Source of the DNA: Candidatus Blautia intestinavium | GTDB taxonomy: Bacteria; Bacillota; Clostridia; Lachnospirales; Lachnospiraceae | Length of the DNA stretch: 64,000 nucleotides | Assembly: GCA_019113745.1 (NCBI GenBank) | Contig: DXGV01000059.1 | Span: 1-64,000, forward strand | Direction: 5' to 3' | In this document: one piece after another, positions 1 to 64,000 of the stretch | Layout: the number at the start of each line of letters is the position of its first letter | Numbering within the stretch: the first letter of the stretch is position 1 | Translations under genes and position numbers: made by a program | Notes under the pieces: generated by a model | Seen by the model: the letters and a program-made list of their open reading frames with translations, nothing else | The model's database searches: none | What the model was told of the DNA's origin: nothing

Positions 1-76
1 ATTAAGTATGAAAAAGAAGCGGTATGCGATTGGAACAAATCCGGAAAAATATCTGGATGAACTTATGAATTTGTAA
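1..76 (+). CDS. 3' end of an unidentified gene (partial)
   Basis: A reading frame enters from the left edge and stops with TAA at 74-76, giving about 25 C-terminal residues that end in LDELMNL. An in-frame ATG lies at position 8, but no ribosome binding site can be seen before it, so this is more likely the tail of a longer protein than a complete 22-residue one. The tail is lysine rich and carries no recognisable motif. Product unknown. Confidence 0.45.
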   Translation, partial: LSMKKKRYAIGTNPEKYLDELMNL

Positions 77-118
77 AAAGATCAAAAATCAATAGGCTTG
101 GTTAGGGAACACATTCAT

Positions 119-164
119 GCGTTTGTCGTGAGGAGAGCGTGTTGCCCCATGTACATTAACGCTA
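119..164. repeat. Dispersed palindromic intergenic repeat, copy a
   Basis: The core AGCGTGTTGCCCCATGTACA at 136-155 runs on into TTAACGCT at 156-163. It starts and ends with complementary AGCGT/ACGCT and is nearly identical to copies near 23.52, 23.75 and 38.69 kb. A degenerate left arm (GCGTTTGTCGTG, about 119-130) matches the left arm of the 23.5 kb copy. It lies between the partial first gene and the promoter of the phosphatase gene. Confidence 0.6.
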
Positions 165-170
165 TGCCTG

Positions 171-179
171 TGATATAAT
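171..179 (+). promoter_or_regulatory. Extended -10 promoter of the histidine phosphatase gene
   Basis: TGATATAAT at 171-179 is an extended -10 element (TG, one base, TATAAT). It lies 60 bp before the start codon. No good -35 is seen at 17 bp, as is common for extended -10 promoters. Confidence 0.45.
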
Positions 180-238
180 TTACGGGAAACAGAAAGATGA
201 TTGAAATAATAGCCAGAAATAAAAAATGAGGAGAGAAT

Positions 239-778
239 ATGGGATATTTATATTTTGTTCGTCATGGACAGACAATATGGAATGTAGAGAATAAAATATG
301 CGGCGCTACGGATATCGCCCTTACAGAGGAAGGACATCAGCAGGCGATCGAGCTTGGAGAAAAAATCATGCGTCAGGGAATAAAAGCAGGCGAAATTCTT
401 TATTCTCCATTAATGCGGGCGGCGGATACGGCGCGGCATATTTCAGAAATTACAGGGATTCCTGCCAGAGTGGAACCCAGACTTATTGAGCAGAATTTTG
501 GAAAGTATGAGTCTACACCGAGGGACGGCAGAGAATTTCAGGAGGCAAAAAGACAGTTTATATCCGGATATGAGGGTGGAGAATCTATGTTCCGTCTGGC
601 CCAGAGAATTTATAATCTGCTGGACGAGATCAGAGAGGAATCGGACAGAAGGACGTATATTCTTGTAGCGCACAACGGAATCGCAAGAGTAGTGAATTCT
701 TATTTCTATGAGATGACAAATGAAGAATATGCGGCCTTTGGGGTGAAAAACTGCGAGATAAGGACATACAATTTTTGA
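239..778 (+). CDS. Histidine phosphatase family protein (phosphoglycerate mutase-like)
   Basis: The 179-residue protein starts with the family signature FVRHGQTIWN (His about residue 9), in which the histidine takes the phosphate. The later VAHNGIARVV segment supplies the second active-site histidine. The length is normal for single-domain cytosolic members of the phosphoglycerate mutase/acid phosphatase superfamily. Substrates in this family are diverse (small phosphoesters, cobalamin precursor phosphate, phosphoglycerate) and cannot be read from the sequence. The ATG is preceded by a strong GAGGAGAG site. It has its own promoter and is followed by the J-domain gene after about 70 bp. Confidence 0.85.
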   Translation: MGYLYFVRHGQTIWNVENKICGATDIALTEEGHQQAIELGEKIMRQGIKAGEILYSPLMRAADTARHISEITGIPARVEPRLIEQNFGKYESTPRDGREFQEAKRQFISGYEGGESMFRLAQRIYNLLDEIREESDRRTYILVAHNGIARVVNSYFYEMTNEEYAAFGVKNCEIRTYNF

Positions 779-848
779 ATATAGAAGCAGAAGCATGGTG
801 AAATGCGTACCGGCTGAGGTAATGTGGAAAGGATTTCGGTGAGAATTA

Positions 849-1847
849 TTGGATGCAGAACAGGCACGGAAGTTTCTGGATATTTCAGAATATGCCGATA
901 TCGATGAAATAAAAAGAAAATACCGCCGGCTGATGGGCCGTTTTCATCCGGATGTTCTCGGTTCAGAGAACCCGGAGCATATTAGAAAAGCTCAGGAGAT
1001 CAATGAGGCTTATCAGATCTTAAAAAGTGCTGCCCGTGCAGGGAATGTTGGATTTTTTGAAGGAAATAGAAAAAAATGGAAATGGTCAGGGGAACTTAAT
1101 AAGAAAGCTTTCTGTGCAAGGAATGTTTATCTTTATTACAGTATGGAGACAGATGGGGAAAAACTTTATTATCAGGTAGCTCGCGGAAAATATATGTGGG
1201 ATCCGGAGGAAGAGGAATTTTCTTTGTTTATGAGGAGCATTTTTCATGCAGTTAAGGAACTGATGGAAGAAGCCGAAGAAAAAATTTTATCGGAAAAGCG
1301 AAGGACTGTAAAGATTTCGGAAAAAGAAAGATTTCAGATTCAGGCGCAGATTGTACACTGTCTGCTACAGCAGTTTACAGATCCGATAAAGATTTTGCGC
1401 CGGATTGTTCAGCCGGAAAGGACAGACCGTCAGGGAAGAGATATATATCGTTTTACTGCTCTGCTGATATTAAAAGATAAATTTAGAGGAACTGCGGAGA
1501 AAAATGGGATGAGAGCAGGAAGTTTTCTTTATCCGGAAAGTTTGCGGGATAACAGGATCAGTGTTCGCGCCCAGAATGGACAGCCATTGGGCTATCTGAC
1601 ATTTTTGGATGATCGTCTTTATTTATGTATCATCCCACTGTTAAAAAATAAGATGGCGCAGATTAAAATGATTGTAAGTGAAAAACAGGAAACCCGTGGA
1701 AGAAGCGGGAACGACCTGAAAATCAAAGTTGACTTTTATTTCCGGCTTGAAGACCAGGGGAAAGAGTACCGCAATCCGGATCAGAATCTGAGGATCGCAG
1801 AAATTCTGCGAGTGTATGAGAAAAAAAGAGCATTCTGTAATGAGTGA
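849..1847 (+). CDS. J-domain (DnaJ-like) protein
   Basis: Residues 1-65 form a J domain: helix II is IDEIKRKYRRLMGRFHPDVL with the diagnostic HPD tripeptide, followed by helix III QEINEAYQIL. J domains stimulate the ATPase of Hsp70 (DnaK). The remaining 260 or so residues lack the Gly/Phe region, zinc-finger repeats and C-terminal substrate domains of true DnaJ, so this is a specialised co-chaperone of unknown client. The start is TTG at 849 after GGTGAG; no ATG lies upstream in frame. The last codons overlap the left arm of an intrinsic terminator, so it is the final gene of its transcript. Confidence 0.8.
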   Translation: MDAEQARKFLDISEYADIDEIKRKYRRLMGRFHPDVLGSENPEHIRKAQEINEAYQILKSAARAGNVGFFEGNRKKWKWSGELNKKAFCARNVYLYYSMETDGEKLYYQVARGKYMWDPEEEEFSLFMRSIFHAVKELMEEAEEKILSEKRRTVKISEKERFQIQAQIVHCLLQQFTDPIKILRRIVQPERTDRQGRDIYRFTALLILKDKFRGTAEKNGMRAGSFLYPESLRDNRISVRAQNGQPLGYLTFLDDRLYLCIIPLLKNKMAQIKMIVSEKQETRGRSGNDLKIKVDFYFRLEDQGKEYRNPDQNLRIAEILRVYEKKRAFCNE

Positions 1848-1891
1848 ACCAGGAGGGATTCGAAATCTTACAGAATGCTCTCGGTTTTTTG
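1828..1891 (+). terminator. Intrinsic terminator overlapping the stop codon of the J-domain gene
   Basis: GAGCATTCTGTAA at 1828-1840 pairs perfectly with TTACAGAATGCTC at 1868-1880, followed by TCGGTTTTTTG. The left arm is coding sequence just before the stop codon at 1845-1847. Confidence 0.85.
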
Positions 1892-1955
1892 TAAAATATC
1901 AAGGAATGGCACTGTAGCATGACTGCTTTAAGCAGATCTATTTAAGCGCATCCTC

Positions 1956-2101
1956 TTATACATTCAGAAGTGCAGATTTACCTATAAAATCTTTATTCCA
2001 ATCGATAGTCCAGCCGAAGCCGGTTTCTTCAAGTGATTTGTGAGTGAAATCGTAGTATCTACAGTATTTCTAACTGCTTCATGTTCTTTTCTTGCCAGCA
2101 T
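1956..2101 (-). pseudogene. Remnant of a GcvT-like aminomethyltransferase
   Basis: On the minus strand an ATG at 2101 behind AAGGAA opens a frame reading MLARKEHEAVRNTV. A frame shift then gives RYYDFTHKSLEETGFGWTID and WNKDFIGKSALLNV before a stop. The first part resembles the N-terminal region of glycine cleavage T-protein relatives (EHEAVRN.V..YDFTH), and the second resembles their central G.GW.ID..KDFIGK.AL segment. These are far apart in an intact protein, so this looks like a small remnant with one frameshift and a large internal deletion. Identification is from recall of the family; the piece is short. Confidence 0.5.
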
Positions 2102-2282
2102 ATTATTTTCCTTATTTTAATTCCTTCGTTTATATGAATGAATTTGAGATTCCGATACCATTGTTCATATATGGGTAAATCGATAAAACATCTGCAAAAT
2201 AATATTTGGATTTTCAAATTAAACAAGTATGACTTCAATGCCGAATTCTTTGAGCTTTTCTAAATATTCAGGAGACAACTTT

Positions 2283-2335
2283 TTTACAAAGATTTTACAG
2301 GAGAAGACTTTTGAATTTTACGTTCCGACTATAAA
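2283..2335 (+). promoter_or_regulatory. Pho box and promoter of the pst operon
   Basis: TTTACA occurs at 2283-2288 and again at 2294-2299, an 11-bp period, with a third related copy TTTACG at 2317-2322. Direct TT(A/T/C)ACA repeats at about 11 bp are the PhoP-binding pattern of Firmicutes. A -10 TATAAA lies at 2330-2335 with no good -35, as expected for an activator-dependent promoter. The first gene after it is pstS, so induction in low phosphate is a strong inference. Confidence 0.7.
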
Positions 2336-2396
2336 ATGACACATGTCAATGAGGAACACAACTGAATAAAGAAAATAAAAGAATAGGAGATTAATC

Positions 2397-3257
2397 ATGA
2401 AGAAAAAAATTGTAGGAATTTTAGCAGCAGCAGTAATAGGAACCACAGCTTTCGCGTCTGTAGCAAGCGCGGCAAGCGGAACAATCAACGTAATTTCCCG
2501 TGAAGACGGATCCGGCACACGTGGAGCATTCATCGAGCTGTTTGGCATTGAAGAAGAAAAAGACGGCGAAAAAGTGGACATGACTACAACAGACGCCAGC
2601 ATTACAAACAGCACTTCTGTTATGATGACGACAGTGGCAGGAGATGAGAACGCGATCGGATACATTTCTCTTGGTTCTCTGAACGATACTGTTAAGGCTG
2701 TAAAGATCGACGGCGCTGAGGCGTCCGCTGAAGCGGTGGCTGACGGTACATACAAAGTATCCCGTCCCTTCAACATCGTGACAGGCGAGGAAGTAAGCGA
2801 CGCTGCGCAGGATTTCATCAACTACATCATGAGCGCTGACGGACAGCAGATCGTTGAAGACAACGGATATATCAAAGCAGATACAGAGGCTGAGGCATAT
2901 GCGGCAGGCGACGCAGAAGGAAAAGTTGTAGTAGCCGGATCTTCTTCCGTATCACCGGTTATGGAAAAACTGAAAGAAGGCTATGAGGCAGCTCAGGATA
3001 AAGTAACTGTAGAAGTACAGCAGAGTGATTCCACAACAGGTATTACCTCTGTAGCAGACGGAATCTGCGATATCGGTATGGCTTCCCGTGAACTGAAAGA
3101 TGAAGAGACAGAGCAGGGACTTACACCTACTGTAATCGCAACTGATGGAATCGCAGTTATCGTAAATACTACCAACGAAATTGAAGATCTCACAAGCGAT
3201 CAGGTAAAAGCTATTTTCACAGGTGAGACAACAGAGTGGGAAGATCTGGCAGAGTAA
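2397..3257 (+). CDS. pstS: Phosphate-binding protein PstS, permuted half order
   Basis: This is the substrate-binding component of the high-affinity phosphate ABC importer. A Sec signal peptide (residues 1-26, ending FASVASA) precedes a mature protein whose halves are swapped relative to classical PstS. The C-terminal-type half comes first (residues about 28-165, with REDGSGTRGAF and AIGYISLGSLNDTVKAVKID). The N-terminal-type half comes second (about 175-286, with AGSSSVSPVMEKL, IGMASRELKDEE, IATDGIAVIVN and SDQVKAIFTGETTEWEDL). Phosphate-binding Ser/Gly/Thr motifs of both halves are present. There is no lipobox cysteine, which is unusual for a Gram-positive binding protein. It is first in the operon behind a Pho box. 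Confidence 0.88.
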   Translation: MKKKIVGILAAAVIGTTAFASVASAASGTINVISREDGSGTRGAFIELFGIEEEKDGEKVDMTTTDASITNSTSVMMTTVAGDENAIGYISLGSLNDTVKAVKIDGAEASAEAVADGTYKVSRPFNIVTGEEVSDAAQDFINYIMSADGQQIVEDNGYIKADTEAEAYAAGDAEGKVVVAGSSSVSPVMEKLKEGYEAAQDKVTVEVQQSDSTTGITSVADGICDIGMASRELKDEETEQGLTPTVIATDGIAVIVNTTNEIEDLTSDQVKAIFTGETTEWEDLAE

Positions 3258-3280
3258 AACACACTGAAATGAATTACGGA

Positions 3281-3367
3281 TATCTATGCAGTTCTGCTGT
3301 ATTCCAAGGCGCTTCCGGAAAGCTTTTCCGGAGGCGTCCCCGATAAAACGCAAAACGTGCATAGATA
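3281..3367 (+). other. Structured pstS-pstC intergenic RNA
   Basis: TATCTATGCA at 3281-3290 pairs with TGCATAGATA at 3358-3367. Inside it, CCGGAAA (3315-3321) pairs with TTTCCGG (3325-3331), extended by GC-rich flanks to about 3308-3338. No U-run follows, so this is not a standard terminator. It probably protects the pstS 3' end or limits read-through, giving more binding protein than permease. A further inverted pair GCCAGTAC/GTACTGGC lies at about 3397 and 3448. Confidence 0.6.
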
Positions 3368-3483
3368 TTCTTATGTAAAATAATTACAGGTGATTGCCAG
3401 TACAGCGAAAAAGAAACAATGAAGATGCAGCAGGTTTGTTTTTCGGTGTACTGGCGGATAAGAAGAGAGGAAGTTATTTATCC

Positions 3484-4341
3484 ATGAATAAATTTAAAGA
3501 ACAAGGTATGAAAGTCGTCTTTACGGTCGCTGCCTGCGTTTCAATCCTGGCGGTGTTCCTGATCTGCCTGTTCCTGTTTGCCAGTGGTATCCCGGCAATC
3601 GGAAAGATCGGGCCATTAAACTTTCTTTTTGGAACGGAATGGAGACCGTCCAATGATGTTTATGGAATTTTCCCGATGATCGTGGCAAGTATCTATGTAA
3701 CAGGCGGAGCAATTTTGATCGGAGTACCGATCGCACTGTTTACTTCCGTGTTTATGGCACGCTATTGTCCGAAAAAAATTTACCGTCCGCTGAAATCAGG
3801 AATTGAGCTGATGGCCGGCGTTCCTTCCATTGTATATGGTTTCTTCGGACTTGTCCTGATGGTTCCGCTGATTCGTGAAGTATTCGGGGGAACGGGAACA
3901 AGCTGGCTGGCGGCGTCCCTTCTGCTGGCTATTATGATTCTTCCCACTATCATCGGCCCTACAGAATCCGCTCTCAGAAGCGTGCCGGAAAGCTATTATG
4001 AAGGTTCTCTGGCTCTGGGCGCTACGAAGGAGAGAAGTATTTTCTGCGTGATCCTTCCGGCGGCAAAATCCGGTATTCTGGCGGCGGTAGTACTTGGTAT
4101 CGGACGCGCCATCGGCGAAACCATGGCGGTGATCATGGTAGCCGGAAACCAGGCGAGAATGCCGGAAGGTCTTCTCAAGGGACTCCGAACCCTGACGGCA
4201 AACATTGTTACAGAGATGGGTTATGCGACAGGCCTCCACAGAGAAGCTCTGATCGCTACAGGCGTGGTACTGTTTGTATTTATCCTGATTATTAACCTGT
4301 GTCTCTCATTACTGAACAGGAGGGCTAATAATGCAGACTAA
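3484..4341 (+). CDS. pstC: Phosphate ABC transporter permease PstC
   Basis: A membrane subunit of the phosphate importer, 285 residues from the ATG at 3484 behind GAGAGGAAG. An upstream TTG would add 30 hydrophilic residues and has no site. About six hydrophobic segments are visible. The permease loop that contacts the ATPase reads EGSLALGATKERSIFCVILP, with the usual GIGRAIGETMAV following. It pairs with PstA, whose ATG overlaps the end of this gene by 11 bp, indicating coupled translation. Confidence 0.92.
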   Translation: MNKFKEQGMKVVFTVAACVSILAVFLICLFLFASGIPAIGKIGPLNFLFGTEWRPSNDVYGIFPMIVASIYVTGGAILIGVPIALFTSVFMARYCPKKIYRPLKSGIELMAGVPSIVYGFFGLVLMVPLIREVFGGTGTSWLAASLLLAIMILPTIIGPTESALRSVPESYYEGSLALGATKERSIFCVILPAAKSGILAAVVLGIGRAIGETMAVIMVAGNQARMPEGLLKGLRTLTANIVTEMGYATGLHREALIATGVVLFVFILIINLCLSLLNRRANNAD

Positions 4342-5230
4342 TTTTGCGGCGGTAAGTTCAGCGGAAATGGAAAAAAGAAATACAACCACTACCTCTGATC
4401 ATCTGCGTTCCTATCTCCGTCATCCCGGTTCCGGCGTTCTGGCGCTGCTTACGGGGCTGGCGGCGGTGATCACATTCGCGGTGCTGATCTTTCTGGTGGT
4501 ATATATCCTGGTAAAAGGGATTCCCTATCTGACGCCTTCCCTTTTCAGCCTGGAATATAACTCAGAGAACGTATCCCTGATGCCCTCTCTGATTAACACC
4601 TTTATTATGACGTTTATGTCTCTGATCATTGCGGCGCCTCTTGGTATTTTCGCGGCGATCTATCTTGTGGAATATGCAAAAAAAGGTAATAAACTGGTAA
4701 AAGTGATCCGTATCACAGCAGAAACCCTTTCCGGAATTCCTTCTATCGTATTCGGTCTGTTCGGTATGCTGTTTTTCGTAACAGCTCTTCATTGGGGAAT
4801 GTCTCTGCTGGCAGGTTCCTTTACCCTTGTCATCATGGTGCTGCCGCTGATCATGCGTACCTCCGAGGAGGCCCTGAAGGCAGTGCCGGATTCCTACAGA
4901 GAAGCAAGTTTCGGCCTTGGCGCCGGTAAGCTCCGTACTATTTTTACCATTGTACTGCCTTCCGCAGTGCCGGGAATTCTGGCAGGTATCATTCTGGCCA
5001 TAGGGCGTATCATCGGTGAGACGGCCGCTCTTTTGTACACATCAGGTACAGTTGCGCAGATTCCGGATCTTATGGGCTCAGGACGTACCCTTGCCCTTCA
5101 TATGTATGTGCTTTCCAGCGAGGGACTTCATATGAACGAAGCCTCTGCAACGGCTGTGGTAATTCTTATTTTTGTACTGATCATCAACGGTCTGTCCAGT
5201 ATGGCGGCCAAACGAATTGCGAAAGGATAA
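4331..5230 (+). CDS. pstA: Phosphate ABC transporter permease PstA
   Basis: Second membrane subunit of the phosphate importer, 299 residues. A 30-residue cytoplasmic N-terminus is followed by about six membrane segments. The ATPase-coupling loop reads REASFGLGAGKLRTIFTIVL, followed by AIGRIIGETAALLYTSG, typical of PstA. An AGGAGG site lies within the end of pstC. The gene is separated from pstB by 6 bp. Confidence 0.93.
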   Translation: MQTNFAAVSSAEMEKRNTTTTSDHLRSYLRHPGSGVLALLTGLAAVITFAVLIFLVVYILVKGIPYLTPSLFSLEYNSENVSLMPSLINTFIMTFMSLIIAAPLGIFAAIYLVEYAKKGNKLVKVIRITAETLSGIPSIVFGLFGMLFFVTALHWGMSLLAGSFTLVIMVLPLIMRTSEEALKAVPDSYREASFGLGAGKLRTIFTIVLPSAVPGILAGIILAIGRIIGETAALLYTSGTVAQIPDLMGSGRTLALHMYVLSSEGLHMNEASATAVVILIFVLIINGLSSMAAKRIAKG

Positions 5231-5236
5231 GGAGAA

Positions 5237-5995
5237 ATGAGCGAGACGATAAAGCTTTCAATTGAGGATATGAACCTGCATTACGGCACGTTCCATGCGT
5301 TAAAGGATATCAATATGCACATCCCGGAGAAGGAGATTACCGCGTTCATCGGCCCCAGCGGCTGCGGTAAGTCCACCCTTCTGAAATCCCTGAACAGGAT
5401 GAACGATCTGGTGGAGGGCTGTGTGATCACCGGCAAGGTAGAGCTGGACGGAGAGGACATTTACGGAGATATGGACGTGAACCTTCTCCGCAAAAGAGTA
5501 GGTATGGTTTTCCAGAAACCAAACCCCTTCCCTATGAGTATTTATGATAACATCGCCTACGGCCCCAGAACTCACGGCGTCCGTTCCAAAGCAAAGCTGG
5601 ACGATATCGTGGAAAAATCTCTCCGCGACGCCGCAATCTGGGATGAGGTAAAAGACCGGCTGAAAAAAAGCGCTCTGGGTATGTCCGGCGGACAGCAGCA
5701 GAGACTCTGTATCGCCCGCGCGCTGGCGGTACAGCCGGAAGTGCTTCTGATGGATGAGCCTACCTCGGCTCTTGACCCCATTTCTACTTCCAAGATCGAG
5801 GAACTTGCTCTGGAGCTTAAGAAGGATTACACGATTGTGATCGTAACCCATAACATGCAGCAGGCAACGCGTATTTCCGATAAAACCGCTTTCTTTTTAC
5901 TGGGAGAAGTGGTAGAATTCAATGATACAGATACACTGTTCTCTATGCCTGCGGACAAGAGAACAGAAGACTATATTACAGGGAGGTTTGGCTGA
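5237..5995 (+). CDS. pstB: Phosphate ABC transporter ATP-binding protein PstB
   Basis: The 252-residue ATPase of the phosphate importer. It has Walker [10 protein letters not shown] at about residue 40, Q-loop [11 protein letters not shown], signature MSGGQQQR, Walker [14 protein letters not shown] and the H-loop VTHNMQQ. The length and the [11 protein letters not shown] stretch are typical for PstB. The ATG follows AAGGAG closely. The stop codon lies 2 bp before the phoU start, so the genes are co-translated. Confidence 0.95.
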
Positions 5996-5996
5996 T

Positions 5997-6653
5997 ATGA
6001 CAACACGTTTTGAGCGGCAGTTGGAAGAACTCCATGTACAGATGATAACAATGGGAAGTCTCTGCGAGAAAGTGATCACTCTTTCCGCACAGGCGATACG
6101 CGGCAAGGACTGCGCAAAAGAAGTTTTTGAGGTAGACAAGGAAATTGATGCGAAAGAAAGAGAGATTGAGACGCTCTGTATGCGGCTCCTTCTCCATCAG
6201 CAGCCTGTGGCGGGGGATCTCAGGGAGATTTCCGCTGCTCTGCGAATGATCTCCGATATGGAGCGTATTGGGGACCAGGCGGCTGATATTGCCGATTTGT
6301 CCAGATTTATCGACAAAAATATGGATCAGATCCCGGATCAGATTGAAAAGATGGTAGGGATGGCCGTTCATATGGTGACAGAGAGCGTGGACTCTTTCGT
6401 AAAGGCGGATCTGGATCTGTGCAGAAAGGTTATTGACGACGACGACAGGGTAGACCAGGCGTTCAACGAGATCAAGGAAGAGCTTGCCAATCAGATGTAT
6501 AAAAATATGGACGTTAAAGTAGGATTGGATCTTCTGATGGCTGCGAAATATATGGAACGTATCGGCGACCATGCGGTGAACATTGCAGAGTGGGTGGAAT
6601 ATTCCATTACAGGAGTTCACAGAAACAATGAACACCAACTGGGAGGAAATTAA
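5997..6653 (+). CDS. phoU: Phosphate transport/signalling regulator PhoU
   Basis: The 218-residue protein matches the length of PhoU, a cytoplasmic two-lobed helical protein that couples the Pst transporter to the PhoR kinase and restrains phosphate uptake. Two copies of the metal-binding PhoU motif are visible: RMISDMERIGDQAADIAD and AAKYMERIGDHAVNIAEW. The start is the ATG at 5997 behind GGGAGG; an upstream ATG inside pstB lies in the same frame but would add 25 unrelated residues. It is followed after 2 bp by phoR. Confidence 0.93.
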   Translation: MTTRFERQLEELHVQMITMGSLCEKVITLSAQAIRGKDCAKEVFEVDKEIDAKEREIETLCMRLLLHQQPVAGDLREISAALRMISDMERIGDQAADIADLSRFIDKNMDQIPDQIEKMVGMAVHMVTESVDSFVKADLDLCRKVIDDDDRVDQAFNEIKEELANQMYKNMDVKVGLDLLMAAKYMERIGDHAVNIAEWVEYSITGVHRNNEHQLGGN

Positions 6654-6655
6654 GG

Positions 6656-8326
6656 TTGACAAAAAAGATATTCAAATCCAGCATTCTTGCCTCGGTGGTC
6701 GTACTGATCATCGGAATGGCCTGTGTGCTGGGGGTTTTATACCGCCATTTTGGCGGCCAGATTATAAATGAGCTGAAGAAAGAAGCGGAATATCTTTCCT
6801 ATGGCGTGGAGCTTAAGGGAGAGGACTATCTGGAAAATGTCAACGAGCAGGATTCCCGCATCACTTATATAGATGATGCGGGTAATGTGCTTTATGACAG
6901 TATGGCTGACGAGGAAGTCATGGAAAATCACAAAGACCGTGAGGAATTTCAGGAGGCGGAGGAAACAGGCGTGGGGCAGGCGGAGCGTATCTCGGATACG
7001 CTTTCGGAGCGGACGCTCTATTATGCGGTGCGTCTCAGCGATAATTCCGTTCTCCGGGTATCCAGTACCCAGGACTCTGTTCTGGCGCTTACGGTTCAAC
7101 TGATACCGCCTGCGCTGGGAATCCTGGCGGTACTGATCATCCTGGCGTGCTTTTTTGCCTCCAGGATCGCCTCCCGTATTGTGGAGCCTTTGAATTCTCT
7201 TGATCTGGAACATCCGGAGGAGAATTTGGTGTATGAAGAGGTGGCTCCTCTTCTGAGCAAGATCCACAGGCAGAACGGACAGATCAGGCTCCAGATCGAG
7301 GAGGCCCGGAGAAATCAGGAAGAATTCCGTATTATCACAGAGAATATGCAGGAAGGGCTTCTGGTGATCGACGCCTATACCATGATCCTGTCCGGAAACA
7401 CAAGCGTGTGGAAGATGTTCCAGGTATGGGAACCAAAGATTGGAGAAAGCGTATATTCTCTGGACAGGACGGAGGATTTCCGCAAGGTGATCGAGAAGGT
7501 TCTGAAAGGTGAACACGGAAGCGCTCTTCTTCATGTGGATAATGAATTTATCCAACTGATCGCCAACCCGGTGACCAGGGAGGGAAGTACCGTGGGAGCG
7601 GTGCTTGTGCTGATGAATGAGACGGAGAAGGTACAGAGGGAGAGTCTGCGCCGGGAATTCTCGGCTAATGTTTCCCATGAGCTGAAAACGCCTCTTACTT
7701 CTATTTCCGGCTACGCGGAAATTATCCAGGGAGGACTGGTAAAAGAGGAGGATATTAAAGGATTTGCCGGAAGGATCTACAAGGAAGCCCAGAGGCTTAT
7801 CCAGCTTGTGGAGGATACGATCAAGATATCTCAGCTTGACGAGGGCGCTAATCCATACGAATGGGAAATTATAGATATATACCAGGTGGCAAAGGAAGTA
7901 TGTGGAAATCTCAAGGATATCGCTTTGAAGAAAAACGTACATCTGTTTATCGAAGGACACAGGACGATGTGCCGTACAGTCCGGCCTATTCTGGAAGAAA
8001 TCCTTTATAATCTCTGCGACAACGGGATTAAATATAACAAAGACGACGGTACCATGAGTATTCATATCACAGAAGAGAAAGAAAATGTCCGGATTGTTGT
8101 AAAGGACAATGGAATCGGTATTCCACGTGAAGATATCAACCGGGTGTTCGAGCGTTTCTACCGGGTAGACAAAAGTCATTCCAGAGAGATCGGAGGAACC
8201 GGACTGGGTCTTTCCATTGTGAAGCATGGAGTTACTTTCCTGGGCGGAACTGTGGACATGATCAGCGAGCTTGGCAAAGGCACGGAGATCACTGTGATCC
8301 TTCCGAAGAACGGAAAAACGGAATGA
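6656..8326 (+). CDS. phoR: Phosphate-type sensor histidine kinase PhoR
   Basis: A 556-residue membrane kinase. One membrane helix near residues 9-29, an extracytoplasmic region, a second helix near 145-170, a PAS-like stretch (about 220-320), then the HisKA box VSHELKTPLTSISGYAEI with His341 as the phosphorylated residue. The ATPase domain has N-box LYNLCDNGIKYNKDDG, G1 VKDNGIGIP, an F-box VFERFYRVDKS and G2 GGTGLGLSIVKH. The start is TTG at 6656, 2 bp after phoU. The usual partner response regulator PhoP/PhoB is not next to it or elsewhere in the window. The gene ends the operon. Confidence 0.88.
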   Translation: MTKKIFKSSILASVVVLIIGMACVLGVLYRHFGGQIINELKKEAEYLSYGVELKGEDYLENVNEQDSRITYIDDAGNVLYDSMADEEVMENHKDREEFQEAEETGVGQAERISDTLSERTLYYAVRLSDNSVLRVSSTQDSVLALTVQLIPPALGILAVLIILACFFASRIASRIVEPLNSLDLEHPEENLVYEEVAPLLSKIHRQNGQIRLQIEEARRNQEEFRIITENMQEGLLVIDAYTMILSGNTSVWKMFQVWEPKIGESVYSLDRTEDFRKVIEKVLKGEHGSALLHVDNEFIQLIANPVTREGSTVGAVLVLMNETEKVQRESLRREFSANVSHELKTPLTSISGYAEIIQGGLVKEEDIKGFAGRIYKEAQRLIQLVEDTIKISQLDEGANPYEWEIIDIYQVAKEVCGNLKDIALKKNVHLFIEGHRTMCRTVRPILEEILYNLCDNGIKYNKDDGTMSIHITEEKENVRIVVKDNGIGIPREDINRVFERFYRVDKSHSREIGGTGLGLSIVKHGVTFLGGTVDMISELGKGTEITVILPKNGKTE

Positions 8327-8371
8327 CGGGATCGGAATGAACCTGTATAAAACGGAAAAAGATATATATGT

Positions 8372-8418
8372 AAAAAGAGGCTGCCGGAATATATGAATTC
8401 CGGTAACCTCTTTTTTTA
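8372..8418. terminator. Bidirectional terminator between phoR and the Cys-rich gene
   Basis: AAAAAGAGG-CTG-CCGGAAT pairs with AATTCCGG-TAA-CCTCTTTTTTT. The T-run serves the pst operon on the plus strand and the A-run on the other side serves the converging small gene. Confidence 0.8.
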
Positions 8419-8598
8419 GTAGTTATAGGCCCCCTCATAGCTGAAGCAGGAAGTCTTCTTCCGCGACTGTTCGTGGCAGTCTTTACACCGGTCGCAGAAT
8501 TCCTGCTCATAGCAGGTGGCGCAGAGACAGCCGCCGCAGGCGCTGCGGTCGTACTCCGGGGAGCAGGTATAAGCCGTTCTGTCCTGTTCTTCCTTCAT
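8416..8598 (-). CDS. Small cysteine-rich protein (probable metal-binding)
   Basis: A 60-residue protein from the ATG at 8598, which has AAAGGAG nine bases upstream; an earlier GTG is too close to that site. It contains nine cysteines in 60 residues, most in a tight block read as SACGGCLCATCYEQEFCDRC followed by KDC. Such spacing suggests zinc or iron-sulphur binding, but no known domain could be named. It converges on phoR through a shared terminator. The SD quality and composition make it a real gene. Confidence 0.7.
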   Translation of the reverse strand: MKEEQDRTAYTCSPEYDRSACGGCLCATCYEQEFCDRCKDCHEQSRKKTSCFSYEGAYNY

Positions 8599-8707
8599 AT
8601 AAATCACGCTCCTTTGACCTGAAGATCATCTTAAGTCTATTATACTTTATGGAGCATACAATTCAAGTGGTTTTGTGGAGATATTTAAATATTTTGCCAC
8701 AAAAGAA

Positions 8708-9589
8708 TCAATAATCTGTCTTGTGATAAAACCTTCCGTTGATAAAGTCCGTTTTGATGATGTTCACAAAGGCGTCGGGATCTACTTCCATAACCTTTTT
8801 GACAAGAAGTTTCGCCTCCTCCCGGGATACCACGGAGTAGATCATAGAAGTTGCGTCTCTCGTATAACATCCCGTGCCGTCCAGCCGTGTGGCGGAATGA
8901 TGAGAAAGCTGTGAAATTTCTTCATATACCTCTTCGGGATGTCTCGTAACAATAAAAAGCGTGTGTTTTTTATAACGTTGATGGAGCATCTGTACTACCT
9001 GAGTGGAGGTGAACTGGAAAATAATGGAATACAGGGCTTTATCCCAGCCGAAAAGGAGTCCGGCGATGACAAGGAGTACTGCGTTGCCGCAGAAAATATA
9101 ATTCCAGATATCGCGTCCGTTTTTTTCGGAAAAATAGATGGCGATAAAATCTGTCCCTCCTGTACTGGTATTGCCGATAAGACAAAGTGTGATCACAACA
9201 CCGTTGATCAGACCGCCGAAAATACTGATCAGCAGAGGATCATAGGTAATGGGCTGCGCCGGGATCAGGTCCGTAAGAATACTGGACAGGACAATGACAA
9301 CGCAGGAACTCATAGTGAACTTGATGCCGATAAACCTGAGGCCGATAAAAACAGGAAAGGCGTTCAGGGTGATGTTGATGACAGTATACGGAACCTCCAG
9401 GCCGGCGAACTCCCGGAAAATATTCTGAAGGAGCAGTGTCAGTCCGTTGAAGCCGCCGGGGATAAGTCCTCCGGTATTGACAAAGGTGTTGATGTTTACC
9501 GCGCAGATGACGGCGGCTATAACAGCGCAGCCGTAGCGCTTCATTTCAATTTTAGGATCCATGGTTTTTAAGGATGCAAGATTATTCAT
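8708..9589 (-). CDS. YitT family membrane protein
   Basis: A 293-residue protein starting at the ATG at 9589 behind GAGGGGGAT; an upstream in-frame start lacks a site. About five membrane segments occupy residues 15-180, including the family motif GGLIPGGFNGLTLLLQN and NTSTGGTDFIAIYF. The C-terminal 80 or so residues form the soluble DUF2179-type domain (TLFIVTRHPEEVYEEI, LDGTGCYTR, DAFVNIIKT). YitT proteins are widespread in Firmicutes; their transport substrate is unsettled. Monocistronic on the minus strand. Confidence 0.88.
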   Translation of the reverse strand: MNNLASLKTMDPKIEMKRYGCAVIAAVICAVNINTFVNTGGLIPGGFNGLTLLLQNIFREFAGLEVPYTVINITLNAFPVFIGLRFIGIKFTMSSCVVIVLSSILTDLIPAQPITYDPLLISIFGGLINGVVITLCLIGNTSTGGTDFIAIYFSEKNGRDIWNYIFCGNAVLLVIAGLLFGWDKALYSIIFQFTSTQVVQMLHQRYKKHTLFIVTRHPEEVYEEISQLSHHSATRLDGTGCYTRDATSMIYSVVSREEAKLLVKKVMEVDPDAFVNIIKTDFINGRFYHKTDY

Positions 9590-9701
9590 AAGTATATCCC
9601 CCTCTTTGTACACTGTCCGGTAAAGCAAACCATCTTACAGGCTGCCGTTGATACAGTGCGTTATCCCTTGAATTTAAGAAACCGTATTTTGTGCGCCGGG
9701 C

Positions 9702-10562
9702 TTACGGGGCTTCCCAGCGGCCGGACGCGCCGCAGGGGAGTACAAGTCCGCTGCCTGTCACCGGCAGTCCGATCTCCTGGGAGTCCACGCTTCCGGAAAA
9801 CTTCTTCAGTTCCGTGGCAAGCATATAGGTAAGCACCGCGGGAGCCAGCCCGGTGGTGTAGGAGTTCACCAGGAAGAAAAGAGGTTCCGGGCTGAGGATC
9901 CTGGTACACAGTTTGATAAGCGGATGGATGGCGTCCTCGATCTTCCAGATCTCGCCTTTGGGTCCTCTTCCGTAGGATGGCGGGTCCATGATAATGGCGT
10001 CATAATGATTGCCCCGGCGGATCTCCCTTTCCACGAACTTCACGCAGTCGTCCACCAGCCAGCGTATGGGGGCTTCTGAAAGCCCCGAGGCTGCGGCGTT
10101 CTCTTTCGCCCAGGTGACCATGCCTTTGGAGGCGTCCACATGAGTGACGCTGGCGCCTGCCGCCGCCGCGGCAAGAGTAGCTCCGCCCGTGTAGGCGAAA
10201 AGGTTCAGCACTTTTACCGGCCGGCCTGCGCCGCGTATTTTTTCACTGAACCAGTCCCAGTTTACGGCCTGTTCCGGAAACAGCCCGGTGTGTTTGAAGC
10301 TGAATGGTTTCAGCCGGAAGGTCAGTTCCTTATAATGTATTTCCCACTGCTGGGGAAGATCAAAAAACTCCCATTCGCCGCCGCCTTTTTTGCTCCGGTG
10401 ATAATGAGCGTTGCGGTTTTTCCACCGGCGGTCTGTTTTCGGCGTGTCCCAGATGACCTGGGGATCCGGACGGACCAGGACATATTTTCCCCAGCGCTCC
10501 AGTTTTTCCCCGCAGGAGGCGTCCAGGACTTCGTATTCTTTCCAGTTATCTGCAATCCACAT
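9702..10562 (-). CDS. Class I SAM-dependent methyltransferase, RlmI-like
   Basis: The 286-residue protein has a Rossmann methyltransferase fold. Motif I is LNLFAYTGGATLAAAAAGA, the acidic loop is VTHVDASKGMVTWAKENA, and the catalytic motif IIMDPPSYGRGPKGE matches the DPPxY/F motif of COG1092-type RNA cytosine methyltransferases such as RlmI. The N-terminal part (WGKYVLVRPDPQVIW, then GLFPEQAVNWDW) is typical of a shorter Firmicute branch that lacks a complete PUA domain. The likely target is 23S rRNA, but the base is not determined. A modest AAAGG site precedes the ATG. Confidence 0.8.
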   Translation of the reverse strand: MWIADNWKEYEVLDASCGEKLERWGKYVLVRPDPQVIWDTPKTDRRWKNRNAHYHRSKKGGGEWEFFDLPQQWEIHYKELTFRLKPFSFKHTGLFPEQAVNWDWFSEKIRGAGRPVKVLNLFAYTGGATLAAAAAGASVTHVDASKGMVTWAKENAAASGLSEAPIRWLVDDCVKFVEREIRRGNHYDAIIMDPPSYGRGPKGEIWKIEDAIHPLIKLCTRILSPEPLFFLVNSYTTGLAPAVLTYMLATELKKFSGSVDSQEIGLPVTGSGLVLPCGASGRWEAP

Positions 10563-10670
10563 AGATGTCTGCCTTTCATTATTAAGTAATCAGGGAAAAG
10601 AGTGTTCCCTGTAACCTCAGTATATGGTAATCAGAAGAAATCCGCAAGAAGAAACTTTTAAGTCACGGTC

Positions 10671-10699
10671 TTGACAGCAGGACTTTAGCATACTAAAAT
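10671..10699 (+). promoter_or_regulatory. Consensus promoter of the aminotransferase gene
   Basis: TTGACA at 10671-10676, a 17-bp spacer and TAAAAT at 10694-10699. The leader of about 135 nt before the start codon shows no T-box or riboswitch feature that I can recognise. Confidence 0.75.
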
Positions 10700-10837
10700 A
10701 GACGGGATAGAGCAAAGTAATACAGGTGAAGATTATAGTCGGACTGACGTATTAAGGCGTCTGCGTCCAATCTGGCGGTGACCGGATACAGGACCGGCAA
10801 AGGACGGTACATCAGATACGGCGCGAGGAGGAAGATT

Positions 10838-12121
10838 ATGAAGAAATACAGTGAAATGAGCAGAGAAGAACTGCTGGCTCTGAAGAAGGAGCTGGATCAG
10901 CAGTTCGCGGACATCAAGGCGCAGGGACTGTCCCTGGATATGTCCAGAGGGAAACCGGGTATGGATCAGCTGGATATCTCCATGGAGATGATGGACGTCC
11001 TGAAGGGAGATTCCGATCTGAAATGTGAGACAGGAGTGGACTGCCGGAACTACGGCGTGCCGGACGGTATCCCGGAAGCCAAACGACTTCTGGGAGCGAT
11101 CTCCGAAGTGGATCCTGACAACATCATTATCTTCGGCAACTCCAGTCTGAACGTAATGTTCGATACAGTGGCCCGCTCCATGACACACGGCGTTATGGGG
11201 AATACGCCCTGGTGTAAGCTGGATAAGGTGAAATTCCTCTGTCCGGTTCCGGGATATGACCGCCACTTCAAGATTACTGAATTTTTCGGAATCGAAATGA
11301 TCAATATCCCCATGACTCCGGAAGGACCGGATATGGACATGGTGGAGAAGCTGGTAAGCGAGGACGCCGCGGTAAAGGGTATCTGGTGCGTGCCGAAATA
11401 TTCCAATCCGCAGGGCTATACCTATTCAGAGGAGACGGTGAAGCGTTTCGCGCATCTGAAGCCGGCGGCTCCTGATTTCCGTATTTACTGGGACAACGCT
11501 TACAGTGTTCATCATCTTTATGACGAGGATCAGGATTTCCTTCTCGAGATACTGGACGAGTGCGCTAAGGCTGGCAATCCGGATATGGTATATAAATTTA
11601 CTTCCACTTCCAAGATCAGTTTCCCGGGTTCCGGTATCGCGGCAGTGGCTGCGTCCAAAGCAAACCTGGACGATTTCCGCAAATATATGCAGATCCAGAC
11701 CATCGGCCATGACAAGCTGAATCAGCTCCGTCATGTAAGATTCTTTAAGGATCTTGCAGGCGTTCATGAACATATGAGAAAACATGCTGCTCTGATCCGC
11801 CCGAAATTCCAGCTTGTGGACGATATTCTTACCAGAGAGCTGGATGGTCTTGGAATCGGCGAATGGACGAAACCAAAGGGAGGATATTTTATCTCCTTTG
11901 AGTCCATGGAAGGCTGCGCGAAAGCTATCGTAGCAAAAGCGAAAGAAGCGGGAGTTGTAATGACAGGGGCAGGCGCCACCTATCCCTACGGCAAAGACCC
12001 GAAAGATTCCAATATCCGTATCGCGCCCACTTATCCGGATCTTAAGGAGCTGGAAGAGGCGGCGAAGGTGTTCGTTGTATGCGTGAAGCTCGCCAGTGTG
12101 GAGAAGCTTCTGGAAGCATAA
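10838..12121 (+). CDS. MocR-type aminotransferase (aspartate aminotransferase-like)
   Basis: A 427-residue PLP-dependent enzyme. The internal aldimine lysine is in TSTSKISFPGSGIAAVAAS, with YWDNAY as the PLP-ring contact region and VPKYSNPQGYTYS for the substrate/cofactor contacts. NIRIAPTYPDLKELEEAAKV near the end carries the carboxylate-binding arginine. This branch (Aminotran_MocR without the DNA-binding domain) includes class Ic aspartate aminotransferases, so transamination of aspartate with 2-oxoglutarate is likely. The start is ATG 10838 behind GGAGGAAG. Its own consensus promoter lies upstream. Confidence 0.87.
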   Translation: MKKYSEMSREELLALKKELDQQFADIKAQGLSLDMSRGKPGMDQLDISMEMMDVLKGDSDLKCETGVDCRNYGVPDGIPEAKRLLGAISEVDPDNIIIFGNSSLNVMFDTVARSMTHGVMGNTPWCKLDKVKFLCPVPGYDRHFKITEFFGIEMINIPMTPEGPDMDMVEKLVSEDAAVKGIWCVPKYSNPQGYTYSEETVKRFAHLKPAAPDFRIYWDNAYSVHHLYDEDQDFLLEILDECAKAGNPDMVYKFTSTSKISFPGSGIAAVAASKANLDDFRKYMQIQTIGHDKLNQLRHVRFFKDLAGVHEHMRKHAALIRPKFQLVDDILTRELDGLGIGEWTKPKGGYFISFESMEGCAKAIVAKAKEAGVVMTGAGATYPYGKDPKDSNIRIAPTYPDLKELEEAAKVFVVCVKLASVEKLLEA

Positions 12122-12212
12122 AGAACACAGGAAACGTTTAAATATTGTAAAAAACGGCGCAAAGACGCCGGCATAAAAAGCCGTTACAGGAGTGATCCGG
12201 CAGGGAGGTTTT

Positions 12213-13616
12213 ATGGCAGAAAAACATACAGAAACGAGTACAGGCAGAAAGGTTTTGACAGGCGTGATCGCAGTTCTGCTTCTGCTTACCGTGGCTGCCT
12301 ATGGTTTCGGGGTGTATTATTTTACCCTGCATTTCCTTCCGGGATCTCTTGTGAACGGCTTTAACTGTTCTTATATGGATGAGGCGGAAACAGAGGATCT
12401 GCTGACGCAGGCGACGGACGCTTATGTGCTTGCGGTGCAGACGAGAGGAAACGGCCAGGAAAGTATTTCCGCCGATGAGATTGCTCTTTCCTATCAGCCT
12501 GACGGAAGCGTAAGGAAGCTTCTGCGGAGGCAGAACAGATTCCTCTGGTTTCTTTCCTTTGGACAGCATAAGACTTACGAGGTTTCTTCGTCCGTGTTCT
12601 GCGACAGGAATCTTCTGGAACAGAAAATCGACAGTCTTAACTGCATGAAAGACAATATCGCCCCCGTGGATGCCAGGATCGAAGATAACGGCGAAAGTTT
12701 CGAGATTGTTCCGGAAACTGTGGGAACGCAGGTAAACAGGGAACGGCTGGATGAAACGATCCTCAGGGCTGTGACGAGCGGAGATCCTGTAGTGAATCTG
12801 GAAGAGGATGGCTGTTATGACAATCCTTCTGTTTACGCAGATGACAAAAGGCTGATAAAAGACTGCGAACAGATGAATGAGCTGACAGACGTGGTGATCA
12901 CCTATGATTTCGGCGACCGCAAAGAGACTGTGGACAGAAATGTGATCAGAGAGTGGCTCTCCCGGGATGAAAACGGAGACATGATCCTGGACAGAGAGAA
13001 GATTTCGGCATATGTGGCCGCGCTGGGAGAGAAATATAATACGCCGGGGCTGACGAGGACTTTTGAGACTTATGACAACAGGGAAATTACTGTTTCCGGC
13101 GGAGACTACGGATGGGTGATAGATGAGGCGAAAGAAACGGACGCGCTTTATCAGGCGGTGACGGACCGGAAGACCCAGGTGCGGGAGCCGGTATATCAGC
13201 AGAGCGCAATGAGCCGGGACACTAATGATATCGGTTATACTTATGTGGAGGTGGATCTTCCCAATCAGCGTCTGGTGGTTTATCGGGATGGAGTTCCGGT
13301 GGTGGACACAGGGATCATTGCCGGCAGCGGTACGCCGGAAGGAGTGTATCAGATACAGGATATGCAGTCGCCGGCTGATGTGAACGGAAAAACGGTGAAC
13401 TATAGAATCTCCTTCGGGGACGGCCTGGGAATCCAGGACGATCCGGAGATAAACTTTGATAATATGTTTACCGGAAGCTATGATGCTGGAGACAGCGGTT
13501 CCGGATTCGTAAGCTGGTCCGGGACGGGAGGAAATATACTTGTTTCCGTTGACCAGGCGGCGCTGATCTGGCAGAATGTAACAGAGGACATGCCGATCGT
13601 GATATATAAAGGCTGA
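12213..13616 (+). CDS. L,D-transpeptidase-like protein lacking the catalytic Cys/His
   Basis: A 467-residue single-pass membrane protein: a cytoplasmic N-terminus, one membrane helix at about 15-37, peptidoglycan-binding-like repeats in the middle (residues about 40-330) and a C-terminal YkuD fold starting at YVEVDLPNQRLVVYRDG with a VDTGIIAGSGTPEG. In active YkuD enzymes the end reads G(I/V)GIHD...SHGC. Here the equivalent segments are GLGIQDDP and SWSGTGGNILVSVDQAALIW, so both the histidine and the cysteine are missing. It may bind wall or regulate rather than crosslink. It precedes ddl and murF in one cluster. ATG 12213 follows GGGAGG. Confidence 0.8.
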   Translation: MAEKHTETSTGRKVLTGVIAVLLLLTVAAYGFGVYYFTLHFLPGSLVNGFNCSYMDEAETEDLLTQATDAYVLAVQTRGNGQESISADEIALSYQPDGSVRKLLRRQNRFLWFLSFGQHKTYEVSSSVFCDRNLLEQKIDSLNCMKDNIAPVDARIEDNGESFEIVPETVGTQVNRERLDETILRAVTSGDPVVNLEEDGCYDNPSVYADDKRLIKDCEQMNELTDVVITYDFGDRKETVDRNVIREWLSRDENGDMILDREKISAYVAALGEKYNTPGLTRTFETYDNREITVSGGDYGWVIDEAKETDALYQAVTDRKTQVREPVYQQSAMSRDTNDIGYTYVEVDLPNQRLVVYRDGVPVVDTGIIAGSGTPEGVYQIQDMQSPADVNGKTVNYRISFGDGLGIQDDPEINFDNMFTGSYDAGDSGSGFVSWSGTGGNILVSVDQAALIWQNVTEDMPIVIYKG

Positions 13617-13656
13617 CAGCGTAAGTTTGAAAAAATATGCAGGGAGATATAAGGAT

Positions 13657-14691
13657 ATGAAGATTGTTGTTTTGGCGGGAGGAACAAGTACAGAGCGCGA
13701 CGTTTCCATTGTATCCGGAACGGGGATCTGTAACGGACTGAGAGCGAAAGGACACAGGGCTGTGCTGGTGGACGTATTCTGCGGGGCGGAGAATGTGGAT
13801 TGGGAAGAGCCTTTTCCGGCAGAATATGATGTGGAAGCCGCAGCGGATTATATGAAAAGCTTTAACCCGGAAATCGAAAAGATGAAAAAAGAGCGGAAAG
13901 AGTTTTTCGGCCCCAATGTCATGGAACTTTGCAGACAGGCGGATATTGTATTTCTGGGCCTTCACGGAGCCAACGGGGAGGACGGAAGAGTGCAGGCGGC
14001 TTTTGATCTGATGGGTATCCGTTATACAGGTACCGGCTATCTCAGCAGCGCTATGGCCATGGACAAGGGCGTGACCAAGTGGATGTTTCAGATGCACGGT
14101 GTTCCGTCGCCGGGAGGAACGACACTGAAAGCGTCAGAGGAGAAAAAAGATCCAACAGGACTGGGGCTTTCTTTTCCGGTTGTGGTGAAGACCTGCTGCG
14201 GCGGTTCCAGTATCGGCGTTTATATTGTGAACGATCAGGAAGAATATGATAAAGCTCTCAAAGAAGCTTTTTCCTATGAGGATGAAGTCGTTGTGGAGGA
14301 ATTTATCCAGGGCACGGAATATACTGTCGCCGTTGTAGACGGACAGGCGTATCCGGTGGTTCAGATCGTTCCATGCCAGGGCTTCTACGACTATGAGAAT
14401 AAGTATAAGCCGGGAGCGGTAAAAGAGACATGCCCGGCGCCCATTTCCGACGAGCTGACAAAACGGCTTCAGAATTATGCGGTGCAGGGGTATCATGCGC
14501 TGGGCCTGGAGAGCTACGCCCGTCTTGATTTTATCGTGACGGAAGACGAGAAGATCTACTGCCTGGAGGCGAATACCCTCCCGGGAATGACCCCCACCAG
14601 TCTGATCCCCCAGGAGGCGGCGGTGCTGGGTATGGATTATCCGGCGCTGTGCGAGGAACTGATACGGGTGTCTCTGAAGAAGTACCGGTAA
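13657..14691 (+). CDS. ddl: D-alanine--D-alanine ligase
   Basis: A 344-residue ATP-grasp enzyme that joins two D-alanines for the peptidoglycan stem peptide. It has the N-terminal signature VVLAGGTSTERDVSIVSG, the HGANGEDGRVQA loop, AMDKGVTKWMF, the ATP-binding FPVVVKTCCGGSSIGVYI and the C-terminal NTLPGMTPTSLIPQEAA. The start is ATG 13657 behind a GGGAGA/AAGGA stretch; ten extra residues from an upstream start are not supported. It lies between the L,D-transpeptidase-like gene and murF. Confidence 0.93.
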   Translation: MKIVVLAGGTSTERDVSIVSGTGICNGLRAKGHRAVLVDVFCGAENVDWEEPFPAEYDVEAAADYMKSFNPEIEKMKKERKEFFGPNVMELCRQADIVFLGLHGANGEDGRVQAAFDLMGIRYTGTGYLSSAMAMDKGVTKWMFQMHGVPSPGGTTLKASEEKKDPTGLGLSFPVVVKTCCGGSSIGVYIVNDQEEYDKALKEAFSYEDEVVVEEFIQGTEYTVAVVDGQAYPVVQIVPCQGFYDYENKYKPGAVKETCPAPISDELTKRLQNYAVQGYHALGLESYARLDFIVTEDEKIYCLEANTLPGMTPTSLIPQEAAVLGMDYPALCEELIRVSLKKYR

Positions 14692-14774
14692 AAATGGATT
14701 TGCAGATTGACAGATCATTCTTGTCCTGTCAATCCGGAGAAATTTTAGTACAAGTAACTGTTGAGGATTCTGTT

Positions 14775-16145
14775 ATGAAAAATCTGACTTTAAGAAATAT
14801 AGTAAAGGTATGCAGGGGAGTTTACCACGGTCCGGAGGAGGCGCTGGACCGGGAGGTGGATTCGATTATCACCGACAGCCGGAAGGCGGAAGCCGGCGCT
14901 CTTTTTGTGGCCATCGTAGGCGAGCGGGTGGACGCTCATAAATTCATCCCCGATGTGATGGCAAAAGGCGCTCTGGCCTCTGTTTCGGAGAGAGAACTGA
15001 AGGGCGCGGATTTCCCCTATATCCAGGTGGAATCTTCTCTTCAGGCGGTGAAGGATATCGCGGAATTTTATCTGGAACAGCTTCAGATCCCCGTGGTGGG
15101 GATCACCGGAAGCGTGGGTAAGACCAGCACCAAGGAAGTGATTGCTTCTGTACTGAAAGAGAAATACAGAACCCTGAAGACACAGGGGAATTTTAATAAC
15201 GAGCTGGGCCTGCCGCTGACAGTTTTCCGCCTGCGGGATGAGGACGAGATCGCGGTTCTGGAAATGGGGATCAGCGACTTCGGGGAGATGACGCGTCTGG
15301 CGAAGATCGCGAAGCCCCAGACCTGTGTGATCACCAATATCGGAACCTGCCATCTGGAGAATCTGGGCGACCGTGACGGCGTGCTTAAGGCAAAAACAGA
15401 GATTTTCCAGTATTTAAGGCCGGACGGCCATATTGTGTTAAACGGCGACGACGATAAGCTGAGTACGGTTGCGGGATATAAAGGAATCCGGCCGGTATTT
15501 TTCGGGCTGGATCAGAACCGCGACGTTTATGCGGACGAGATCGTGAACAGGGGTCTGAAAGGAGTTTCCTGCAGGATCCATCTGGGCGGGAACGCTTTTT
15601 CCGTCCTGGTTCCCATGCCGGGAATACATATGGTGTACAACGCCCTGGCGGCCGCGGCTGTGGGAAGGATCTACGGTCTGACCACAGAGGAGATCAAAAA
15701 AGGGATCGAAAGCCTGGAAGCCATCAGCGGACGTTTTAAGATGATAGAGACAGACAGCCTTCTGATCGTGGACGACTGTTATAACGCCAATCCCATGTCC
15801 ATGAAAGCCTCCCTTGACGTGCTTCACGACGGGGCGGGAAGAAGGGTTGCCATTCTGGGAGATATGGGAGAACTGGGCGAGAACGAGATCGCTCTCCACA
15901 GAGAAGTGGGCGCTCACGCCGCGGCCTGCGGAATCGACGCCTGCGTCTGCGTGGGAGGCCTTGCCCGCCATATGGCGGAGGCCGCCCGTGAGGCGGATCC
16001 GGAGTTCCCCGTATTCTACGAGGAAACCAGGGAAAGCCTTCTTGAAAACCTGGGCCGTTATATTCAAAAAGGAGATACGGTTCTGGTAAAAGCCTCCCAT
16101 TTCATGAAGTTTGAGGAAGTGGTAAAAGCGCTGGAGGAAATGTAG
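14775..16145 (+). CDS. murF: UDP-MurNAc-tripeptide--D-Ala-D-Ala ligase
   Basis: A 456-residue Mur ligase that adds the D-Ala-D-Ala made by the upstream ligase to the UDP-MurNAc tripeptide. The N-terminal domain (DSIITDSRKAEAGALFVAI) is typical of MurF. The ATP-binding loop is GITGSVGKTSTKE at about 112-124, followed by TQGNFNNELGLPLTVFRL. The central segment LEMGISDFGEM and the C-terminal DDCYNANPMSMKASL match the family. The ATG at 14775 has GAGGATT eight bases upstream; ORF extension to 14649 lies inside ddl and is not used. Confidence 0.93.
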   Translation: MKNLTLRNIVKVCRGVYHGPEEALDREVDSIITDSRKAEAGALFVAIVGERVDAHKFIPDVMAKGALASVSERELKGADFPYIQVESSLQAVKDIAEFYLEQLQIPVVGITGSVGKTSTKEVIASVLKEKYRTLKTQGNFNNELGLPLTVFRLRDEDEIAVLEMGISDFGEMTRLAKIAKPQTCVITNIGTCHLENLGDRDGVLKAKTEIFQYLRPDGHIVLNGDDDKLSTVAGYKGIRPVFFGLDQNRDVYADEIVNRGLKGVSCRIHLGGNAFSVLVPMPGIHMVYNALAAAAVGRIYGLTTEEIKKGIESLEAISGRFKMIETDSLLIVDDCYNANPMSMKASLDVLHDGAGRRVAILGDMGELGENEIALHREVGAHAAACGIDACVCVGGLARHMAEAAREADPEFPVFYEETRESLLENLGRYIQKGDTVLVKASHFMKFEEVVKALEEM

Positions 16146-16218
16146 CGTTGGCGTATCAATGAACAATCGCGTTCGTACACAAAAGGCGGTAATGTTCGTG
16201 CGCAAAGGGACAATATGA

Positions 16219-16557
16219 TCGATAAAGGAATACAGGGTTTTCCGTACCTATTCAGGTACAGAGGCCCTGTTGCTCTTTGAGCGGCAGAAACCGGATCTTA
16301 TCCTTCTGGATCTGATGCTGCCGGGACTTTCGGGAGAACAGGTTATAGAAAAAATATCAGACGTTCCGGTGATCGTAGTCAGTGCAAAAGAACTGGAAGA
16401 TTCCTGCCGGAAATGCATGCGCCTTACGGTGACGGATATCCGGGCGCTGGCAGAGCAGATGGGCGGAAGAATATCGGCGGAGAAAGAGGGAGAGTATTTC
16501 ACTGTAAAAATTTTTTTGAAAAGGAGAGACACATATGACAGAGATTATTTTCCATGA
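16219..16557 (+). pseudogene. Fused remnant of a response regulator and its histidine kinase
   Basis: Downstream of an in-frame TGA the frame reads the receiver segment TYSGTEALLLFERQKPDLIL-LDLMLPGLSGEQVI-DVPVIVVSAK, containing the phospho-acceptor Asp (LLDLMLPG) and the conserved S-A-K. It then passes directly into IRALAEQMGGRISAEKEGEY-FTVKIFL, which looks like the last 30 residues of a histidine kinase ATPase domain. The receiver lacks its N-terminal acidic pocket, and there is no DNA-binding domain and no kinase core. A deletion between adjacent regulator and kinase genes explains it. The end overlaps the start of the alpha-galactosidase gene, so the lost system may once have controlled it. 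Confidence 0.7.
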
Positions 16558-18772
16558 AGAGACAAAAACCTTTCATTTATACAATGACAAGATCAGTTAT
16601 CTGATGTGCGTTCTGGAAAACGGACATATGGGACATCTTTACTTTGGGAAGAAGATCCATGACAAAGCGGATTTTTCTTATCTTGTGGAAAAGTACGGGC
16701 GTCCGATGACTTCTTATGTGTTTGAAAACGACAGGACTTTTTCTCTGGAGCATATCCGCCAGGAATATCCGGTGTATGGAAGCACCGATTACCGCCATCC
16801 GGCAGTAGAAATCCTGCAGGAAAACGGAAGCCGTATCATGGATTTCCGGTATGAAGGATACGAGATCACAGAAGGGAAGCCGGAGCTTAAGGGACTTCCG
16901 GCCACATATACGGAATCAGGAAAAGAAGCAAAAACTCTGAAGATCTTTTTAAAAGACGGGCTTACAGGCTGTCGGCTGGAACTCCTGTATACTGTTTTTG
17001 ACAGTGAGGCGGCGGTTGCCAGAAGCGCCTGCCTGCGCAATGAAGGATCGGAGAATCTGCACCTGCTTACCGCCATGAGTCTGAATCTTGATCTTCCTGA
17101 TAAAGATTACATATGGATGCAGCTTTCCGGCGCGTGGGCCAGAGAACGCCACGTGAAAAAACGGATTCTGGAGCAGGGAATCACCGCTGTGGACAGCAGG
17201 CGGGGAAACTCTTCTCATGAACAGAATCCTTTTGTAGCGCTGAAACGTCCTAACGCTACAGAGGGAGCCGGGGAGGTGATCGGCGTCAGCCTGATCTACA
17301 GCGGGAACTTCCGGATACAGGCGGAAGTGGATACCCATGACGTCACACGCGTGACGGCGGGGATCCATCCGGACGGATTTGACTGGAAGCTGGAACCGGG
17401 AGAAGAGTTTCAGACTCCCGAGGCAGTCGTAGTTTATTCCGAAAAGGGGCTGAACGGCATGAGCCAGACTTTTCACCGCCTTTATGGAAGGAGACTGGCA
17501 AGGGGATTCTGGCGAGACCGTCCCAGACCGATCCTTATTAATAACTGGGAAGCTACTTACTTCAACTTTACGGAAGAAAAGCTCCTGAAGATTGCGGAAA
17601 AAGCCAGGGAGTGCGGCGTGGAGCTTTTTGTGCTGGACGACGGATGGTTCGGGAAAAGAAACGGAGAGCATGCAGGACTTGGAGACTGGTATGCAAATCG
17701 GGAGCGTCTGCCGGAAGGGATCCGGGGGCTCTCTGAAAAGATAGAAGCTTTTGGAATGAAATTCGGCCTCTGGTTTGAGCCGGAGATGGTAAACAAGGAT
17801 TCCGATCTGTACCGGGAGCATCCGGACTGGATTCTGCAGACGCCGGGAAGGAATACATCTCATGGAAGATATCAGTATGTCCTTGATTTTTCCAGAGAAG
17901 AGGTTGTGGACTGTATTTACGCAATGATGGAAAAAATCCTTTCCGAATCCAGGATCTCGTATATTAAATGGGATATGAACCGCAGTATTACGGAATGTTA
18001 CAGCGCCACGCTTCCGCCGGACAGGCAGGGAGAGGTATTCCACCGTTATATCCTTGGGGTGTATGATCTTTACGACCGTCTGACGAAGAAATTTCCACAG
18101 GTTCTCTTTGAATCCTGCGCAAGTGGGGGAGGACGGTTTGATCCGGGCCTGCTTTATTATGCGCCGCAGGGCTGGGCCAGCGATGATTCCGACGCTGTAG
18201 AGCGGCTGAAGATCCAGTATGGAACTTCCATGTGCTATCCTGTAAGCAGTATCGGAAGTCATGTTTCCGTAGTGCCGAACCATCAGGTGTTCCGTAATAC
18301 GCCCCTTCATACCAGGGCGAATGTGGCCTGCTTCGGCACCTTTGGGTATGAACTGGACCTGAACCGTCTGCCGGAAGAAGAGCTGGAAGAGGTGAAAAAA
18401 CAGATCGCTTTTATGAAGGAATACAGAGAGCTGCTGCAGTTTGGAACATTCTACAGAATAAAAAGTCCTTTTGAAGGAAACGAGACAGTGTGGATGACGG
18501 TCAGCGACGACCAGAAAACCGCTCTGGTAGGCTATTACCGCGTGCTGAACGGCTCAAATCAGCCTTACAGCCGTGCGCGTCTTCAGGGATTAAATCCTAA
18601 TCTTCTCTATGAAAATATATACAACGGAACGGAAAACTACGGCGACGAACTGATGAATTACGGTCTGATCACTACGGACGGCAGCGCGGGAGAGCTTCCG
18701 GCAGGAAGCGCCTCCTGCACGGATTTTGAATCCAGGATATACATTCTGAGGGCAAAAGAAAACAGCCGGTGA
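16535..18772 (+). CDS. Alpha-galactosidase, glycoside hydrolase family 36
   Basis: A 745-residue cytosolic enzyme releasing terminal alpha-galactose from raffinose-family sugars and melibiose. It has an N-terminal beta-sandwich, a catalytic barrel starting near RPRPILINNWEATYFNF, and a C-terminal beta domain. The predicted nucleophile is Asp480 in IKWDMNR, and the acid/base is Asp550 in GWASDDSDAVERLK; substrate-pocket motifs FVLDDGWFG and FGLWFEPEMV are intact. No signal peptide is seen. The ATG follows AAGGAGAG. No sugar transporter lies beside it; only a broken two-component gene is upstream. Confidence 0.92.
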   Translation: MTEIIFHEETKTFHLYNDKISYLMCVLENGHMGHLYFGKKIHDKADFSYLVEKYGRPMTSYVFENDRTFSLEHIRQEYPVYGSTDYRHPAVEILQENGSRIMDFRYEGYEITEGKPELKGLPATYTESGKEAKTLKIFLKDGLTGCRLELLYTVFDSEAAVARSACLRNEGSENLHLLTAMSLNLDLPDKDYIWMQLSGAWARERHVKKRILEQGITAVDSRRGNSSHEQNPFVALKRPNATEGAGEVIGVSLIYSGNFRIQAEVDTHDVTRVTAGIHPDGFDWKLEPGEEFQTPEAVVVYSEKGLNGMSQTFHRLYGRRLARGFWRDRPRPILINNWEATYFNFTEEKLLKIAEKARECGVELFVLDDGWFGKRNGEHAGLGDWYANRERLPEGIRGLSEKIEAFGMKFGLWFEPEMVNKDSDLYREHPDWILQTPGRNTSHGRYQYVLDFSREEVVDCIYAMMEKILSESRISYIKWDMNRSITECYSATLPPDRQGEVFHRYILGVYDLYDRLTKKFPQVLFESCASGGGRFDPGLLYYAPQGWASDDSDAVERLKIQYGTSMCYPVSSIGSHVSVVPNHQVFRNTPLHTRANVACFGTFGYELDLNRLPEEELEEVKKQIAFMKEYRELLQFGTFYRIKSPFEGNETVWMTVSDDQKTALVGYYRVLNGSNQPYSRARLQGLNPNLLYENIYNGTENYGDELMNYGLITTDGSAGELPAGSASCTDFESRIYILRAKENSR

Positions 18773-18854
18773 TTCCGCACTGGAACTGGAAGGCAGGGCG
18801 AAATATGTATGAATTTGACGAACGATTTTTCTTTGTTCCGGCCCCTCTATAGAG

Positions 18855-18924
18855 TATAATCTGACTTATCAGCAGGAAAATGAGCGCGCCCGAAGGGAGC
18901 ATTCATTTTCACCTGATAAGTCAG
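18855..18924 (+). promoter_or_regulatory. Promoter -10 followed by a long 5'-terminal hairpin
   Basis: TATAAT at 18855-18860 is followed at once by CTGACTTATCAG (18861-18872), which pairs perfectly with CTGATAAGTCAG (18913-18924). Inside, GAAAATGA pairs with TCATTTTC, giving about 20 pairs. The transcript would begin within or just at this hairpin, 23 nt before the next start codon. It could stabilise the mRNA 5' end or act as a DNA operator. Confidence 0.6.
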
Positions 18925-18946
18925 CAATGGAATCAAGGAGGGGATC

Positions 18947-19567
18947 ATGCTGGAAAGAGTTATGGAGCTGCACATACTGCTTTATCTGATGGCTGTTCTG
19001 GGAACAGCGGGAGCAGTAGGGATGTTTGCGGAACACCTTGCCTACAGAAGAGCTATGAGAAAAACAAAAGCGGCGGTAAATCTTAAAGAAAAATGGCTGA
19101 ATCTCTGGAGAACGAGAGACAGGCTTCTGGGCAGGATGAATCTGCTGGTATGGCTTCCTTCTCTTCTGGCAGTAGGCTGTCTGGGACTGGCGCTGTTTTT
19201 TAACTCCAGGATGGAGCAGAGCGAAGGGCTTCCTTTGCAGTATCTTTATATAGGGACGGCGGTTCCGATCGCCCTGCTTCTTTTGCGGCAGGCCCTTGAT
19301 TTTACCTACCGGGAAGAACTTTTGATGAATTCTCTGGCAGATTATATCCAGCAGGTGAAGAACAGGAATGAGGATCCGCCTGCGGCGCGCAAGTTTACTC
19401 CGGCGGCTTCGGTACGGAAAACAGATCCGGCGCTGCGGGAGGAAATGGTGGAGCACATTACGGCCAGCATTCGCCAGACTGCGGCTACAGGAAGCCATTT
19501 CAGCAAGATGCTGAGCCCTGAGGAAGAGGAGATCATGCGGGAGATCATCCGGGAATTTATGGACTGA
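18947..19567 (+). CDS. Uncharacterised membrane protein
   Basis: A 206-residue protein from the ATG at 18947 behind a strong AAGGAGGGG. Three hydrophobic segments are visible: residues about 5-28, 62-84 and 98-115. Between the first and second is a basic stretch (RRAMRKTKAAVNLKEKWLN). The C-terminal 80 residues are soluble and charged, ending EEEEIMREIIREFMD. No family was recognised. It is monocistronic, with its own promoter/hairpin and a terminator. Confidence 0.72.
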   Translation: MLERVMELHILLYLMAVLGTAGAVGMFAEHLAYRRAMRKTKAAVNLKEKWLNLWRTRDRLLGRMNLLVWLPSLLAVGCLGLALFFNSRMEQSEGLPLQYLYIGTAVPIALLLLRQALDFTYREELLMNSLADYIQQVKNRNEDPPAARKFTPAASVRKTDPALREEMVEHITASIRQTAATGSHFSKMLSPEEEEIMREIIREFMD

Positions 19568-19596
19568 CAATTTTATATGGCTATATTTAAGCAGAG

Positions 19597-19630
19597 AACA
19601 GTATAGTAAAAATACTATGCTGTTTTTTGT
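19597..19630 (+). terminator. Intrinsic terminator
   Basis: AACAGTATAGTA at 19597-19608 pairs with TACTATGCTGTT at 19613-19624 (one mismatch), followed by TTTTTTG. It ends the membrane-protein transcript. Confidence 0.8.
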
Positions 19631-19670
19631 TACAATTTGATTTTAGTTTTGAGGCATCTGCTGGTTGTTT

Positions 19671-19713
19671 TTGACTTTCATACGTTTTTTTGTAAGAATA
19701 ACCGTATGAAAGT
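19671..19713 (+). promoter_or_regulatory. Promoter flanked by a palindromic operator (AbiE-type)
   Basis: TTGACT at 19671-19676 and TAAGAA at 19693-19698 form a promoter with a 16-bp spacer. ACTTTCATACG (19674-19684) and CGTATGAAAGT (19703-19713) are perfect inverted copies flanking it. AbiEi antitoxins are known to repress their own promoter through inverted repeats, which matches the gene fragment just downstream. Confidence 0.6.
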
Positions 19714-19725
19714 TGGTGGAGCGTT

Positions 19726-19863
19726 GTGAAACAAAATAAGATTGAAAAATTACTTGTTAATAACAATGGTGTTTTAAAAACTACAGATGTTGTTGCTGGT
19801 ATTGCGAAAGAAACTTTTTACAGATATGTGAAAGAAGCCGGATTCGAAAAAATATCGGGATGA
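19726..19863 (+). pseudogene. Truncated AbiEi-family antitoxin/regulator
   Basis: A GTG start behind GGTGGAG opens a 45-codon frame: KIEKLLVNNNGVLKTTDVVA then GIAKETFYRYVKEAGFEKIS, followed by G and TGA. This is the N-terminal winged-helix of AbiEi-type antitoxins (n.GxLkTsdl...gIsk..fYryVke..feKis.G.Y), but it ends where the body of the protein should continue. No AbiEii toxin follows. A neighbouring frame downstream reads a short Cys-rich tail that was not identified. The operator is well preserved while the gene is broken. Confidence 0.6.
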
Positions 19864-19940
19864 AATAAAACAGTTATGCGGAAGGTGTTACATGGAAAAC
19901 TGTAATAAGTGCTATTTGTGTTCTGTGTGACAGATGTAAT

Positions 19941-20114
19941 CTATAAATACAAAAGTTCCCGGGCTTCTTTGCCGGTGAGGTGCTCGATCGTCATTTCCAG
20001 CATACACAGACCGCCCCATTCCCGCTCAATGGCGGCACGGCGCAATTCTTCTTTTGAGCATAGTTCTTGTGAAAGGGGAAGGATTTTGCTATACTGTTCT
20101 GAGTAAAAAGTCAT
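19941..20114 (-). CDS. Possible small protein (57 residues)
   Basis: A minus-strand frame from the ATG at 20114 encodes a protein with believable composition (SKEELRRAAIEREWGG, then IEHLTGKEARELLYL), suggesting two amphipathic helices. There is no convincing ribosome binding site, and the plus-strand promoter of the next gene (20067-20095) lies inside it. It could be a real small gene or a remnant. No family recognised. Confidence 0.3.
   Translation of the reverse strand: MTFYSEQYSKILPLSQELCSKEELRRAAIEREWGGLCMLEMTIEHLTGKEARELLYL
20067..20095 (+). promoter_or_regulatory. Promoter of the hydroxyacid dehydrogenase gene
   Basis: TTGTGA at 20067-20072, a 17-bp spacer and TATACT at 20090-20095, about 50 bp before the start codon at 20148. 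Confidence 0.6.
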
Positions 20115-20147
20115 GTGAAAATCTTTTTTATTAAGAGGTGAGCATCT

Positions 20148-21152
20148 ATGAATACATCTGGTATGGACAGAAAACAGGAAAATCCTGTGAAAATTGCAAT
20201 TCTCGAGGGGAACAGCCTGGGCGCGGATATGGACTTTTCTCCTTTTTATGAACTGGGCGAAGTTGCTTTTTACCCGAAGACGTCCCCGGAGGAAATGGCG
20301 GAAAGAGTCCGTGACGTGGATATCATTATAGCGAACAAAATTCCCATGTGTGAGGAAACACTGGCACAGGCGGAGAAGCTGAAACTGATCTGCCTTACTG
20401 CGACGGGGATCAATAACCTTGACGGAGATTATCTGGTATCCAGAGGAATCCGGGCATGCAATGTGGCAGGGTATTCCACGGGAGCGGTGGCGCAGCATAC
20501 TTTCGCCCTTCTGCTTTATGTGTGGGAGAAACTGCGCTATTACGATGACTATGTGAAATCCGGCGATTACTCCCGCAGTCAGACTTTTTCCCACTATGCG
20601 GAACGTTTCTTTGAGCTGGAGGGAAAAATATGGGGAATTATCGGAATGGGCGCTATCGGTCAGAAAGTTGCACAGATCGCGGAAGCATTCGGCTGCCGCA
20701 TTCTCTGCTATTCCGCTTCGGGGACAAAGTATGACTTTCCGGAACAGAAGTGGGAACAGGCAGATTTTGACACTCTGCTGAAAGAATCGGACATTATATC
20801 TGTTCATGCGCCTCTGAACCGATATACAGAGAATCTGATCGATCTGGACGCTTTCCGGAAAATGAAAAATACGGCCGTTCTGGTCAATGTTGCCAGAGGA
20901 CCCATTGTAAATGAAGAGGATCTGTACACGGCTCTTGTGGAAAATGAGATCGAGGGAGCGGCTCTTGACGTACTGAAAGAGGAACCCATGGCCCCGGATA
21001 ATCCTCTTCTTAAGATCCAGGACAGCAAAAAGCTTATAATCACTCCTCATATGGCCTGGGCTCCGGTGGAGACGAGGACACGCTGCCGGGACGAGGTAGT
21101 TGAAAATATAAAGGCGTTTCTTGCCGGAAAGGATAGAAACAGGGTTTATTGA
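20148..21152 (+). CDS. D-2-hydroxyacid dehydrogenase
   Basis: A 334-residue NAD-dependent enzyme that interconverts 2-oxoacids and D-2-hydroxyacids. The dinucleotide-binding loop is GIIGMGAIGQKVAQIAEAFG. The catalytic residues sit in NVARGPIVNE (Arg), GAALDVLKEEP (Glu) and ITPHMAWAP (His). The overall sequence is closest to glycerate/hydroxypyruvate reductase-type members, but the substrate cannot be fixed. The ATG follows AAGAGGTGAG. The next gene starts 1 bp after its stop, so the two are co-transcribed. Confidence 0.87.
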   Translation: MNTSGMDRKQENPVKIAILEGNSLGADMDFSPFYELGEVAFYPKTSPEEMAERVRDVDIIIANKIPMCEETLAQAEKLKLICLTATGINNLDGDYLVSRGIRACNVAGYSTGAVAQHTFALLLYVWEKLRYYDDYVKSGDYSRSQTFSHYAERFFELEGKIWGIIGMGAIGQKVAQIAEAFGCRILCYSASGTKYDFPEQKWEQADFDTLLKESDIISVHAPLNRYTENLIDLDAFRKMKNTAVLVNVARGPIVNEEDLYTALVENEIEGAALDVLKEEPMAPDNPLLKIQDSKKLIITPHMAWAPVETRTRCRDEVVENIKAFLAGKDRNRVY

Positions 21153-21153
21153 T

Positions 21154-22224
21154 ATGGGAAAAAAGAGAATTATCTGGATCGAGCTGCTTCGTGTCGCCGC
21201 CTGTATTGCCGTTATCATGCTCCACGCGGCGTCTCAGCATTTCCGGGATACTCCCATAGATACGTTTACCTGGAAGGTATCGAACTTTTACCATGGATTT
21301 ACCCGGTTTGCAGTACCCTGCTTCATCATGATCAGCGGCGCCCTGTATCTGGACAAAAAGCGTACATGGAATCTGAAAAAGCTCTGGCTGAGAAATATCC
21401 TTCCGGTAGCGGCGGCCTATGTGTTCTGGCAGTTATTTTACGGCGTATACCGGATAATGATAACAGGAAGCGTGCCTGTAGGAAGCGCCCGCTTCTTCAA
21501 AAAGCTGCTTGTCTATTTCAGCGACGCCTATTTTCACCTGTGGTATCTGCCGATGCTGATAGGTCTGATGATCCTGACGCCGCTGATATGGGAAATCGTA
21601 AACAGTCCCCGGGGAAAACAATGGGAAGAATATATGATCCTTCTGTTTCTCATCTTTAAGATTACAGTATATACGGTCACCGTTTTCCCGCTGCCGTGGC
21701 TGGAACATATAAAGACCCTGCTCAACACAGTACAGCCCTCATTGGTGACGGATTTTGCCGGGTATTTTATACTGGGGCATTATCTGTATGAATATGGCCT
21801 GCCCGGGAAAGCGGAGCGGGCGGTATATATTCTCGGTCCGGTGACGATACTTCTGGGAATCGTGCTCTGCCAGTGGAGATCCCTGGAGCTGGACCAGCCT
21901 GTACAGGCATTTTACGACAACTATACGCTGGCGGCTTTCTGCTGGAGTTCCGCGGTATTTCTATTTTTTAAAAACGTACTGGGAAAGATACGGTGGAGTG
22001 AAAGACAGGAAAAGACAATATGTTATCTGGGAAGCTGTACCTTCGGCGTTTATCTGATCCATGCGTTCTTCAGGGACATCCTGCACAGACTGGGAATTGA
22101 CAGTATGATGATACAGAATACGGTAATCGCGGTGCCGCTGACAGTGCTGGCGATATTTGCGTTAAGCCTTGCCGCTGTTTCGGTGATGAAACATATACCG
22201 GTGATAAAAAAATGGATCATATAA
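21154..22224 (+). CDS. Membrane acyltransferase, acyltransferase-3 family
   Basis: A 356-residue integral membrane protein with about ten hydrophobic segments. The N-terminus IIWIELLRVAACIAVIMLHA carries the family Arg and the His of the conserved (R)...(I/V)xxHA pattern, and FAVPCFIMISGAL follows as usual for OatA/WecH-like O-acyltransferases. These acylate wall polymers, exopolysaccharides or small molecules at the membrane; the acceptor is unknown. No C-terminal SGNH domain is present. Translation is probably coupled to the dehydrogenase gene. Confidence 0.82.
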   Translation: MGKKRIIWIELLRVAACIAVIMLHAASQHFRDTPIDTFTWKVSNFYHGFTRFAVPCFIMISGALYLDKKRTWNLKKLWLRNILPVAAAYVFWQLFYGVYRIMITGSVPVGSARFFKKLLVYFSDAYFHLWYLPMLIGLMILTPLIWEIVNSPRGKQWEEYMILLFLIFKITVYTVTVFPLPWLEHIKTLLNTVQPSLVTDFAGYFILGHYLYEYGLPGKAERAVYILGPVTILLGIVLCQWRSLELDQPVQAFYDNYTLAAFCWSSAVFLFFKNVLGKIRWSERQEKTICYLGSCTFGVYLIHAFFRDILHRLGIDSMMIQNTVIAVPLTVLAIFALSLAAVSVMKHIPVIKKWII

Positions 22225-22322
22225 TATTTCAGGAGAACTATCTGCCGGAAGACAGAAAAATATTCCGGAGCGTAAAAGCCGAAAGGTATATATCAGAGCG
22301 GTGATCACGGAGGTTGACGGAA

Positions 22323-23198
22323 ATGAAGAACAAAAGAAAAGAGAAACGGCTGCGCAGGGAGGAATTACGAAAAGCAGTACAAATGGAACTGAAAGAACAC
22401 AGAAGCTCGTTTATCGTGTTTTCGGTCCTGCGATTCCTGGTGATCGTCTGCCTTGTGCGTCAGGCGTTCCTTCACAACTATGAGAGCCTTTTTCTCAGTA
22501 TTCTTACATTGCTTTTACTGTATATCCCAAGCTGGATACAGGTAAAGCTGCGGATAGAGATCCCTATAGGGCTGGAGATCGCAATTCTGTGTTTTATTTT
22601 TGCGGCGGAGATCCTGGGAGAGATTAATGCGTTTTATATTATGATCCCCGGATGGGATACGATCCTGCACACCCTGAACGGATTCCTCTGCGCCGCCATA
22701 GGCTTTTCCATGGTGCTGCTTTTAAACAAAAACGAGAGACTGACCTTTGAACTTTCCCCGTTCTTCCTGGCTCTTGTGGCGTTCTGCTTTTCCATGACGG
22801 TAGGCGTTGTCTGGGAGTTTTTTGAATGTGCCGTAGACCAGTTTTTGAAGATGGATATGCAGAAGGACACCGTCATTCATGCGATCAGCAGTGTCATGTT
22901 GGACCCGGCGGGGGGAAATCATCCGGTATCTGTGCGAGACATCGCGGATGTGATCGTGGTGCACAGTGATGGAAGGCAGCAGGCGCTGGGACTTGGCGGC
23001 TATCTGGATATAGGGCTGCTGGATACGATGAAAGATCTTCTCGTGAACTTTATCGGGGCCGTTGTGTTTTCTGTGATCGGCTTTTTCTATGCCAGAGGGC
23101 AGGGGAAAAAGGGACTGATCTCGCTTTTTGTACCCCGGAAAAAGGCGCGGAATAAAGATTATCTCTCTATTGTAAAGCAAACAATGGAGAAAAAATAA
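22323..23198 (+). CDS. YjdF/DUF2238-like membrane protein
   Basis: A 291-residue protein with a basic N-terminal 30 residues and about six membrane segments. The segments PGWDTILHTLNGFLCAAIGF, VGVVWEFFECAVDQFLKMDM and DTMKDLLVNFIGAVVFSVIG match the DUF2238 pattern of conserved His, Glu and Asp within membrane helices. The function of the family is unknown. The start is the ATG at 22323, eight bases after GGAGG; a TTG three codons earlier overlaps that site. It is 98 bp after the acyltransferase gene. Confidence 0.75.
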   Translation: MKNKRKEKRLRREELRKAVQMELKEHRSSFIVFSVLRFLVIVCLVRQAFLHNYESLFLSILTLLLLYIPSWIQVKLRIEIPIGLEIAILCFIFAAEILGEINAFYIMIPGWDTILHTLNGFLCAAIGFSMVLLLNKNERLTFELSPFFLALVAFCFSMTVGVVWEFFECAVDQFLKMDMQKDTVIHAISSVMLDPAGGNHPVSVRDIADVIVVHSDGRQQALGLGGYLDIGLLDTMKDLLVNFIGAVVFSVIGFFYARGQGKKGLISLFVPRKKARNKDYLSIVKQTMEKK

Positions 23199-23211
23199 AA
23201 AGGTTTCGTAT

Positions 23212-23478
23212 TCAGTCCTCTTCGATAACCTGGATTTCCAGATAATCAAAATCAATGTGTTCTATAAAACTGTCCTGTGAAAATCTTGTTCTGGAATGAC
23301 GGCGGAAATCAGCAATGGAGCTGTCAAGCCAGATGGGATTTTCCAGGTCAAACTGATAACAGATTTCTTCCAAGGCACGGAATACCTTGTGCGTTCTTGT
23401 GTCGTCAGAACCGTCGCATATGACGGTATCTTTCACCAGTCGGTTGTGTTTCCATATCTTTCCCCATAAACGGAACAT
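23212..23478 (-). CDS. Conserved small protein of unknown function
   Basis: An 88-residue minus-strand protein with an excellent site (CAGGAGGAAACTGCC before the ATG). It is hydrophilic and contains HKVFRALEEICYQFDLENPI, WLDSSIADFRRHSRTRF and SFIEHIDFDYLEIQVIEED. From recall, proteins of this shape are common in Lachnospiraceae but have no assigned role. It converges on the YjdF-like gene with only 13 bp between the stops. Confidence 0.75.
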   Translation of the reverse strand: MFRLWGKIWKHNRLVKDTVICDGSDDTRTHKVFRALEEICYQFDLENPIWLDSSIADFRRHSRTRFSQDSFIEHIDFDYLEIQVIEED

Positions 23479-23506
23479 GGCAGTTTCCTCCTGACAATAT
23501 AAGCTG

Positions 23507-23551
23507 GCGTTAGTGTACGAGGAGCGTGTCGCCCCTTGTACATTAACGCTA
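23507..23551. repeat. Dispersed palindromic intergenic repeat, copy b (full form)
   Basis: GCGTTAGTGTAC at 23507-23518 pairs with GTACATTAACGC at 23538-23549 (11 of 12). The loop contains GAGGAGCGTGTCGCCCCTT, shared with copy a. This is the most complete copy of the CGCCCCTTGTACATTAACGC type. Confidence 0.7.
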
Positions 23552-23645
23552 CGCTAAGTATATACAGAATCCAGGGAGAAGTAAAGAGCGTCTTTGCGGT
23601 TGAATATACGACAGGGAGGATTTTTCTCCAAATAAATATATCCCA

Positions 23646-23674
23646 TTGCGGATTCTTTAGAAATCTACTATAAT
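23646..23674 (+). promoter_or_regulatory. Promoter of the aconitase-family gene
   Basis: TTGCGG at 23646-23651, a 17-bp spacer and TATAAT at 23669-23674. The leader then contains a hairpin (TGAAA...ACGCCT at 23690-23704 with AGGCGTTTTCA at 23720-23730) and repeat copy c before the start codon at 23827. Confidence 0.6.
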
Positions 23675-23749
23675 AAAGTGGCATGCAGTTGAAAATGAAC
23701 GCCTGCTGTGGAAGAACGGAGGCGTTTTCAGATGTGCAAAATGGAATGA

Positions 23750-23779
23750 TAGCGTGTTGACCCTTGTACATTAACGCTA
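23750..23779. repeat. Dispersed palindromic intergenic repeat, copy c
   Basis: TAGCGTGTTGACCCTTGTAC continues into ATTAACGCTA, matching copies a, b and e apart from single changes. The TAGCGT/ACGCTA ends are complementary. It lies in the untranslated leader of the aconitase-family gene. Confidence 0.65.
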
Positions 23780-23826
23780 AAGCGACATGACAGTTTTGTA
23801 AATGAACAGTGAATGGAGGAATCATT

Positions 23827-26091
23827 ATGAAGTTATACGACAGCGGAGTTTATCTTGTAAACGGCCGTGATATCGTAGAAGAAGGGCGGATGTCTCAGCC
23901 TGTTTCAAAAGAAGAGGCGAAGAAAAATACGATTGCCTATCATATTCTGGAGTCTCATAACACATCCGGAAATATGGAGAAGCTGCAGATAAAATTTGAC
24001 AAGCTGACCTCTCACGATATCACTTTTGTGGGAATCATTCAGACTGCCAGAGCTTCCGGCCTGGAAAAGTTTCCGGTGCCCTATGTGCTGACAAACTGCC
24101 ACAATTCTCTCTGTGCGGTAGGCGGAACGATTAATGAAGACGATCATATGTTTGGACTTACCTGCGCGAAGAAGTACGGCGGCGTATATGTTCCTCCTCA
24201 TCAGGCGGTCATTCATCAGTACGCCCGTGAAATGCTGGCTGAAAGCGGCAAAATGATTCTGGGCTCCGACAGCCATACCCGTTATGGTGCCCTGGGAACC
24301 ATGGCAATGGGAGAGGGCGGTGGAGAGCTGGTAAAGCAGCTTCTGTCGCAGACTTATGATATTAATATGCCGGGAGTGGTAGCCGTTTATCTGAAAGGGG
24401 AACCGCGTCCGGGAGTAGGTCCTCAGGATGTTGCCCTGGCGATCATCGGGAAAGTTTTCGCAAACGGTTATGTGAAGAATAAAGTCATGGAATTTGTGGG
24501 ACCAGGCGTAGCGGGATTAAGCGCGGACTTCCGTATCGGAATCGACGTAATGACTACGGAGACCACCTGCCTTTCCTCTATCTGGCAGACAGATGATAAA
24601 ATTGAAGAATTCTATGAGATACATGGAAGGAAAGAAGCGTACAGAAAGCTTCAGCCAGGTGATACCGCTTATTACGACGGCTGTGTGGAAGTGGACTTAA
24701 GCGAGATAAAGCCCATGATCGCGATGCCGTTCCATCCCAGCAATACATATACCATTGACGAGCTGAATGAGAATCTGGAGGATATCCTTGCAGATGTTGA
24801 GAAAAAGGCGCTGGTAAGTCTGGATGGAAAAGTTGAGTTCAGTTTGAGAGATAAGATTGTTGATGGAAAACTTTATGTAGAGCAGGGGATCATTGCCGGC
24901 TGTGCAGGCGGCGGATTTGAGAATATCTGTGCTGCCGCCGATATTCTGCGCGGCTCAAGCATTGGTTCCGATGCATTTACATTAAGCGTTTATCCGGCAA
25001 GTACGCCGATTTACATGGAGCTGGCGAAGAACGGCGTCCTGGCGGATCTTCTGAAAACAGGAGCTGTTGTTAAGACAGCTTTCTGCGGTCCATGCTTCGG
25101 AGCGGGCGATACTCCGGCCAACAATGCGTTCAGTATCCGCCATACTACGAGAAACTTCCCGAACCGTGAGGGATCCAAGATCCAGAACGGCCAGATTTCT
25201 TCCGTTGCTCTGATGGACGCGAGGTCTATTGCGGCTACAGCGGCGAATAAAGGATTTTTGACTTCAGCGGAAACATATACGGGAGACTATACAAATCAGA
25301 AGTACTTCTTCGACAAAACAATTTATGAAAACCGTATTTTTGACAGCAAAGGCGTCGCCGATCCTTCGGTGGAGATTCATTTCGGACCGAACATCAAGGA
25401 CTGGCCGGCAATGCCGGAACTGGCTGAAAATCTGGTCCTGAAGGTGGTTTCCGAGATCCACGATCCGGTAACGACTACAGATGAGCTGATCCCTTCCGGA
25501 GAAACTTCTTCCTATCGTTCCAATCCTCTGGGACTGGCGGAATTTACTCTGTCGAGAAAAGATCCTGCCTATGTAGGAAGAGCAAAGGAGATCCAGAAGG
25601 CTCAGAAAGCTATTCAGGAGGGTTCCTGTCCTGTAGAGGCCGTTCCGGAGCTTAAGGAAGTAATGGAGACAGTGAACAGCCGTTTCCCGGAAATCGGAAA
25701 GGGAAATCTCGGCGTAGGAAGCACGATTTTCGCGGTGAAGCCCGGAGACGGTTCCGCCCGTGAACAGGCGGCTTCCTGCCAGAAAGTGCTTGGCGGATGG
25801 GCTAATATCGCCAATGAGTATGCGACGAAGCGTTACCGCTCCAATCTGATCAACTGGGGAATGCTTCCCTTTGTGATTCCCGAGGGAGAACTGCCGTTCC
25901 AGAACGGCGATTATCTGCTGTTTCCGGAGATCAGGAAGGCTGTTGCGGAAAAAGCCGCAAGTATCACCGGATATGTGGTAAAACCGGAAGGACTGAAGGA
26001 GTTCCAGGTTACACTGGGCGAGCTGACAGACGACGAACGGGAAATTATTTTACAGGGATGTCTGATCAACTATAACAGAAGCAGGCGGTAA
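23827..26091 (+). CDS. Aconitase-family hydratase
   Basis: A 754-residue Fe-S hydro-lyase related to aconitate hydratase. Cluster ligands are suggested by [14 protein letters not shown], the [10 protein letters not shown] region and [20 protein letters not shown], followed by [11 protein letters not shown] as in aconitases. The [20 protein letters not shown] segment contributes the active site. The sequence is closest to the YbhJ-like hydratase branch, so citrate/isocitrate isomerisation for glutamate synthesis is likely but not certain. The start is ATG 23827; an in-frame ATG six codons earlier overlaps the GGAGG site. It is monocistronic, with promoter and terminator. Confidence 0.85.
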
Positions 26092-26101
26092 AAGGATATT
26101 G

Positions 26102-26132
26102 CGGCAGGTTCTATGAGAGCCTGCCGTGTTTT
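26102..26132 (+). terminator. Intrinsic terminator of the hydratase gene
   Basis: CGGCAGG at 26102-26108 pairs with CCTGCCG at 26120-26126, followed by TGTTTT. Confidence 0.75.
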
Positions 26133-26268
26133 AAAAGGCCGGAAATAAACCTATTTTAGAAATTTAACAAATTATCTAAAAATAATGTGAAATATAAAAT
26201 AAATAACAGATTAAAACGAAAATATAAATATAGTATAATAAAAATATTGAAAAAATAATAAAAAAGTG

Positions 26269-26297
26269 TTGACAAATAAAAAGCCCGGTGCTATTAT
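26269..26297 (+). promoter_or_regulatory. Consensus promoter with no coding gene downstream
   Basis: TTGACA at 26269-26274, exactly 17 bp, then TATTAT at 26292-26297, in a very AT-rich stretch. It is among the best promoters in the window, yet the next gene on this strand begins 1.1 kb later. The predicted transcript starts near 26304. Confidence 0.75.
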
Positions 26298-26303
26298 ATA
26301 CTC

Positions 26304-27080
26304 ATCAAAAGAAAACAAGAGAAATACAAAAGAAAATCATTCAATTCATAGTATATAAATGCTACATGAAAAGGATGAAATAAGTGGAAAGGCCAGGGTG
26401 AGTCCATTGGGAAAGTAGTATTACATCCATCAATATGAGGCAGTGATAGGAATCGGATTTCCTGCAAGAAAGACCTGATACATGGATAACTGTAAAGAAT
26501 AACTGAACAGTCATTTAGAAAAGAAGAAAATCTGAGAGAACCTGATCCGTTTCGTAATCTGAAAGCGAATTTCAAAAGAGATACATTTATCAGATGTCAA
26601 TCTGAAAAGCGTCATCAAAAGGAAAGAGCTGAAAGATATAAGTTTCGGTAAAAGAGCTTGAAGATACAACCTGGTGAACAGGACTTCAAAAAGAAATGGC
26701 CGATTTCAGAAAACGTATCATAGGTATATAGAATCGATTTCTCATATTGAATAACTATCACGAACCTGATACAAAGACCTTCAAAAATGTGTGAAGAAAC
26801 ATTTATTGAAGAAGTATTTTCACCGGGTGCTTCGTCAGGAAGAAGAGTTCCAGAGAAGTGGGAGGAAAAAGAAAATACTTTGAAATCCATATCTGAGAAT
26901 TGAAAAGTCATTGATTGACAAAACAGAAAGATCTACCAGAAAGGTATTTCCGGAATACCGCAGCGTAAGCGGTGAGAAAGAAGATATGAATTGAAGCTTT
27001 GCATTAGAGGAACATCTTCTTACAATAGATGTTAATAATAGAAATAGAAATTATAATCCGTAAATTATAATTTTAAATCT
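26304..27080 (+). ncRNA. Candidate large structured non-coding RNA
   Basis: The segment has stops in all plus frames and is strongly purine rich (GAAA/AAAG linkers). It contains many small hairpins: AGGAA/TTCCT at 26448-26463, CAGAT-gtca-ATCTG at 26591-26604, CTGAAA/TTTCGG at 26629-26648, GAAG...CCTG-gtgaa-CAGG-a-CTTC at 26660-26687, GGTATT/AATACC at 26943-26959, CCGC/GCGG at 26958-26972, AACATC/GATGTT at 27011-27033, and a 10-bp hairpin at 27048-27073 that may mark the end. The motif ACCTGATAC appears at about 26473 and 26764, with ACCTGATCC at 26540. Length and texture recall large bacterial RNAs such as ROOL, GOLLD or OLE, but I cannot assign a family. The 3' end is uncertain and could reach 27399. 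Confidence 0.5.
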
Positions 27081-27395
27081 ATAAACTTTCTAAATAAACC
27101 GAATGATACTTTATCATATCGTTTATGAGCAGGAAATAAAATAAGATATGTAAACATATAGCAATATATGATACAGAAAACTGAATAGAGAGAATTGGAA
27201 ATAGTATACAGGATGTATATAAGAAATCCAATTAAGAAACTGAAAACCAGAATAAAATAAGAGGACAACTAAAATTGAATAGTGAAGATTGTTAAGACGG
27301 TCATCATTTTTGAAGTATAGTAAAAAGTGATGGCCGTCGTTCTTGTCATAAACTCTCTTTTACGATATACTCTCCAGTAAAGAAAAGGAGAGTTT
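27081..27395 (+). other. AT-rich non-coding stretch with a terminator-like hairpin
   Basis: No gene was found. GACGGTCATCATTTTT starting at 27296 pairs with AAAAAGTGATGGCCGTC ending at 27338 (wobbles and one bulge), which could end the upstream transcript, although only a weak T-run (GTTCTTGT) follows. The rest is AT rich with frequent stops on both strands. Confidence 0.45.
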
Positions 27396-27399
27396 TTTT
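27369..27399 (+). terminator. Terminator-like hairpin enclosing the next gene's ribosome binding site
   Basis: ACTCTCC at 27369-27375 pairs with GGAGAGT at 27387-27393, followed by seven Ts. The right arm is also the AAAAGGAGAG site of the gene that starts at 27400. An upstream near-copy of the left arm (AACTCTCTTTT at 27351-27361) could pair with the same right arm, so two mutually exclusive folds are possible. Confidence 0.65.
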
Positions 27400-28113
27400 A
27401 TGTGGAAAACAGATATACGAAATACGATCCTGTACGAAGACCGGGAAATAATCGTGTGCCACAAGCCGGCGGGGCTGGCTGTCCAAAACGCGAGGATCGG
27501 GATGATGGACATGGAAAGTGCGCTGAAAAACTATCTGGCGGAAAAAAATCCAAAAGAAATGCCTTACCTTGGAATTATCAGCAGACTGGATCAGCCGGTG
27601 GAGGGGATTCTGGTATTCGCCAGGAGCGGAAGGAGCGCCGCTGAGCTGAACAGACAGATGGGGAAAAATGAAATAGAAAAAATCTATCTGGCAGTTTCCG
27701 ACAGAGAGCCTGCACAGAAAGAAGCGGAACTGGAGGACTATTTGAAAAAAGACGGCAGAAATAATACATCAGCAGTTACGCCGCCAGGGACAAAAGGCGC
27801 AAAAAAAGCCAGACTGACGTATCGTGCGCTGGAAACACTGCCGGATCAAAGGACAGACACAGGAATACGCTGTCTTATCCAGGTACGGCTGGATACGGGA
27901 AGGCATCACCAGATCCGGGTGCAGTTGTCCCATGCAGGAGTTCCTCTTCTGGGGGATAAGAAATATTATCCGCAGGACGGATCCGGCTTTTCTCTGGGCT
28001 TATGCGCCGTTAAGCTGGGATTCCGCCATCCGGCTTCCGGGAAAAAAATGGAGTTTCAGACAACGCCCAGAGGAAACGCTTTTGAAGGTTTTGACATAGA
28101 AAAAAACTGCTGA
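27400..28113 (+). CDS. RluA-family pseudouridine synthase
   Basis: A 237-residue enzyme that converts uridine to pseudouridine in rRNA or tRNA. The catalytic motif is ISRLDQPVEGILVFARS, with the catalytic Asp in RLDQ and a Gln-Pro where RLDxxTSG is more usual. Other family segments are YEDREIIVCHKPAGLAVQ, VRLDTGRHHQIRVQLSHAG and PLLGDKKYY. There is no S4 domain. The ATG follows a site inside a terminator-like hairpin, which suggests limited or regulated expression. The target position cannot be told. Confidence 0.85.
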   Translation: MWKTDIRNTILYEDREIIVCHKPAGLAVQNARIGMMDMESALKNYLAEKNPKEMPYLGIISRLDQPVEGILVFARSGRSAAELNRQMGKNEIEKIYLAVSDREPAQKEAELEDYLKKDGRNNTSAVTPPGTKGAKKARLTYRALETLPDQRTDTGIRCLIQVRLDTGRHHQIRVQLSHAGVPLLGDKKYYPQDGSGFSLGLCAVKLGFRHPASGKKMEFQTTPRGNAFEGFDIEKNC

Positions 28114-28260
28114 AAGTGAAAACCCTTTTTCTCTGTGAAATATCAACCTGAAAAAATGAAAAAACTATGAAATCTCTGGACGGAGATTAGAAAATGTGTA
28201 TAATGTAAAAAAAGAAGCACATTTGTATGAAATATATGTTAAGGAAAAGAGGAGAAGGCG

Positions 28261-29346
28261 ATGAAGAAAGCAGCAGTTGCTGTGGTTCTTCTGGCGGCAG
28301 TATGTCTTACGGCAGGAGGGCTTGTTAATGGCGGCTTTGGAACATTCGTTGCGGATGTGCAGGCAGAAGGCGGGACAGCAGAGGAAAATCCGGAAGAAGA
28401 AAGGGCTGCCCAAATTGATACGTCCATCCCGGTGCAGGCGGGCAGCAGGATTGCTGTAGTCAGTAAAAACGTATCCGGTGAATTCTGGGATCTGATCCGT
28501 CAGGGGATGGAAGACGCGGTAAAAGATATTAATACAGCCTATGAATTTGAGTCTGACGATAAGGTGACGATGACCTTTGAGGGACCGGACGATGAACTGA
28601 ATGTGGAAGAGCAGGTAAATACTCTGGATGCGGTTATTGCAGAGAATCCTACGGTGCTCTGTCTGTCAGCCAGCGATATGGATTCGCTTCAGGCGCAGCT
28701 TGAATCGGCGGCAGAGAACGGGATCCCGGTGATTGCTTTTGATTCCAACGTCAGTGAGAACCAGCTTGTCACTGCCTTTCGGGCTACAGATAATGAGTAT
28801 GTAGGAGAGATGGCCGGAGAAAAAATGGCGGAAGCACTGGGAGAAAAAGGAAAGGTACTTGTATTTTCGGCCCAGGAAAAGACAGAAAGCGCACAGAAGC
28901 GTGTCAGCGGTTTTAAACAGGCATTGTCCCAGTATCCGGAAATAGAGATTGCGGATATTATTTATATGGATCAGGTGGAGGACATGAAAGGCGCCATGGA
29001 GGAAGCGATGGAAACACATACAGATGCGGCAGGAGTTTTCTGCACCAACGCGGATACATCGGATCTGTATCTGGAATTGGACAGAGACGGAGAACAGCCT
29101 GTGTTCATCGGGGTGGACGGCACTACGAAACAGCAGGAGGCCCTGCGGAATGGGACAGAGCTGGGAATTGTTTCCCAGGATCCATATGATATGGGCTATC
29201 AGACCATCATGGCTGCGGCCCAGGTGACAGAGCCTGATGCAAAAGAAACGGAAAAACCGGAGAAAACACTCCTTCTGGAACCGGCGTGGATAGACGGATC
29301 CAATATAGACGATCCTCAGTACAGCAACTACATATATCACTCCTGA
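28261..29346 (+). CDS. Periplasmic-binding-protein-like sugar-binding protein (orphan)
   Basis: A 361-residue exported protein of the type I (RbsB-like) binding-protein fold. The signal segment covers residues 1-36; the cysteine in LLAAVCLTAGG is not a good lipobox because Val precedes it. The domain starts RIAVVSKNVSGEFWDLIRQG and includes IPVIAFDSNV, EYVGEMAGEKMAEALGEKGK and FIGVDGTTKQQEALRNG. No ATPase or permease gene is adjacent, so it may serve a remote transporter or a sensor. AATCTC/GAGATT at 28171-28188 near the TATAAT at 28199 could be an operator. Confidence 0.78.
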   Translation: MKKAAVAVVLLAAVCLTAGGLVNGGFGTFVADVQAEGGTAEENPEEERAAQIDTSIPVQAGSRIAVVSKNVSGEFWDLIRQGMEDAVKDINTAYEFESDDKVTMTFEGPDDELNVEEQVNTLDAVIAENPTVLCLSASDMDSLQAQLESAAENGIPVIAFDSNVSENQLVTAFRATDNEYVGEMAGEKMAEALGEKGKVLVFSAQEKTESAQKRVSGFKQALSQYPEIEIADIIYMDQVEDMKGAMEEAMETHTDAAGVFCTNADTSDLYLELDRDGEQPVFIGVDGTTKQQEALRNGTELGIVSQDPYDMGYQTIMAAAQVTEPDAKETEKPEKTLLLEPAWIDGSNIDDPQYSNYIYHS

Positions 29347-29351
29347 TTCAC

Positions 29352-29382
29352 ACGGCGAGGCCTGACGGCAGCGCCGTTTTTT
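29352..29382 (+). terminator. Intrinsic terminator
   Basis: ACGGCG at 29352-29357 pairs with CGCCGT at 29372-29377, followed by TTTTTC. Confidence 0.75.
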
Positions 29383-29383
29383 C

Positions 29384-29425
29384 TTCACAATTACAGGCGG
29401 GTGTGCTATAATTAGTAGGACTAAT
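29384..29425 (+). promoter_or_regulatory. Promoter and palindrome of the symporter operon
   Basis: TTCACA at 29384-29389, 17 bp and TATAAT at 29407-29412. ATTAGT-AGG-ACTAAT at 29411-29425 is a perfect palindrome overlapping the start point, a good position for a repressor. Confidence 0.6.
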
Positions 29426-29443
29426 TTTTAGGAGGGGAAATCA

Positions 29444-30916
29444 TTGAAAGAAAGAGAAAAGTTTGGTTCGAGACTTGGATTTATCCTTGTTTCGGCAGGC
29501 TGCGCCATCGGCCTGGGAAATGTGTGGAAATTTCCTTATATGACCGGACAGTATGGCGGCGCGGCCTTTGTGCTGATCTATCTGGTATTCCTTGTGGTTA
29601 TGGGACTGCCGATCCTGGTCAGCGAGTTTGCGGTTGGCCGCGCCAGCCGTAAGAGTGCGGCAAGGGCTATGGATATGCTGGAGCCGGCAGGGGCGAATTT
29701 CCATAAATACAAATGGATGGGTATAATCGGCAATTATATGCTGATGATGTTCTACACCATGGTGGCCGGGTGGATGATGTATTACTGTTATGTTATGGCG
29801 GCAGGAAAGCTTGACGGGGCTGATTCCGAACAGGTAACACAGTATTTTACAGATTTTCAGCAGTCTTCCGGGACAATGACGGTATGGATGATCGTTGCCG
29901 TTCTGCTGTCCTTCGGAATCTGTTCGCTGGGACTCCAGAAGGGTGTGGAGAGGATCACAAAAGTTATGATGCTCTGTCTTCTGGCGCTGATCGTAATTCT
30001 GGCGGTTCATTCTCTGACACTGGACGGCGCAATGGAGGGCGTGAAGTTCTATCTTGTACCAAATTTTGACAATATGAAAAAAGCCGGAATCGGCAATGTG
30101 GTGTTCGGAGCTATGTCTCAGTCGTTCTTTACGCTGAGCATTGGTATCGGAGCAATGGAAATTTTCGGAAGTTACATGGAAAAAGACAGAAGTCTTGCAG
30201 GGGAAAGTATTCATATCCTGATTCTTGACACCTTTGTGGCATTGATGGCCGGCATGATTATTATTCCTGCCTGTTTTTCCTTCGGAGTAGAGCCGGGAGC
30301 AGGTCCAAGCCTGATCTTTATCACTCTTCCCAATGTATTTAACCAGATGATGGGAGGCAGAATCTGGGGAGCGCTGTTTTTCCTGTTTATGTCCTTTGCG
30401 GCGCTGTCCACAGTAATCGCGGTATTTGAAAATATTCTGGCTTTTGCGATGGAACTGTGGGGCTGGGAAAGAAAAAAAGCAGTTATTGTAAACATCCTGC
30501 TGGTAATTGTCCTTTCTCTGCCGGCGGTGCTGGGATTCGGCCCCTGGGCGGGAGTTCAGATCCTGGGCGAAGGAACGACCATTATGGATCTGGAGGATTT
30601 CATTGTCTCCAATAATATCCTTCCCCTTGGTTCCGTGATCTTTGTCCTTTTCTGTGCGTCAAAGAAGGGCTGGGGATGGAAGAACTTTATCAAAGAGGCG
30701 AATACCGGAGAGGGAGCAAAATTTCCGGCAGGTATCAGGCTGTATATGCTGTGGGTGATCCCGGTGATCGTAGCGATTATCTATCTGAAGGGATATTACG
30801 ATATGTTCCGTCCAAAGGGAATGACGTATTTTATCCCGTGGATGATCGTGGGAATCATAATGCTGCTGCTTACAGGCTGGATTGCATTAGGACATTCAAA
30901 AAAGAAAAAAAGATAG
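29444..30916 (+). CDS. Sodium-dependent transporter, NSS family
   Basis: A 490-residue secondary transporter with about 11-12 membrane segments. The N-terminus GFILVSAGCAIGLGNVWKFP and YMTGQYGGAAFVLIYL is the family signature, contributing sodium and substrate sites (as in LeuT/MhsT). Related bacterial proteins carry amino acids. The start is TTG at 29444, six bases after AGGAGGGG. It is followed 12 bp later by an aminotransferase gene, so import of an amino acid and its transamination are probably linked. Confidence 0.88.
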   Translation: MKEREKFGSRLGFILVSAGCAIGLGNVWKFPYMTGQYGGAAFVLIYLVFLVVMGLPILVSEFAVGRASRKSAARAMDMLEPAGANFHKYKWMGIIGNYMLMMFYTMVAGWMMYYCYVMAAGKLDGADSEQVTQYFTDFQQSSGTMTVWMIVAVLLSFGICSLGLQKGVERITKVMMLCLLALIVILAVHSLTLDGAMEGVKFYLVPNFDNMKKAGIGNVVFGAMSQSFFTLSIGIGAMEIFGSYMEKDRSLAGESIHILILDTFVALMAGMIIIPACFSFGVEPGAGPSLIFITLPNVFNQMMGGRIWGALFFLFMSFAALSTVIAVFENILAFAMELWGWERKKAVIVNILLVIVLSLPAVLGFGPWAGVQILGEGTTIMDLEDFIVSNNILPLGSVIFVLFCASKKGWGWKNFIKEANTGEGAKFPAGIRLYMLWVIPVIVAIIYLKGYYDMFRPKGMTYFIPWMIVGIIMLLLTGWIALGHSKKKKR

Positions 30917-30928
30917 GAGCATGAGATT

Positions 30929-32119
30929 ATGATAGCAGAAAAGATGAAACCATTTGTACAGAATAACTCGGCAATCCGTATGATGTTTGAGGAAGGCAAT
31001 CGTTTAAGACAGAAATACGGCGCCGATAAGGTTTATGATTTCAGTCTGGGAAATCCCAGCGTCCCGGCTCCGGACTGTGTGCGGGAGGCGATCATAGATC
31101 TTGTAAACACAGAAGATCCTGTAGTACTTCACGGCTATATGAGCAACGCGGGATTTGAGGACGTCCGCGAGACTATCGCCCAGTCGCTGAACCGCCGCTT
31201 TGGAACCGCCTTTTCTGCGAAAAATCTGATCATGACAGTAGGGGCGGCAAGCGGACTCAATGTGATTCTGAAAACGATTCTGAATCCAGGAGAAGAGGTG
31301 ATCGTATTTGCGCCGTATTTTCTGGAATACGGAGCTTATGTACGCAATTACGACGGCTGCCTTGTGGAAATCTCTCCTGATACAGAAACCTTTCAGCCTA
31401 ATCTGAAAGAACTGGAGGAAAAAATCACCGCCAGAACAAGGGCGGTAATTGTAAACACGCCTCACAATCCAACGGGCGTGGTATATTCTGAAGAAACGAT
31501 CAAAGCTCTTGCAGCGGTTCTGGAAAAAAAGCAGAAGGAATTTCAGAATGTGATTTATCTGATTTCCGACGAGCCTTACCGGGAACTTGCCTATGACGGA
31601 GCGAAGGTTCCATGGCTGACAAAATATTACAAAAATACAGTTGTAGGATACTCCTACAGTAAGTCTCTGTCTCTTCCGGGAGAGCGTATCGGATACCTGG
31701 TGATTCCCGACGAGCTGGAGGACAGCGAAACAGTCATTACCGCCGCTACCATTGCCAACCGTGTACTTGGAAGCGTCAACGCTCCGTCGCTTATGCAGAA
31801 GGTCATTCAGAGATGCGTGGACGCAGAGGTGGATGTGGCCGCTTACGACAGGAACCGTCTGGCGCTGTACAACGGGCTGAAAGAATGTGGTTTCCAGTGC
31901 ATCAAACCGGAAGGAGCCTTTTACCTTTTTGTAAAATCTCCGGTTCCTGATGAAAAAGAGTTCTGCGAGGCTGGAAAGAAATATAATATTCTCATGGTTC
32001 CGGGAAGTTCCTTTGCCTGCCCGGGTTATGTGAGACTTGCATACTGCGTTTCCCATGAGACGATTGTTAATTCTCTGCCGGAATTTCGTAAGCTTGCGGA
32101 AGAATACGGACTGAAGTAG
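30929..32119 (+). CDS. Pyridoxal-phosphate aminotransferase (class I/II)
   Basis: A 396-residue fold-type I aminotransferase. Key elements: VYDFSLGNPSVPAP near the N-terminus, VGAASGLNVILKTI for phosphate binding, NTPHNPTGVVYSEE (Asn contact), ISDEPYRELAYDG (Asp and Tyr), YSYSKSLSLPGERIGYL (PLP lysine) and VRLAYC (substrate carboxylate Arg). It is likely aspartate/aromatic-like, but the substrate is not fixed. The ATG follows ATAGGAGCATG. It forms an operon with the sodium symporter. Confidence 0.87.
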   Translation: MIAEKMKPFVQNNSAIRMMFEEGNRLRQKYGADKVYDFSLGNPSVPAPDCVREAIIDLVNTEDPVVLHGYMSNAGFEDVRETIAQSLNRRFGTAFSAKNLIMTVGAASGLNVILKTILNPGEEVIVFAPYFLEYGAYVRNYDGCLVEISPDTETFQPNLKELEEKITARTRAVIVNTPHNPTGVVYSEETIKALAAVLEKKQKEFQNVIYLISDEPYRELAYDGAKVPWLTKYYKNTVVGYSYSKSLSLPGERIGYLVIPDELEDSETVITAATIANRVLGSVNAPSLMQKVIQRCVDAEVDVAAYDRNRLALYNGLKECGFQCIKPEGAFYLFVKSPVPDEKEFCEAGKKYNILMVPGSSFACPGYVRLAYCVSHETIVNSLPEFRKLAEEYGLK

Positions 32120-32169
32120 CAGCATGCCTCTGTACTCCGGTGAGGAATCAAGAGCTTTAAAATGGATAC

Positions 32170-32230
32170 GGGCGCGCTCTTACGCATGGATGTTTCATCC
32201 GGAATATCCCTGCGTCAGAGCGCGCCTTTT
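32170..32230 (+). terminator. Long terminator hairpin after the aminotransferase gene
   Basis: GGCGCGCTCTTACGCA from 32171 pairs with TGCGTCAGAGCGCGCC ending at 32226, then TTTTCT. A second hairpin (GGATG...CATCC) fills the loop. The structure is much larger than a normal terminator. Confidence 0.75.
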
Positions 32231-32300
32231 CTATCGCCTTTTTGCAGAAAGGCCCAAATGGTATTTAAAATGAAATTTTCTCTTTAAAGATTGTTCTCCT

Positions 32301-32996
32301 TTAGATTTTGTCGATCTTTTTCCGTATCTTCAGCATTTTCTGGTCAAGGCTGCTGATGACGGCGGCGCACTGCTGGAGTTCCTCATCTATCAACTGGGCT
32401 TCTTTTCTTCCCCGCTTATACCGGAGCTGGTGATCCAGGCTGGCCCAGTAGTCCATGGCGGCGGTGCGGAGCTGCAGTTCGATCTTTATCCACTGTGTTT
32501 CGTTCTGAAAGGCGATGGCTACTTCCAGTATCAGATGAAGACTCTGGTAGCCGGATTTTTTTGGTTCCCGGATATAATCTTTCTTTTTGATGATCCGGAT
32601 ATCTTTTTGCTTCTCCAAAAGGTCGGCCACATGGTAAATGTCGTCTACATAGGCGCAGACTGCCCGTACTCCGATCAGATCGTTTATCTTTTCCAAAGCG
32701 ACGTGGAAATCAAAATCCAGTCCCTTCTTTTCCAGTTTTTTACACACACTTTCATATTCCTTCAGCCGTCCGGTTTTATGCTGGATCACATTTCGTCCGG
32801 CCTTCATGAGCAGAATCGTATTGATGATGTCAAGCTTTGTCAAAAGCAGGCTGATGGCGCAATTTCCTTTCATGCTGAACTCGCTGTCTACCAGCAGGTT
32901 TTTTAATTGTTCTTTCTTTTTCAACTTTAAATTTTCATCCTCGATTCTTCGGTATATAAATCTCTGATTGTTTGTGACTGCCATATAACTGTTCAT
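32301..32996 (-). CDS. Small alarmone synthetase, RelA/SpoT nucleotidyltransferase family
   Basis: A 231-residue protein with only the (p)ppGpp synthetase domain. Motifs: INDLIGVRAVCAYVDDIYHV, the PKKSGYQSLHLILEV substrate loop, and IELQLRTAAMDYWASLDHQL followed by RYKRG. The hydrolase and regulatory domains of long RSH enzymes are absent, as in RelP/RelQ. It makes ppGpp/pppGpp from ATP and GDP/GTP in stress. The ATG follows AAGGAG. It is monocistronic and converges on the aminotransferase gene. Confidence 0.87.
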   Translation of the reverse strand: MNSYMAVTNNQRFIYRRIEDENLKLKKKEQLKNLLVDSEFSMKGNCAISLLLTKLDIINTILLMKAGRNVIQHKTGRLKEYESVCKKLEKKGLDFDFHVALEKINDLIGVRAVCAYVDDIYHVADLLEKQKDIRIIKKKDYIREPKKSGYQSLHLILEVAIAFQNETQWIKIELQLRTAAMDYWASLDHQLRYKRGRKEAQLIDEELQQCAAVISSLDQKMLKIRKKIDKI

Positions 32997-33275
32997 TACT
33001 ATACGCTCCTTATAATAAATAAAAAGAAAGATTATGTAAGATTTTGGATAAATCCACAGAATTTTCCAGTGGCCTATCCATTATCATATGCGGGCAGGAG
33101 AGAAAATATGAATGATATTTCATGGCAGCAGGAAAAAGGGACATTTAAGAGAAAGAAGCTGTGGAAGCAATTTTAAGCGAAGATTTTTTGAGGATCATAT
33201 CACGAAATGGTCAATATGACGAAAAAATAATGGATATAAAAGTGTGTTTTGGCAATAATTTTTACAAAGTATATA

Positions 33276-33349
33276 TTGACAAATAATTAACAATCTAATA
33301 TAATGACATCATAAAGATTGATAAAAATTTAACGTTAATGATTTAACAA
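33276..33349 (+). promoter_or_regulatory. adhE promoter with two Rex-like operators
   Basis: TTGACA (33276-33281), 17 bp, TATAAT (33299-33304) is a consensus promoter. TTGACAAATAATTAACAA at 33276-33293 overlaps the -35 and matches the Rex pattern TTGTTAAnnnnTTAACAA except for two bases. A second site, GTTAATGATTTAACAA at 33334-33349, keeps GTTAA-n4-TTAACAA. Rex is the NADH/NAD sensor that represses alcohol dehydrogenase genes in clostridia, so derepression at high NADH is the natural reading. Confidence 0.7.
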
Positions 33350-33364
33350 AAAGGAGGATTCCCA

Positions 33365-35983
33365 ATGGCAAAGAAAGAGACAAACATTCCGGCTGTGATC
33401 GATAACGCGGAAGCGCTGGAAGCGAAGATGGCCGCAATGAAAGAAGCCCAGAAACTTTTTGCCGCCTATACCCAGGAACAGGTGGACAAAATCTTCAAGG
33501 CTGCCGCGACCGCGGCGGACAAAGCCCGTATTCCCCTTGCGAAGATGGCTGTGGAAGAGACAGGCATGGGCGTTGTGGAAGACAAGGTGATCAAGAACCA
33601 CTATGCTTCCGAGTATATTTACAATGCCTACAAAAACACGAAGACCTGCGGCGTTATCGAGGAGGATCCGGTTTACGGGATCAAGAAGATCGCGGAGCCG
33701 ATCGGCCTGATCGCGGCAGTCATCCCGACCACGAACCCCACATCCACTGCGATCTTCAAGACTCTTCTGGCCCTGAAGACAAGGAACGCCATTATCATCA
33801 GTCCTCATCCTCGCGCGAAAGGCTGTACTATTGCGGCGGCGAAGCTTGTCCTGGAAGCGGCAGTGAAGGCGGGAGCGCCGGAAGGGATCATCGGATGGAT
33901 CGACGTCCCCAGCCTGGAGCTGACCAATCTTGTTATGAGAGACGCCGATATTATTCTGGCGACAGGCGGTCCGGGAATGGTGAAGGCAGCTTATTCCTCC
34001 GGTAAACCGGCCCTGGGCGTAGGCGCGGGAAATACTCCTGTTATCATCGACGATACGGCGGATATCCGTCTGGCGGTTAATTCCATCATCCATTCCAAGA
34101 CCTTTGACAACGGCATGATCTGTGCTTCCGAGCAGTCTGTGACTGTCCTGGAGAGCGTATATCAGGCGGTGAAAGACGAGTTCCAGTACAGAGGATGCTA
34201 TTTCCTGAAGGGAGACGAACTTGATAAGGTAAGAAAGACCATTATCATCAACGGCGCCCTGAATGCGAAGATCGTAGGACAGAAAGCCACGACCATCGCG
34301 GAGATGGCAGGCGTGAAAGTTCCGGAAAACACCAAGATCCTGATCGGAGAAGTGGAATCTGTGGATATCAGCGAAGAGTTCGCCCATGAGAAACTTTCTC
34401 CCGTACTTGCCATGTATAAGGCGAAGACTTTCGACGAGGCTCTTGCAAAAGCGGAACAGCTTGTGGCAGACGGCGGTTACGGACACACCTCCTCTCTGTA
34501 TATCAATACAAATGAAAAAGAGAAGATGGCGAAGCACGCGGCGGCGATGAAGACCTGCCGTATCCTGGTAAATACCCCGTCCTCCCATGGCGGTATCGGA
34601 GACCTTTATAACTTCAAACTGGCTCCCTCCCTGACTCTGGGCTGCGGTTCCTGGGGCGGCAACTCTGTTTCCGAGAACGTAGGAGTGAAACATCTGATCA
34701 ATATTAAGACCGTTGCGGAAAGGAGAGAGAACATGCTCTGGATGAGAACCCCGGAAAAAGTTTACTTCAAGAAAGGCTGTATGCCGGTTGCGCTGGACGA
34801 GCTTGGCACAGTGATGGGCAAGAAGCGCTGCTTCATTGTGACAGACTCCTTCCTCTACAAGAACGGATATACAAAGGGAATTGAAGATAAACTGAATGAG
34901 ATGGGAATCGTTCATACCTGCTTCTATGATGTGGAGCCGGATCCCTCTCTTGCCTCCGCGAAGGCCGGAGCAGAGGCAATGCGCTCCTTTGAGCCGGACT
35001 GCATTATCGCTCTGGGCGGCGGTTCCGCCATGGACGCGGCGAAGGTTATGTGGGTGCTTTATGAGAATCCGGACGCGGATTTTGACGATATGGCAATGGA
35101 CTTTATGGATATCCGCAAGAGGATCTATACCTTCCCGAAGATGGGTAAAAAAGCGTATTTCGTGGCAATTCCCACATCCTCCGGAACAGGCTCCGAGGTG
35201 ACGCCTTTCGCCATCATCACAGACAAGGAAACCGGAATCAAATGGCCGCTGGCGGACTACGAGCTGATGCCGAACATGGCGATCGTGGATACCGACAATA
35301 TGATGAGCGCGCCAAAAGGACTTACCTGCGCCTCCGGTATCGACGTTATGACCCACGCCATCGAGGCTTATGTCTCCATCATGGCTTCCGATTACACAGA
35401 CAGCCTTGCCCTGAAGGCGATCAAGCTGGTGTTCGACTATCTGCCCCGCGCGTATAAAGATGGAAATGATGTGGAGGCAAGAGATCATATGGCCAACGCT
35501 TCCTGCATGGCGGGTATGGCTTTCGCCAACGCCTTCCTGGGCGTGAACCATTCACTGGCTCACAAGCTGGGTGCTTTCCATCATCTGCCCCACGGAATCG
35601 CAAACGCTCTGGTGCTGACTGAGGTAATGCGGTATAATAGTGCCGAGGTACCCACGAAGATGGGAACATTCCCCCAGTACCAGTATCCCCACGCTCTGGC
35701 GCGGTACGCGGAGATCGGACGTTTCGTAGGACTTACCGGCAAAGACGACCAGGAAGTATTCGAGAAGCTTCTTGAGAAACTTGAGGAACTGAAAAAAGCG
35801 ATCGAGATCAAACCGACCATCAGAGACTACGGCGTAGACGAGAAATATTTCCTGGAGACTCTGGACGAGATGACCGAGCAGGCGTTTAACGACCAGTGTA
35901 CAGGAGCCAACCCCAGATATCCGCTGATGTCCGAGCTGAAGGAGATCTATCTTACAGCTTACTATGGAAAAGAGTCCAGATAA
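33365..35983 (+). CDS. adhE: Bifunctional acetaldehyde-CoA/alcohol dehydrogenase
   Basis: An 872-residue two-enzyme fusion that reduces acetyl-CoA to acetaldehyde and then ethanol, consuming two NADH. The N-terminal aldehyde dehydrogenase half has IPTTNPTSTAIFKTLLALK and the catalytic Cys253 in GMICASEQSV. A linker near residues 440-460 leads to the iron-dependent alcohol dehydrogenase half, with PDCIIALGGGSAMDAAKVMW for NAD and the metal histidines in GVNHSLAHKLGAFHHLPHG. AdhE assembles into spirosomes. The ATG follows AAGGAGG. The leader carries two Rex-like sites. Confidence 0.95.
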   Translation: MAKKETNIPAVIDNAEALEAKMAAMKEAQKLFAAYTQEQVDKIFKAAATAADKARIPLAKMAVEETGMGVVEDKVIKNHYASEYIYNAYKNTKTCGVIEEDPVYGIKKIAEPIGLIAAVIPTTNPTSTAIFKTLLALKTRNAIIISPHPRAKGCTIAAAKLVLEAAVKAGAPEGIIGWIDVPSLELTNLVMRDADIILATGGPGMVKAAYSSGKPALGVGAGNTPVIIDDTADIRLAVNSIIHSKTFDNGMICASEQSVTVLESVYQAVKDEFQYRGCYFLKGDELDKVRKTIIINGALNAKIVGQKATTIAEMAGVKVPENTKILIGEVESVDISEEFAHEKLSPVLAMYKAKTFDEALAKAEQLVADGGYGHTSSLYINTNEKEKMAKHAAAMKTCRILVNTPSSHGGIGDLYNFKLAPSLTLGCGSWGGNSVSENVGVKHLINIKTVAERRENMLWMRTPEKVYFKKGCMPVALDELGTVMGKKRCFIVTDSFLYKNGYTKGIEDKLNEMGIVHTCFYDVEPDPSLASAKAGAEAMRSFEPDCIIALGGGSAMDAAKVMWVLYENPDADFDDMAMDFMDIRKRIYTFPKMGKKAYFVAIPTSSGTGSEVTPFAIITDKETGIKWPLADYELMPNMAIVDTDNMMSAPKGLTCASGIDVMTHAIEAYVSIMASDYTDSLALKAIKLVFDYLPRAYKDGNDVEARDHMANASCMAGMAFANAFLGVNHSLAHKLGAFHHLPHGIANALVLTEVMRYNSAEVPTKMGTFPQYQYPHALARYAEIGRFVGLTGKDDQEVFEKLLEKLEELKKAIEIKPTIRDYGVDEKYFLETLDEMTEQAFNDQCTGANPRYPLMSELKEIYLTAYYGKESR

Positions 35984-36005
35984 GGAGAAAGGGAGGGTAT
36001 ACATT

Positions 36006-36764
36006 ATGAATCTGAAGAACAAGAAAGTATTTCTGACACGTCCCTATAAAGTTGTTTATAAAGACGGCGACCGTATCATCAAGGTATTTACGAAGGAGCA
36101 CGGCAAGGCGAATGTATTTAACGAAGCTCTCTGCCAGGCCCGCGTGGAAGAAAGCGGCCTGGACATCCCGAAGGTCCTGGAAGTGACGGAGATCGACGGA
36201 GAGTGGGCTGTTGTCATTGAATTTGTGGAGGGAAAAACTCTGGAGGAGCTGATGAAAGAGCATCCGGAGAACCTGGAGACCTACATGGAGCAGTTCGTGG
36301 ATCTGCAGCTTGCCATGCATGAGAAGAAGGCTCCCCGCCTGACGCTGCAGAAGGATAAATTCGCCCGCAAGATCACAAGCCTTAAAGATGAGCTTGACGC
36401 CACCACCCGTTACGAGCTGATGACCCGTCTGGATTCCATGCCGGATCACACGAAGCTCTGCCACGGAGATTTTAACCCCAGCAATGTGATCGTGAAAGAG
36501 GACGGTTCCATGAAGATCGTGGACTGGGCTCACGCGACGCAGGGGAATGCAAGCGGCGACGCCGCCATCACTTATCTGGAATTCGCCCTGAAGGATCAGA
36601 AGACGGCGGATCTGTATCTGGACATCTTCTGCAAAAAGAGCGACACCGCAAAGCAGTATGTGCAGAAGTGGCTTCCCATCGCGGCTGCCGCCCAGCTCAC
36701 CAAGAACGTGCCTGAGGAAAAAGAATTCCTGAGACGGTGGACGGATATTATTGATTTTCAGTAA
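36006..36764 (+). CDS. APH-like phosphotransferase
   Basis: A 252-residue protein of the aminoglycoside/choline kinase fold. The catalytic loop is KLCHGDFNPSNVIV (Asp acts as base, Asn binds metal) and the metal-binding IVDWAHATQGN follows; the hinge is VIEFVEGKTLEEL. The ATG at 36006 is preceded by GGGAGGG. It is 22 bp after adhE and likely co-transcribed. The substrate is unknown; the position after adhE gives no clear clue. A resistance role is not indicated. Confidence 0.78.
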   Translation: MNLKNKKVFLTRPYKVVYKDGDRIIKVFTKEHGKANVFNEALCQARVEESGLDIPKVLEVTEIDGEWAVVIEFVEGKTLEELMKEHPENLETYMEQFVDLQLAMHEKKAPRLTLQKDKFARKITSLKDELDATTRYELMTRLDSMPDHTKLCHGDFNPSNVIVKEDGSMKIVDWAHATQGNASGDAAITYLEFALKDQKTADLYLDIFCKKSDTAKQYVQKWLPIAAAAQLTKNVPEEKEFLRRWTDIIDFQ

Positions 36765-36808
36765 AAACTGAAGGAGCGTATTGCTTCTGTACACTGACCC
36801 TGTGAAAA

Positions 36809-36886
36809 GAAGGAGACAAGCCAGCAGAGAATTTCGGTTAAAAAAAGCCCGGATTCTGCAGGATTGTCTCCTTCCTGCATGTCGGG
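36809..36886. other. Competing hairpins downstream of the phosphotransferase gene
   Basis: GAAGGAGACAA (36809-36819) pairs perfectly with TTGTCTCCTTC (36864-36874). The same right-hand region also pairs as TGCAGGA (36857-36863) with TCCTGCA (36873-36879) inside a larger CCCG...CGGG stem. The two folds share bases and exclude one another. On the minus strand the second fold is followed by seven Ts, like an intrinsic terminator. A degenerate dispersed-repeat copy lies just before it at 36775-36800. Confidence 0.5.
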
Positions 36887-36976
36887 GGTTAAAATAAGAA
36901 AGCGTTCCGTCGTGCCCGCCACAATACAGATGTTATAATGCACATATTTTATGCCGGAAATGATGAAAAATTTTAC

Positions 36977-37004
36977 TTGAAAAGCGGTAAGAAAACAGTA
37001 TAAT
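36977..37004 (+). promoter_or_regulatory. Promoter of the MATE gene
   Basis: TTGAAA at 36977-36982, a 16-bp spacer and TATAAT at 36999-37004, 100 bp before the start codon. Confidence 0.6.
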
Positions 37005-37103
37005 AAATCCGGTAATCTGAATATGGGACAGTATTTCAGATATGAGTAAAAAGTGAAACGGACAGCCAGAAAGCTTGTCTGTGGCAGCGGAAAAGGGGAG
37101 ACT

Positions 37104-38465
37104 ATGAGCGGGAGTACAGAAGTTAGCAAGGGCACTATGCATGACATGACGGTGGGAAAACCGTCAAAACTGATCATACAGTTTATGATTCCCATGTTTC
37201 TGGGAAATGTGTTTCAGCAGTTTTATAATGTGGCGGATTCTATTGTGGCCGGTCAGTTTCTGGGAGTACAGGCGCTGGCGGCAATCGGCAGCACAGGCTC
37301 GCTGATGTTTTTTGTTACAGGCTGGATGAATGGGATGAGCAGCGGATTCGCCATTCTGGTATCACAATGGTTCGGTGCGAAGAAATATGACAGGATGCGT
37401 CACTATGTGGCAATGTCCGTACACCTTTCAATTATATTGTCTGTGTTGATGACGGCAGGATTTCTGGCAGCCAATGTGCCTATTCTCCGGCTGATGAATT
37501 TTTCGGAGGATATCATGCCGGACGTGACGGCTTATATGGGGATTATTTATGCCGGACTGATCGTTACAGCCGCCTATAATGCCCTGGCTGCATTTCTCAG
37601 GGCACTGGGAGATTCCAGATCACCGCTGTATTTCCTGATCATATCAGCGGCGATCAATGTGGTGCTGGATATTGTGTTTATCGTGTACGGCGGAATGGGA
37701 GTGGACGGCTGCGCTTACGCCACAGTAATTGCCCAGGCAATCTCAGCGCTGCTGTGTTTTATCTACATAGTAAAAAGATATCCGATCCTTCATCTGAAAA
37801 AGGAAGACTTCAGGATATCTTTTCAGTCCTGGGGAAGACTTCTTGCCCTCGGTATCCCCATGGCCCTTCAGTTTTCCATCACTGCTATCGGAACCATTAT
37901 TGTACAGGGCGCGGTAAATGTGTACGGTGAAATTTATATGGCGGGATTTGCGGCGGCAGGAAAGCTGCAGAATATCATTGCTACTGTATTTTCCGCATTT
38001 GGCGCGACTATTGCCACTTATGTGGGCCAGAACCGGGGCGCCGGAAAACTGGACAGAGTGAAGCAGGGCGTACACTGTACGCAGATCATGATCATTGTTT
38101 ACAGTGTGTTTGCCATGATCCTTGTGCTTGCGGCCGGAAAATACATGATGTGGATGTTTGTAAGCCCCTCTGAAACAGAGGTGATCGATGTTGCCGTCAT
38201 GTATTTCCACACAGTGTTCTGGTGCTATCCCTTCCTGGGAAGTATCTTTCTTTACCGGAATACCCTGCAGGGCCTGGGATACGGACTGGTGCCCATGCTG
38301 GGAGGTGTTTTTGAGCTGATAGCAAGAGCGGGTATTGTTCTTCTTGTGGCAGGGCGGACCAGCTTTGTGGGAGTCTGCCTCTCCGACCCGGCGGCGTGGC
38401 TCTTCGCCCTGATCCCGCTAGTTCCGTATTATATTTATACTATGCGGAAGTGGAAGAAAGCGTGA
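37104..38465 (+). CDS. MATE family efflux transporter
   Basis: A 453-residue membrane protein with about twelve hydrophobic segments in two related halves. MIPMFLGNVFQQFYNVADSI and VAGQFLGVQALAAIGSTGSL form the family N-terminal signature. These antiporters expel cationic drugs or metabolites using sodium or proton gradients; the substrate is unknown here. The ATG at 37104 follows AAAAGGGGAG, and an in-frame start 17 codons upstream lacks a site. It is monocistronic. Confidence 0.88.
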   Translation: MSGSTEVSKGTMHDMTVGKPSKLIIQFMIPMFLGNVFQQFYNVADSIVAGQFLGVQALAAIGSTGSLMFFVTGWMNGMSSGFAILVSQWFGAKKYDRMRHYVAMSVHLSIILSVLMTAGFLAANVPILRLMNFSEDIMPDVTAYMGIIYAGLIVTAAYNALAAFLRALGDSRSPLYFLIISAAINVVLDIVFIVYGGMGVDGCAYATVIAQAISALLCFIYIVKRYPILHLKKEDFRISFQSWGRLLALGIPMALQFSITAIGTIIVQGAVNVYGEIYMAGFAAAGKLQNIIATVFSAFGATIATYVGQNRGAGKLDRVKQGVHCTQIMIIVYSVFAMILVLAAGKYMMWMFVSPSETEVIDVAVMYFHTVFWCYPFLGSIFLYRNTLQGLGYGLVPMLGGVFELIARAGIVLLVAGRTSFVGVCLSDPAAWLFALIPLVPYYIYTMRKWKKA

Positions 38466-38497
38466 CGCGGAATAATTAAAAATTGTTTTTAAATCAT

Positions 38498-38549
38498 ATA
38501 GCGTTAGTATGTAAGCGGAATGAGTCGTTCCCTTGTGTACTGACGCTAT
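38498..38549. repeat. Dispersed palindromic intergenic repeat, copy d (variant)
   Basis: ATAGCGTTAGTATGTAAG at 38498-38515 pairs with CTTGTGTACTGACGCTAT at 38532-38549, with four G-U-compatible mismatches. The arms match copy b but the loop differs. It lies 32 bp after the MATE stop codon. Confidence 0.65.
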
Positions 38550-38681
38550 TTATTTTGAAATATACCGTCCTTTTCTAGAGGAATGCCATATGTGTTCTTT
38601 GAAGGAGAAGGCTTTTTCTGCATGTTCAGCATAAAATCCAAATATCATAAATGTGCGGCCGGAAGATTATCCGGCGCAGGC

Positions 38682-38712
38682 TAGCGTGTTGCCCCTTGTA
38701 CATTAACGCTAT
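38682..38712. repeat. Dispersed palindromic intergenic repeat, copy e
   Basis: TAGCGTGTTGCCCCTTGTAC followed by ATTAACGCTAT, identical to copy a except for one base in the shared core. A separate hairpin (TGC-G-GCCGGA ... TCCGGC-GCA, 38654-38678) sits directly in front. Confidence 0.7.
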
Positions 38713-38737
38713 ATCTCTTGCATATTAACACTGAAAA

Positions 38738-38859
38738 ATACAGAACAATATACAGAATAATATATAGAACAATGTACGGAATGATACTTAGAATAATACT
38801 TAAAAGAAGATGCTATTATTCTATAATGCGTTGCTATTATTCTTTTATGCGGATATAAT
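38738..38859 (+). repeat. Tandem 12-mers, a 21-bp direct repeat and promoter
   Basis: Five 12-bp units follow each other at 38738-38797: ATACAGAACAAT, ATACAGAATAAT, ATATAGAACAAT, GTACGGAATGAT, ACTTAGAATAAT, with a sixth degenerate unit. Then come two 21-bp copies beginning TGCTATTATTCT (38811-38831 and 38832-38852). AGAATAAT in the first set is the complement of ATTATTCT in the second. TTGCTA (38831-38836), 17 bp, TATAAT (38854-38859) forms a promoter over the second copy. This drives the AAA-ATPase gene at 38983. Confidence 0.7.
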
Positions 38860-38982
38860 AAGATCAGAAACTGGTCGTCAAAGAGAAATAACCGCCTCGG
38901 AAATAGGGAGCAAAGTTCAGTTCTGACTGTACTGTCCTTTCTATACTAACGCCGGAGGCTTAATAAGAAGGAGAGGTGCCAT

Positions 38983-40842
38983 ATGTCAGGGATCATGTCG
39001 GTAAAAGAAGCGTCAATTCGCTGGAATATAAGTGAACGCCGGGTTGCTTATCTTTGCAGTCAGGGAAGGATAGACGGAGCGAGAAAAAACGGACGGATGT
39101 GGATGATTCCGGCTGATGCGGAAAAACCGTCGGATAACCGTATGAAGCCTGGGATATCGCCAGAGAAAATCCGTCCCTCCGGCCTGCCGCTTCCGGTGGG
39201 GATTTCTGATTACCGGCTGGCTTCCACAGAATATTATTATATTGACAAAACAATGATGATCAGGGATTTTATCGATGAACGCCCTATGGTTTCACTGTTT
39301 ACCCGTCCCCGGCGTTTCGGAAAGACTCTGAACATGGATATGCTGCGTACTTTTTTTGAAAAAACAGAGGAAGATACTTCTGTTTATTTCCGGGACAAAA
39401 AAATATGGGCCTGCGGAAAGAAATATCGGGAATATCAGGGAAAATATCCGGTTATTTTTATTACGTTTAAAGATATCAAGTTCAACACATGGGAAGAGAC
39501 TTTTGACGCTATTAAAGACGTTTTTTCAAAAGAAACACACCGGCACAGCGAACTGAGAACAAGTGACAGGTGTGATGAATACGATAAGAAAATTTTTGAC
39601 AGGCTGCTTTCGGGCGAAGTAAACGAGGTAGAGCTTTCCGCCGCGCTTCTTAATTTATCCCGGATGCTGCACCGGCATTACGGCATTGCGCCGATCATTA
39701 TCATTGACGAATATGATATTCCGATCCAACAGGGATATATGAGAGGATATTATGACAAAGTGATCCTTTTTATGCGGAACCTGTTTTCAGGAGGACTGAA
39801 AGACAATAAACATCTGTCCTTCGGCTTTCTTACAGGCATCCTCCGTGTGGCAAAAGAAAGTATTTTCAGCGGCCTGAATAATCTTACGATCAACTCTGTG
39901 CTGGATAATAGATACAGTTCCTATTTTGGTTTTACGTCAGAAGAAGTAAAAGAAATGGCGGAATATTACGGAGCATCGGATAAATACGGAGAAATCTGCG
40001 AATGGTATGACGGATACCGTTTCGGCAAAACCGATATCTTTAATCCATGGTCGGTTATCAATTATTTTAACAATGAATGTGAGCCGAGAGCTTTCTGGCA
40101 GTCAACGGGGAGCAACGATATTATCGGTGAGATCATTTCACAGGCAAATGCCGAAATTTATGAAAGACTGACTTCTCTGGTGAACGGGGAAACATTTATT
40201 ACTTATATTGATACAGGAGTGATTTATCCTCAGATAAAAAATAACCCGTCTACGATATACAGTTTTCTTCTGGTCGCAGGATACCTGAAAGTAGTCAGAT
40301 CCACGATTTCCTTCAACGGGGATTTTATGTGCGAAGTGGCTCTCCCCAACAAAGAGATTGCATTTGTTTATCATAAAGAGATCCTGCAGCATTTGGATAA
40401 CCTGATTCCGCAGTCAACGGCAGTTTCCATACAGGAAGCGGTTTTTTCCGGGAATAATAGAAAACTGAAAACACTGATCCAGACATTGCTGACACAGTCT
40501 GTAAGTTCGTTTGATACAGCCGGCGAGAATTTCTATCATGGATTTATGCTGGGGCTGCGCGCCCTGCTTGGAGAGTATTTCGTATCGTCAAACAGAGAGT
40601 TCGGAGACGGAAGATATGATATCCAGCTAAAACCGGTCAAGAAAAATCTTCCGGGAATCCTGATCGAACTGAAAGCCGAAAAAAACTGCCCGGAAGAAAA
40701 ACTAAAAAAACTGTCACAAACTGCGCTTCAGCAGATCGATGACAAAAGATATGATACAGAAATGCGCACAGAAGGCATAGCCACAATATACAAATACGGC
40801 GTCGCTTTCAGCGGCAAACATGTAGAAATATCGGTTGGGTGA
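38983..40842 (+). CDS. HTH - AAA-ATPase-like - PD-(D/E)XK nuclease-like protein
   Basis: A 619-residue protein. Residues 5-47 form an excisionase/MerR-like helix-turn-helix (SVKEASIRWNISERRVAYLC). Residues about 68-370 are the AAA-ATPase_like domain: DKTMMIRDFI, the P-loop RPRRFGKTLNMDM and Walker B PIIIIDEYDIP. The C-terminal 120 residues match the DUF1703/PDDEXK type: EFGDGRYDIQL, then ILIELKAEK and the later QIDDKRY. The family is abundant in gut Bacteroidetes and Firmicutes without a known role; a link to mobile or defence DNA is often suspected. ATG 38983 follows AGGAGAGG. The DNA-binding head may recognise the repeats in front of it. Confidence 0.82.
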   Translation: MSGIMSVKEASIRWNISERRVAYLCSQGRIDGARKNGRMWMIPADAEKPSDNRMKPGISPEKIRPSGLPLPVGISDYRLASTEYYYIDKTMMIRDFIDERPMVSLFTRPRRFGKTLNMDMLRTFFEKTEEDTSVYFRDKKIWACGKKYREYQGKYPVIFITFKDIKFNTWEETFDAIKDVFSKETHRHSELRTSDRCDEYDKKIFDRLLSGEVNEVELSAALLNLSRMLHRHYGIAPIIIIDEYDIPIQQGYMRGYYDKVILFMRNLFSGGLKDNKHLSFGFLTGILRVAKESIFSGLNNLTINSVLDNRYSSYFGFTSEEVKEMAEYYGASDKYGEICEWYDGYRFGKTDIFNPWSVINYFNNECEPRAFWQSTGSNDIIGEIISQANAEIYERLTSLVNGETFITYIDTGVIYPQIKNNPSTIYSFLLVAGYLKVVRSTISFNGDFMCEVALPNKEIAFVYHKEILQHLDNLIPQSTAVSIQEAVFSGNNRKLKTLIQTLLTQSVSSFDTAGENFYHGFMLGLRALLGEYFVSSNREFGDGRYDIQLKPVKKNLPGILIELKAEKNCPEEKLKKLSQTALQQIDDKRYDTEMRTEGIATIYKYGVAFSGKHVEISVG

Positions 40843-40878
40843 GGTCAAACAATTATAGTTGGAAAAAATATGAAAAAC

Positions 40879-40914
40879 AAAACGCTGTAGGATTTTGTAA
40901 TCTTACAGCGTTTT
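40879..40914. terminator. Intrinsic terminator after the AAA-ATPase gene
   Basis: AAAACGCTGTA at 40879-40889 pairs perfectly with TACAGCGTTTT at 40904-40914. The A/T ends allow it to work in both directions. Confidence 0.8.
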
Positions 40915-41164
40915 GTCGTCAATTATCTGTCCCATACTTAAAGATCCTCTCATATGGAAAGACCGAGAGAATACAAACCCTTCTTAGGGGATTCCTGCGA
41001 ACTTCTGAAAATTTTGTCAGAATCCTATCTAAAATCTAATCCCAAATCTATCAACTGCCAGGAAAAACTTTGAACTATTAGAAACTTAGAACCCATACAG
41101 AATCAGAAATTTCCCTCCCCATACCACAGCCAGGAATTTATCCTGCGTGCCCAAGGAGGGGGAG

Positions 41165-41213
41165 TATGAGGGGGACCTTCGGGCTTCGCAACTTCGAGAT
41201 GGTCCCCCTCATA
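41165..41213 (-). other. Long GC-rich hairpin at the 3' end of typA
   Basis: TATGAGGGGGACC at 41165-41177 pairs perfectly with GGTCCCCCTCATA at 41201-41213, five bases beyond the typA stop codon. No T-run follows on either strand, so it may be an RNA 3'-end stabiliser or a Rho-dependent site. The loop repeats TTCG three times. Confidence 0.6.
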
Positions 41214-41217
41214 TCCC

Positions 41218-43047
41218 TCACTTCTTAAACGCCGCCCTCTTCCTTTCTCTGGAATCCAATATCCTCTTACGGATGCGGAGACTTTTTGGCGTTATTTCCA
41301 GAAGCTCGTCCTGGTCGATGAACTCGATGGCCTGCTCCAGACTTAATACTTTTGGAGGAGTCAGCTTCAGGGCTTCGTCCGCAGAGGAGGAGCGGGTGTT
41401 GGTAAGATGCTTCGTTTTACATACGTTCAGCTCAATATCCTCGGCCTTTCCGTTTTGGCCGATGACCATACCGCTGTAGACTTTTTCGCCGGGGCCGATG
41501 AAAAGAGTGCCGCGCTCCTGAGCGGAGAACAGACCGTAGGTGACGGCCTCTCCCGCCTCAAAAGCGATCAGAGAGCCCTGCTTACGGTACTGGAAATCAC
41601 CCTTGTAGGGAGAATAGCCGTCAAACATGGTATTCAGGATACCGGTTCCCTTCGTGGAGGTCAGGAAATCGTTGCGGAATCCGATAAGACCACGGGAAGG
41701 AATATGAAATTCCAGACGGACGGAACCGTCGCTGGCAGTACTCATTCCCTGAAGCTCTCCTTTACGTTCGCTTAATTTCTGGATGACAGTGCCGGAAAAT
41801 TCTTCCGGAACATCCACATAGGCAATTTCCATAGGCTCCATTTTCTTGCCGCGTTCGTCGAAGTGGTACAGAACCTCCGGCTTGCTGACCGCAAATTCGT
41901 AACCTTCCCGGCGCATATTTTCAATAAGGACAGACAGATGAAGTTCGCCGCGGCCGGAAACCTTAAAGCACTCGGTAGAGTCTGTATCTTCCACGCGGAG
42001 ACTTACGTCCGTATTCAGTTCCCGGTAGAGACGGTCGCGGAGATGACGGGAAGTGATATATTTTCCTTCCTGTCCGGCAAGAGGACTGTCGTTTACCATA
42101 AAGTTCATGGAAATTGTAGGCTCGGAGATTTTCTGGAAAGGAATAGCCTCCGGATTGTCGCCGCCGCAGAGGGTGTCTCCGATATGGATGTCCGCAATAC
42201 CGGAAATCGCCACGATGGAACCTACGGAAGCTTCCTTTACCTCTACTTTGTTTAAACCGTCGAATTCATAAAGCTTGCTGATCTTTACCTTCTGGCGCTT
42301 GTCAAGATCGTGATGGTTTAAAAGTGTCAGTTCCTGGTTTACGGAAATTTTGCCGTTTTCCACTTTTCCGACTCCGATTCTTCCCACATATTCGTTGTAA
42401 TCAATGGTGCTGATAAGCACCTGTGTATCTGCGTCCGGATCGCCCTCCGGGGCGGGAATATATTTCAGGATCGTTTCAAACAGCGGCGCCATGTTTTCAG
42501 GAGTATCTTTAAGATCAAGGACAGCGTGTCCTGCCTTTGCAGAAGCGTAGAGGAACGGACAGTCAAGCTGTTCGTCAGACGCTTCCAGATCCATAAGGAG
42601 TTCCAGAACTTCATCGATCACTTCGTCAGGACGGGCCTCCGGACGGTCGATCTTGTTGATGCAGACGATCACATGAAGATCCAGCTCAAGCGCTTTTTTC
42701 AGCACAAACTTTGTCTGAGGCATAGCGCCCTCAAAAGCGTCTACAAGAAGGATCACGCCGTCTACCATTTTCAGCACACGTTCCACCTCGCCGCCGAAGT
42801 CTGCGTGTCCGGGGGTGTCAATGATATTGATTTTAACGCCTTTGTAGTGAACGGCGGTGTTTTTGGACAGAATCGTAATTCCACGTTCCCGCTCAATATC
42901 GTTGGAGTCCATAACGCGCTCCTGGACCTCCTGGTTTTCGCGGAAAACGCCGCTCTGCTTCAGAAGCTGGTCAACCAGAGTTGTTTTTCCGTGGTCAACG
43001 TGGGCGATGATAGCCACGTTGCGTACATCTTCTCGTCTGATATTCAT
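41218..43047 (-). CDS. typA: Translational GTPase TypA/BipA
   Basis: A 609-residue ribosome-associated GTPase. G motifs: [18 protein letters not shown] (G1), [20 protein letters not shown] (G2), [18 protein letters not shown] (G3) and [13 protein letters not shown] (G4). Domain II, an EF-G-like domain and the BipA-specific C-terminal domain follow ([47 protein letters not shown]). It helps ribosome assembly and growth under stress and cold. The length is normal. The gene stands alone on the minus strand. Confidence 0.96.
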
Positions 43048-43237
43048 AAAAATCGAAATCCTTTCTTTTTTCTTCTATATTAATGTGTTTTCTTCATAGT
43101 ACGACATTCCAGTTTAACATATTTTTCGCAGAATACAAGGCGTTCAAAAAAATTTTTCTTATTTTTGGTTCTAAAGTTCTGCCCCTGTACATAGTTTAGT
43201 ATAGACAAAATACCCAAAGAGGAAGGAGAACTGTATT

Positions 43238-43864
43238 ATGGCAGACAAAATTATTGAAAACAATCAGGTATCAATCGTGGGGAAAATTGATACAGGCTTT
43301 ACCTTCAGTCATCAGGTGTTTGGCGAGGGCTTCTATACAATGGAGCTTCTTGTGAAGCGCCTCAGTGATTCCGAGGACCGTATTCCGGTGATGGTATCCG
43401 AAAGACTTCTGGATGTAACGCAGGATTATGTGGGGGAATATATTGAAATCCACGGACAATTCCGTTCCTATAACCGCCATGAGGAAAAGCACAACCGGCT
43501 GGTGCTTTCCGTCTTTGCCAGAGAACTGAAATTCGTAGAGGAGGAGGACGATTCTGTTCCGGTGAATCAGATCTTTCTTGACGGATATATCTGTAAACCG
43601 CCTGTTTACCGGAAAACGCCGCTGGGAAGAGAGATCGCGGATCTTCTGATGGCTGTGAACCGCCCCTATGGAAAGTCTGATTACATACCCTGCATCTGCT
43701 GGGGCCGAAACGCACGGTATGCGTCGGCTTTTGCCGTGGGCGGACACGTTCTGATCTGGGGACGTATTCAAAGCAGGGAATATATGAAAAAAATCGGAGA
43801 AAATCAGACTGAAAAGCGTACGGCATATGAAGTATCTGTCAGCAAGCTGGAATATATCGAATAA
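43238..43864 (+). CDS. Single-stranded DNA-binding-like protein with two OB folds
   Basis: A 208-residue protein with two consecutive OB-fold-like halves. The first (residues 1-105) has VSIVGKIDTGFTFSHQVFGE and RIPVMVSERLLD. The second (from NQIFLDGYICKPPVYRKTPL) has REIADLLMAVNRPYGKSDYI then PCICWGRNARYASAFAVGG, which resembles the SSB core (l.g.V...P..R.t..G..v..f.lAv). It is longer than classical SSB and has no acidic interaction tail. It may bind single-stranded DNA in a specialised process. The site AAGGAGAAC precedes the ATG. Confidence 0.68.
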   Translation: MADKIIENNQVSIVGKIDTGFTFSHQVFGEGFYTMELLVKRLSDSEDRIPVMVSERLLDVTQDYVGEYIEIHGQFRSYNRHEEKHNRLVLSVFARELKFVEEEDDSVPVNQIFLDGYICKPPVYRKTPLGREIADLLMAVNRPYGKSDYIPCICWGRNARYASAFAVGGHVLIWGRIQSREYMKKIGENQTEKRTAYEVSVSKLEYIE

Positions 43865-43967
43865 AACGAGTGCGCATGTGTGCGGCGGTCAGGTGTTAAC
43901 TGTAATCAGATGAACTTTGGCCGTTTCCTGACAAAGAGCATTCCGGGTTCGATAAAATCATCAGGTC

Positions 43968-43996
43968 TTGCAATTTTATACATTTTGAGGTAAGAT
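43968..43996 (+). promoter_or_regulatory. Promoter of the CobO-like/dapA/dapB operon
   Basis: TTGCAA at 43968-43973, a 17-bp spacer and TAAGAT at 43991-43996, 48 bp before the first start codon. Confidence 0.55.
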
Positions 43997-44044
43997 AAAT
44001 GCATTAATTAAAGTGCAGTTTCATCAACGATAAGAGGAATTGTT

Positions 44045-44578
44045 ATGAAAAAAGAATTAACAGAAGTGTACTGTGGAAAAGCCAAAGGGAAGACAACTCT
44101 GGCGCTGGGTCAGAGCCTGCGGGCGGCGGCGGATGGAAAGAGCGTTATCATTATCCAGTTTCTGAAAGGCAAGGAACGCCGCTCCATGGATTTTCTGGAA
44201 GAGCTGGATCAACTGGATATCAAGATCTTCCGTTTTGAAAAGCGGGACTGCTGTTATGAACTGTTGTCGGAGGAAGAAAAGGCAGAAGAGCGTTCCAATA
44301 TTCTAAACGGTCTTAATTTTGCCAGAAAAGTCGTCGTGACCCAGGAATGTGATCTTCTGGTGCTTGACGAGATCCTGGGACTGATGGAGCAGGGGATTGT
44401 GTCCACAGATGTAGTCGCGGATATCCTCAGACAGAAGGATGAGAATATGCATATCATTATGACTGGCTGGACCATGCCGGAGGCGCTGAAGCCCTATGTG
44501 GATTCCGTGACGCGGCTGACTACAGAAGTCATAAACGAAACAGACCCCGATGAAGCAAACAATATCACAGAAGAATAA
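44045..44578 (+). CDS. CobO/CobA-like P-loop ATP:corrinoid adenosyltransferase family protein
   Basis: A 177-residue P-loop protein. It has EVYCGKAKGKTTLALGQSLR (Walker A), VIIIQFLKGK as in ATP:cob(I)alamin adenosyltransferases of the CobA/CobO type, and LLVLDEILGLMEQGIV (Walker B). The family transfers adenosine to cobalt, but no cobalamin genes are near and it lies 13 bp before dapA, so its true role here may differ. It is shorter than most CobO proteins (about 190-200 residues). The site AGAGGAATTGTT precedes the ATG. Confidence 0.72.
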   Translation: MKKELTEVYCGKAKGKTTLALGQSLRAAADGKSVIIIQFLKGKERRSMDFLEELDQLDIKIFRFEKRDCCYELLSEEEKAEERSNILNGLNFARKVVVTQECDLLVLDEILGLMEQGIVSTDVVADILRQKDENMHIIMTGWTMPEALKPYVDSVTRLTTEVINETDPDEANNITEE

Positions 44579-44591
44579 AGGAGGAGATTAA

Positions 44592-45485
44592 ATGGCAGTT
44601 TTTAAAGGCGCAGGCGTTGCGATCGTAACCCCTATGTATGAGGACGGAAGTGTGAACTACGACAAGCTTGGAGAACTGATTGAATTTCAGATCGCCAACA
44701 GCACAGATGCCATTATCATCTGCGGGACCACCGGAGAATCGTCTACTATGACACATGGAGAGCATCTGAAAACGATCAAGTACGCGATCGATAAAGTTGC
44801 CAAACGTATTCCTGTCATTGCAGGTACAGGTTCCAACTGTACGGAAACGGCGATCATGATGTCAAAGGAAGCCGCCTCTTACGGGGCGGACGCTCTGCTG
44901 GTCGTAACTCCTTATTATAATAAGGCTACACAGAAAGGGCTGATCGCTCATTATACGGCTATTGCCAATGCAGTGCCGGATACGCCGATCATCATGTACA
45001 ATGTTCCCAGCCGTACGGGCTGCAACATCCAGCCGGCTACCGTAGCCGCTCTGGTAAAAAATGTAAAAAATATCGTAGGCGTAAAGGCTGCCAGCGGAGA
45101 TCTTTCCCAGATCGCCAAGACGGTGGCTCTTGCAGGCGAAGACCTTGAATTATATTCCGGAAACGACGACCAGACTCTGCCGATCCTGTCTCTGGGAGGC
45201 ATTGGCGTTATTTCCGTACTTTCCAATGTTGCTCCGAAGGAAACTCATGATATGGTCATGAAATTCCTGGATGGAGATATCAGGGGCGCGGCGAAGATCC
45301 AGATCGACGCGATCCCGCTGATCAGCGCTCTGTTCTGTGAAGTGAATCCGATTCCGGCAAAGGCCGCTCTGAACCTTATGGGAATGAATGTAGGGCCGCT
45401 CCGTATGCCTCTCACCGAGATGGAGGACAGCAACAAAGAAATCCTGGCAAAAGCCATGAAAGACTTTGGGATTAAACTGGCATAG
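44592..45485 (+). CDS. dapA: 4-hydroxy-tetrahydrodipicolinate synthase
   Basis: A 297-residue TIM-barrel aldolase that condenses pyruvate with aspartate semialdehyde, the first step of the lysine/diaminopimelate branch. The Schiff-base lysine is in VKNIVGVKAASGDLSQI. CGTTGESSTMTHGEHLKTIK and PIIMYNVPSRTGCNI supply the Thr and Tyr of the proton relay and the Arg for substrate. The ATG follows AAGGAGGAG. It is followed 18 bp later by dapB. Confidence 0.95.
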   Translation: MAVFKGAGVAIVTPMYEDGSVNYDKLGELIEFQIANSTDAIIICGTTGESSTMTHGEHLKTIKYAIDKVAKRIPVIAGTGSNCTETAIMMSKEAASYGADALLVVTPYYNKATQKGLIAHYTAIANAVPDTPIIMYNVPSRTGCNIQPATVAALVKNVKNIVGVKAASGDLSQIAKTVALAGEDLELYSGNDDQTLPILSLGGIGVISVLSNVAPKETHDMVMKFLDGDIRGAAKIQIDAIPLISALFCEVNPIPAKAALNLMGMNVGPLRMPLTEMEDSNKEILAKAMKDFGIKLA

Positions 45486-45503
45486 GATACGGAGGAGAGA
45501 CTT

Positions 45504-46262
45504 ATGGTAAAAATTTTGATGTACGGCTGCTGCGGCCATATGGGACAGGTGATTTCGGGTCTGGCTGCCAGTGATCCGGAAGTGGAGATCGTAGCCGGAG
45601 TGGATATCGCAGATAAAGGAAATACCAGTTATCCTGTATATACGGACATTCGTGCCTGTCAGGAGAATGTGGACGTCGTTATTGATTTTTCATCGGCAAA
45701 GGCAGTGGACGCCCTTCTGGATTACTGCGGAGAAAAAGGTCTCCCTGTAGTTCTGTGCACTACGGGCCTCAGCGAAGAGCAGCTTGCCAGGGTGGAGGAA
45801 ACGGCGAAAAAGACCGCTGTTCTGAAATCAGCAAATATGTCTCTTGGCATCAACACTTTGCTGAAGCTGATCCAGGACGCCGCAAAGGTGCTTGCAGCGG
45901 CTGGCTTTGATATGGAGATCGTGGAGCGTCATCACCGTCTGAAGGTTGACGCGCCCAGCGGAACCGCCCTTGCTCTGGCGGACAGTCTGAACGAGGCTAT
46001 GGGCGGCAAGTATGAATATGTATTTGACCGCAGCCAGAAGCGCGAGAAGCGGACCGACAGTGAGATTGGAATTTCCGCAGTCCGGGGCGGAACCATCGTA
46101 GGGGAACATGAAGTGATCTTCGCAGGTCCGGATGAAGTGATCGAGTTCAAGCATACGGCATATTCCAAGGCAGTATTTGGAAAAGGCGCTTTGGAAGCCG
46201 CCAAATATCTGGCGGGAAAGCCTGCCGGACGCTATGACATGAGCGACGTGATCAACGGATAA
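45504..46262 (+). CDS. dapB: 4-hydroxy-tetrahydrodipicolinate reductase
   Basis: A 252-residue NAD(P)H-dependent enzyme acting on the DapA product. The nucleotide loop is LMYGCCGHMGQVISG, somewhat altered from the usual GxxGxMG. The catalytic segment is VERHHRLKVDAPSGTALALA (proton-donor His and the substrate-binding Lys and Thr). AVRGGTIVGEHEVIFAG and the C-terminal AKYLAGKPAGRYDMSDV are typical. The site ACGGAGGAG precedes the ATG. Confidence 0.94.
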   Translation: MVKILMYGCCGHMGQVISGLAASDPEVEIVAGVDIADKGNTSYPVYTDIRACQENVDVVIDFSSAKAVDALLDYCGEKGLPVVLCTTGLSEEQLARVEETAKKTAVLKSANMSLGINTLLKLIQDAAKVLAAAGFDMEIVERHHRLKVDAPSGTALALADSLNEAMGGKYEYVFDRSQKREKRTDSEIGISAVRGGTIVGEHEVIFAGPDEVIEFKHTAYSKAVFGKGALEAAKYLAGKPAGRYDMSDVING

Positions 46263-46283
46263 CAAAAAAATATCGAATTTGCC

Positions 46284-46331
46284 GGAACACCTGTCAACGA
46301 GGAAAGGATATGACGGGTGTTCCTTTGTTTT
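46284..46331 (+). terminator. Intrinsic terminator of the dap operon
   Basis: GGAACACCTGTCA at 46284-46296 pairs with TGACGGGTGTTCC at 46311-46323 (one G-U pair), followed by TTTGTTTT. Confidence 0.82.
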
Positions 46332-46428
46332 ACGGAAAAGTTCTCTCCAGAAAGTGCCCTTATTCAGAATAGAATTCTGGAAAATGTACATATTATAAGT
46401 ACATCAAAGGAAAAAGGAGATTAAAAGG

Positions 46429-46854
46429 ATGAAAAAAATCAGAACAGTCCTTATGGGTACTTTGCTCGTGCTGTCTTTATGCGCGCTGACAGCCTGCGGA
46501 GAGGAGACAAATAACAATGCCGACGAATCCGGAACCGCTGCGGAAAATAATACGGACAATAAGGACGCAGATAAAAAGGATGATACAATGAACGATAATA
46601 CCGCTGACGATACAACAGAAGCGGATAAGGAAAACGCCAAGGAAGAAAACGGCGCGGAAACGGGACAGGAGGAAAACACTGCAGGAGAAGACGATACTGC
46701 GGAGGATACAGAAAATGGAACAGATAACGACACAGACAACGACGGAACCGTGTCCGGAGAACTGGGCGACAGCGTGAAAAACCTGGGCGACGGAGTAGGA
46801 GACGCAGTGGAAGACGTAGGCGACGCTGTGGGAAACGCCGCTGAAGGAAGATAA
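46429..46854 (+). CDS. Acidic low-complexity lipoprotein
   Basis: A 141-residue exported lipoprotein. The signal peptide ends LCALTAC, a good lipobox with Cys22. The body, residues 23-105, is almost entirely Asp, Glu, Asn, Thr, Ala and Lys (for example DTTEADKENAKEENGAETGQ), so it is disordered. The C-terminus is a heptad-like series GDSVKNLGDGVGDAVEDVGD, then AVGNAA, a possible amphipathic helix. It has its own leader with ATGTAC/GTACAT palindrome near 46384-46403. Function unknown; a surface or spacer role is possible. Confidence 0.72.
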   Translation: MKKIRTVLMGTLLVLSLCALTACGEETNNNADESGTAAENNTDNKDADKKDDTMNDNTADDTTEADKENAKEENGAETGQEENTAGEDDTAEDTENGTDNDTDNDGTVSGELGDSVKNLGDGVGDAVEDVGDAVGNAAEGR

Positions 46855-46879
46855 AATTTGAAACATCGAAAAAACAGAC

Positions 46880-46917
46880 GGCGGGCGCATCCGGGACAGA
46901 GCCTGGATGTGCCCGCC
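46880..46917. other. GC-rich hairpin between the lipoprotein and hisA genes
   Basis: GGCGGGCGCATCC at 46880-46892 pairs with GGATGTGCCCGCC at 46905-46917. On the minus strand a run of six Ts follows, so as an intrinsic terminator it points against the genes; on the plus strand it may still slow or end transcription. Confidence 0.55.
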
Positions 46918-46953
46918 TGTCCAAAAGAAAAAACGGAATGATGAGGATGGAAA

Positions 46954-47733
46954 ATGAAATTTCGGCCATGTATCGATATACATAACGGTAAAGTAAAACA
47001 GATCGTGGGAGGAAGCCTGCATGACGACGGGGACCGGGCAAGAGAGAACTTTATATCCGGCCAGGACGCCGCTTTTTACGCGGCTCTCTACCGTGACGAG
47101 GGGCTTTCCGGGGGGCATGTGATCCTTTTGAACAGCGCCTCCTCTCCTTATTATGAGGCTACCAGGGAACAGGCGGTGAAAGCCCTTGCCGCATATCCGG
47201 GAGGCCTTCAGCTCGGAGGAGGGGTCTGCCCGGAAAATGCTGCGGAATATCTTGACGCCGGAGCCAGTCATGTGATCGTTACCTCTTATGTATTCCGGGA
47301 CGGCCAGCTCTCGTGGGAAAACCTGGAAAAGATGGAACAGGCAGTTGGGAGAGAGCGTCTGGTACTTGATCTGAGCTGCCGGAAAAAAGAGGGCGGATAT
47401 TATATTGTCACAGACCGCTGGCAGAAATTTACAGACGTTCCAGTGACGCTGGAAACGATGCGGGAACTGGGGAGCCACTGCGATGAGTTCCTGATCCATG
47501 CCGTCGATGTGGAAGGAAAAGCTTCCGGAATCGAAAAAGAGCTGGCGGAGATGCTTTCCGGATACGAGGAAAGACCGGTGACTTATGCCGGAGGAGTGGG
47601 AAGCCTGGAGGATATCCGCCTTCTGGAAAAAGCGGGAAAAGGGAGACTGGACGTAACGGTAGGAAGTGCCCTGGATCTTTTTGGGGGAGTCATACCTTTT
47701 GATTTATTAAAGAGGATTGGGAACAGAGAATGA
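46954..47733 (+). CDS. hisA: HisA-type isomerase of the eukaryote-like subfamily
   Basis: A 259-residue TIM-barrel isomerase of histidine synthesis (the ProFAR/BBM-II isomerase step). It begins KFRPCIDIHNGKVKQIVGGS and contains GLQLGGGVCPENAAEYLDAG, LVLDLSCRKKEGGYYIVTD, EFLIHAVDVEGKASGI, VTYAGGVGSLEDI and VTVGSALDLFGG. These follow yeast HIS6 and plant HISN3 more closely than common bacterial HisA. No other his genes are in the window. The site GAGGATGG precedes the ATG. Its end overlaps the tetR start by 4 bp. Confidence 0.85.
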   Translation: MKFRPCIDIHNGKVKQIVGGSLHDDGDRARENFISGQDAAFYAALYRDEGLSGGHVILLNSASSPYYEATREQAVKALAAYPGGLQLGGGVCPENAAEYLDAGASHVIVTSYVFRDGQLSWENLEKMEQAVGRERLVLDLSCRKKEGGYYIVTDRWQKFTDVPVTLETMRELGSHCDEFLIHAVDVEGKASGIEKELAEMLSGYEERPVTYAGGVGSLEDIRLLEKAGKGRLDVTVGSALDLFGGVIPFDLLKRIGNRE

Positions 47734-48245
47734 CAAAAATGACAAGGACGGCGCTGGCGGCGGCCCTGAAAAAGCTTTTGGAGAAAAAGCCTCTCTCGAA
47801 GATCACCGTCACCGATATCACCCGGGAATGTGAGATCAACAGACATACCTTTTATTACCATTTCCGCGATATCTACGATCTGATCGAATGGATATACGTA
47901 AACGAAGCAGAACAGTACATCATAGGAGATGGAGCTCCTGTTACCTGGCAGGAGGGGCTGAGACGGCTGTTCCAGTACATTCTGGAAAATGAGAAATTTG
48001 TGGTGGAAACCTATATGTTTTTTCAGAAGGACAATCTGCTGCAGTTCGTACATAAACACGCGGCTCTTCTGGTGAATCATATTGTAGAGAGGGAAAAAGC
48101 TGATTTTGTGATCTCTCAGGAAAAACAGAAATTTGCCGTTGATTTTTATGCCTATGCTCTGGAGGGAATTATCTACGCCTGGGTGAAAAACGGAATGAAG
48201 CAGGATCCGGAAGAAATCATCCGTATGCTTTCCGCCATGATATAG
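47730..48245 (+). CDS. TetR-family transcriptional regulator
   Basis: A 171-residue repressor-type protein. Residues 5-50 form the TetR helix-turn-helix: LSKITVTDITRECEINRHTF and YYHFRDIYDLIEWIYV. The remaining 115 residues are a helical ligand-binding or dimer domain. It overlaps hisA by ATGA, so the two are translated together, and it may control its own operon. The ligand is unknown; it belongs to the shorter DhaS-like branch. Confidence 0.83.
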   Translation: MTKMTRTALAAALKKLLEKKPLSKITVTDITRECEINRHTFYYHFRDIYDLIEWIYVNEAEQYIIGDGAPVTWQEGLRRLFQYILENEKFVVETYMFFQKDNLLQFVHKHAALLVNHIVEREKADFVISQEKQKFAVDFYAYALEGIIYAWVKNGMKQDPEEIIRMLSAMI

Positions 48246-48336
48246 GGAACCGGAGAAATCACGCTGCGGCAGTTGGCAGAAATGTAGCGTCAGTATGCAA
48301 GGTAACAATACGGCCGGTAAAATTTGGACAAATTAT

Positions 48337-48371
48337 GGACAGTGGCAAAAAAATTACCACTGTCCTATTTT
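48337..48371 (+). terminator. Intrinsic terminator of the hisA-tetR operon
   Basis: GGACAGTGG at 48337-48345 pairs perfectly with CCACTGTCC at 48357-48365, followed by TATTTTT. A half copy of the dispersed repeat (TAGCGTCAGTATGCAAGG) lies at 48285-48302 between the tetR stop codon and this hairpin. Confidence 0.8.
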
Positions 48372-48497
48372 TGGATATAGAAAAAAGAAGATTTTTGTAT
48401 ATAATTATAATGTAAATTGTGAAAAAACTAACAGATAAAAATGGAAGGAACAGAGAATACCCAAAGCGGCGGAAGATACAGCAAGGAGGAGATACAG

Positions 48498-49886
48498 ATG
48501 AGTAAGTTGACGCATGCGGCAGGCAGAAAAGTATTTTCAGGAGTGATAGACCTGGCTCTGGGGCAGGTAAAGAAAAATCCGGAGCAGGCTTTTTTGAATA
48601 TTGTAGATACCGCTCAGAAATATATGGGAGAGTTTGATCTGGGAGTAAACTGGGATTATCTCCGCAAGGTGGCCGGAGATCCGGAATGTACTCTGAACCG
48701 GTATGTGACAAAAATGGTGAAGGAGCTTCACCCCAACGTCTTAAGGACCACTATTCTGAATCTTGGCTATGAGGCTTTTTATCATGGAACAAAAACGATC
48801 CGGGAAATGAGAAAGATCCATAACTGTAATATCCCGTGGATCATCCTGATGGATCCTACCAGCGCCTGCAACCTTCACTGTACAGGATGCTGGGCTGCGG
48901 AATACGGAAATAAACTGAATCTTACCCTTGACGAGATGGATTCTGTGATCACCCAGGGCAAAGAACTTGGCGTTTATTTCTATATGCTTACCGGAGGCGA
49001 GCCCATGGTAAGGAAAAAAGATATCATTAAGCTCTGCAAAAAGCATAACGATTGTGTTTTCCTGGCATATACAAACGGTACGCTGGTAGACGAGGAGCTG
49101 TGCGCGCAGATGCAGGAAGCAGGAAATCTTTTCCTGGCGCTGAGCCTGGAGGGAAAACCGGAGGTCAACGACCTTCGCCGGGGCGAGGGCGTTTACGGAA
49201 AAGTAATGCACGCCATGGATCTTCTGAAGGAACACGGCCTGGTGTTCGGAACGTCCATCTGCTATACAAGCCAGAATATAGAGAGCGTTACCAGCGACGA
49301 ATTTATAGACATGCTTGTGGAAAAGGGATGCCGTTATTCTCTGTATTTCCACTACATGCCCGTTGGAAACGACGCTTCCGTGGAGCTTCTGCCTTCTATG
49401 GAGCAGAGAGTGTATATGCATGACAGGGTAAGAGAGATCCGCAACATGGAACACGGCCCAGGAATCTTTACCATGGACTTCCAGAACGACGGAGAATTTG
49501 TAGGCGGATGCATCGCCGGAGGAAGAAATTATTTCCACATCAACGCCAACGGAGACGCGGAGCCCTGTGTGTTCATCCATTATTCCAACGGAAACATCAG
49601 GGAAAACACGATCCTGGAGATCCTGAAACAGCCTCTGTTTATGGCCTACCATGACAATCAGCCCTTTAACGAAAATATGCTCCGGCCCTGCCCGATGCTG
49701 GAGAACCCGGAGATCCTTCAGAAGCTTGTGAAGGAAACAGGGGCGCATTCCACAGACCTTCAGTCTCCGGAGACTGCGGAGCATCTCTGCGGAAAATGTG
49801 TTCATTACGCCCAGGAGTGGGCGCCTGTAGCAGATAAGCTGTGGGAGGACACTAAGAAGAAAAAGGCGGAGAAGGCGGCACAATAA
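48498..49886 (+). CDS. Radical SAM protein with C-terminal cysteine cluster
   Basis: A 462-residue protein. The radical SAM cluster motif is DPTSACNLHCTGCWAAEYGN (CxxxCxxC), with the SAM-binding YMLTGGEPMVRKKDI. Additional cysteines in GGCIAGGRNYFHINANGDAE-PC and RPCPM, and the late LCGKCVHYAQEW, look like a SPASM-type auxiliary cluster region. The N-terminal 110 residues are helical and precede the barrel. The start ATG 48498 has AAGGAGGAG upstream; an earlier in-frame ATG lacks a site. No peptide or partner gene is adjacent, so the substrate is unknown. Confidence 0.82.
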   Translation: MSKLTHAAGRKVFSGVIDLALGQVKKNPEQAFLNIVDTAQKYMGEFDLGVNWDYLRKVAGDPECTLNRYVTKMVKELHPNVLRTTILNLGYEAFYHGTKTIREMRKIHNCNIPWIILMDPTSACNLHCTGCWAAEYGNKLNLTLDEMDSVITQGKELGVYFYMLTGGEPMVRKKDIIKLCKKHNDCVFLAYTNGTLVDEELCAQMQEAGNLFLALSLEGKPEVNDLRRGEGVYGKVMHAMDLLKEHGLVFGTSICYTSQNIESVTSDEFIDMLVEKGCRYSLYFHYMPVGNDASVELLPSMEQRVYMHDRVREIRNMEHGPGIFTMDFQNDGEFVGGCIAGGRNYFHINANGDAEPCVFIHYSNGNIRENTILEILKQPLFMAYHDNQPFNENMLRPCPMLENPEILQKLVKETGAHSTDLQSPETAEHLCGKCVHYAQEWAPVADKLWEDTKKKKAEKAAQ

Positions 49887-49930
49887 AGTCCGCACGGTAT
49901 TGTACACTGGAAATATTTATATTACAATAT

Positions 49931-49971
49931 AGGATAGCGTTATGCTTTTTTGCACAGCGCTGTCCTATTTT
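49931..49971 (+). terminator. Intrinsic terminator of the radical SAM gene
   Basis: AGGATAGCG at 49931-49939 pairs with CGCTGTCCT at 49958-49966 (one G-U), followed by ATTTTT. Confidence 0.8.
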
Positions 49972-50006
49972 TGTTTATAAGTATTTTTTTTGAATGGAGA
50001 GAACAT

Positions 50007-50783
50007 ATGAAGGTTGTTATTTTGGCGGGAGGATTTGGGACCAGGATCAGCGAGGAGAGTCATCTGAAACCGAAGCCCATGATCGAAATAGGTGAAAAGC
50101 CTATTTTGTGGCACATTATGAAAATGTATTCCAGCTATGGATTTCATGAGTTTGTAATCTGCTGCGGCTACAAGCAGCATGTGATCAAGGAATGGTTCGC
50201 GGATTATTATCTTCACAACAGCAATATTACCTTTGATTTTACCCAGGAAAATAAAATGATCGTCCATAACAACGTACTGGAGCCCTGGAAGGTAACGCTT
50301 GTGGACACCGGGCTGAAAACAATGACAGGAGGCCGAATCAAGCGGGTGCAGGAGTATCTGGACGGAGACACCTTTATGCTGACTTACGGAGACGGAGTGG
50401 CGGATGTGAACCTGCGGGAGCTTCTGGAGTATCACAGATCTCACGGAAAGATGGCGACGATCACAGCGGCGCAGCCGGGAGGACGTTTTGGGATCCTGGA
50501 TATCACGGAGGACGGAACGATCACCAACTTTAAAGAAAAGAAAAAAGAGGACGGCGGCTGGATCAACGCCGGATTTATGGTACTGGAACCGGAGATCATG
50601 GATCTTATCGAGGGAGACGACACAGTTTTTGAACAGGCTCCTCTGATGGAGGCGGCCCGCCGGGGACAGTTGAACGCTTACCGCCATAAAGGATTCTGGC
50701 AGTGCATGGATACTCTGAGAGAAAAAAATCTCCTGGAAGCCCTGTGGCAGTCGGGAAACGCGCCGTGGAAGATATGGGAGTAG
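50007..50783 (+). CDS. rfbF: Glucose-1-phosphate cytidylyltransferase
   Basis: A 258-residue nucleotidyltransferase that makes CDP-glucose from CTP and glucose-1-phosphate. The N-terminal MKVVILAGGFGTRISEESHL with KPKPMIEIGEKPILWHIMKM is the RfbF signature. LTYGDGVADVNL supplies metal ligands and FWQCMDTLREKNLLE closes the protein. Usually it is followed by CDP-glucose dehydratase for 3,6-dideoxyhexose synthesis; here no such gene is near. The ATG at 50007 follows ATGGAGAG. Confidence 0.9.
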   Translation: MKVVILAGGFGTRISEESHLKPKPMIEIGEKPILWHIMKMYSSYGFHEFVICCGYKQHVIKEWFADYYLHNSNITFDFTQENKMIVHNNVLEPWKVTLVDTGLKTMTGGRIKRVQEYLDGDTFMLTYGDGVADVNLRELLEYHRSHGKMATITAAQPGGRFGILDITEDGTITNFKEKKKEDGGWINAGFMVLEPEIMDLIEGDDTVFEQAPLMEAARRGQLNAYRHKGFWQCMDTLREKNLLEALWQSGNAPWKIWE

Positions 50784-50847
50784 AAGACAGAGAAAAGCCG
50801 GATTTTTACAGCCGTACCGTATCCCTGTATACGAACAATGAGAATTT

Positions 50848-51411
50848 ATGGAAAAAATGAAAAAAGAGCAGGAAAGAAAACTCGAATATGAGCTGATCCG
50901 TTCTAACAGAAAGAGCCTTGCGCTGCAGGTAAAAGAGGATGGGAGCGTAATTGTGCGCGCGCCGCTTCGGATAACGGAGCGCCGGATTGAAACTTTTGCA
51001 GCGGATCACTGGGAATGGGTGGAAAAACAGAAACAGAGAATTTCGCGGCAGAGAGAAAATGCCCGCAGGATCACCGGGGAAGAACGGCAGGAAGGATTTC
51101 AGAAGGCAAAAGAGATCATTCCCCGCCGGACGGCATATTTTGCCGCGCGGATGGGCGTGAGCTATGGACGGATCACTATCCGGGAACAGAAAACACGCTG
51201 GGGAAGCTGCAGCCAGAAGGGAAACCTGAACTTTAACTGGAAACTGGTGCTGATGCCGCCGGAGCTTCTTGATTACGTGGTGGTGCATGAGCTGGCTCAC
51301 CGGAAAGAGATGAATCATTCGCCGAGCTTTTGGGCAGTGGTGGAAAAGGAGCTTCCGGACTACCGGAAAAGGAGAGAAGAGCTGAAGATCCGAGGCAGGG
51401 AATTTATATGA
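50848..51411 (+). CDS. YgjP-like (DUF45) zinc metallopeptidase
   Basis: A 187-residue protein with the zinc motif VVVHELAHRKEMNHSPSFW (HExxH followed by a third His). It is preceded by TRWGSCSQKGNLNFNWKL, the conserved segment of the YgjP/WSS-like group. The N-terminal 60 residues are basic and helical. The family is thought to be proteolytic, some members in DNA-protein repair, but the role of this one is unknown. The ribosome binding site is weak (AATGAGAA). It lies between rfbF and the SGNH gene. Confidence 0.8.
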   Translation: MEKMKKEQERKLEYELIRSNRKSLALQVKEDGSVIVRAPLRITERRIETFAADHWEWVEKQKQRISRQRENARRITGEERQEGFQKAKEIIPRRTAYFAARMGVSYGRITIREQKTRWGSCSQKGNLNFNWKLVLMPPELLDYVVVHELAHRKEMNHSPSFWAVVEKELPDYRKRREELKIRGREFI

Positions 51412-51481
51412 AGCAGCTCCCTGTACGCTTAGGATTTCGGAACCCCGGGAAAGGCTTCTTCGGAAAGAAAGGAGAACAGTT

Positions 51482-52087
51482 ATGTCTGGTACGATTATCT
51501 GTTATGGAGACTCCAATACTTATGGATACGATCCCCGTTCTTTCGCAGGCGGCAGATATGAGAAAAATATCCGCTGGACGGGAATTCTTGAAGATCGTAC
51601 AGACTGGAATATCAGGAATCATGGCATAAACGGGAGGGGGATTCCCCACACATCATCCCAGATCCGTTTTGCCTGTGAACAGGTGGAAAACTGGGGAAGG
51701 GAAGAGCCGCCTGTGTGGATGATGGTTATGCTGGGAACTAACGATCTCCTTCAGGAACCAGGATTTACAGCAGAGGATGCAGCGATGAGAATGGAAAATT
51801 TTCTGTGTAAGCTGGGTGAGACAGAGGCGGTAAAAAGTGGACTCCTTCGTCTCTGGCTGATTTCTCCGCCCTGCATGAAGCGGGGGGCCTGGGTGGAAGA
51901 AAAGCGGATTTGCCGGGAATCGGAAAAAATGGGACAGGAATATCAGAAAGCTGCGCAAAGGCTGGGAATTAAATTTACAGATACAGGAAAATGGGAAATT
52001 CCGGTACTTTTTGACGGCGTACATTTTTCAGAGGAAGGCCACTGTAAATTTGCGGACAGGATACTGGAAGAAGTGAGGAAGATATAA
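51482..52087 (+). CDS. SGNH/GDSL-family hydrolase
   Basis: A 201-residue esterase-type protein. The nucleophile Ser is in IICYGDSNTYGYDP (block I), Gly and Asn follow in INGRGIP and MLGTNDLL (blocks II/III), and the catalytic Asp-His pair is in DGVHFSEEGH (block V). There is no signal peptide, so it is cytosolic. The substrate may be an acetyl or acyl ester of a carbohydrate. The site AAAGGAGAAC precedes the ATG. The next gene starts 2 bp after its stop. Confidence 0.85.
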   Translation: MSGTIICYGDSNTYGYDPRSFAGGRYEKNIRWTGILEDRTDWNIRNHGINGRGIPHTSSQIRFACEQVENWGREEPPVWMMVMLGTNDLLQEPGFTAEDAAMRMENFLCKLGETEAVKSGLLRLWLISPPCMKRGAWVEEKRICRESEKMGQEYQKAAQRLGIKFTDTGKWEIPVLFDGVHFSEEGHCKFADRILEEVRKI

Positions 52088-52089
52088 TT

Positions 52090-52911
52090 ATGGCAGAAAA
52101 TACAAGAATTTTATTTACAGATCTTGACGGGACATTGCTCAACGATAAAAAGGAGATCACGCCGGGAAATCAGGAGGCAATCAACCAGGCTCTGGAAGCG
52201 GGGCATAAGGTGGTGATAAGCACCGGGCGGCCTCTTGCCAGCGGGCTGATCATTGCAGAACGGGCGGGACTGGTAAAGGAAGGATGTTATATTATCGCAT
52301 TTAACGGCGGCCAGATTTACGATCCCTTCCACAAAAAGACGATTTTTGGAAAAACGCTGCCCAGGGAGCTGGCGAAGAATATTTTTCAGGACTCTATAGA
52401 CAGGGGATTACATATCCAGTCTTATTCGGATACAGAGGTGCTCGTCTTAAAAGACGACACAGAGATCCAAAAGTACGTCCAGGGAACGGAGATGCGGTAC
52501 CGGGTTGTTAAGGATCTGGACGCGGCTTTTCCAATGGATCCCTACAAGATACTTGCCATCAGCTTTGACGACCGTCCGAAGATTGAAAAGTTTCAAAGGG
52601 AGACGGTAGATCCCCTGGCGGGAACTGTCAGAAGCTTCTTTTCCAATGACGCGTACCTTGAGATCGTTCCGGAAGGGATTTCCAAGGGCTTTGCGATCCA
52701 GTGGATGTGCAGGTACCTGGATGTGCCTCTGGAAAACTCTGTGGCAGCCGGGGACGCGGAGAACGATGTGGAAATGCTTGAGACAGCTCATGTAGGAGCC
52801 GTGATGTGCAACGCCTTTCCGGGAGTGGCAGATCATGGAGATTATGTGACGGAGCACGACAATAATCATGACGGGCTGGCAGAGATTGTCCGGAAATTCA
52901 TCCTGAACTGA
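52090..52911 (+). CDS. Cof-type HAD-family hydrolase
   Basis: A 273-residue phosphatase of the HAD IIB (Cof) type. The nucleophile motif is ILFTDLDGTLLNDKKE, motif II KVVISTGRPL, motif III lysine in GISKGFAIQW and motif IV VAAGDAENDVEML. A C2 cap sits between motifs II and III. Such enzymes remove phosphate from sugar phosphates, pyridoxal phosphate or flavin; the substrate is undetermined. It is co-transcribed with the SGNH hydrolase. Confidence 0.9.
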   Translation: MAENTRILFTDLDGTLLNDKKEITPGNQEAINQALEAGHKVVISTGRPLASGLIIAERAGLVKEGCYIIAFNGGQIYDPFHKKTIFGKTLPRELAKNIFQDSIDRGLHIQSYSDTEVLVLKDDTEIQKYVQGTEMRYRVVKDLDAAFPMDPYKILAISFDDRPKIEKFQRETVDPLAGTVRSFFSNDAYLEIVPEGISKGFAIQWMCRYLDVPLENSVAAGDAENDVEMLETAHVGAVMCNAFPGVADHGDYVTEHDNNHDGLAEIVRKFILN

Positions 52912-52930
52912 GCGGCAGTACATGAGAAAA

Positions 52931-52987
52931 ACAGCGGCGCTGGCGCGGGCCGGACTGCTGCAATGAAAAGCCGCTGTATCATATAGA
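52931..52987 (+). terminator. Possible terminator of the SGNH-HAD operon
   Basis: ACAGCGGC at 52931-52938 pairs perfectly with GCCGCTGT at 52980-52987. The loop is long and no T-run follows, so termination is uncertain. Confidence 0.4.
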
Positions 52988-53166
52988 AGTAGAAGAAAAA
53001 CATTTTTAAAGGACAGTTTGTCCTGGATTATGCCCCATAAGCGTCATTTTTTCTTAGAGATGATATGATAAAACCGACAGCTTTATCGGTCTGGGAAAGC
53101 GGCAGGTATTCTCCTGTTCCTGCTGAACCAGTTGGAAAGCGAAAAAACAGGAAAGGACGATGGGAC

Positions 53167-54438
53167 ATGAAGAGAAAGTATCTGATGAAACTGGGGATCA
53201 TGCTGATTTGCGGCAGCCTGACGGCGAGCGTACCTGTTTTTGCCAAAGAGCAGCCGGAAGAGAAATGGCAGTATACACAGAAGCAGCAGAACGGCGATAC
53301 TCTGTATACTTTTGAGGAATTACAGCTTTCCATTCCGGAAGACTGGGAGGGAAAAATCGTTACAGGAGTTGAAAAAGGCAGTATTACATTTTATCAAAAG
53401 GATTCGCTGGAGGCAGGAAAGAAGGACGGCGAGACTGGATGCGGGGCGTTGTTTACTATTCACTGCAGTGCTGATTATGATTTCGCGGAGAACCTGCCGA
53501 ACTATTATCTGGTGGGAAGCGGCGAAAAAGGGATCTACTATATAACCGTTCCGGGAGATCTTCACGGATACCAGAAGGACGAAACAATCCTGAACCAGTG
53601 GAAGGAAATGTCCGCAAAGGTAGAGGAAATCTGCAAAAATGTAAAGACAAAAAATCCGGGCGCGCCTGCTTATACTGTCACAGAAGTAAATTTCCGGGAA
53701 AAAGATTCCATGTCCGGTAAGATCCTGGACGTAATCCCTTCCGACACAGAAATATGGATCACCGGAAATCTGGAACAGGACTGGGTGAAAGCGAATTTTG
53801 ATAATGAGGACGGATATGTGAGCGCCGACTATCTGGAGATTCCGGATCTGTCTGACGAAGAGGAAGAAAACGGGAACTCCGGAAGTTCATATGAGAAAGA
53901 GGATACCGGAGATTCTGATGCAGACGCTCAAAACAGTTCTGAAAAAGAGGAAAACGCAGGTGACGAGGATTCTTCCGATGGAAACGGAGAGGACAAGACT
54001 GAGATTCCATTCCAGGGATTTAACCAGTGCGCAGTATATGATGAGAATGGGAACGAACGTATTATCAGAGCGGCAGAAGACAAGAACTGGTATGACGAAA
54101 GCGGCGTTTATTACGGTACTTTTGAGGATGTAGACAATGCGATTGAGCGGGGAAGTATTACGAACGAAAATGGGGAAACTTATTATTTTTCGCCGGCGAA
54201 TATTCCCGGAAGTAATATAAAGGTAATAGACGACGGATATGGAAGAAGCATAGAAATAAGCCGCGGCGACGATGGATTATGGTATGATGCAGAAGGCAAC
54301 TGCTACGGTGCAGATGGAGCGGCCATGATACAGGAAGATCAGGCGGAGGAAAGCGGAGGAAGCCTGGATGGATCCGGCGAAGAGACGCGGGATGACAGCG
54401 GCAGCAACGACAGCTCTTCTGAAAACAGTGCCGAATAG
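53167..54438 (+). CDS. Secreted SH3-domain protein
   Basis: A 423-residue exported protein. The signal peptide is residues 1-27 (LGIMLICGSLTASVPVFAKE). A globular domain of unknown type follows (about 40-155). A bacterial SH3 domain comes next: VTEVNFREKDSMSGKILDVI, TEIWITGNLEQDWVKANFDN, YVSADYLEIP (about 165-222). Then an acidic low-complexity linker of Ser/Glu/Asp, a second domain around 280-400 with repeated W-Y-D-(E/A)-x-G pieces (NWYDESGVYYG, LWYDAEGNCYG), and an acidic tail. It probably binds cell wall or surface polymers. ATG 53167 follows GGACGATGGGAC. Confidence 0.75.
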   Translation: MKRKYLMKLGIMLICGSLTASVPVFAKEQPEEKWQYTQKQQNGDTLYTFEELQLSIPEDWEGKIVTGVEKGSITFYQKDSLEAGKKDGETGCGALFTIHCSADYDFAENLPNYYLVGSGEKGIYYITVPGDLHGYQKDETILNQWKEMSAKVEEICKNVKTKNPGAPAYTVTEVNFREKDSMSGKILDVIPSDTEIWITGNLEQDWVKANFDNEDGYVSADYLEIPDLSDEEEENGNSGSSYEKEDTGDSDADAQNSSEKEENAGDEDSSDGNGEDKTEIPFQGFNQCAVYDENGNERIIRAAEDKNWYDESGVYYGTFEDVDNAIERGSITNENGETYYFSPANIPGSNIKVIDDGYGRSIEISRGDDGLWYDAEGNCYGADGAAMIQEDQAEESGGSLDGSGEETRDDSGSNDSSSENSAE

Positions 54439-54455
54439 TTTTTAAGTGATTTTTG

Positions 54456-54506
54456 AAGGGAAAGAAGGTTGGAAACAACAGTCTTTCCCTTTGTACATTG
54501 ACGTTA
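54456..54506 (+). other. GNRA-capped hairpin merging with a degenerate dispersed repeat
   Basis: AAGGGAAAGA at 54456-54465 pairs perfectly with TCTTTCCCTT at 54482-54491, and the inside pairs as GTTG-gaaa-CAAC. The right arm runs into TTTGTACATTGACGTTA (54490-54506), a degraded end of the dispersed repeat. It probably acts as the 3' end of the SH3-protein transcript. Confidence 0.55.
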
Positions 54507-54586
54507 AAAATAAGCAGGGACTCTTTGAATTGCTTTTTGCCTGTTCTAAAATGTCGAAGAATTGTAACAAAGATGAAAAAATTATA

Positions 54587-54595
54587 TGCTATAAT
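54587..54595 (+). promoter_or_regulatory. Extended -10 promoter of the regulator-kinase operon
   Basis: TGCTATAAT at 54587-54595 is an extended -10 element, 62 bp before the start codon at 54657. The -35 region is weak. Confidence 0.5.
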
Positions 54596-54656
54596 ACCTG
54601 TGTTGTAGAAAAAGCGCGTCAAAATTATTTGACCGACAGGGGGAGGGCAGACAGGT

Positions 54657-55361
54657 ATGATAAGGATCGCCATCGTTGAGGATGAAGAAAACTGCATAAA
54701 AAAGGAAACAGAAATTATAAAGCAGTATTTTGTTGGAAAAAGAATACCTTATGATATCGCCGTTCACATGAATGTAGAGTGGTTTCTCATGGGACTGAAG
54801 GAAGAGGTCTTCGATCTGTATATATTAGATGTAAAAATGCCGTTTAAGAACGGCCTGGAGGCAGCGAGAGAAATAAGAAAACTGTATCCGGATCCGGCGA
54901 TCATATTTGTGACGAATTATATAGATTATGCAGTGGAAGCATATGAGGTAAACACTTATCGGTATATTCCAAAATCTAATTTGGGAGAAAAGCTCCTCCA
55001 GGCGTTAGACAGTCTTCTTCCGAAAATACTGGAAAAAGAAAAACGCTGTTACATGGTTGAGAAGAGAGGAGAGATAGATAAAATTCCTTATTCCGATATT
55101 TACTATCTGAAAAAAGACGGAAAATATGTGGATCTGGTACATCGGGGCGGTATAACAAAGCTGAGGAAAACTTTGATCGGTATCCTGCAGGAACTGGATG
55201 GGAAAGAATTTCTTCCAGTAGAGAAAAGCTATGCAGTAAATATCCGGCATGTGATGCAGATAAAAGGCTGCGACCTTATCATGCGGGACGGCGCCGCCGT
55301 TCCTGTGGGAACGGCCAGAATCGGAAAAGTAAAAAAGGAAATCCTGGATTTCTGGGGGTAA
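54657..55361 (+). CDS. LytTR-type response regulator (AgrA-like)
   Basis: A 234-residue transcription regulator. The receiver covers residues 1-125: acidic pocket IAIVEDEENCIKKE, phospho-acceptor Asp in YILDVKMPFKNGLEAAREI, and the FVTNYIDYAVEAYEVNTYRYI segment with Thr and the following PKSN lysine. Residues 140-234 form the LytTR DNA-binding domain (IYYLKKDGKYVDLVHRGG, FLPVEKSYAVNIRHVMQI). It works with the kinase encoded 5 bp downstream. No agrB/agrD peptide genes were found nearby. Confidence 0.88.
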   Translation: MIRIAIVEDEENCIKKETEIIKQYFVGKRIPYDIAVHMNVEWFLMGLKEEVFDLYILDVKMPFKNGLEAAREIRKLYPDPAIIFVTNYIDYAVEAYEVNTYRYIPKSNLGEKLLQALDSLLPKILEKEKRCYMVEKRGEIDKIPYSDIYYLKKDGKYVDLVHRGGITKLRKTLIGILQELDGKEFLPVEKSYAVNIRHVMQIKGCDLIMRDGAAVPVGTARIGKVKKEILDFWG

Positions 55362-55366
55362 AAAAT

Positions 55367-56857
55367 ATGGGGATCAAGCTGTTGTACGGTTTTGCGGCAT
55401 TTCTGGAGACAGGGATCGGGATATGGATTTTCGGGCAGGCATTTCCGAAAAGAGAGAAAATGGAAAAAAGGCACAGACTCAGCGAGTGGCTGGTGTTTTT
55501 TTGGATCACATTATGCGCCTATTCGTTCCCAAACTTTTATTGGGGGATCAGTGATAAAGAGAAATATATCGGCGGTCTTATGGCGGTTCACATTGCGGTT
55601 GCTGCTGCTTACGTGATTTACAGAATGGTCAGAAAGCAACTGGGCCAAATGGAATCTGGTTTTATCCGGTGTCTTTTGTTTACAGGAATGAGCCTGTGCG
55701 TGACATGTCAGTTTTGGGATTCATATCAATCTTATAATGCGTCTCTGGTGGGGAATCTTTTTCCGCCTTTTTTCTTATGGGCATTTTACAGATGCTCTTT
55801 TGTGCAGGCATATTTGTGGCAGTTTTTCTTTTCCACCAATCTGGGAATGTTGAAAAATATATACATTACCTATGCGGGAATTTTTGAAAACAGAAGACTG
55901 GAAGATTTTTTTTACTGGCCGAGAAGCCATACATATCCGGAAGTATTCTATCTGCTGGCGCTCTGTATAGGACTGATCTTAATAAACAGATATATGCCTT
56001 TGAAAAAAGCGGTTGCTTCTGTACTGAAGGATCACAAAAGAGTGCTGTTTTCATTTACGGCGGCCGAATGGCTGATATTATCAATAATAGTAAAATTCGG
56101 GATAGGAAAAGTTGAGACAAATAATTTTGCCGCAGCGTTGACGATTACCGGAATCATGGCGTCCTGTATGCTGGTGATATATATAAGATTCGTAACAAAG
56201 ACAAATCTTGCGGAAAGAAAACTGTTGGACATGAGGAACGAGATAATAGAGAGGCAGTACCGGGAAATGAAGAAGACATATGAAAGATACAGATGCGTGG
56301 TACATGATGAAAAACATATGTTGATGTATCTTAAGGAGTGCCTGGAAAACGGAGACATTCCGCGCGCTCAAAAGATCGTAGACAGTTATCAGACCAATAT
56401 AAACGAAGCCGTAAGATGCAGATGGACAGGTATACAGAATATTGACTTTATTTTAAGCATTAAAAAGCAGCAGATGGACGACCTTTTTATAAAGCTGGAA
56501 ATGGAGTGTCAGGCGGAGACGATCCCGATGGACGACGCGGATTTTGTAGTGATGTTCAGTAATCTTCTGGATAATGCGATAGAAGCGGCGCAGCAGTGCA
56601 GGACAGAAAAAAGAAAAATAAAGGTGATACTGAAAAATATTAATTCCATGTTCTTTTTAAAAGTGAGAAATGCCTGTAAACATCAGCCAAAAACAAAGGA
56701 ACAGAGGTTCCTGACAAGCAAAAAAGATAAAGAGAGGCATGGCTGGGGAATAGAAAGCGTGAAACATATAGTGGAAAAATATAAAGGAGAAATCAGTTTC
56801 TGTTATTCGGAAGAATATTTTGAGGTATCTGTGCTGATAAATATAGAGGAAAAATAA
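55367..56857 (+). CDS. GHKL-type sensor histidine kinase (AgrC-like)
   Basis: A 496-residue membrane kinase. Seven or so hydrophobic segments fill residues 1-285, a larger sensor than in AgrC. A coiled helix (RNEIIERQYREMKKTYERYR) leads to the phosphorylation site CVVHDEKHMLMYLKE. The GHKL ATPase domain has N-box FSNLLDNAIEAAQQCR and G-box KERHGWGIESVKHIVEKYKG. It phosphorylates the adjacent LytTR regulator in response to an unknown, possibly peptide, signal. Confidence 0.86.
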   Translation: MGIKLLYGFAAFLETGIGIWIFGQAFPKREKMEKRHRLSEWLVFFWITLCAYSFPNFYWGISDKEKYIGGLMAVHIAVAAAYVIYRMVRKQLGQMESGFIRCLLFTGMSLCVTCQFWDSYQSYNASLVGNLFPPFFLWAFYRCSFVQAYLWQFFFSTNLGMLKNIYITYAGIFENRRLEDFFYWPRSHTYPEVFYLLALCIGLILINRYMPLKKAVASVLKDHKRVLFSFTAAEWLILSIIVKFGIGKVETNNFAAALTITGIMASCMLVIYIRFVTKTNLAERKLLDMRNEIIERQYREMKKTYERYRCVVHDEKHMLMYLKECLENGDIPRAQKIVDSYQTNINEAVRCRWTGIQNIDFILSIKKQQMDDLFIKLEMECQAETIPMDDADFVVMFSNLLDNAIEAAQQCRTEKRKIKVILKNINSMFFLKVRNACKHQPKTKEQRFLTSKKDKERHGWGIESVKHIVEKYKGEISFCYSEEYFEVSVLINIEEK

Positions 56858-56862
56858 GACGG

Positions 56863-56891
56863 TTGTGCAAACAGATGTTCTGACGTATAAT
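56863..56891 (+). promoter_or_regulatory. Promoter with a LexA-type box for the polymerase operon
   Basis: TTGTGC at 56863-56868, 17 bp and TATAAT at 56886-56891. AAACAGATGTTC at 56869-56880 lies between them and matches the Gram-positive LexA/DinR box GAACnnnnGTTC with one change. The downstream gene is a Y-family polymerase, so SOS control is a strong inference. Confidence 0.65.
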
Positions 56892-56907
56892 AAGAAAAAA
56901 TGGAGGT

Positions 56908-58809
56908 GTGCGCCAGTTCGGCGCTGGATATATAGCTGGTGAGAATCCAGTCTGGTAAGGCCTAGCAAGCCGCCAGTACCGAGTCCTTGGAGTGCCAAAG
57001 GCTAACAATGGTGTTTAAGCGTAGGACAGGGAACAGGAACGCCGTAATGCGAAAGCGTGAAGTGATTGAGCTTCGTTAGAGTTATCGATTGTGCGGGGTG
57101 GTCTGGTACCTCCTTGGGTCACCAATAAGGAGTAGTCGTTAAAGCGAGACTATGAAAACGCACCGGAGTCCTAGAGCACGGCATACTTGATATTGTTATA
57201 TCTAGCGTACCTGGGAGACCTGGATGGTTCTGGACATGAGCCAGTAGGGAGTATCGGCCAATGCAATGGTGAGTACGAACGAAGACCATCGAGGAGTCGG
57301 ATTCGCCCATAGTACCGATGAAGGAAGTAATGACTCTGGAGGGAAGGGGCGGACAATAAGTTGCTTTTGCTGACAAAACATAGAAAGCACAGGAGGCAGT
57401 CATTCTATGGAAAAAGAGAAAGCAGAAATAGCCAGACTCGTAGAGAAATATGGCAGGGTTCAGTCGTTAATGAAATACGTCAACAGTGACACACTCAAGG
57501 AATCCTACCGCAAACAGCCGAAAGGAAAAGCGGTAGGAATAGACGGGATAACAAAGGAAGAATACGGGGAAAATCTAGAGGAAAATATCGGAAATCTATT
57601 AGTCAGAATGAAGAAGTTTTCCTATAAGCCCTATCCAGTGCGCAGAGCCTATATACCAAAAGGAAATGGGAAAATGCGAGGCCTCGGGATTCCGTCATTT
57701 GAGGACAAAATCGTGCAGGGTGTCTTCAAGGAGATACTGGAAGCGATATACGAGCCGAAATTCAAAGAGTTTTCATTTGGATTTCGCCCAAACAGAAGCT
57801 GTCACGATGCAATCCAGAGAGCAAACAAGCATATCATGGCAGACAAAGTCAATTATATTTTAGATGCTGATATTAAAGGATTCTTTGACAACATAGACCA
57901 TGAATGGATGATTAAATTTCTGGAACATGACATAGCCGACAAGAACTTCATCAGGTATATCAAGAGGTTTCTGATAGGCGGAGTTATGGAAGATGGAAAG
58001 CGATTGGAAACGGAGTCGGGAACAGTTCAGGGCGGATTAATATCGCCAGTGCTGGCAAATGTGTATCTGCATTATACACTGGACACATGGTTTGACTATG
58101 TAAAGAAACGTGAGTTCAGAGGCGAAATGTATATGGTACGCTATGCGGATGACTTTGTATGTCTGTTCCAATACGAGAATGAAGCACGAAAGTTTTATCA
58201 GCTTCTGATAGAAAGACTGAAGAAATTTGGTCTTGAAATTGCAGAGGATAAAAGCAGAATACTGCCCTTTGGCAGATACAAGGGAACAAAGGAAAGTTTT
58301 GATTTCCTTGGATTTACACACTACAATGCAGCCAGCCACTGGGGTAAGTACTGCGTACTGCATAGAACAAGCAGGAAGAAGCTGAAAATGAAACGCGAAG
58401 CCATAAAGAGATGGATATGGGAGCATATGCACGAGAGCATAAGCGACACGATTGAAACGTTGAATGTGAAACTGGCCGGACATTACAGATATTACGGGAT
58501 ATACGGGAATTATATAGGATTGCAAAAGTATTATAAATATGTCCGAGAAGAACTATGGAAAAGCAAAAGGCGCAGAGACCAGACTTATTGGCTGACATGG
58601 CGGAAATACAGGGATATCTTGAAGTTACATCCGTTGGAGTATCCGAGGATATATCTGAAAAGTGCTTATTAGGCAAATGACTTATTGAAGAGCCGTATGC
58701 CTTAATAGGGCACGTGCGGTTCTGTGAGGGGCTTTTGAGACTTGAACCTCTCATCGCAGAGAAATTTGAAATGAAAGGAAGTGAAAAGTCGAGACAAAGT
58801 CTACTCGAC
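56908..58809 (+). mobile_element. Group II intron inserted between the SD and ATG of the polymerase gene
   Basis: The element starts GTGCG at 56908, has the maturase in its fourth domain, domain V at about 58690-58722 (GAGCCGTATGCC...GTGCGGTTC, with the AGC triad) and domain VI at 58788-58809 (GTCGAGAC/GTCT-A-CTCGAC) with bulged branch A58803 and end AC. The 5' exon ends GGAGGT (56902-56907), the Shine-Dalgarno of the polymerase gene. ACCTCC at 57108-57113, in a loop closed by GGTG/CACC, is complementary and is the likely EBS1. The 3' exon begins GAACCGTC directly before ATG 58818. Splicing joins SD and start codon at normal spacing. Confidence 0.85.
57407..58672 (+). CDS. ltrA: Group II intron reverse transcriptase/maturase
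   Basis: A 421-residue intron-encoded protein. Reverse transcriptase blocks: GKAVGIDGITKEEY, RRAYIPKGNGKMRGLGIPSF, FSFGFRPNRSCHDAIQ, ILDADIKGFFDNIDHEWMI, GTVQGGLISPVLANVYLHY and the catalytic YADD at residue 246. The maturase/X domain follows (KFGLEIAEDKSRILPFG through GHYRYYGIYGN). There is no C-terminal HNH endonuclease, as in several bacterial classes. It splices its intron and copies it into DNA. The site AGGAGG lies ten bases before the ATG. The reading frame is intact. Confidence 0.92.
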   Translation: MEKEKAEIARLVEKYGRVQSLMKYVNSDTLKESYRKQPKGKAVGIDGITKEEYGENLEENIGNLLVRMKKFSYKPYPVRRAYIPKGNGKMRGLGIPSFEDKIVQGVFKEILEAIYEPKFKEFSFGFRPNRSCHDAIQRANKHIMADKVNYILDADIKGFFDNIDHEWMIKFLEHDIADKNFIRYIKRFLIGGVMEDGKRLETESGTVQGGLISPVLANVYLHYTLDTWFDYVKKREFRGEMYMVRYADDFVCLFQYENEARKFYQLLIERLKKFGLEIAEDKSRILPFGRYKGTKESFDFLGFTHYNAASHWGKYCVLHRTSRKKLKMKREAIKRWIWEHMHESISDTIETLNVKLAGHYRYYGIYGNYIGLQKYYKYVREELWKSKRRRDQTYWLTWRKYRDILKLHPLEYPRIYLKSAY

Positions 58810-58817
58810 GAACCGTC

Positions 58818-60347
58818 ATGGAACAGGAGCGCCGAACTTATATTGCCATTGATCTGAAATCTTTTTATGCGTCTGTAGAATGTCGTGAAAGGGGCCTTGA
58901 CCCTATGACGGCGAATCTTGTGGTAGCGGACAGAAGCCGTACGGAAAAAACCATCTGCCTTGCGGTCTCGCCCTCTCTGAAGGCATATGGAATCCCCGGG
59001 AGGCCAAGGCTTTTTGAGGTAGAGGAGAAGGTCAGAGAAATCAACGCGCGGAGAAGGCGGCATGCGCCGGGAGGAAAGTTCTCGGGAGCCTCATATCTGG
59101 ATCAGGAGCTGAAAAAGTATCCGGAGCTGGAGCTGACTTATATTGCGGCTCCGCCCAGAATGGCCTTTTATATGGAATACAGCACCAGAATCTACGAAAT
59201 TTATCTGAAATATATTGCGCCGGAGGATATCCATGTGTATTCTATTGACGAGGTGTTTATCGACGCCACTCATTATCTGAAAACATATCAGATGACAGCG
59301 GAAGAGCTGGCGCGGAAAATGATCCTGGATGTGCTTCAGAATACGGGAATTACTGCCGCTGCGGGAATCGGCACGAATCTCTATCTCTGCAAAGTCGCCA
59401 TGGACATTGTGGCGAAGCATATTCCGCCGGATGAACACGGAGTGAGGATCGGGGCGCTGGATGAAATGTCTTACCGGAAGATTCTCTGGGCCCATCAGCC
59501 GCTGACGGATTTCTGGCGCGTGGGAAAAGGATATGAGAAGAAGCTGAAGGCCCATGGGATTTTCACCATGGGAGATATTGCCGCCTGTTCTCTGGGAAAA
59601 CCGGGAGAATATTATAATGAGGAGCTTCTGTATAAGCTTTTCGGGGTGAACGCGGAGCTTCTGATCGACCATGCCTGGGGTTGGGAATCCTGTACGATTG
59701 CGGATATCAAGGCATATCGCCCGGAAAATAACAGCGTGGGCTCCGGCCAGGTGCTGCAGTGCGCCTACACCTGTGAAAAGGCCAGACTTGTAGTTCATGA
59801 GATGACAGATCTGCTGGCGCTGGATCTGGTAGAGAAAAGACTTGTGACAGACCAGATGACTCTGACTGTAGGATATGACATTGAAAATCTGACGGACCCT
59901 GTCCGGCGGAAGAAGTATAAAGGTGAAGTTACTGTTGACCGTTATGGACGGAGAATTCCAAAACACGCCCACGGCAGCGTCAACCTGGACAGACAGACGT
60001 CTTCATCAGAGCTGATCATAAATGCTGTTCTGAAACTTTACGACGAAATCACAGACAAAAATCTTCTGGTCAGAAGGATCTCCGTTACCGCAGGCAGGGT
60101 GGTGAGCGAAGACTCCGTGAAAGAAAAAGAGAATTTTGAACAGCTTGAATTGTTTACAGATTACGAGGCCAGGGAAAAGGAGAAAAAGGAAGAGGAAGAA
60201 CGCCTGCAAAGAGAGAGAAGGATGCAGGAAGCGGTTCTGGATATTAAAAAGAAATTCGGGAAAAATGCAGTTTTAAAGGGAATGAATTTTGAAGAGGGCG
60301 CCACGGCAAGAGAACGTAACCGGCAGATTGGCGGCCACAGAGCGTAA
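58818..60347 (+). CDS. Y-family DNA polymerase (UmuC/UvrX-like)
   Basis: A 509-residue translesion polymerase. YIAIDLKSFYASVECRERGL carries the first metal Asp and the Y-family Tyr; VYSIDEVFIDATHYL carries the catalytic Asp-Glu pair. The thumb and little-finger regions follow, and EQLELF near residue 440 is a sliding-clamp binding motif. The C-terminal 60 residues are charged and helical. In the genome its ATG has no ribosome binding site of its own; that element lies 1.9 kb upstream across the group II intron. It is followed by a YolD gene, the usual UvrX-YolD pair. Confidence 0.9.
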   Translation: MEQERRTYIAIDLKSFYASVECRERGLDPMTANLVVADRSRTEKTICLAVSPSLKAYGIPGRPRLFEVEEKVREINARRRRHAPGGKFSGASYLDQELKKYPELELTYIAAPPRMAFYMEYSTRIYEIYLKYIAPEDIHVYSIDEVFIDATHYLKTYQMTAEELARKMILDVLQNTGITAAAGIGTNLYLCKVAMDIVAKHIPPDEHGVRIGALDEMSYRKILWAHQPLTDFWRVGKGYEKKLKAHGIFTMGDIAACSLGKPGEYYNEELLYKLFGVNAELLIDHAWGWESCTIADIKAYRPENNSVGSGQVLQCAYTCEKARLVVHEMTDLLALDLVEKRLVTDQMTLTVGYDIENLTDPVRRKKYKGEVTVDRYGRRIPKHAHGSVNLDRQTSSSELIINAVLKLYDEITDKNLLVRRISVTAGRVVSEDSVKEKENFEQLELFTDYEAREKEKKEEEERLQRERRMQEAVLDIKKKFGKNAVLKGMNFEEGATARERNRQIGGHRA

Positions 60348-60359
60348 AGGGGAGAAAAA

Positions 60360-60809
60360 ATGAAGAATTATTTCGGAGATACCAGCCGTTATGAAGAGAT
60401 CATGGACCTGCCTCATCATGTGTCAACAAAGCATCCTCCCATGCCGGTCAGGGACAGAGCGGCTCAGTTTGCCCCTTTTGCCGCGCTGACAGGCTACGGG
60501 GAGGCTGTAAGGGAAACGGCGAGATATACGGAGAAGAAGAAGGCTCCTGATGAGGAAAGGCTGGAAAAGCTTGACAGGGCCGTCCGCTTTCTGCGGGAAA
60601 AAATAAAAGAGCGTCCATTTGTGGTCCTTACCTGTTTTCAGGCGGATGAAAGAAAAGACGGAGGTTCTTACGTGGAGGTCAGAGGCAGGCTGAAAAAGAT
60701 TGACGAATACAGGCGGCGGCTTGTTCTGACAGACGGCGCGGAAATATCTTTTGACAATATTCTGGAAATCCGCTGTGAAGAGAATCCGGGAGATTTAGAG
60801 GACAGATGA
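60360..60809 (+). CDS. YolD-like protein
   Basis: A 149-residue protein with the YolD pattern MPVRDRAAQFAPFAALTGYG near residue 28, and a beta-rich C-terminal half (FVVLTCFQADER, SYVEVRGRLKKIDEYRRRLV, ISFDNILEI). YolD proteins are encoded beside Y-family polymerases and are thought to modulate them. It starts 12 bp after the polymerase with AAAGGGGAG and overlaps the next start by ATGA. Confidence 0.85.
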   Translation: MKNYFGDTSRYEEIMDLPHHVSTKHPPMPVRDRAAQFAPFAALTGYGEAVRETARYTEKKKAPDEERLEKLDRAVRFLREKIKERPFVVLTCFQADERKDGGSYVEVRGRLKKIDEYRRRLVLTDGAEISFDNILEIRCEENPGDLEDR

Positions 60810-62401
60810 CGGAAAGGAAACGAAACGACATGGAGACGATCAATACCCAGGGACTCAGCGAGAAAGTTTATCTCTGTCTGGACGCTCCCACAGAGGAGGA
60901 ACACGCCAGCGATCAGCTAAGAATTATCCGGGGCCTGGAAGAAAAAGGATACAGAAATGTTCGCTTATCACTGGAGGCGCTCAGAGAGATTTATCCTCTC
61001 TGCCGGGATGCCGGATGGAAGATTACGGCGACGCTTATTCATAAAGGCGGGGAGAATCTTGTGATTTCTCTGGAAAAGGGCGACGGAACAGACTGTCATT
61101 ACGGGCTGGCTGTGGATTACGGCTCCACGACGATCGTCATGCAGGTGGTGGACATGAACAGCGGGAAGGTGCTGGCTCAGGAAAGCGCGATAAATGGACA
61201 GACAGCCTGCGGAGCGGATATTCTTACGCGGATCACCTACGGTATGGAAAGCACGGAGCATAAAAGAGAGCTTCGCCAGGTTACGGCAAAGACTTTTTGC
61301 ATTCTTCTTGAAGGGCTGGCAGAGAAAACAGGCATCCGGACAAAGGAATGTCCTGTTATGGTGGTCTCAGGAAATACTACGATGGTACATTTTCTTCTGG
61401 AGCTGGACGCATGGACAGTATTCTCTTCGCCTTACGCCCCTGTGACAACAGAACCGGGCTTTTTCCGGGGAAAAGATCTGGGACTGGATTTTTCCGGGGA
61501 GGTGTTCTTTATGCCGGGAATATCCAACTATGTAGGCGGGGATATTGTCAGTGGGCTTCTCCTGATGGACTTTTACAAAAAAGACGAGACAGGGCTGTTT
61601 TTTGATATCGGTACGAACGGAGAACTGGTGATCGGAAACAGAGAGTGGCTGCTTGCCGGAGCGGGGGCGGCCGGTCCCGCTCTGGAGGGAGATATCAGCC
61701 GCTACGGAATACGGGCCTGCCCGGGCGCCATCGACACTGTGCGCATTGAAGGGGAGGAGCTGACGTTTACTACTATTGGCGGGAAAAAGCCGGTTGGGAT
61801 CTGCGGCTCCGGAATCATCGACCTTCTGGCGCAGATGAGACTGAACGGCTGGGTGGACATTGCCGGGAACCTGGTTCCGGAGGCTTCCCCCAGGATCAGG
61901 TATCTGGAAGAAGAGGGAGAGTACGGCGCTGTTTATGCGCTGGAAGAAGAGTCAGAAGAAAGAATTCCCCTTTATTTTTCTCAGACGGATATCCGCCAGT
62001 ATATAGATACCAAGGCGGCGGCTCATACCATGCTGGACTGTCTTCTGGAAAGCGCCGGATGTACGGAAGAAGACATCGGGCATTATTATCTGTCCGGCGC
62101 GTTCTGCGCCCACGGAAATCTTGAGTCGGCCATTACGGTGGGGATTTTTCCGGACGTGCCGCTGGAAAGGTATTCCGCTCTCAGCAACGCGTCTCTTGAC
62201 GGAGCAAGGACGCTGCTTCTTGACAGAAGCCGCATGGAGGATATCGCGTATTTGAGAGAAAACGTATACAGCGTTCAGTTTGCTTCCATGCCGGATTTTA
62301 TTGTCCGCATGCAGGCGGCGAAGTTTATTCCTCATACGGATATGGAGAAATATCCTACAGTGAAAAAGAAACTGGAACAACGAAAAAACAGCAGAGTTTG
62401 A
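60806..62401 (+). CDS. ASKHA-domain protein related to corrinoid-enzyme activators, without the Fe-S domain
   Basis: A 531-residue protein. The actin-like ATPase fold begins GLAVDYGSTTIVMQVVDMNS and includes QTACGADILTRITYGME, GNTTMVHFLL, YVGGDIVSGLL, GLFFDIGTNGELVIG, GICGSGIIDLLAQM and a C-terminal FCAHGNLESAITVGIFPDVP. Full-length activators (RamA/RACE) carry an N-terminal 2Fe-2S ferredoxin domain that supplies electrons for cobalt; here the first 95 residues lack a cysteine cluster. No corrinoid methyltransferase is nearby. It could work with a separate electron donor or on another target. The start overlaps yolD. Confidence 0.8.
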   Translation: MTERKRNDMETINTQGLSEKVYLCLDAPTEEEHASDQLRIIRGLEEKGYRNVRLSLEALREIYPLCRDAGWKITATLIHKGGENLVISLEKGDGTDCHYGLAVDYGSTTIVMQVVDMNSGKVLAQESAINGQTACGADILTRITYGMESTEHKRELRQVTAKTFCILLEGLAEKTGIRTKECPVMVVSGNTTMVHFLLELDAWTVFSSPYAPVTTEPGFFRGKDLGLDFSGEVFFMPGISNYVGGDIVSGLLLMDFYKKDETGLFFDIGTNGELVIGNREWLLAGAGAAGPALEGDISRYGIRACPGAIDTVRIEGEELTFTTIGGKKPVGICGSGIIDLLAQMRLNGWVDIAGNLVPEASPRIRYLEEEGEYGAVYALEEESEERIPLYFSQTDIRQYIDTKAAAHTMLDCLLESAGCTEEDIGHYYLSGAFCAHGNLESAITVGIFPDVPLERYSALSNASLDGARTLLLDRSRMEDIAYLRENVYSVQFASMPDFIVRMQAAKFIPHTDMEKYPTVKKKLEQRKNSRV

Positions 62402-62417
62402 AGGGAGAATGAAGATT

Positions 62418-62885
62418 ATGCTGGAAGTGGGAACAAAGGCGCCGGATTTTGAACTGCCGGACCAGAACGGAACAATGCACACACTGGAAGAGTACAGAGG
62501 GAAAAAGGTGATCCTGTATTTTTACCCCAGAGACAACACTCCGGGCTGCACAAAGCAGGCATGCGGTTTTGGGGAGCTGTATCCTCAGTTTATGGAAAAA
62601 GGAGCGGTGGTACTGGGAGTCAGTAAGGACAGCGTAGCCTCCCATAAGAAATTCGAGGAAAAATACAGCCTGCCTTTTACGCTTTTGTCCGATACGGAGC
62701 TGAACTGTATCCAGGCATACGATGTCTGGAAGGAAAAGAATATGTACGGCAAAAAGACCATGGGCGTTGTGCGCACCACCTATCTGATCGACGAAGAGGG
62801 TGTGATCGTAAAAGCCTTCGGCAAAGTAAAAGCCGCGGATAATCCGGCGCAGATGCTGGCGGAGCTTTCAGAGGATGAAAATTAA
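62418..62885 (+). CDS. bcp: Thiol peroxidase of the Bcp/PrxQ type
   Basis: A 155-residue peroxiredoxin. The peroxidatic Cys is in YPRDNTPGCTKQACGFGELY, and a second Cys five residues on fits the PrxQ resolving position. KAPDFELPDQNG opens the fold and VVRTTYLIDEEGVI closes it. It reduces hydrogen and organic peroxides with thioredoxin. The chosen ATG at 62418 is ten bases after GGGAGA; the ATG nine bases earlier overlaps that site. Confidence 0.92.
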   Translation: MLEVGTKAPDFELPDQNGTMHTLEEYRGKKVILYFYPRDNTPGCTKQACGFGELYPQFMEKGAVVLGVSKDSVASHKKFEEKYSLPFTLLSDTELNCIQAYDVWKEKNMYGKKTMGVVRTTYLIDEEGVIVKAFGKVKAADNPAQMLAELSEDEN

Positions 62886-62957
62886 GGAGGAAATAAAAAA
62901 GGCAGTCCGGAAATCTGATGCTGCCAGGATGAAAGGAGGGAAAGAAGGGACAGGATT

Positions 62958-63743
62958 ATGAAGATCATAATTTCTCCTGCGAAAAAAATGAATACGGATA
63001 CAGATTTCCCCGCAGCGCCGAGGATCCCTGTATTTCTGGATAAAACAAGGGTACTGATGCAGGCGGTGCGGGAGCTTTCCCAGGCGGAGGCAAAGGCGGT
63101 ATGGAAATGTAACGACAAGCTTGCACAGTTGAATTACAGACGCTTTCAGTCCATGGATCTGGAACGGGGGCTGACTCCCGCTGTCCTTTCCTACGAGGGT
63201 CTGCAGTACCAGCATATGGCTCCGGCGGTATTTTCAGAAACCGCTTTGCAGTACATAGAAGAACATCTGAGGATACTGTCCGGTTTTTACGGCGTCCTGA
63301 AGCCTTTTGACGGAGTGACGCCCTACCGGCTGGAAATGCAGGCAAAGCTTTCTGTAAACGGCAAAAAGGATCTGTATGATTTCTGGGGAGACAGCCTGTA
63401 TCGGGAACTGACAAAAGACGGAGACAGAACTATTGTCAATCTTGCCTCAAAAGAGTACGCGAAAGCGGTGGAAAAATATTTGTCCCCGGAGGATCGGTTT
63501 ATTACAGTGGAATTCGGGGAGCTGACAGAGGGAAAGGTAAAGCAGAAAGGTACTTTTGCGAAAATGGCCCGGGGAGAGATGGTCCGGTTTATGGCGGAGA
63601 ATCAGGTGGAAGATGTGGAAAAACTCCGGGATTTTCAGGGCCTTGGCCTGAGTTATTGTGGAAAACTTTCCGATGACAGCAGATATGTATTTGTGAAGCA
63701 GGGGCGGGAAAACCGCATTAGCTTTCATAGAGTCACTGGATGA
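62958..63743 (+). CDS. yaaA: Peroxide stress protein YaaA (DUF328)
   Basis: A 261-residue DNA-binding protein of the YaaA family, known in Escherichia coli to limit intracellular iron and DNA damage under peroxide. Signatures: IIISPAKKMNTDTDFPAAPR, the FNGPVY-equivalent YEGLQYQHM, RILSGFYGVLKPFDGVTPYR-LEM and VNLASKEYAKAV. Its position just after the peroxidase gene fits a common peroxide theme. The site AGAAGGGACAGG precedes the ATG. The last codons overlap the next start by ATGA. Confidence 0.92.
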   Translation: MKIIISPAKKMNTDTDFPAAPRIPVFLDKTRVLMQAVRELSQAEAKAVWKCNDKLAQLNYRRFQSMDLERGLTPAVLSYEGLQYQHMAPAVFSETALQYIEEHLRILSGFYGVLKPFDGVTPYRLEMQAKLSVNGKKDLYDFWGDSLYRELTKDGDRTIVNLASKEYAKAVEKYLSPEDRFITVEFGELTEGKVKQKGTFAKMARGEMVRFMAENQVEDVEKLRDFQGLGLSYCGKLSDDSRYVFVKQGRENRISFHRVTG

Positions 63744-64000
63744 GCAGACGGTTTTGTGATATTAAATGTGAGCAGAAAAAAGCAAGTCTGTTTGGTTCCT
63801 TTGCAAAAGATACCTATAACGAGGACAGCGACTATGATTTTTATGTTGTAGTACCGGATGATGCCGGAAATAAGATCGAGCTGTCCCAGAAAGCATATAA
63901 ATCGCTCCGTGGAATCAGGAAACGTCCGGTAGATATTGTGGTAGGATATGAATCCTCTTTTGATATAAGGGCGAAGGAAAATACTCTTGAAAAGGTTGTG
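63740..64000 (+). CDS. MNT-type nucleotidyltransferase, partial at window edge
   Basis: The frame from ATG 63740 runs off the end with 87 codons. It has the nucleotidyltransferase signature LFGSFAKDTYNEDSDYDFYV (GSx-n-DxD) and RGIRKRPVDIVVGYESSF with the third acidic residue. Stand-alone proteins of this kind are often antitoxins paired with HEPN toxins. The N-terminus before LFGS is short and unlike relatives, which have a 20-30 residue helix, so the gene may be truncated at its start. The ATGA overlap with yaaA could be fortuitous. Confidence 0.65.
   Translation, partial: MSRRFCDIKCEQKKASLFGSFAKDTYNEDSDYDFYVVVPDDAGNKIELSQKAYKSLRGIRKRPVDIVVGYESSFDIRAKENTLEKVV

Follow-up and report, generated by a model that had tools for sequence, protein, structure and literature searches.

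The analyzed window, a stretch of 64,000 nt from Candidatus Blautia intestinavium (contig DXGV01000059.1), contains a gene for a Y-family DNA polymerase whose translation start region, GGAGGT-8 nt-ATG, is split by a group II intron (56908-58809), as read directly from the sequence. The 5′ exon ends in ...ATAAGAAAAAATGGAGGT with 56907 as its last base, the intron starts with GTGCGCC at 56908 and ends with CTCGAC at 58809, and the region 56886-58820 has the order TATAAT-AAGAAAAAAT-GGAGGT / GTGCGCC...CTCGAC / GAACCGTC-ATG. The other features are listed in Table 1. The boundaries GTGCG...AC fit those of group II introns (5′ GTGYG, 3′ AY), and both the domain I and the domain V-VI RNA of the window intron reached the Rfam gathering score. 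The branch-point A is probably located at 58803. The intron-encoded protein was attributed to TIGR04416 with 372 bits at a cut-off of 300. One intron copy was found in the genome itself, the assembly of which is 82.7% complete. An ORF encoding a YolD-like protein (60360-60809, below the Pfam cut-off) lies directly 3′ of the polymerase gene, and the two presumably resemble the known polymerase-YolD pairs. A consensus promoter scan of 56700-57000 gave no plus-strand promoter and only two minus-strand matches. Note that the scanner demands 4/6 matches in each hexamer, and the −35-like TTGTGC (3/6) falls below this.

Table 1. Features of the intron-containing polymerase locus (positions in the window)
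Feature	Position	Strand	Evidence or remark
−35-like hexamer TTGTGC (3/6)	56863..56868	+	17 bp from the −10 element; direct reading
Palindrome AAACAGATGTTC, LexA/SOS-like, between −35 and −10	56869..56880	+	Counterpart AAACnnATGTTC at intron-less L164-L167
−10 element TATAAT	56886..56891	+	Ends 16 nt before the intron; also at empty sites L164-L167
Shine-Dalgarno sequence (SD) of the polymerase gene = IBS1, GGAGGT	56902..56907	+	6/6 pairing with EBS1
Group II intron, GTGCGCC...CTCGAC	56908..58809	+	Rfam domains; 99.4% identical copies L016 and L017; empty allele
Part of domain I, RF02005	56942..57178	+	Rfam, 98 bits
EBS1 ACCTCC (57108-57113) within ACCTCCTT	57108..57115	+	Direct reading, Rfam alignment, pairing
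AGGAGG, probable SD of the ORF within the intron	57391..57396	+	Read directly; role putative
Intron-encoded reverse transcriptase/maturase, 421 aa, YADD	57407..58672	+	TIGR04416, RVT_1
Domains V-VI, RF00029	58688..58809	+	Rfam, 42.6 bits
3′ exon leader GAACCGTC; first base G = IBS3	58810..58817	+	G in 15/15 copies
Y-family DNA polymerase, 509 aa	58818..60347	+	ORF, profile matches

The polymerase was present in 44 of the 64 same-genus genomes searched. Leaders were compared at 20 polymerase loci including the window's own (L163); among the 19 relatives, L168 yielded no leader. In L165, whose polymerase is 95% identical, the leader is identical but uninterrupted, with the sequence TATAATAAGAAAAAATGGAGGTGAACCGTCATG. 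L164 and L166 show this GGAGGT join as well, with minor differences (L166 has ATA for ATG), and the more diverged leader of L167 aligns as AGGAGGGAAACCGTTATG. The uninterrupted GGAGGT site is therefore kept in three same-genus genomes (L164, L165, L166), and TATAAT together with the AAACnnATGTTC palindrome is located upstream at all four loci, L164-L167. We take the palindrome (AAACAGATGTTC or AAACnnATGTTC) to resemble a LexA box, which fits an SOS gene. Exact excision of the window intron reproduces the empty allele. The 3′ tail of the intron was found at 0/19 relative same-genus polymerase loci, and two genome searches revealed copies in 0/1 and 0/6 other same-genus genomes. Since the intron-less same-genus alleles keep the joined leader, the intron entered a pre-existing promoter and leader precisely. 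A preliminary description of this DNA had placed the intron exactly between the SD and the ATG, and both the direct reading and the intron-less L165 allele confirm this.

The same description had proposed that ACCTCC (57108-57113) is an EBS1 complementary to this IBS1 and mimics the anti-SD. This assignment agrees with the 6/6 pairing and with the Rfam alignment, which places EBS1 within or at the border of the unpaired loop that caps a hairpin of domain I. The string ACCTCCTT presumably shares its letters with the 16S anti-SD core; this 8-mer taken alone was dropped as evidence, because chance alone would give 2.3 copies of it in the window. The proposed folding of domain I gave a divided answer: the alignment shows the expected loop position, but an open EBS1 loop was not seen in the unconstrained MFE fold of 57078-57170, where the ACCUCCUU region pairs with a nearby AAGGAG. 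For this reason, the placement of EBS1 rests on the Rfam alignment and on the covariation given below. The AAGGAG in question (57127-57132) is situated just 3′ of the EBS1 hairpin and, judging from the MFE model, could be a self-block of the anti-SD guide. In addition, the AGGAGG at 57391-57396, the likely SD of the intron's own ORF, is mostly complementary to EBS1 and may be a further partner of it; autoregulation of the reverse transcriptase by this pairing is possible.

Relatives of the intron were obtained from whole-genome searches, with matches in 11/397 genomes of the family, 11/392 genomes of the order, and 6/58, 3/4 and 10/295 genomes in the other searches; the sets overlap and the matches include more distant introns. 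Further sources were 25 genome-contig loci (distant relatives included) and the viral-contig locus L107. Junctions were collected by intron similarity or by an intron-head pattern, blind to the exons. Duplicates were dropped (L002=L020, L003=L012=L023, L004=L013=L033, L024=L041=L049, L010=L184, L011=L183, L015=L186, L139=L137, L142 and L204=L047, L203=L045, L194 and L202=window, L195=L004, L196=L002), and L141 was merged with L136 (ends and flanks alike, genome handles different). Loci with no usable 5′ end (L037, L038, L044, L135, L186, L188, L190, L193, L197, L199, L200) were omitted from the 5′ counts, as was L212, a phage clone without the intron 5′ part; L036 was retained as an exception. 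Lineage 1, to which the window intron belongs, thereby comprised 18 5′ junctions and 15 3′ junctions. Of the 3′ junctions, that of L016 includes no more than one base of exon, and L043 represents a less closely related copy with 69% identity across the 3′ half. A search of viral sequences with the pattern GTGCGCCAGTTYGGYGCY gave 85 stretches, of which BLAST of the window intron matched one, L107. One other viral pattern gave L206 and L207, one gave L107 again, and two further pattern searches gave nothing. No relative of the intron-encoded protein was found among viral contigs, and plasmid and phage searches revealed distant relatives only.

Tabulation of the 5′ exons and start-codon distances of the relatives, as the preliminary description had suggested, bore out the arrangement seen in the window. 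IBS1 of lineage 1 matches GGAGGT at a minimum of four of six positions in 17/18 sites and exactly in 9/18 (GGAGGT 9, TGAGGT 3, and one each of GGGGGT, GGGAGT, GATGGT, GGGGGG, GGAGAT and TATAGT). The exception is L036, with the head GTCCG, IBS1 TATAGT, EBS1 GCCTCT, 2/6 pairing and a best −10 hexamer of 4/6. The first base of the 3′ exon is G in 15/15 junctions, and in all 14 readable 3′ exons an ATG starts 3-8 nt past the splice site; it opens an ORF of at least 57 aa in 11 of them and a short frame in L019, L023 and L026. Ten downstream proteins besides the polymerase were scanned against Pfam. Matches above the cut-off were flavodoxin, 4Fe-4S/radical-SAM (NrdG-like by our own reading), FtsX permease, LysR regulator, HAD hydrolase and IS transposase; AraC-type and HicB-like matches were below it, and 2/10 proteins had no match. 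Since the downstream genes differ, the lineage targets SD sequences and not SOS genes. The notion that there is something special about SOS genes was thus abandoned, support for SOS-specific control being confined to the polymerase locus. Homing to one site was also ruled out, because the sites precede unrelated genes. The idea that an ordinary homing intron landed in one SD by chance, although ACCTCCTT is not rare by itself, is refuted by the recurrence in relatives (17/18 sites at unrelated genes) and has a practically negligible probability.

Two copies elsewhere, L016 and L017, are 99.4% identical to the window intron, which suggests recent movement of the intron, and the copy in L017 precedes a flavodoxin gene. 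These data bear on the possibility that the intron is a domesticated splicing switch evolved to control the SOS polymerase. The LexA-like box in the promoter and an SD that would be rebuilt by splicing are what such a switch should have, but a nearly identical intron before a flavodoxin gene, the absence of the intron from the other same-genus polymerase loci and genomes searched, and the apparently intact reverse transcriptase that it encodes make this explanation highly improbable.

Six members of the sub-lineage form one clade with 100/100 support in the protein tree. Sister introns carry other guides and occupy other sites, namely TCAGGT/ACCTGA in L047 and CCCATT/TATGGG inside an ORF in L046. 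Because these sisters use non-SD sites, the anti-SD guide characterizes the sub-lineage. The preliminary description had named a matching EBS1 behind unrelated sequence as evidence against its view; no such case was found inside the lineage, and L046 and L047 are examples outside it.

A comparison of the upstream regions revealed a −10 element at nearly every lineage-1 site. At 16/18 sites versus 4/118 ordinary SD gene starts, a hexamer that agrees with TATAAT in at least 5/6 positions has its end at a distance of 12-16 nt upstream of the intron; this spacing window, as well as that of 8-10 nt used for lineage 2, was picked after inspecting the sites. The control gene starts have at least 5/6 of GGAGGT at 4-9 nt from ATG and were drawn from the 305 ORF-based genes that the window and 20 further stretches of the same genome contain (384 kb in total). 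In a wider window of 9-18 nt, the element was found in 17/18 sites versus 9/118 (Fisher p 2.8e-14), and compared with 2.8% of genome positions the binomial p was 1.8e-23; p-values of this kind, including that for lineage 2, overstate independence because the copies share ancestry, although the sites differ. When the upstream 40 nt were shuffled, a mean of 1.8/18 sites and a maximum of 7 retained such a hexamer. The spacing is narrow, with the best hexamer at 14-16 nt in 13/18 sites. AT-richness and near-palindromy contribute to the signal, since the antisense hexamer ATTATA is also frequent (at least 5/6 in 8/18 lineage-1 and 3/15 lineage-2 windows). Elements of the −35 type are weakly enriched (8/32 at 16-18 bp versus 2-6/32 elsewhere), and TGn stands ahead of the best hexamer in 5/18 lineage-1 sites. 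The target is thus a promoter-proximal SD, not any SD, and the earlier suggestion of homing to SDs in general holds with this restriction.

The best explanation of these results, to which we assign a probability of roughly 0.8, is an endonuclease-less mobile group II intron whose target combines a sigma-A-type −10 element, a spacing of 12-16 nt and an EBS1-pairing SD with a following G and a start codon ATG at a distance of 3-8 nt.

Lineage 2 (head GTGCGAGCTG) includes 15 sites (L137, L183, L184, L185, L187, L138, L198, L189, L191, L192, L201, L205, L206, L207, L005). It shares with lineage 1 a related intron-encoded protein and RNA and a position just after −10 boxes, but differs in the offset of 8-10 nt, in its varied EBS1 and IBS1 and in its mostly non-SD sites. 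The −10 element was found at 8-10 nt in 12/15 sites (background 1.7%, p 2.1e-19), at exactly 9 nt in 10/15 and at 12-16 nt in 0/15. TGn precedes the best hexamer in 12/15 sites, and in 11 of those the hexamer has at least 5/6 matches; L187 is the sole lineage-2 site without a −10-like hexamer near the junction. Because the intron begins near the expected transcription start, the 5′ exon of lineage 2 may be too short for normal splicing. An ORF-less lineage-2 intron of ~650 nt was observed in L138 (1413-2060).

EBS1 and IBS1 covary among these introns. In a set of 13 introns with 12 different EBS1 (nine from lineage 2, three sister introns and the window's), own EBS1-IBS1 combinations gave 69/78 pairs versus a permuted mean of 42.7, and 0/20,000 permutations were as good, a result that is somewhat favoured by the choice of the EBS1 register in the loop from the same sequences. 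L019 (IBS1 GGGAGT, EBS1 ACTCCT) and L023 (EBS1 ATCTCC) each show 6/6 pairing with one wobble. Weaker pairing was found in L017, L020, L022 and L032 (5/6), L028 and L005 (4/6) and L137 (3/6).

More distant relatives were tallied at 14 sites. A hexamer with at least 5/6 matches lies within 7-17 nt in 3/3 sister introns (L045, 10 nt; L046, 9 nt; L047, 17 nt), in 1/3 of lineage 3 (L009, 7 nt) and in 0/8 of the others; the L046 hexamer is TATAAC and lies in an ORF. In an Rfam search of nine relatives, D1 was matched in 9/9 and D5-6 in 4/9 (L018, L020, L022, L046), with no D5-6 match in L021, L183, L184, L045 and L137. Lineage 3 (head GTGCGCCCAGCTAAGGG; L008, L009, L136) occurs in differing contexts, in 3/3 cases after TTCCAGTT. 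Terminator-like hairpins were noticed by eye shortly upstream of L210 and L211, two of three plasmid copies of the Bacillales type whose 5′ end is present, and of the Lachnospirales copy L140. In L025 (around 1114), the 5′ exon of the intron ends in GAAGAGCCGTATG, which resembles domain V of another group II intron and points to a nested arrangement.

The −10 spacing could reflect selection instead of targeting: EBS1 would admit any SD, and copies would persist only near a promoter, where they are transcribed and splicing is least harmful. Where the 3′ exon of a lineage-1 site is readable, the intron precedes a start codon in the sense direction, a position in which it should do the least damage, and the spacing of this lineage is loose (12-16 nt), as expected from survival. 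However, operon-internal SDs are equally transcribed, yet the control SD starts seldom adjoin a −10, and the near-rigid 9-nt spacing of lineage 2 despite its varied IBS1 is hard to obtain via survival alone. As the spacing differs between the two lineages, survival bias is the weaker rival and we consider it unlikely. The spacing thus probably reflects targeting of the promoter region rather than later selection.

Targeting of the promoter region, via a protein or via open DNA, is the most economical explanation of the −10 pattern: the protein would read the −10, or the RNP would use promoter DNA opened by RNA polymerase. In the former version, the intron protein reads TGnTATAAT-like DNA at a set distance and promoters are invaded for their motif, RNA polymerase being uninvolved. 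This is a version of the best explanation and their odds overlap; we regard it as a real contender that falls somewhat short of an even chance. The exact 9 nt and the frequent TGn of lineage 2, the weak −35 and the TATAAC at exactly 9 nt inside the ORF of L046 agree with motif reading, but the 12-16 nt spread of lineage 1 exceeds the looseness of protein-DNA contacts of LtrA, which are tighter. Clostridium phytofermentans belongs to the same bacterial family as the host. Passages of PMC5171806 describe promoters of this species with TATAAT and an extended −10 (TG), and the letter preference of the introns (TA....T, TG upstream) is that of its sigma-A promoters, which speaks against reading of a motif independent of promoters.

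If transcription starts ~7 nt after the −10, as is the rule, the 5′ exon in the RNA should have some 6-10 nt, little beyond IBS1. In the precursor, the SD would be held by EBS1, 1.9 kb from its start codon; splicing, which presumably takes place in vivo, would join the exons and restore SD-8 nt-ATG with the ligated leader ...GGAGGTGAACCGTCATG. The predicted pairing with the 16S tail at 10 sites was −10.3 to −18.1 kcal/mol for spliced versus −1.1 to −3.3 kcal/mol for unspliced leaders, the latter all modelled with one fixed intron tail. Because unspliced leaders pair weakly with the 16S tail, SD-driven translation should need splicing, while unaided initiation is possible. The earlier claim that splicing restores the ribosome binding site is in line with these modelled energies. 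An allosteric, riboswitch-controlled intron is not indicated, as no ligand aptamer reached the Rfam gathering score within 50000-64000, although an aptamer of a new type may be present.

Intron-encoded proteins with ~39% identity to that of the window were found on Sinorhizobium and Klebsiella plasmids. This similarity suggests membership in class D (RmInt1-like). The lack of an HNH endonuclease fits this class (Pfam detected RVT_1 as the sole match in the 421-aa protein and no HNH domain) and, according to passages of a review, is common to classes C, E and F too (PMC4424553). RmInt1 of Sinorhizobium meliloti, a class D intron, resembles the window intron in its endonuclease-less protein and EBS1-IBS1 pairing, and its protein is similar in size. 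In contrast to lineage 1, located at the −10-adjacent SD of many genes, RmInt1 resides in one IS element, ISRm2011-2, as stated in an excerpt of PMC4238363. Group IIC introns, as outlined in parts of PMC4424553, likewise lack the endonuclease and recognize a generic signal, not one gene; intrinsic terminators or attC play this part there, whereas in lineage 1 it is a promoter with an SD. Class C (IIC) was rejected for the window intron, since no terminator-like site was found in 56700-57000 and the 5′ exons end in SDs. Passages of the same review indicate that endonuclease-less introns take the primer from elsewhere, e.g., replication forks (PMC4424553). The nearest functional parallel is the c-di-GMP group I intron of Clostridium difficile, where, according to parts of PMC3984707, splicing sets the ribosome binding site before the start codon. 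The C. difficile intron belongs to group I and carries an aptamer, whereas the window intron belongs to group II, encodes a reverse transcriptase of its own and showed no aptamer in the Rfam search.

In the passages of a 2015 review, the specificities of bacterial group II introns are homing sites, terminators and attC (PMC4424553). No description of SD or promoter targeting by these introns was recognized in titles and abstract openings of the open-licence papers retrieved or in passages including those of PMC4028801 and PMC2882425, which is not proof of novelty. To the three specificities named in the review, lineage 1 would add the promoter-proximal SD as a fourth. A wider reading, at present rather less probable than its negation, is that of a retroelement family integrating at transcription start regions, where the RNP would either dock on the −10 or enter promoters that RNA polymerase has opened, via their non-template strand, with offsets of ~9 or ~15 nt by lineage. 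The guide of one lineage would have converged on the anti-SD, placing translation of the invaded genes behind splicing.

The choice of an SD with a −10 at many genes would be an answer to the safe-harbour problem, since the coding frame stays intact and the leader is rebuilt by splicing. These introns offer a testable example of a retroelement directed to the start regions of bacterial transcription and of an RNA guide with the ribosome's own recognition letters, and the guide might serve for promoter-proximal DNA insertion. The SD-driven translation of many genes should hinge on splicing and, if our reading is true, every promoter-proximal SD would be a possible home for a lineage-1 intron.
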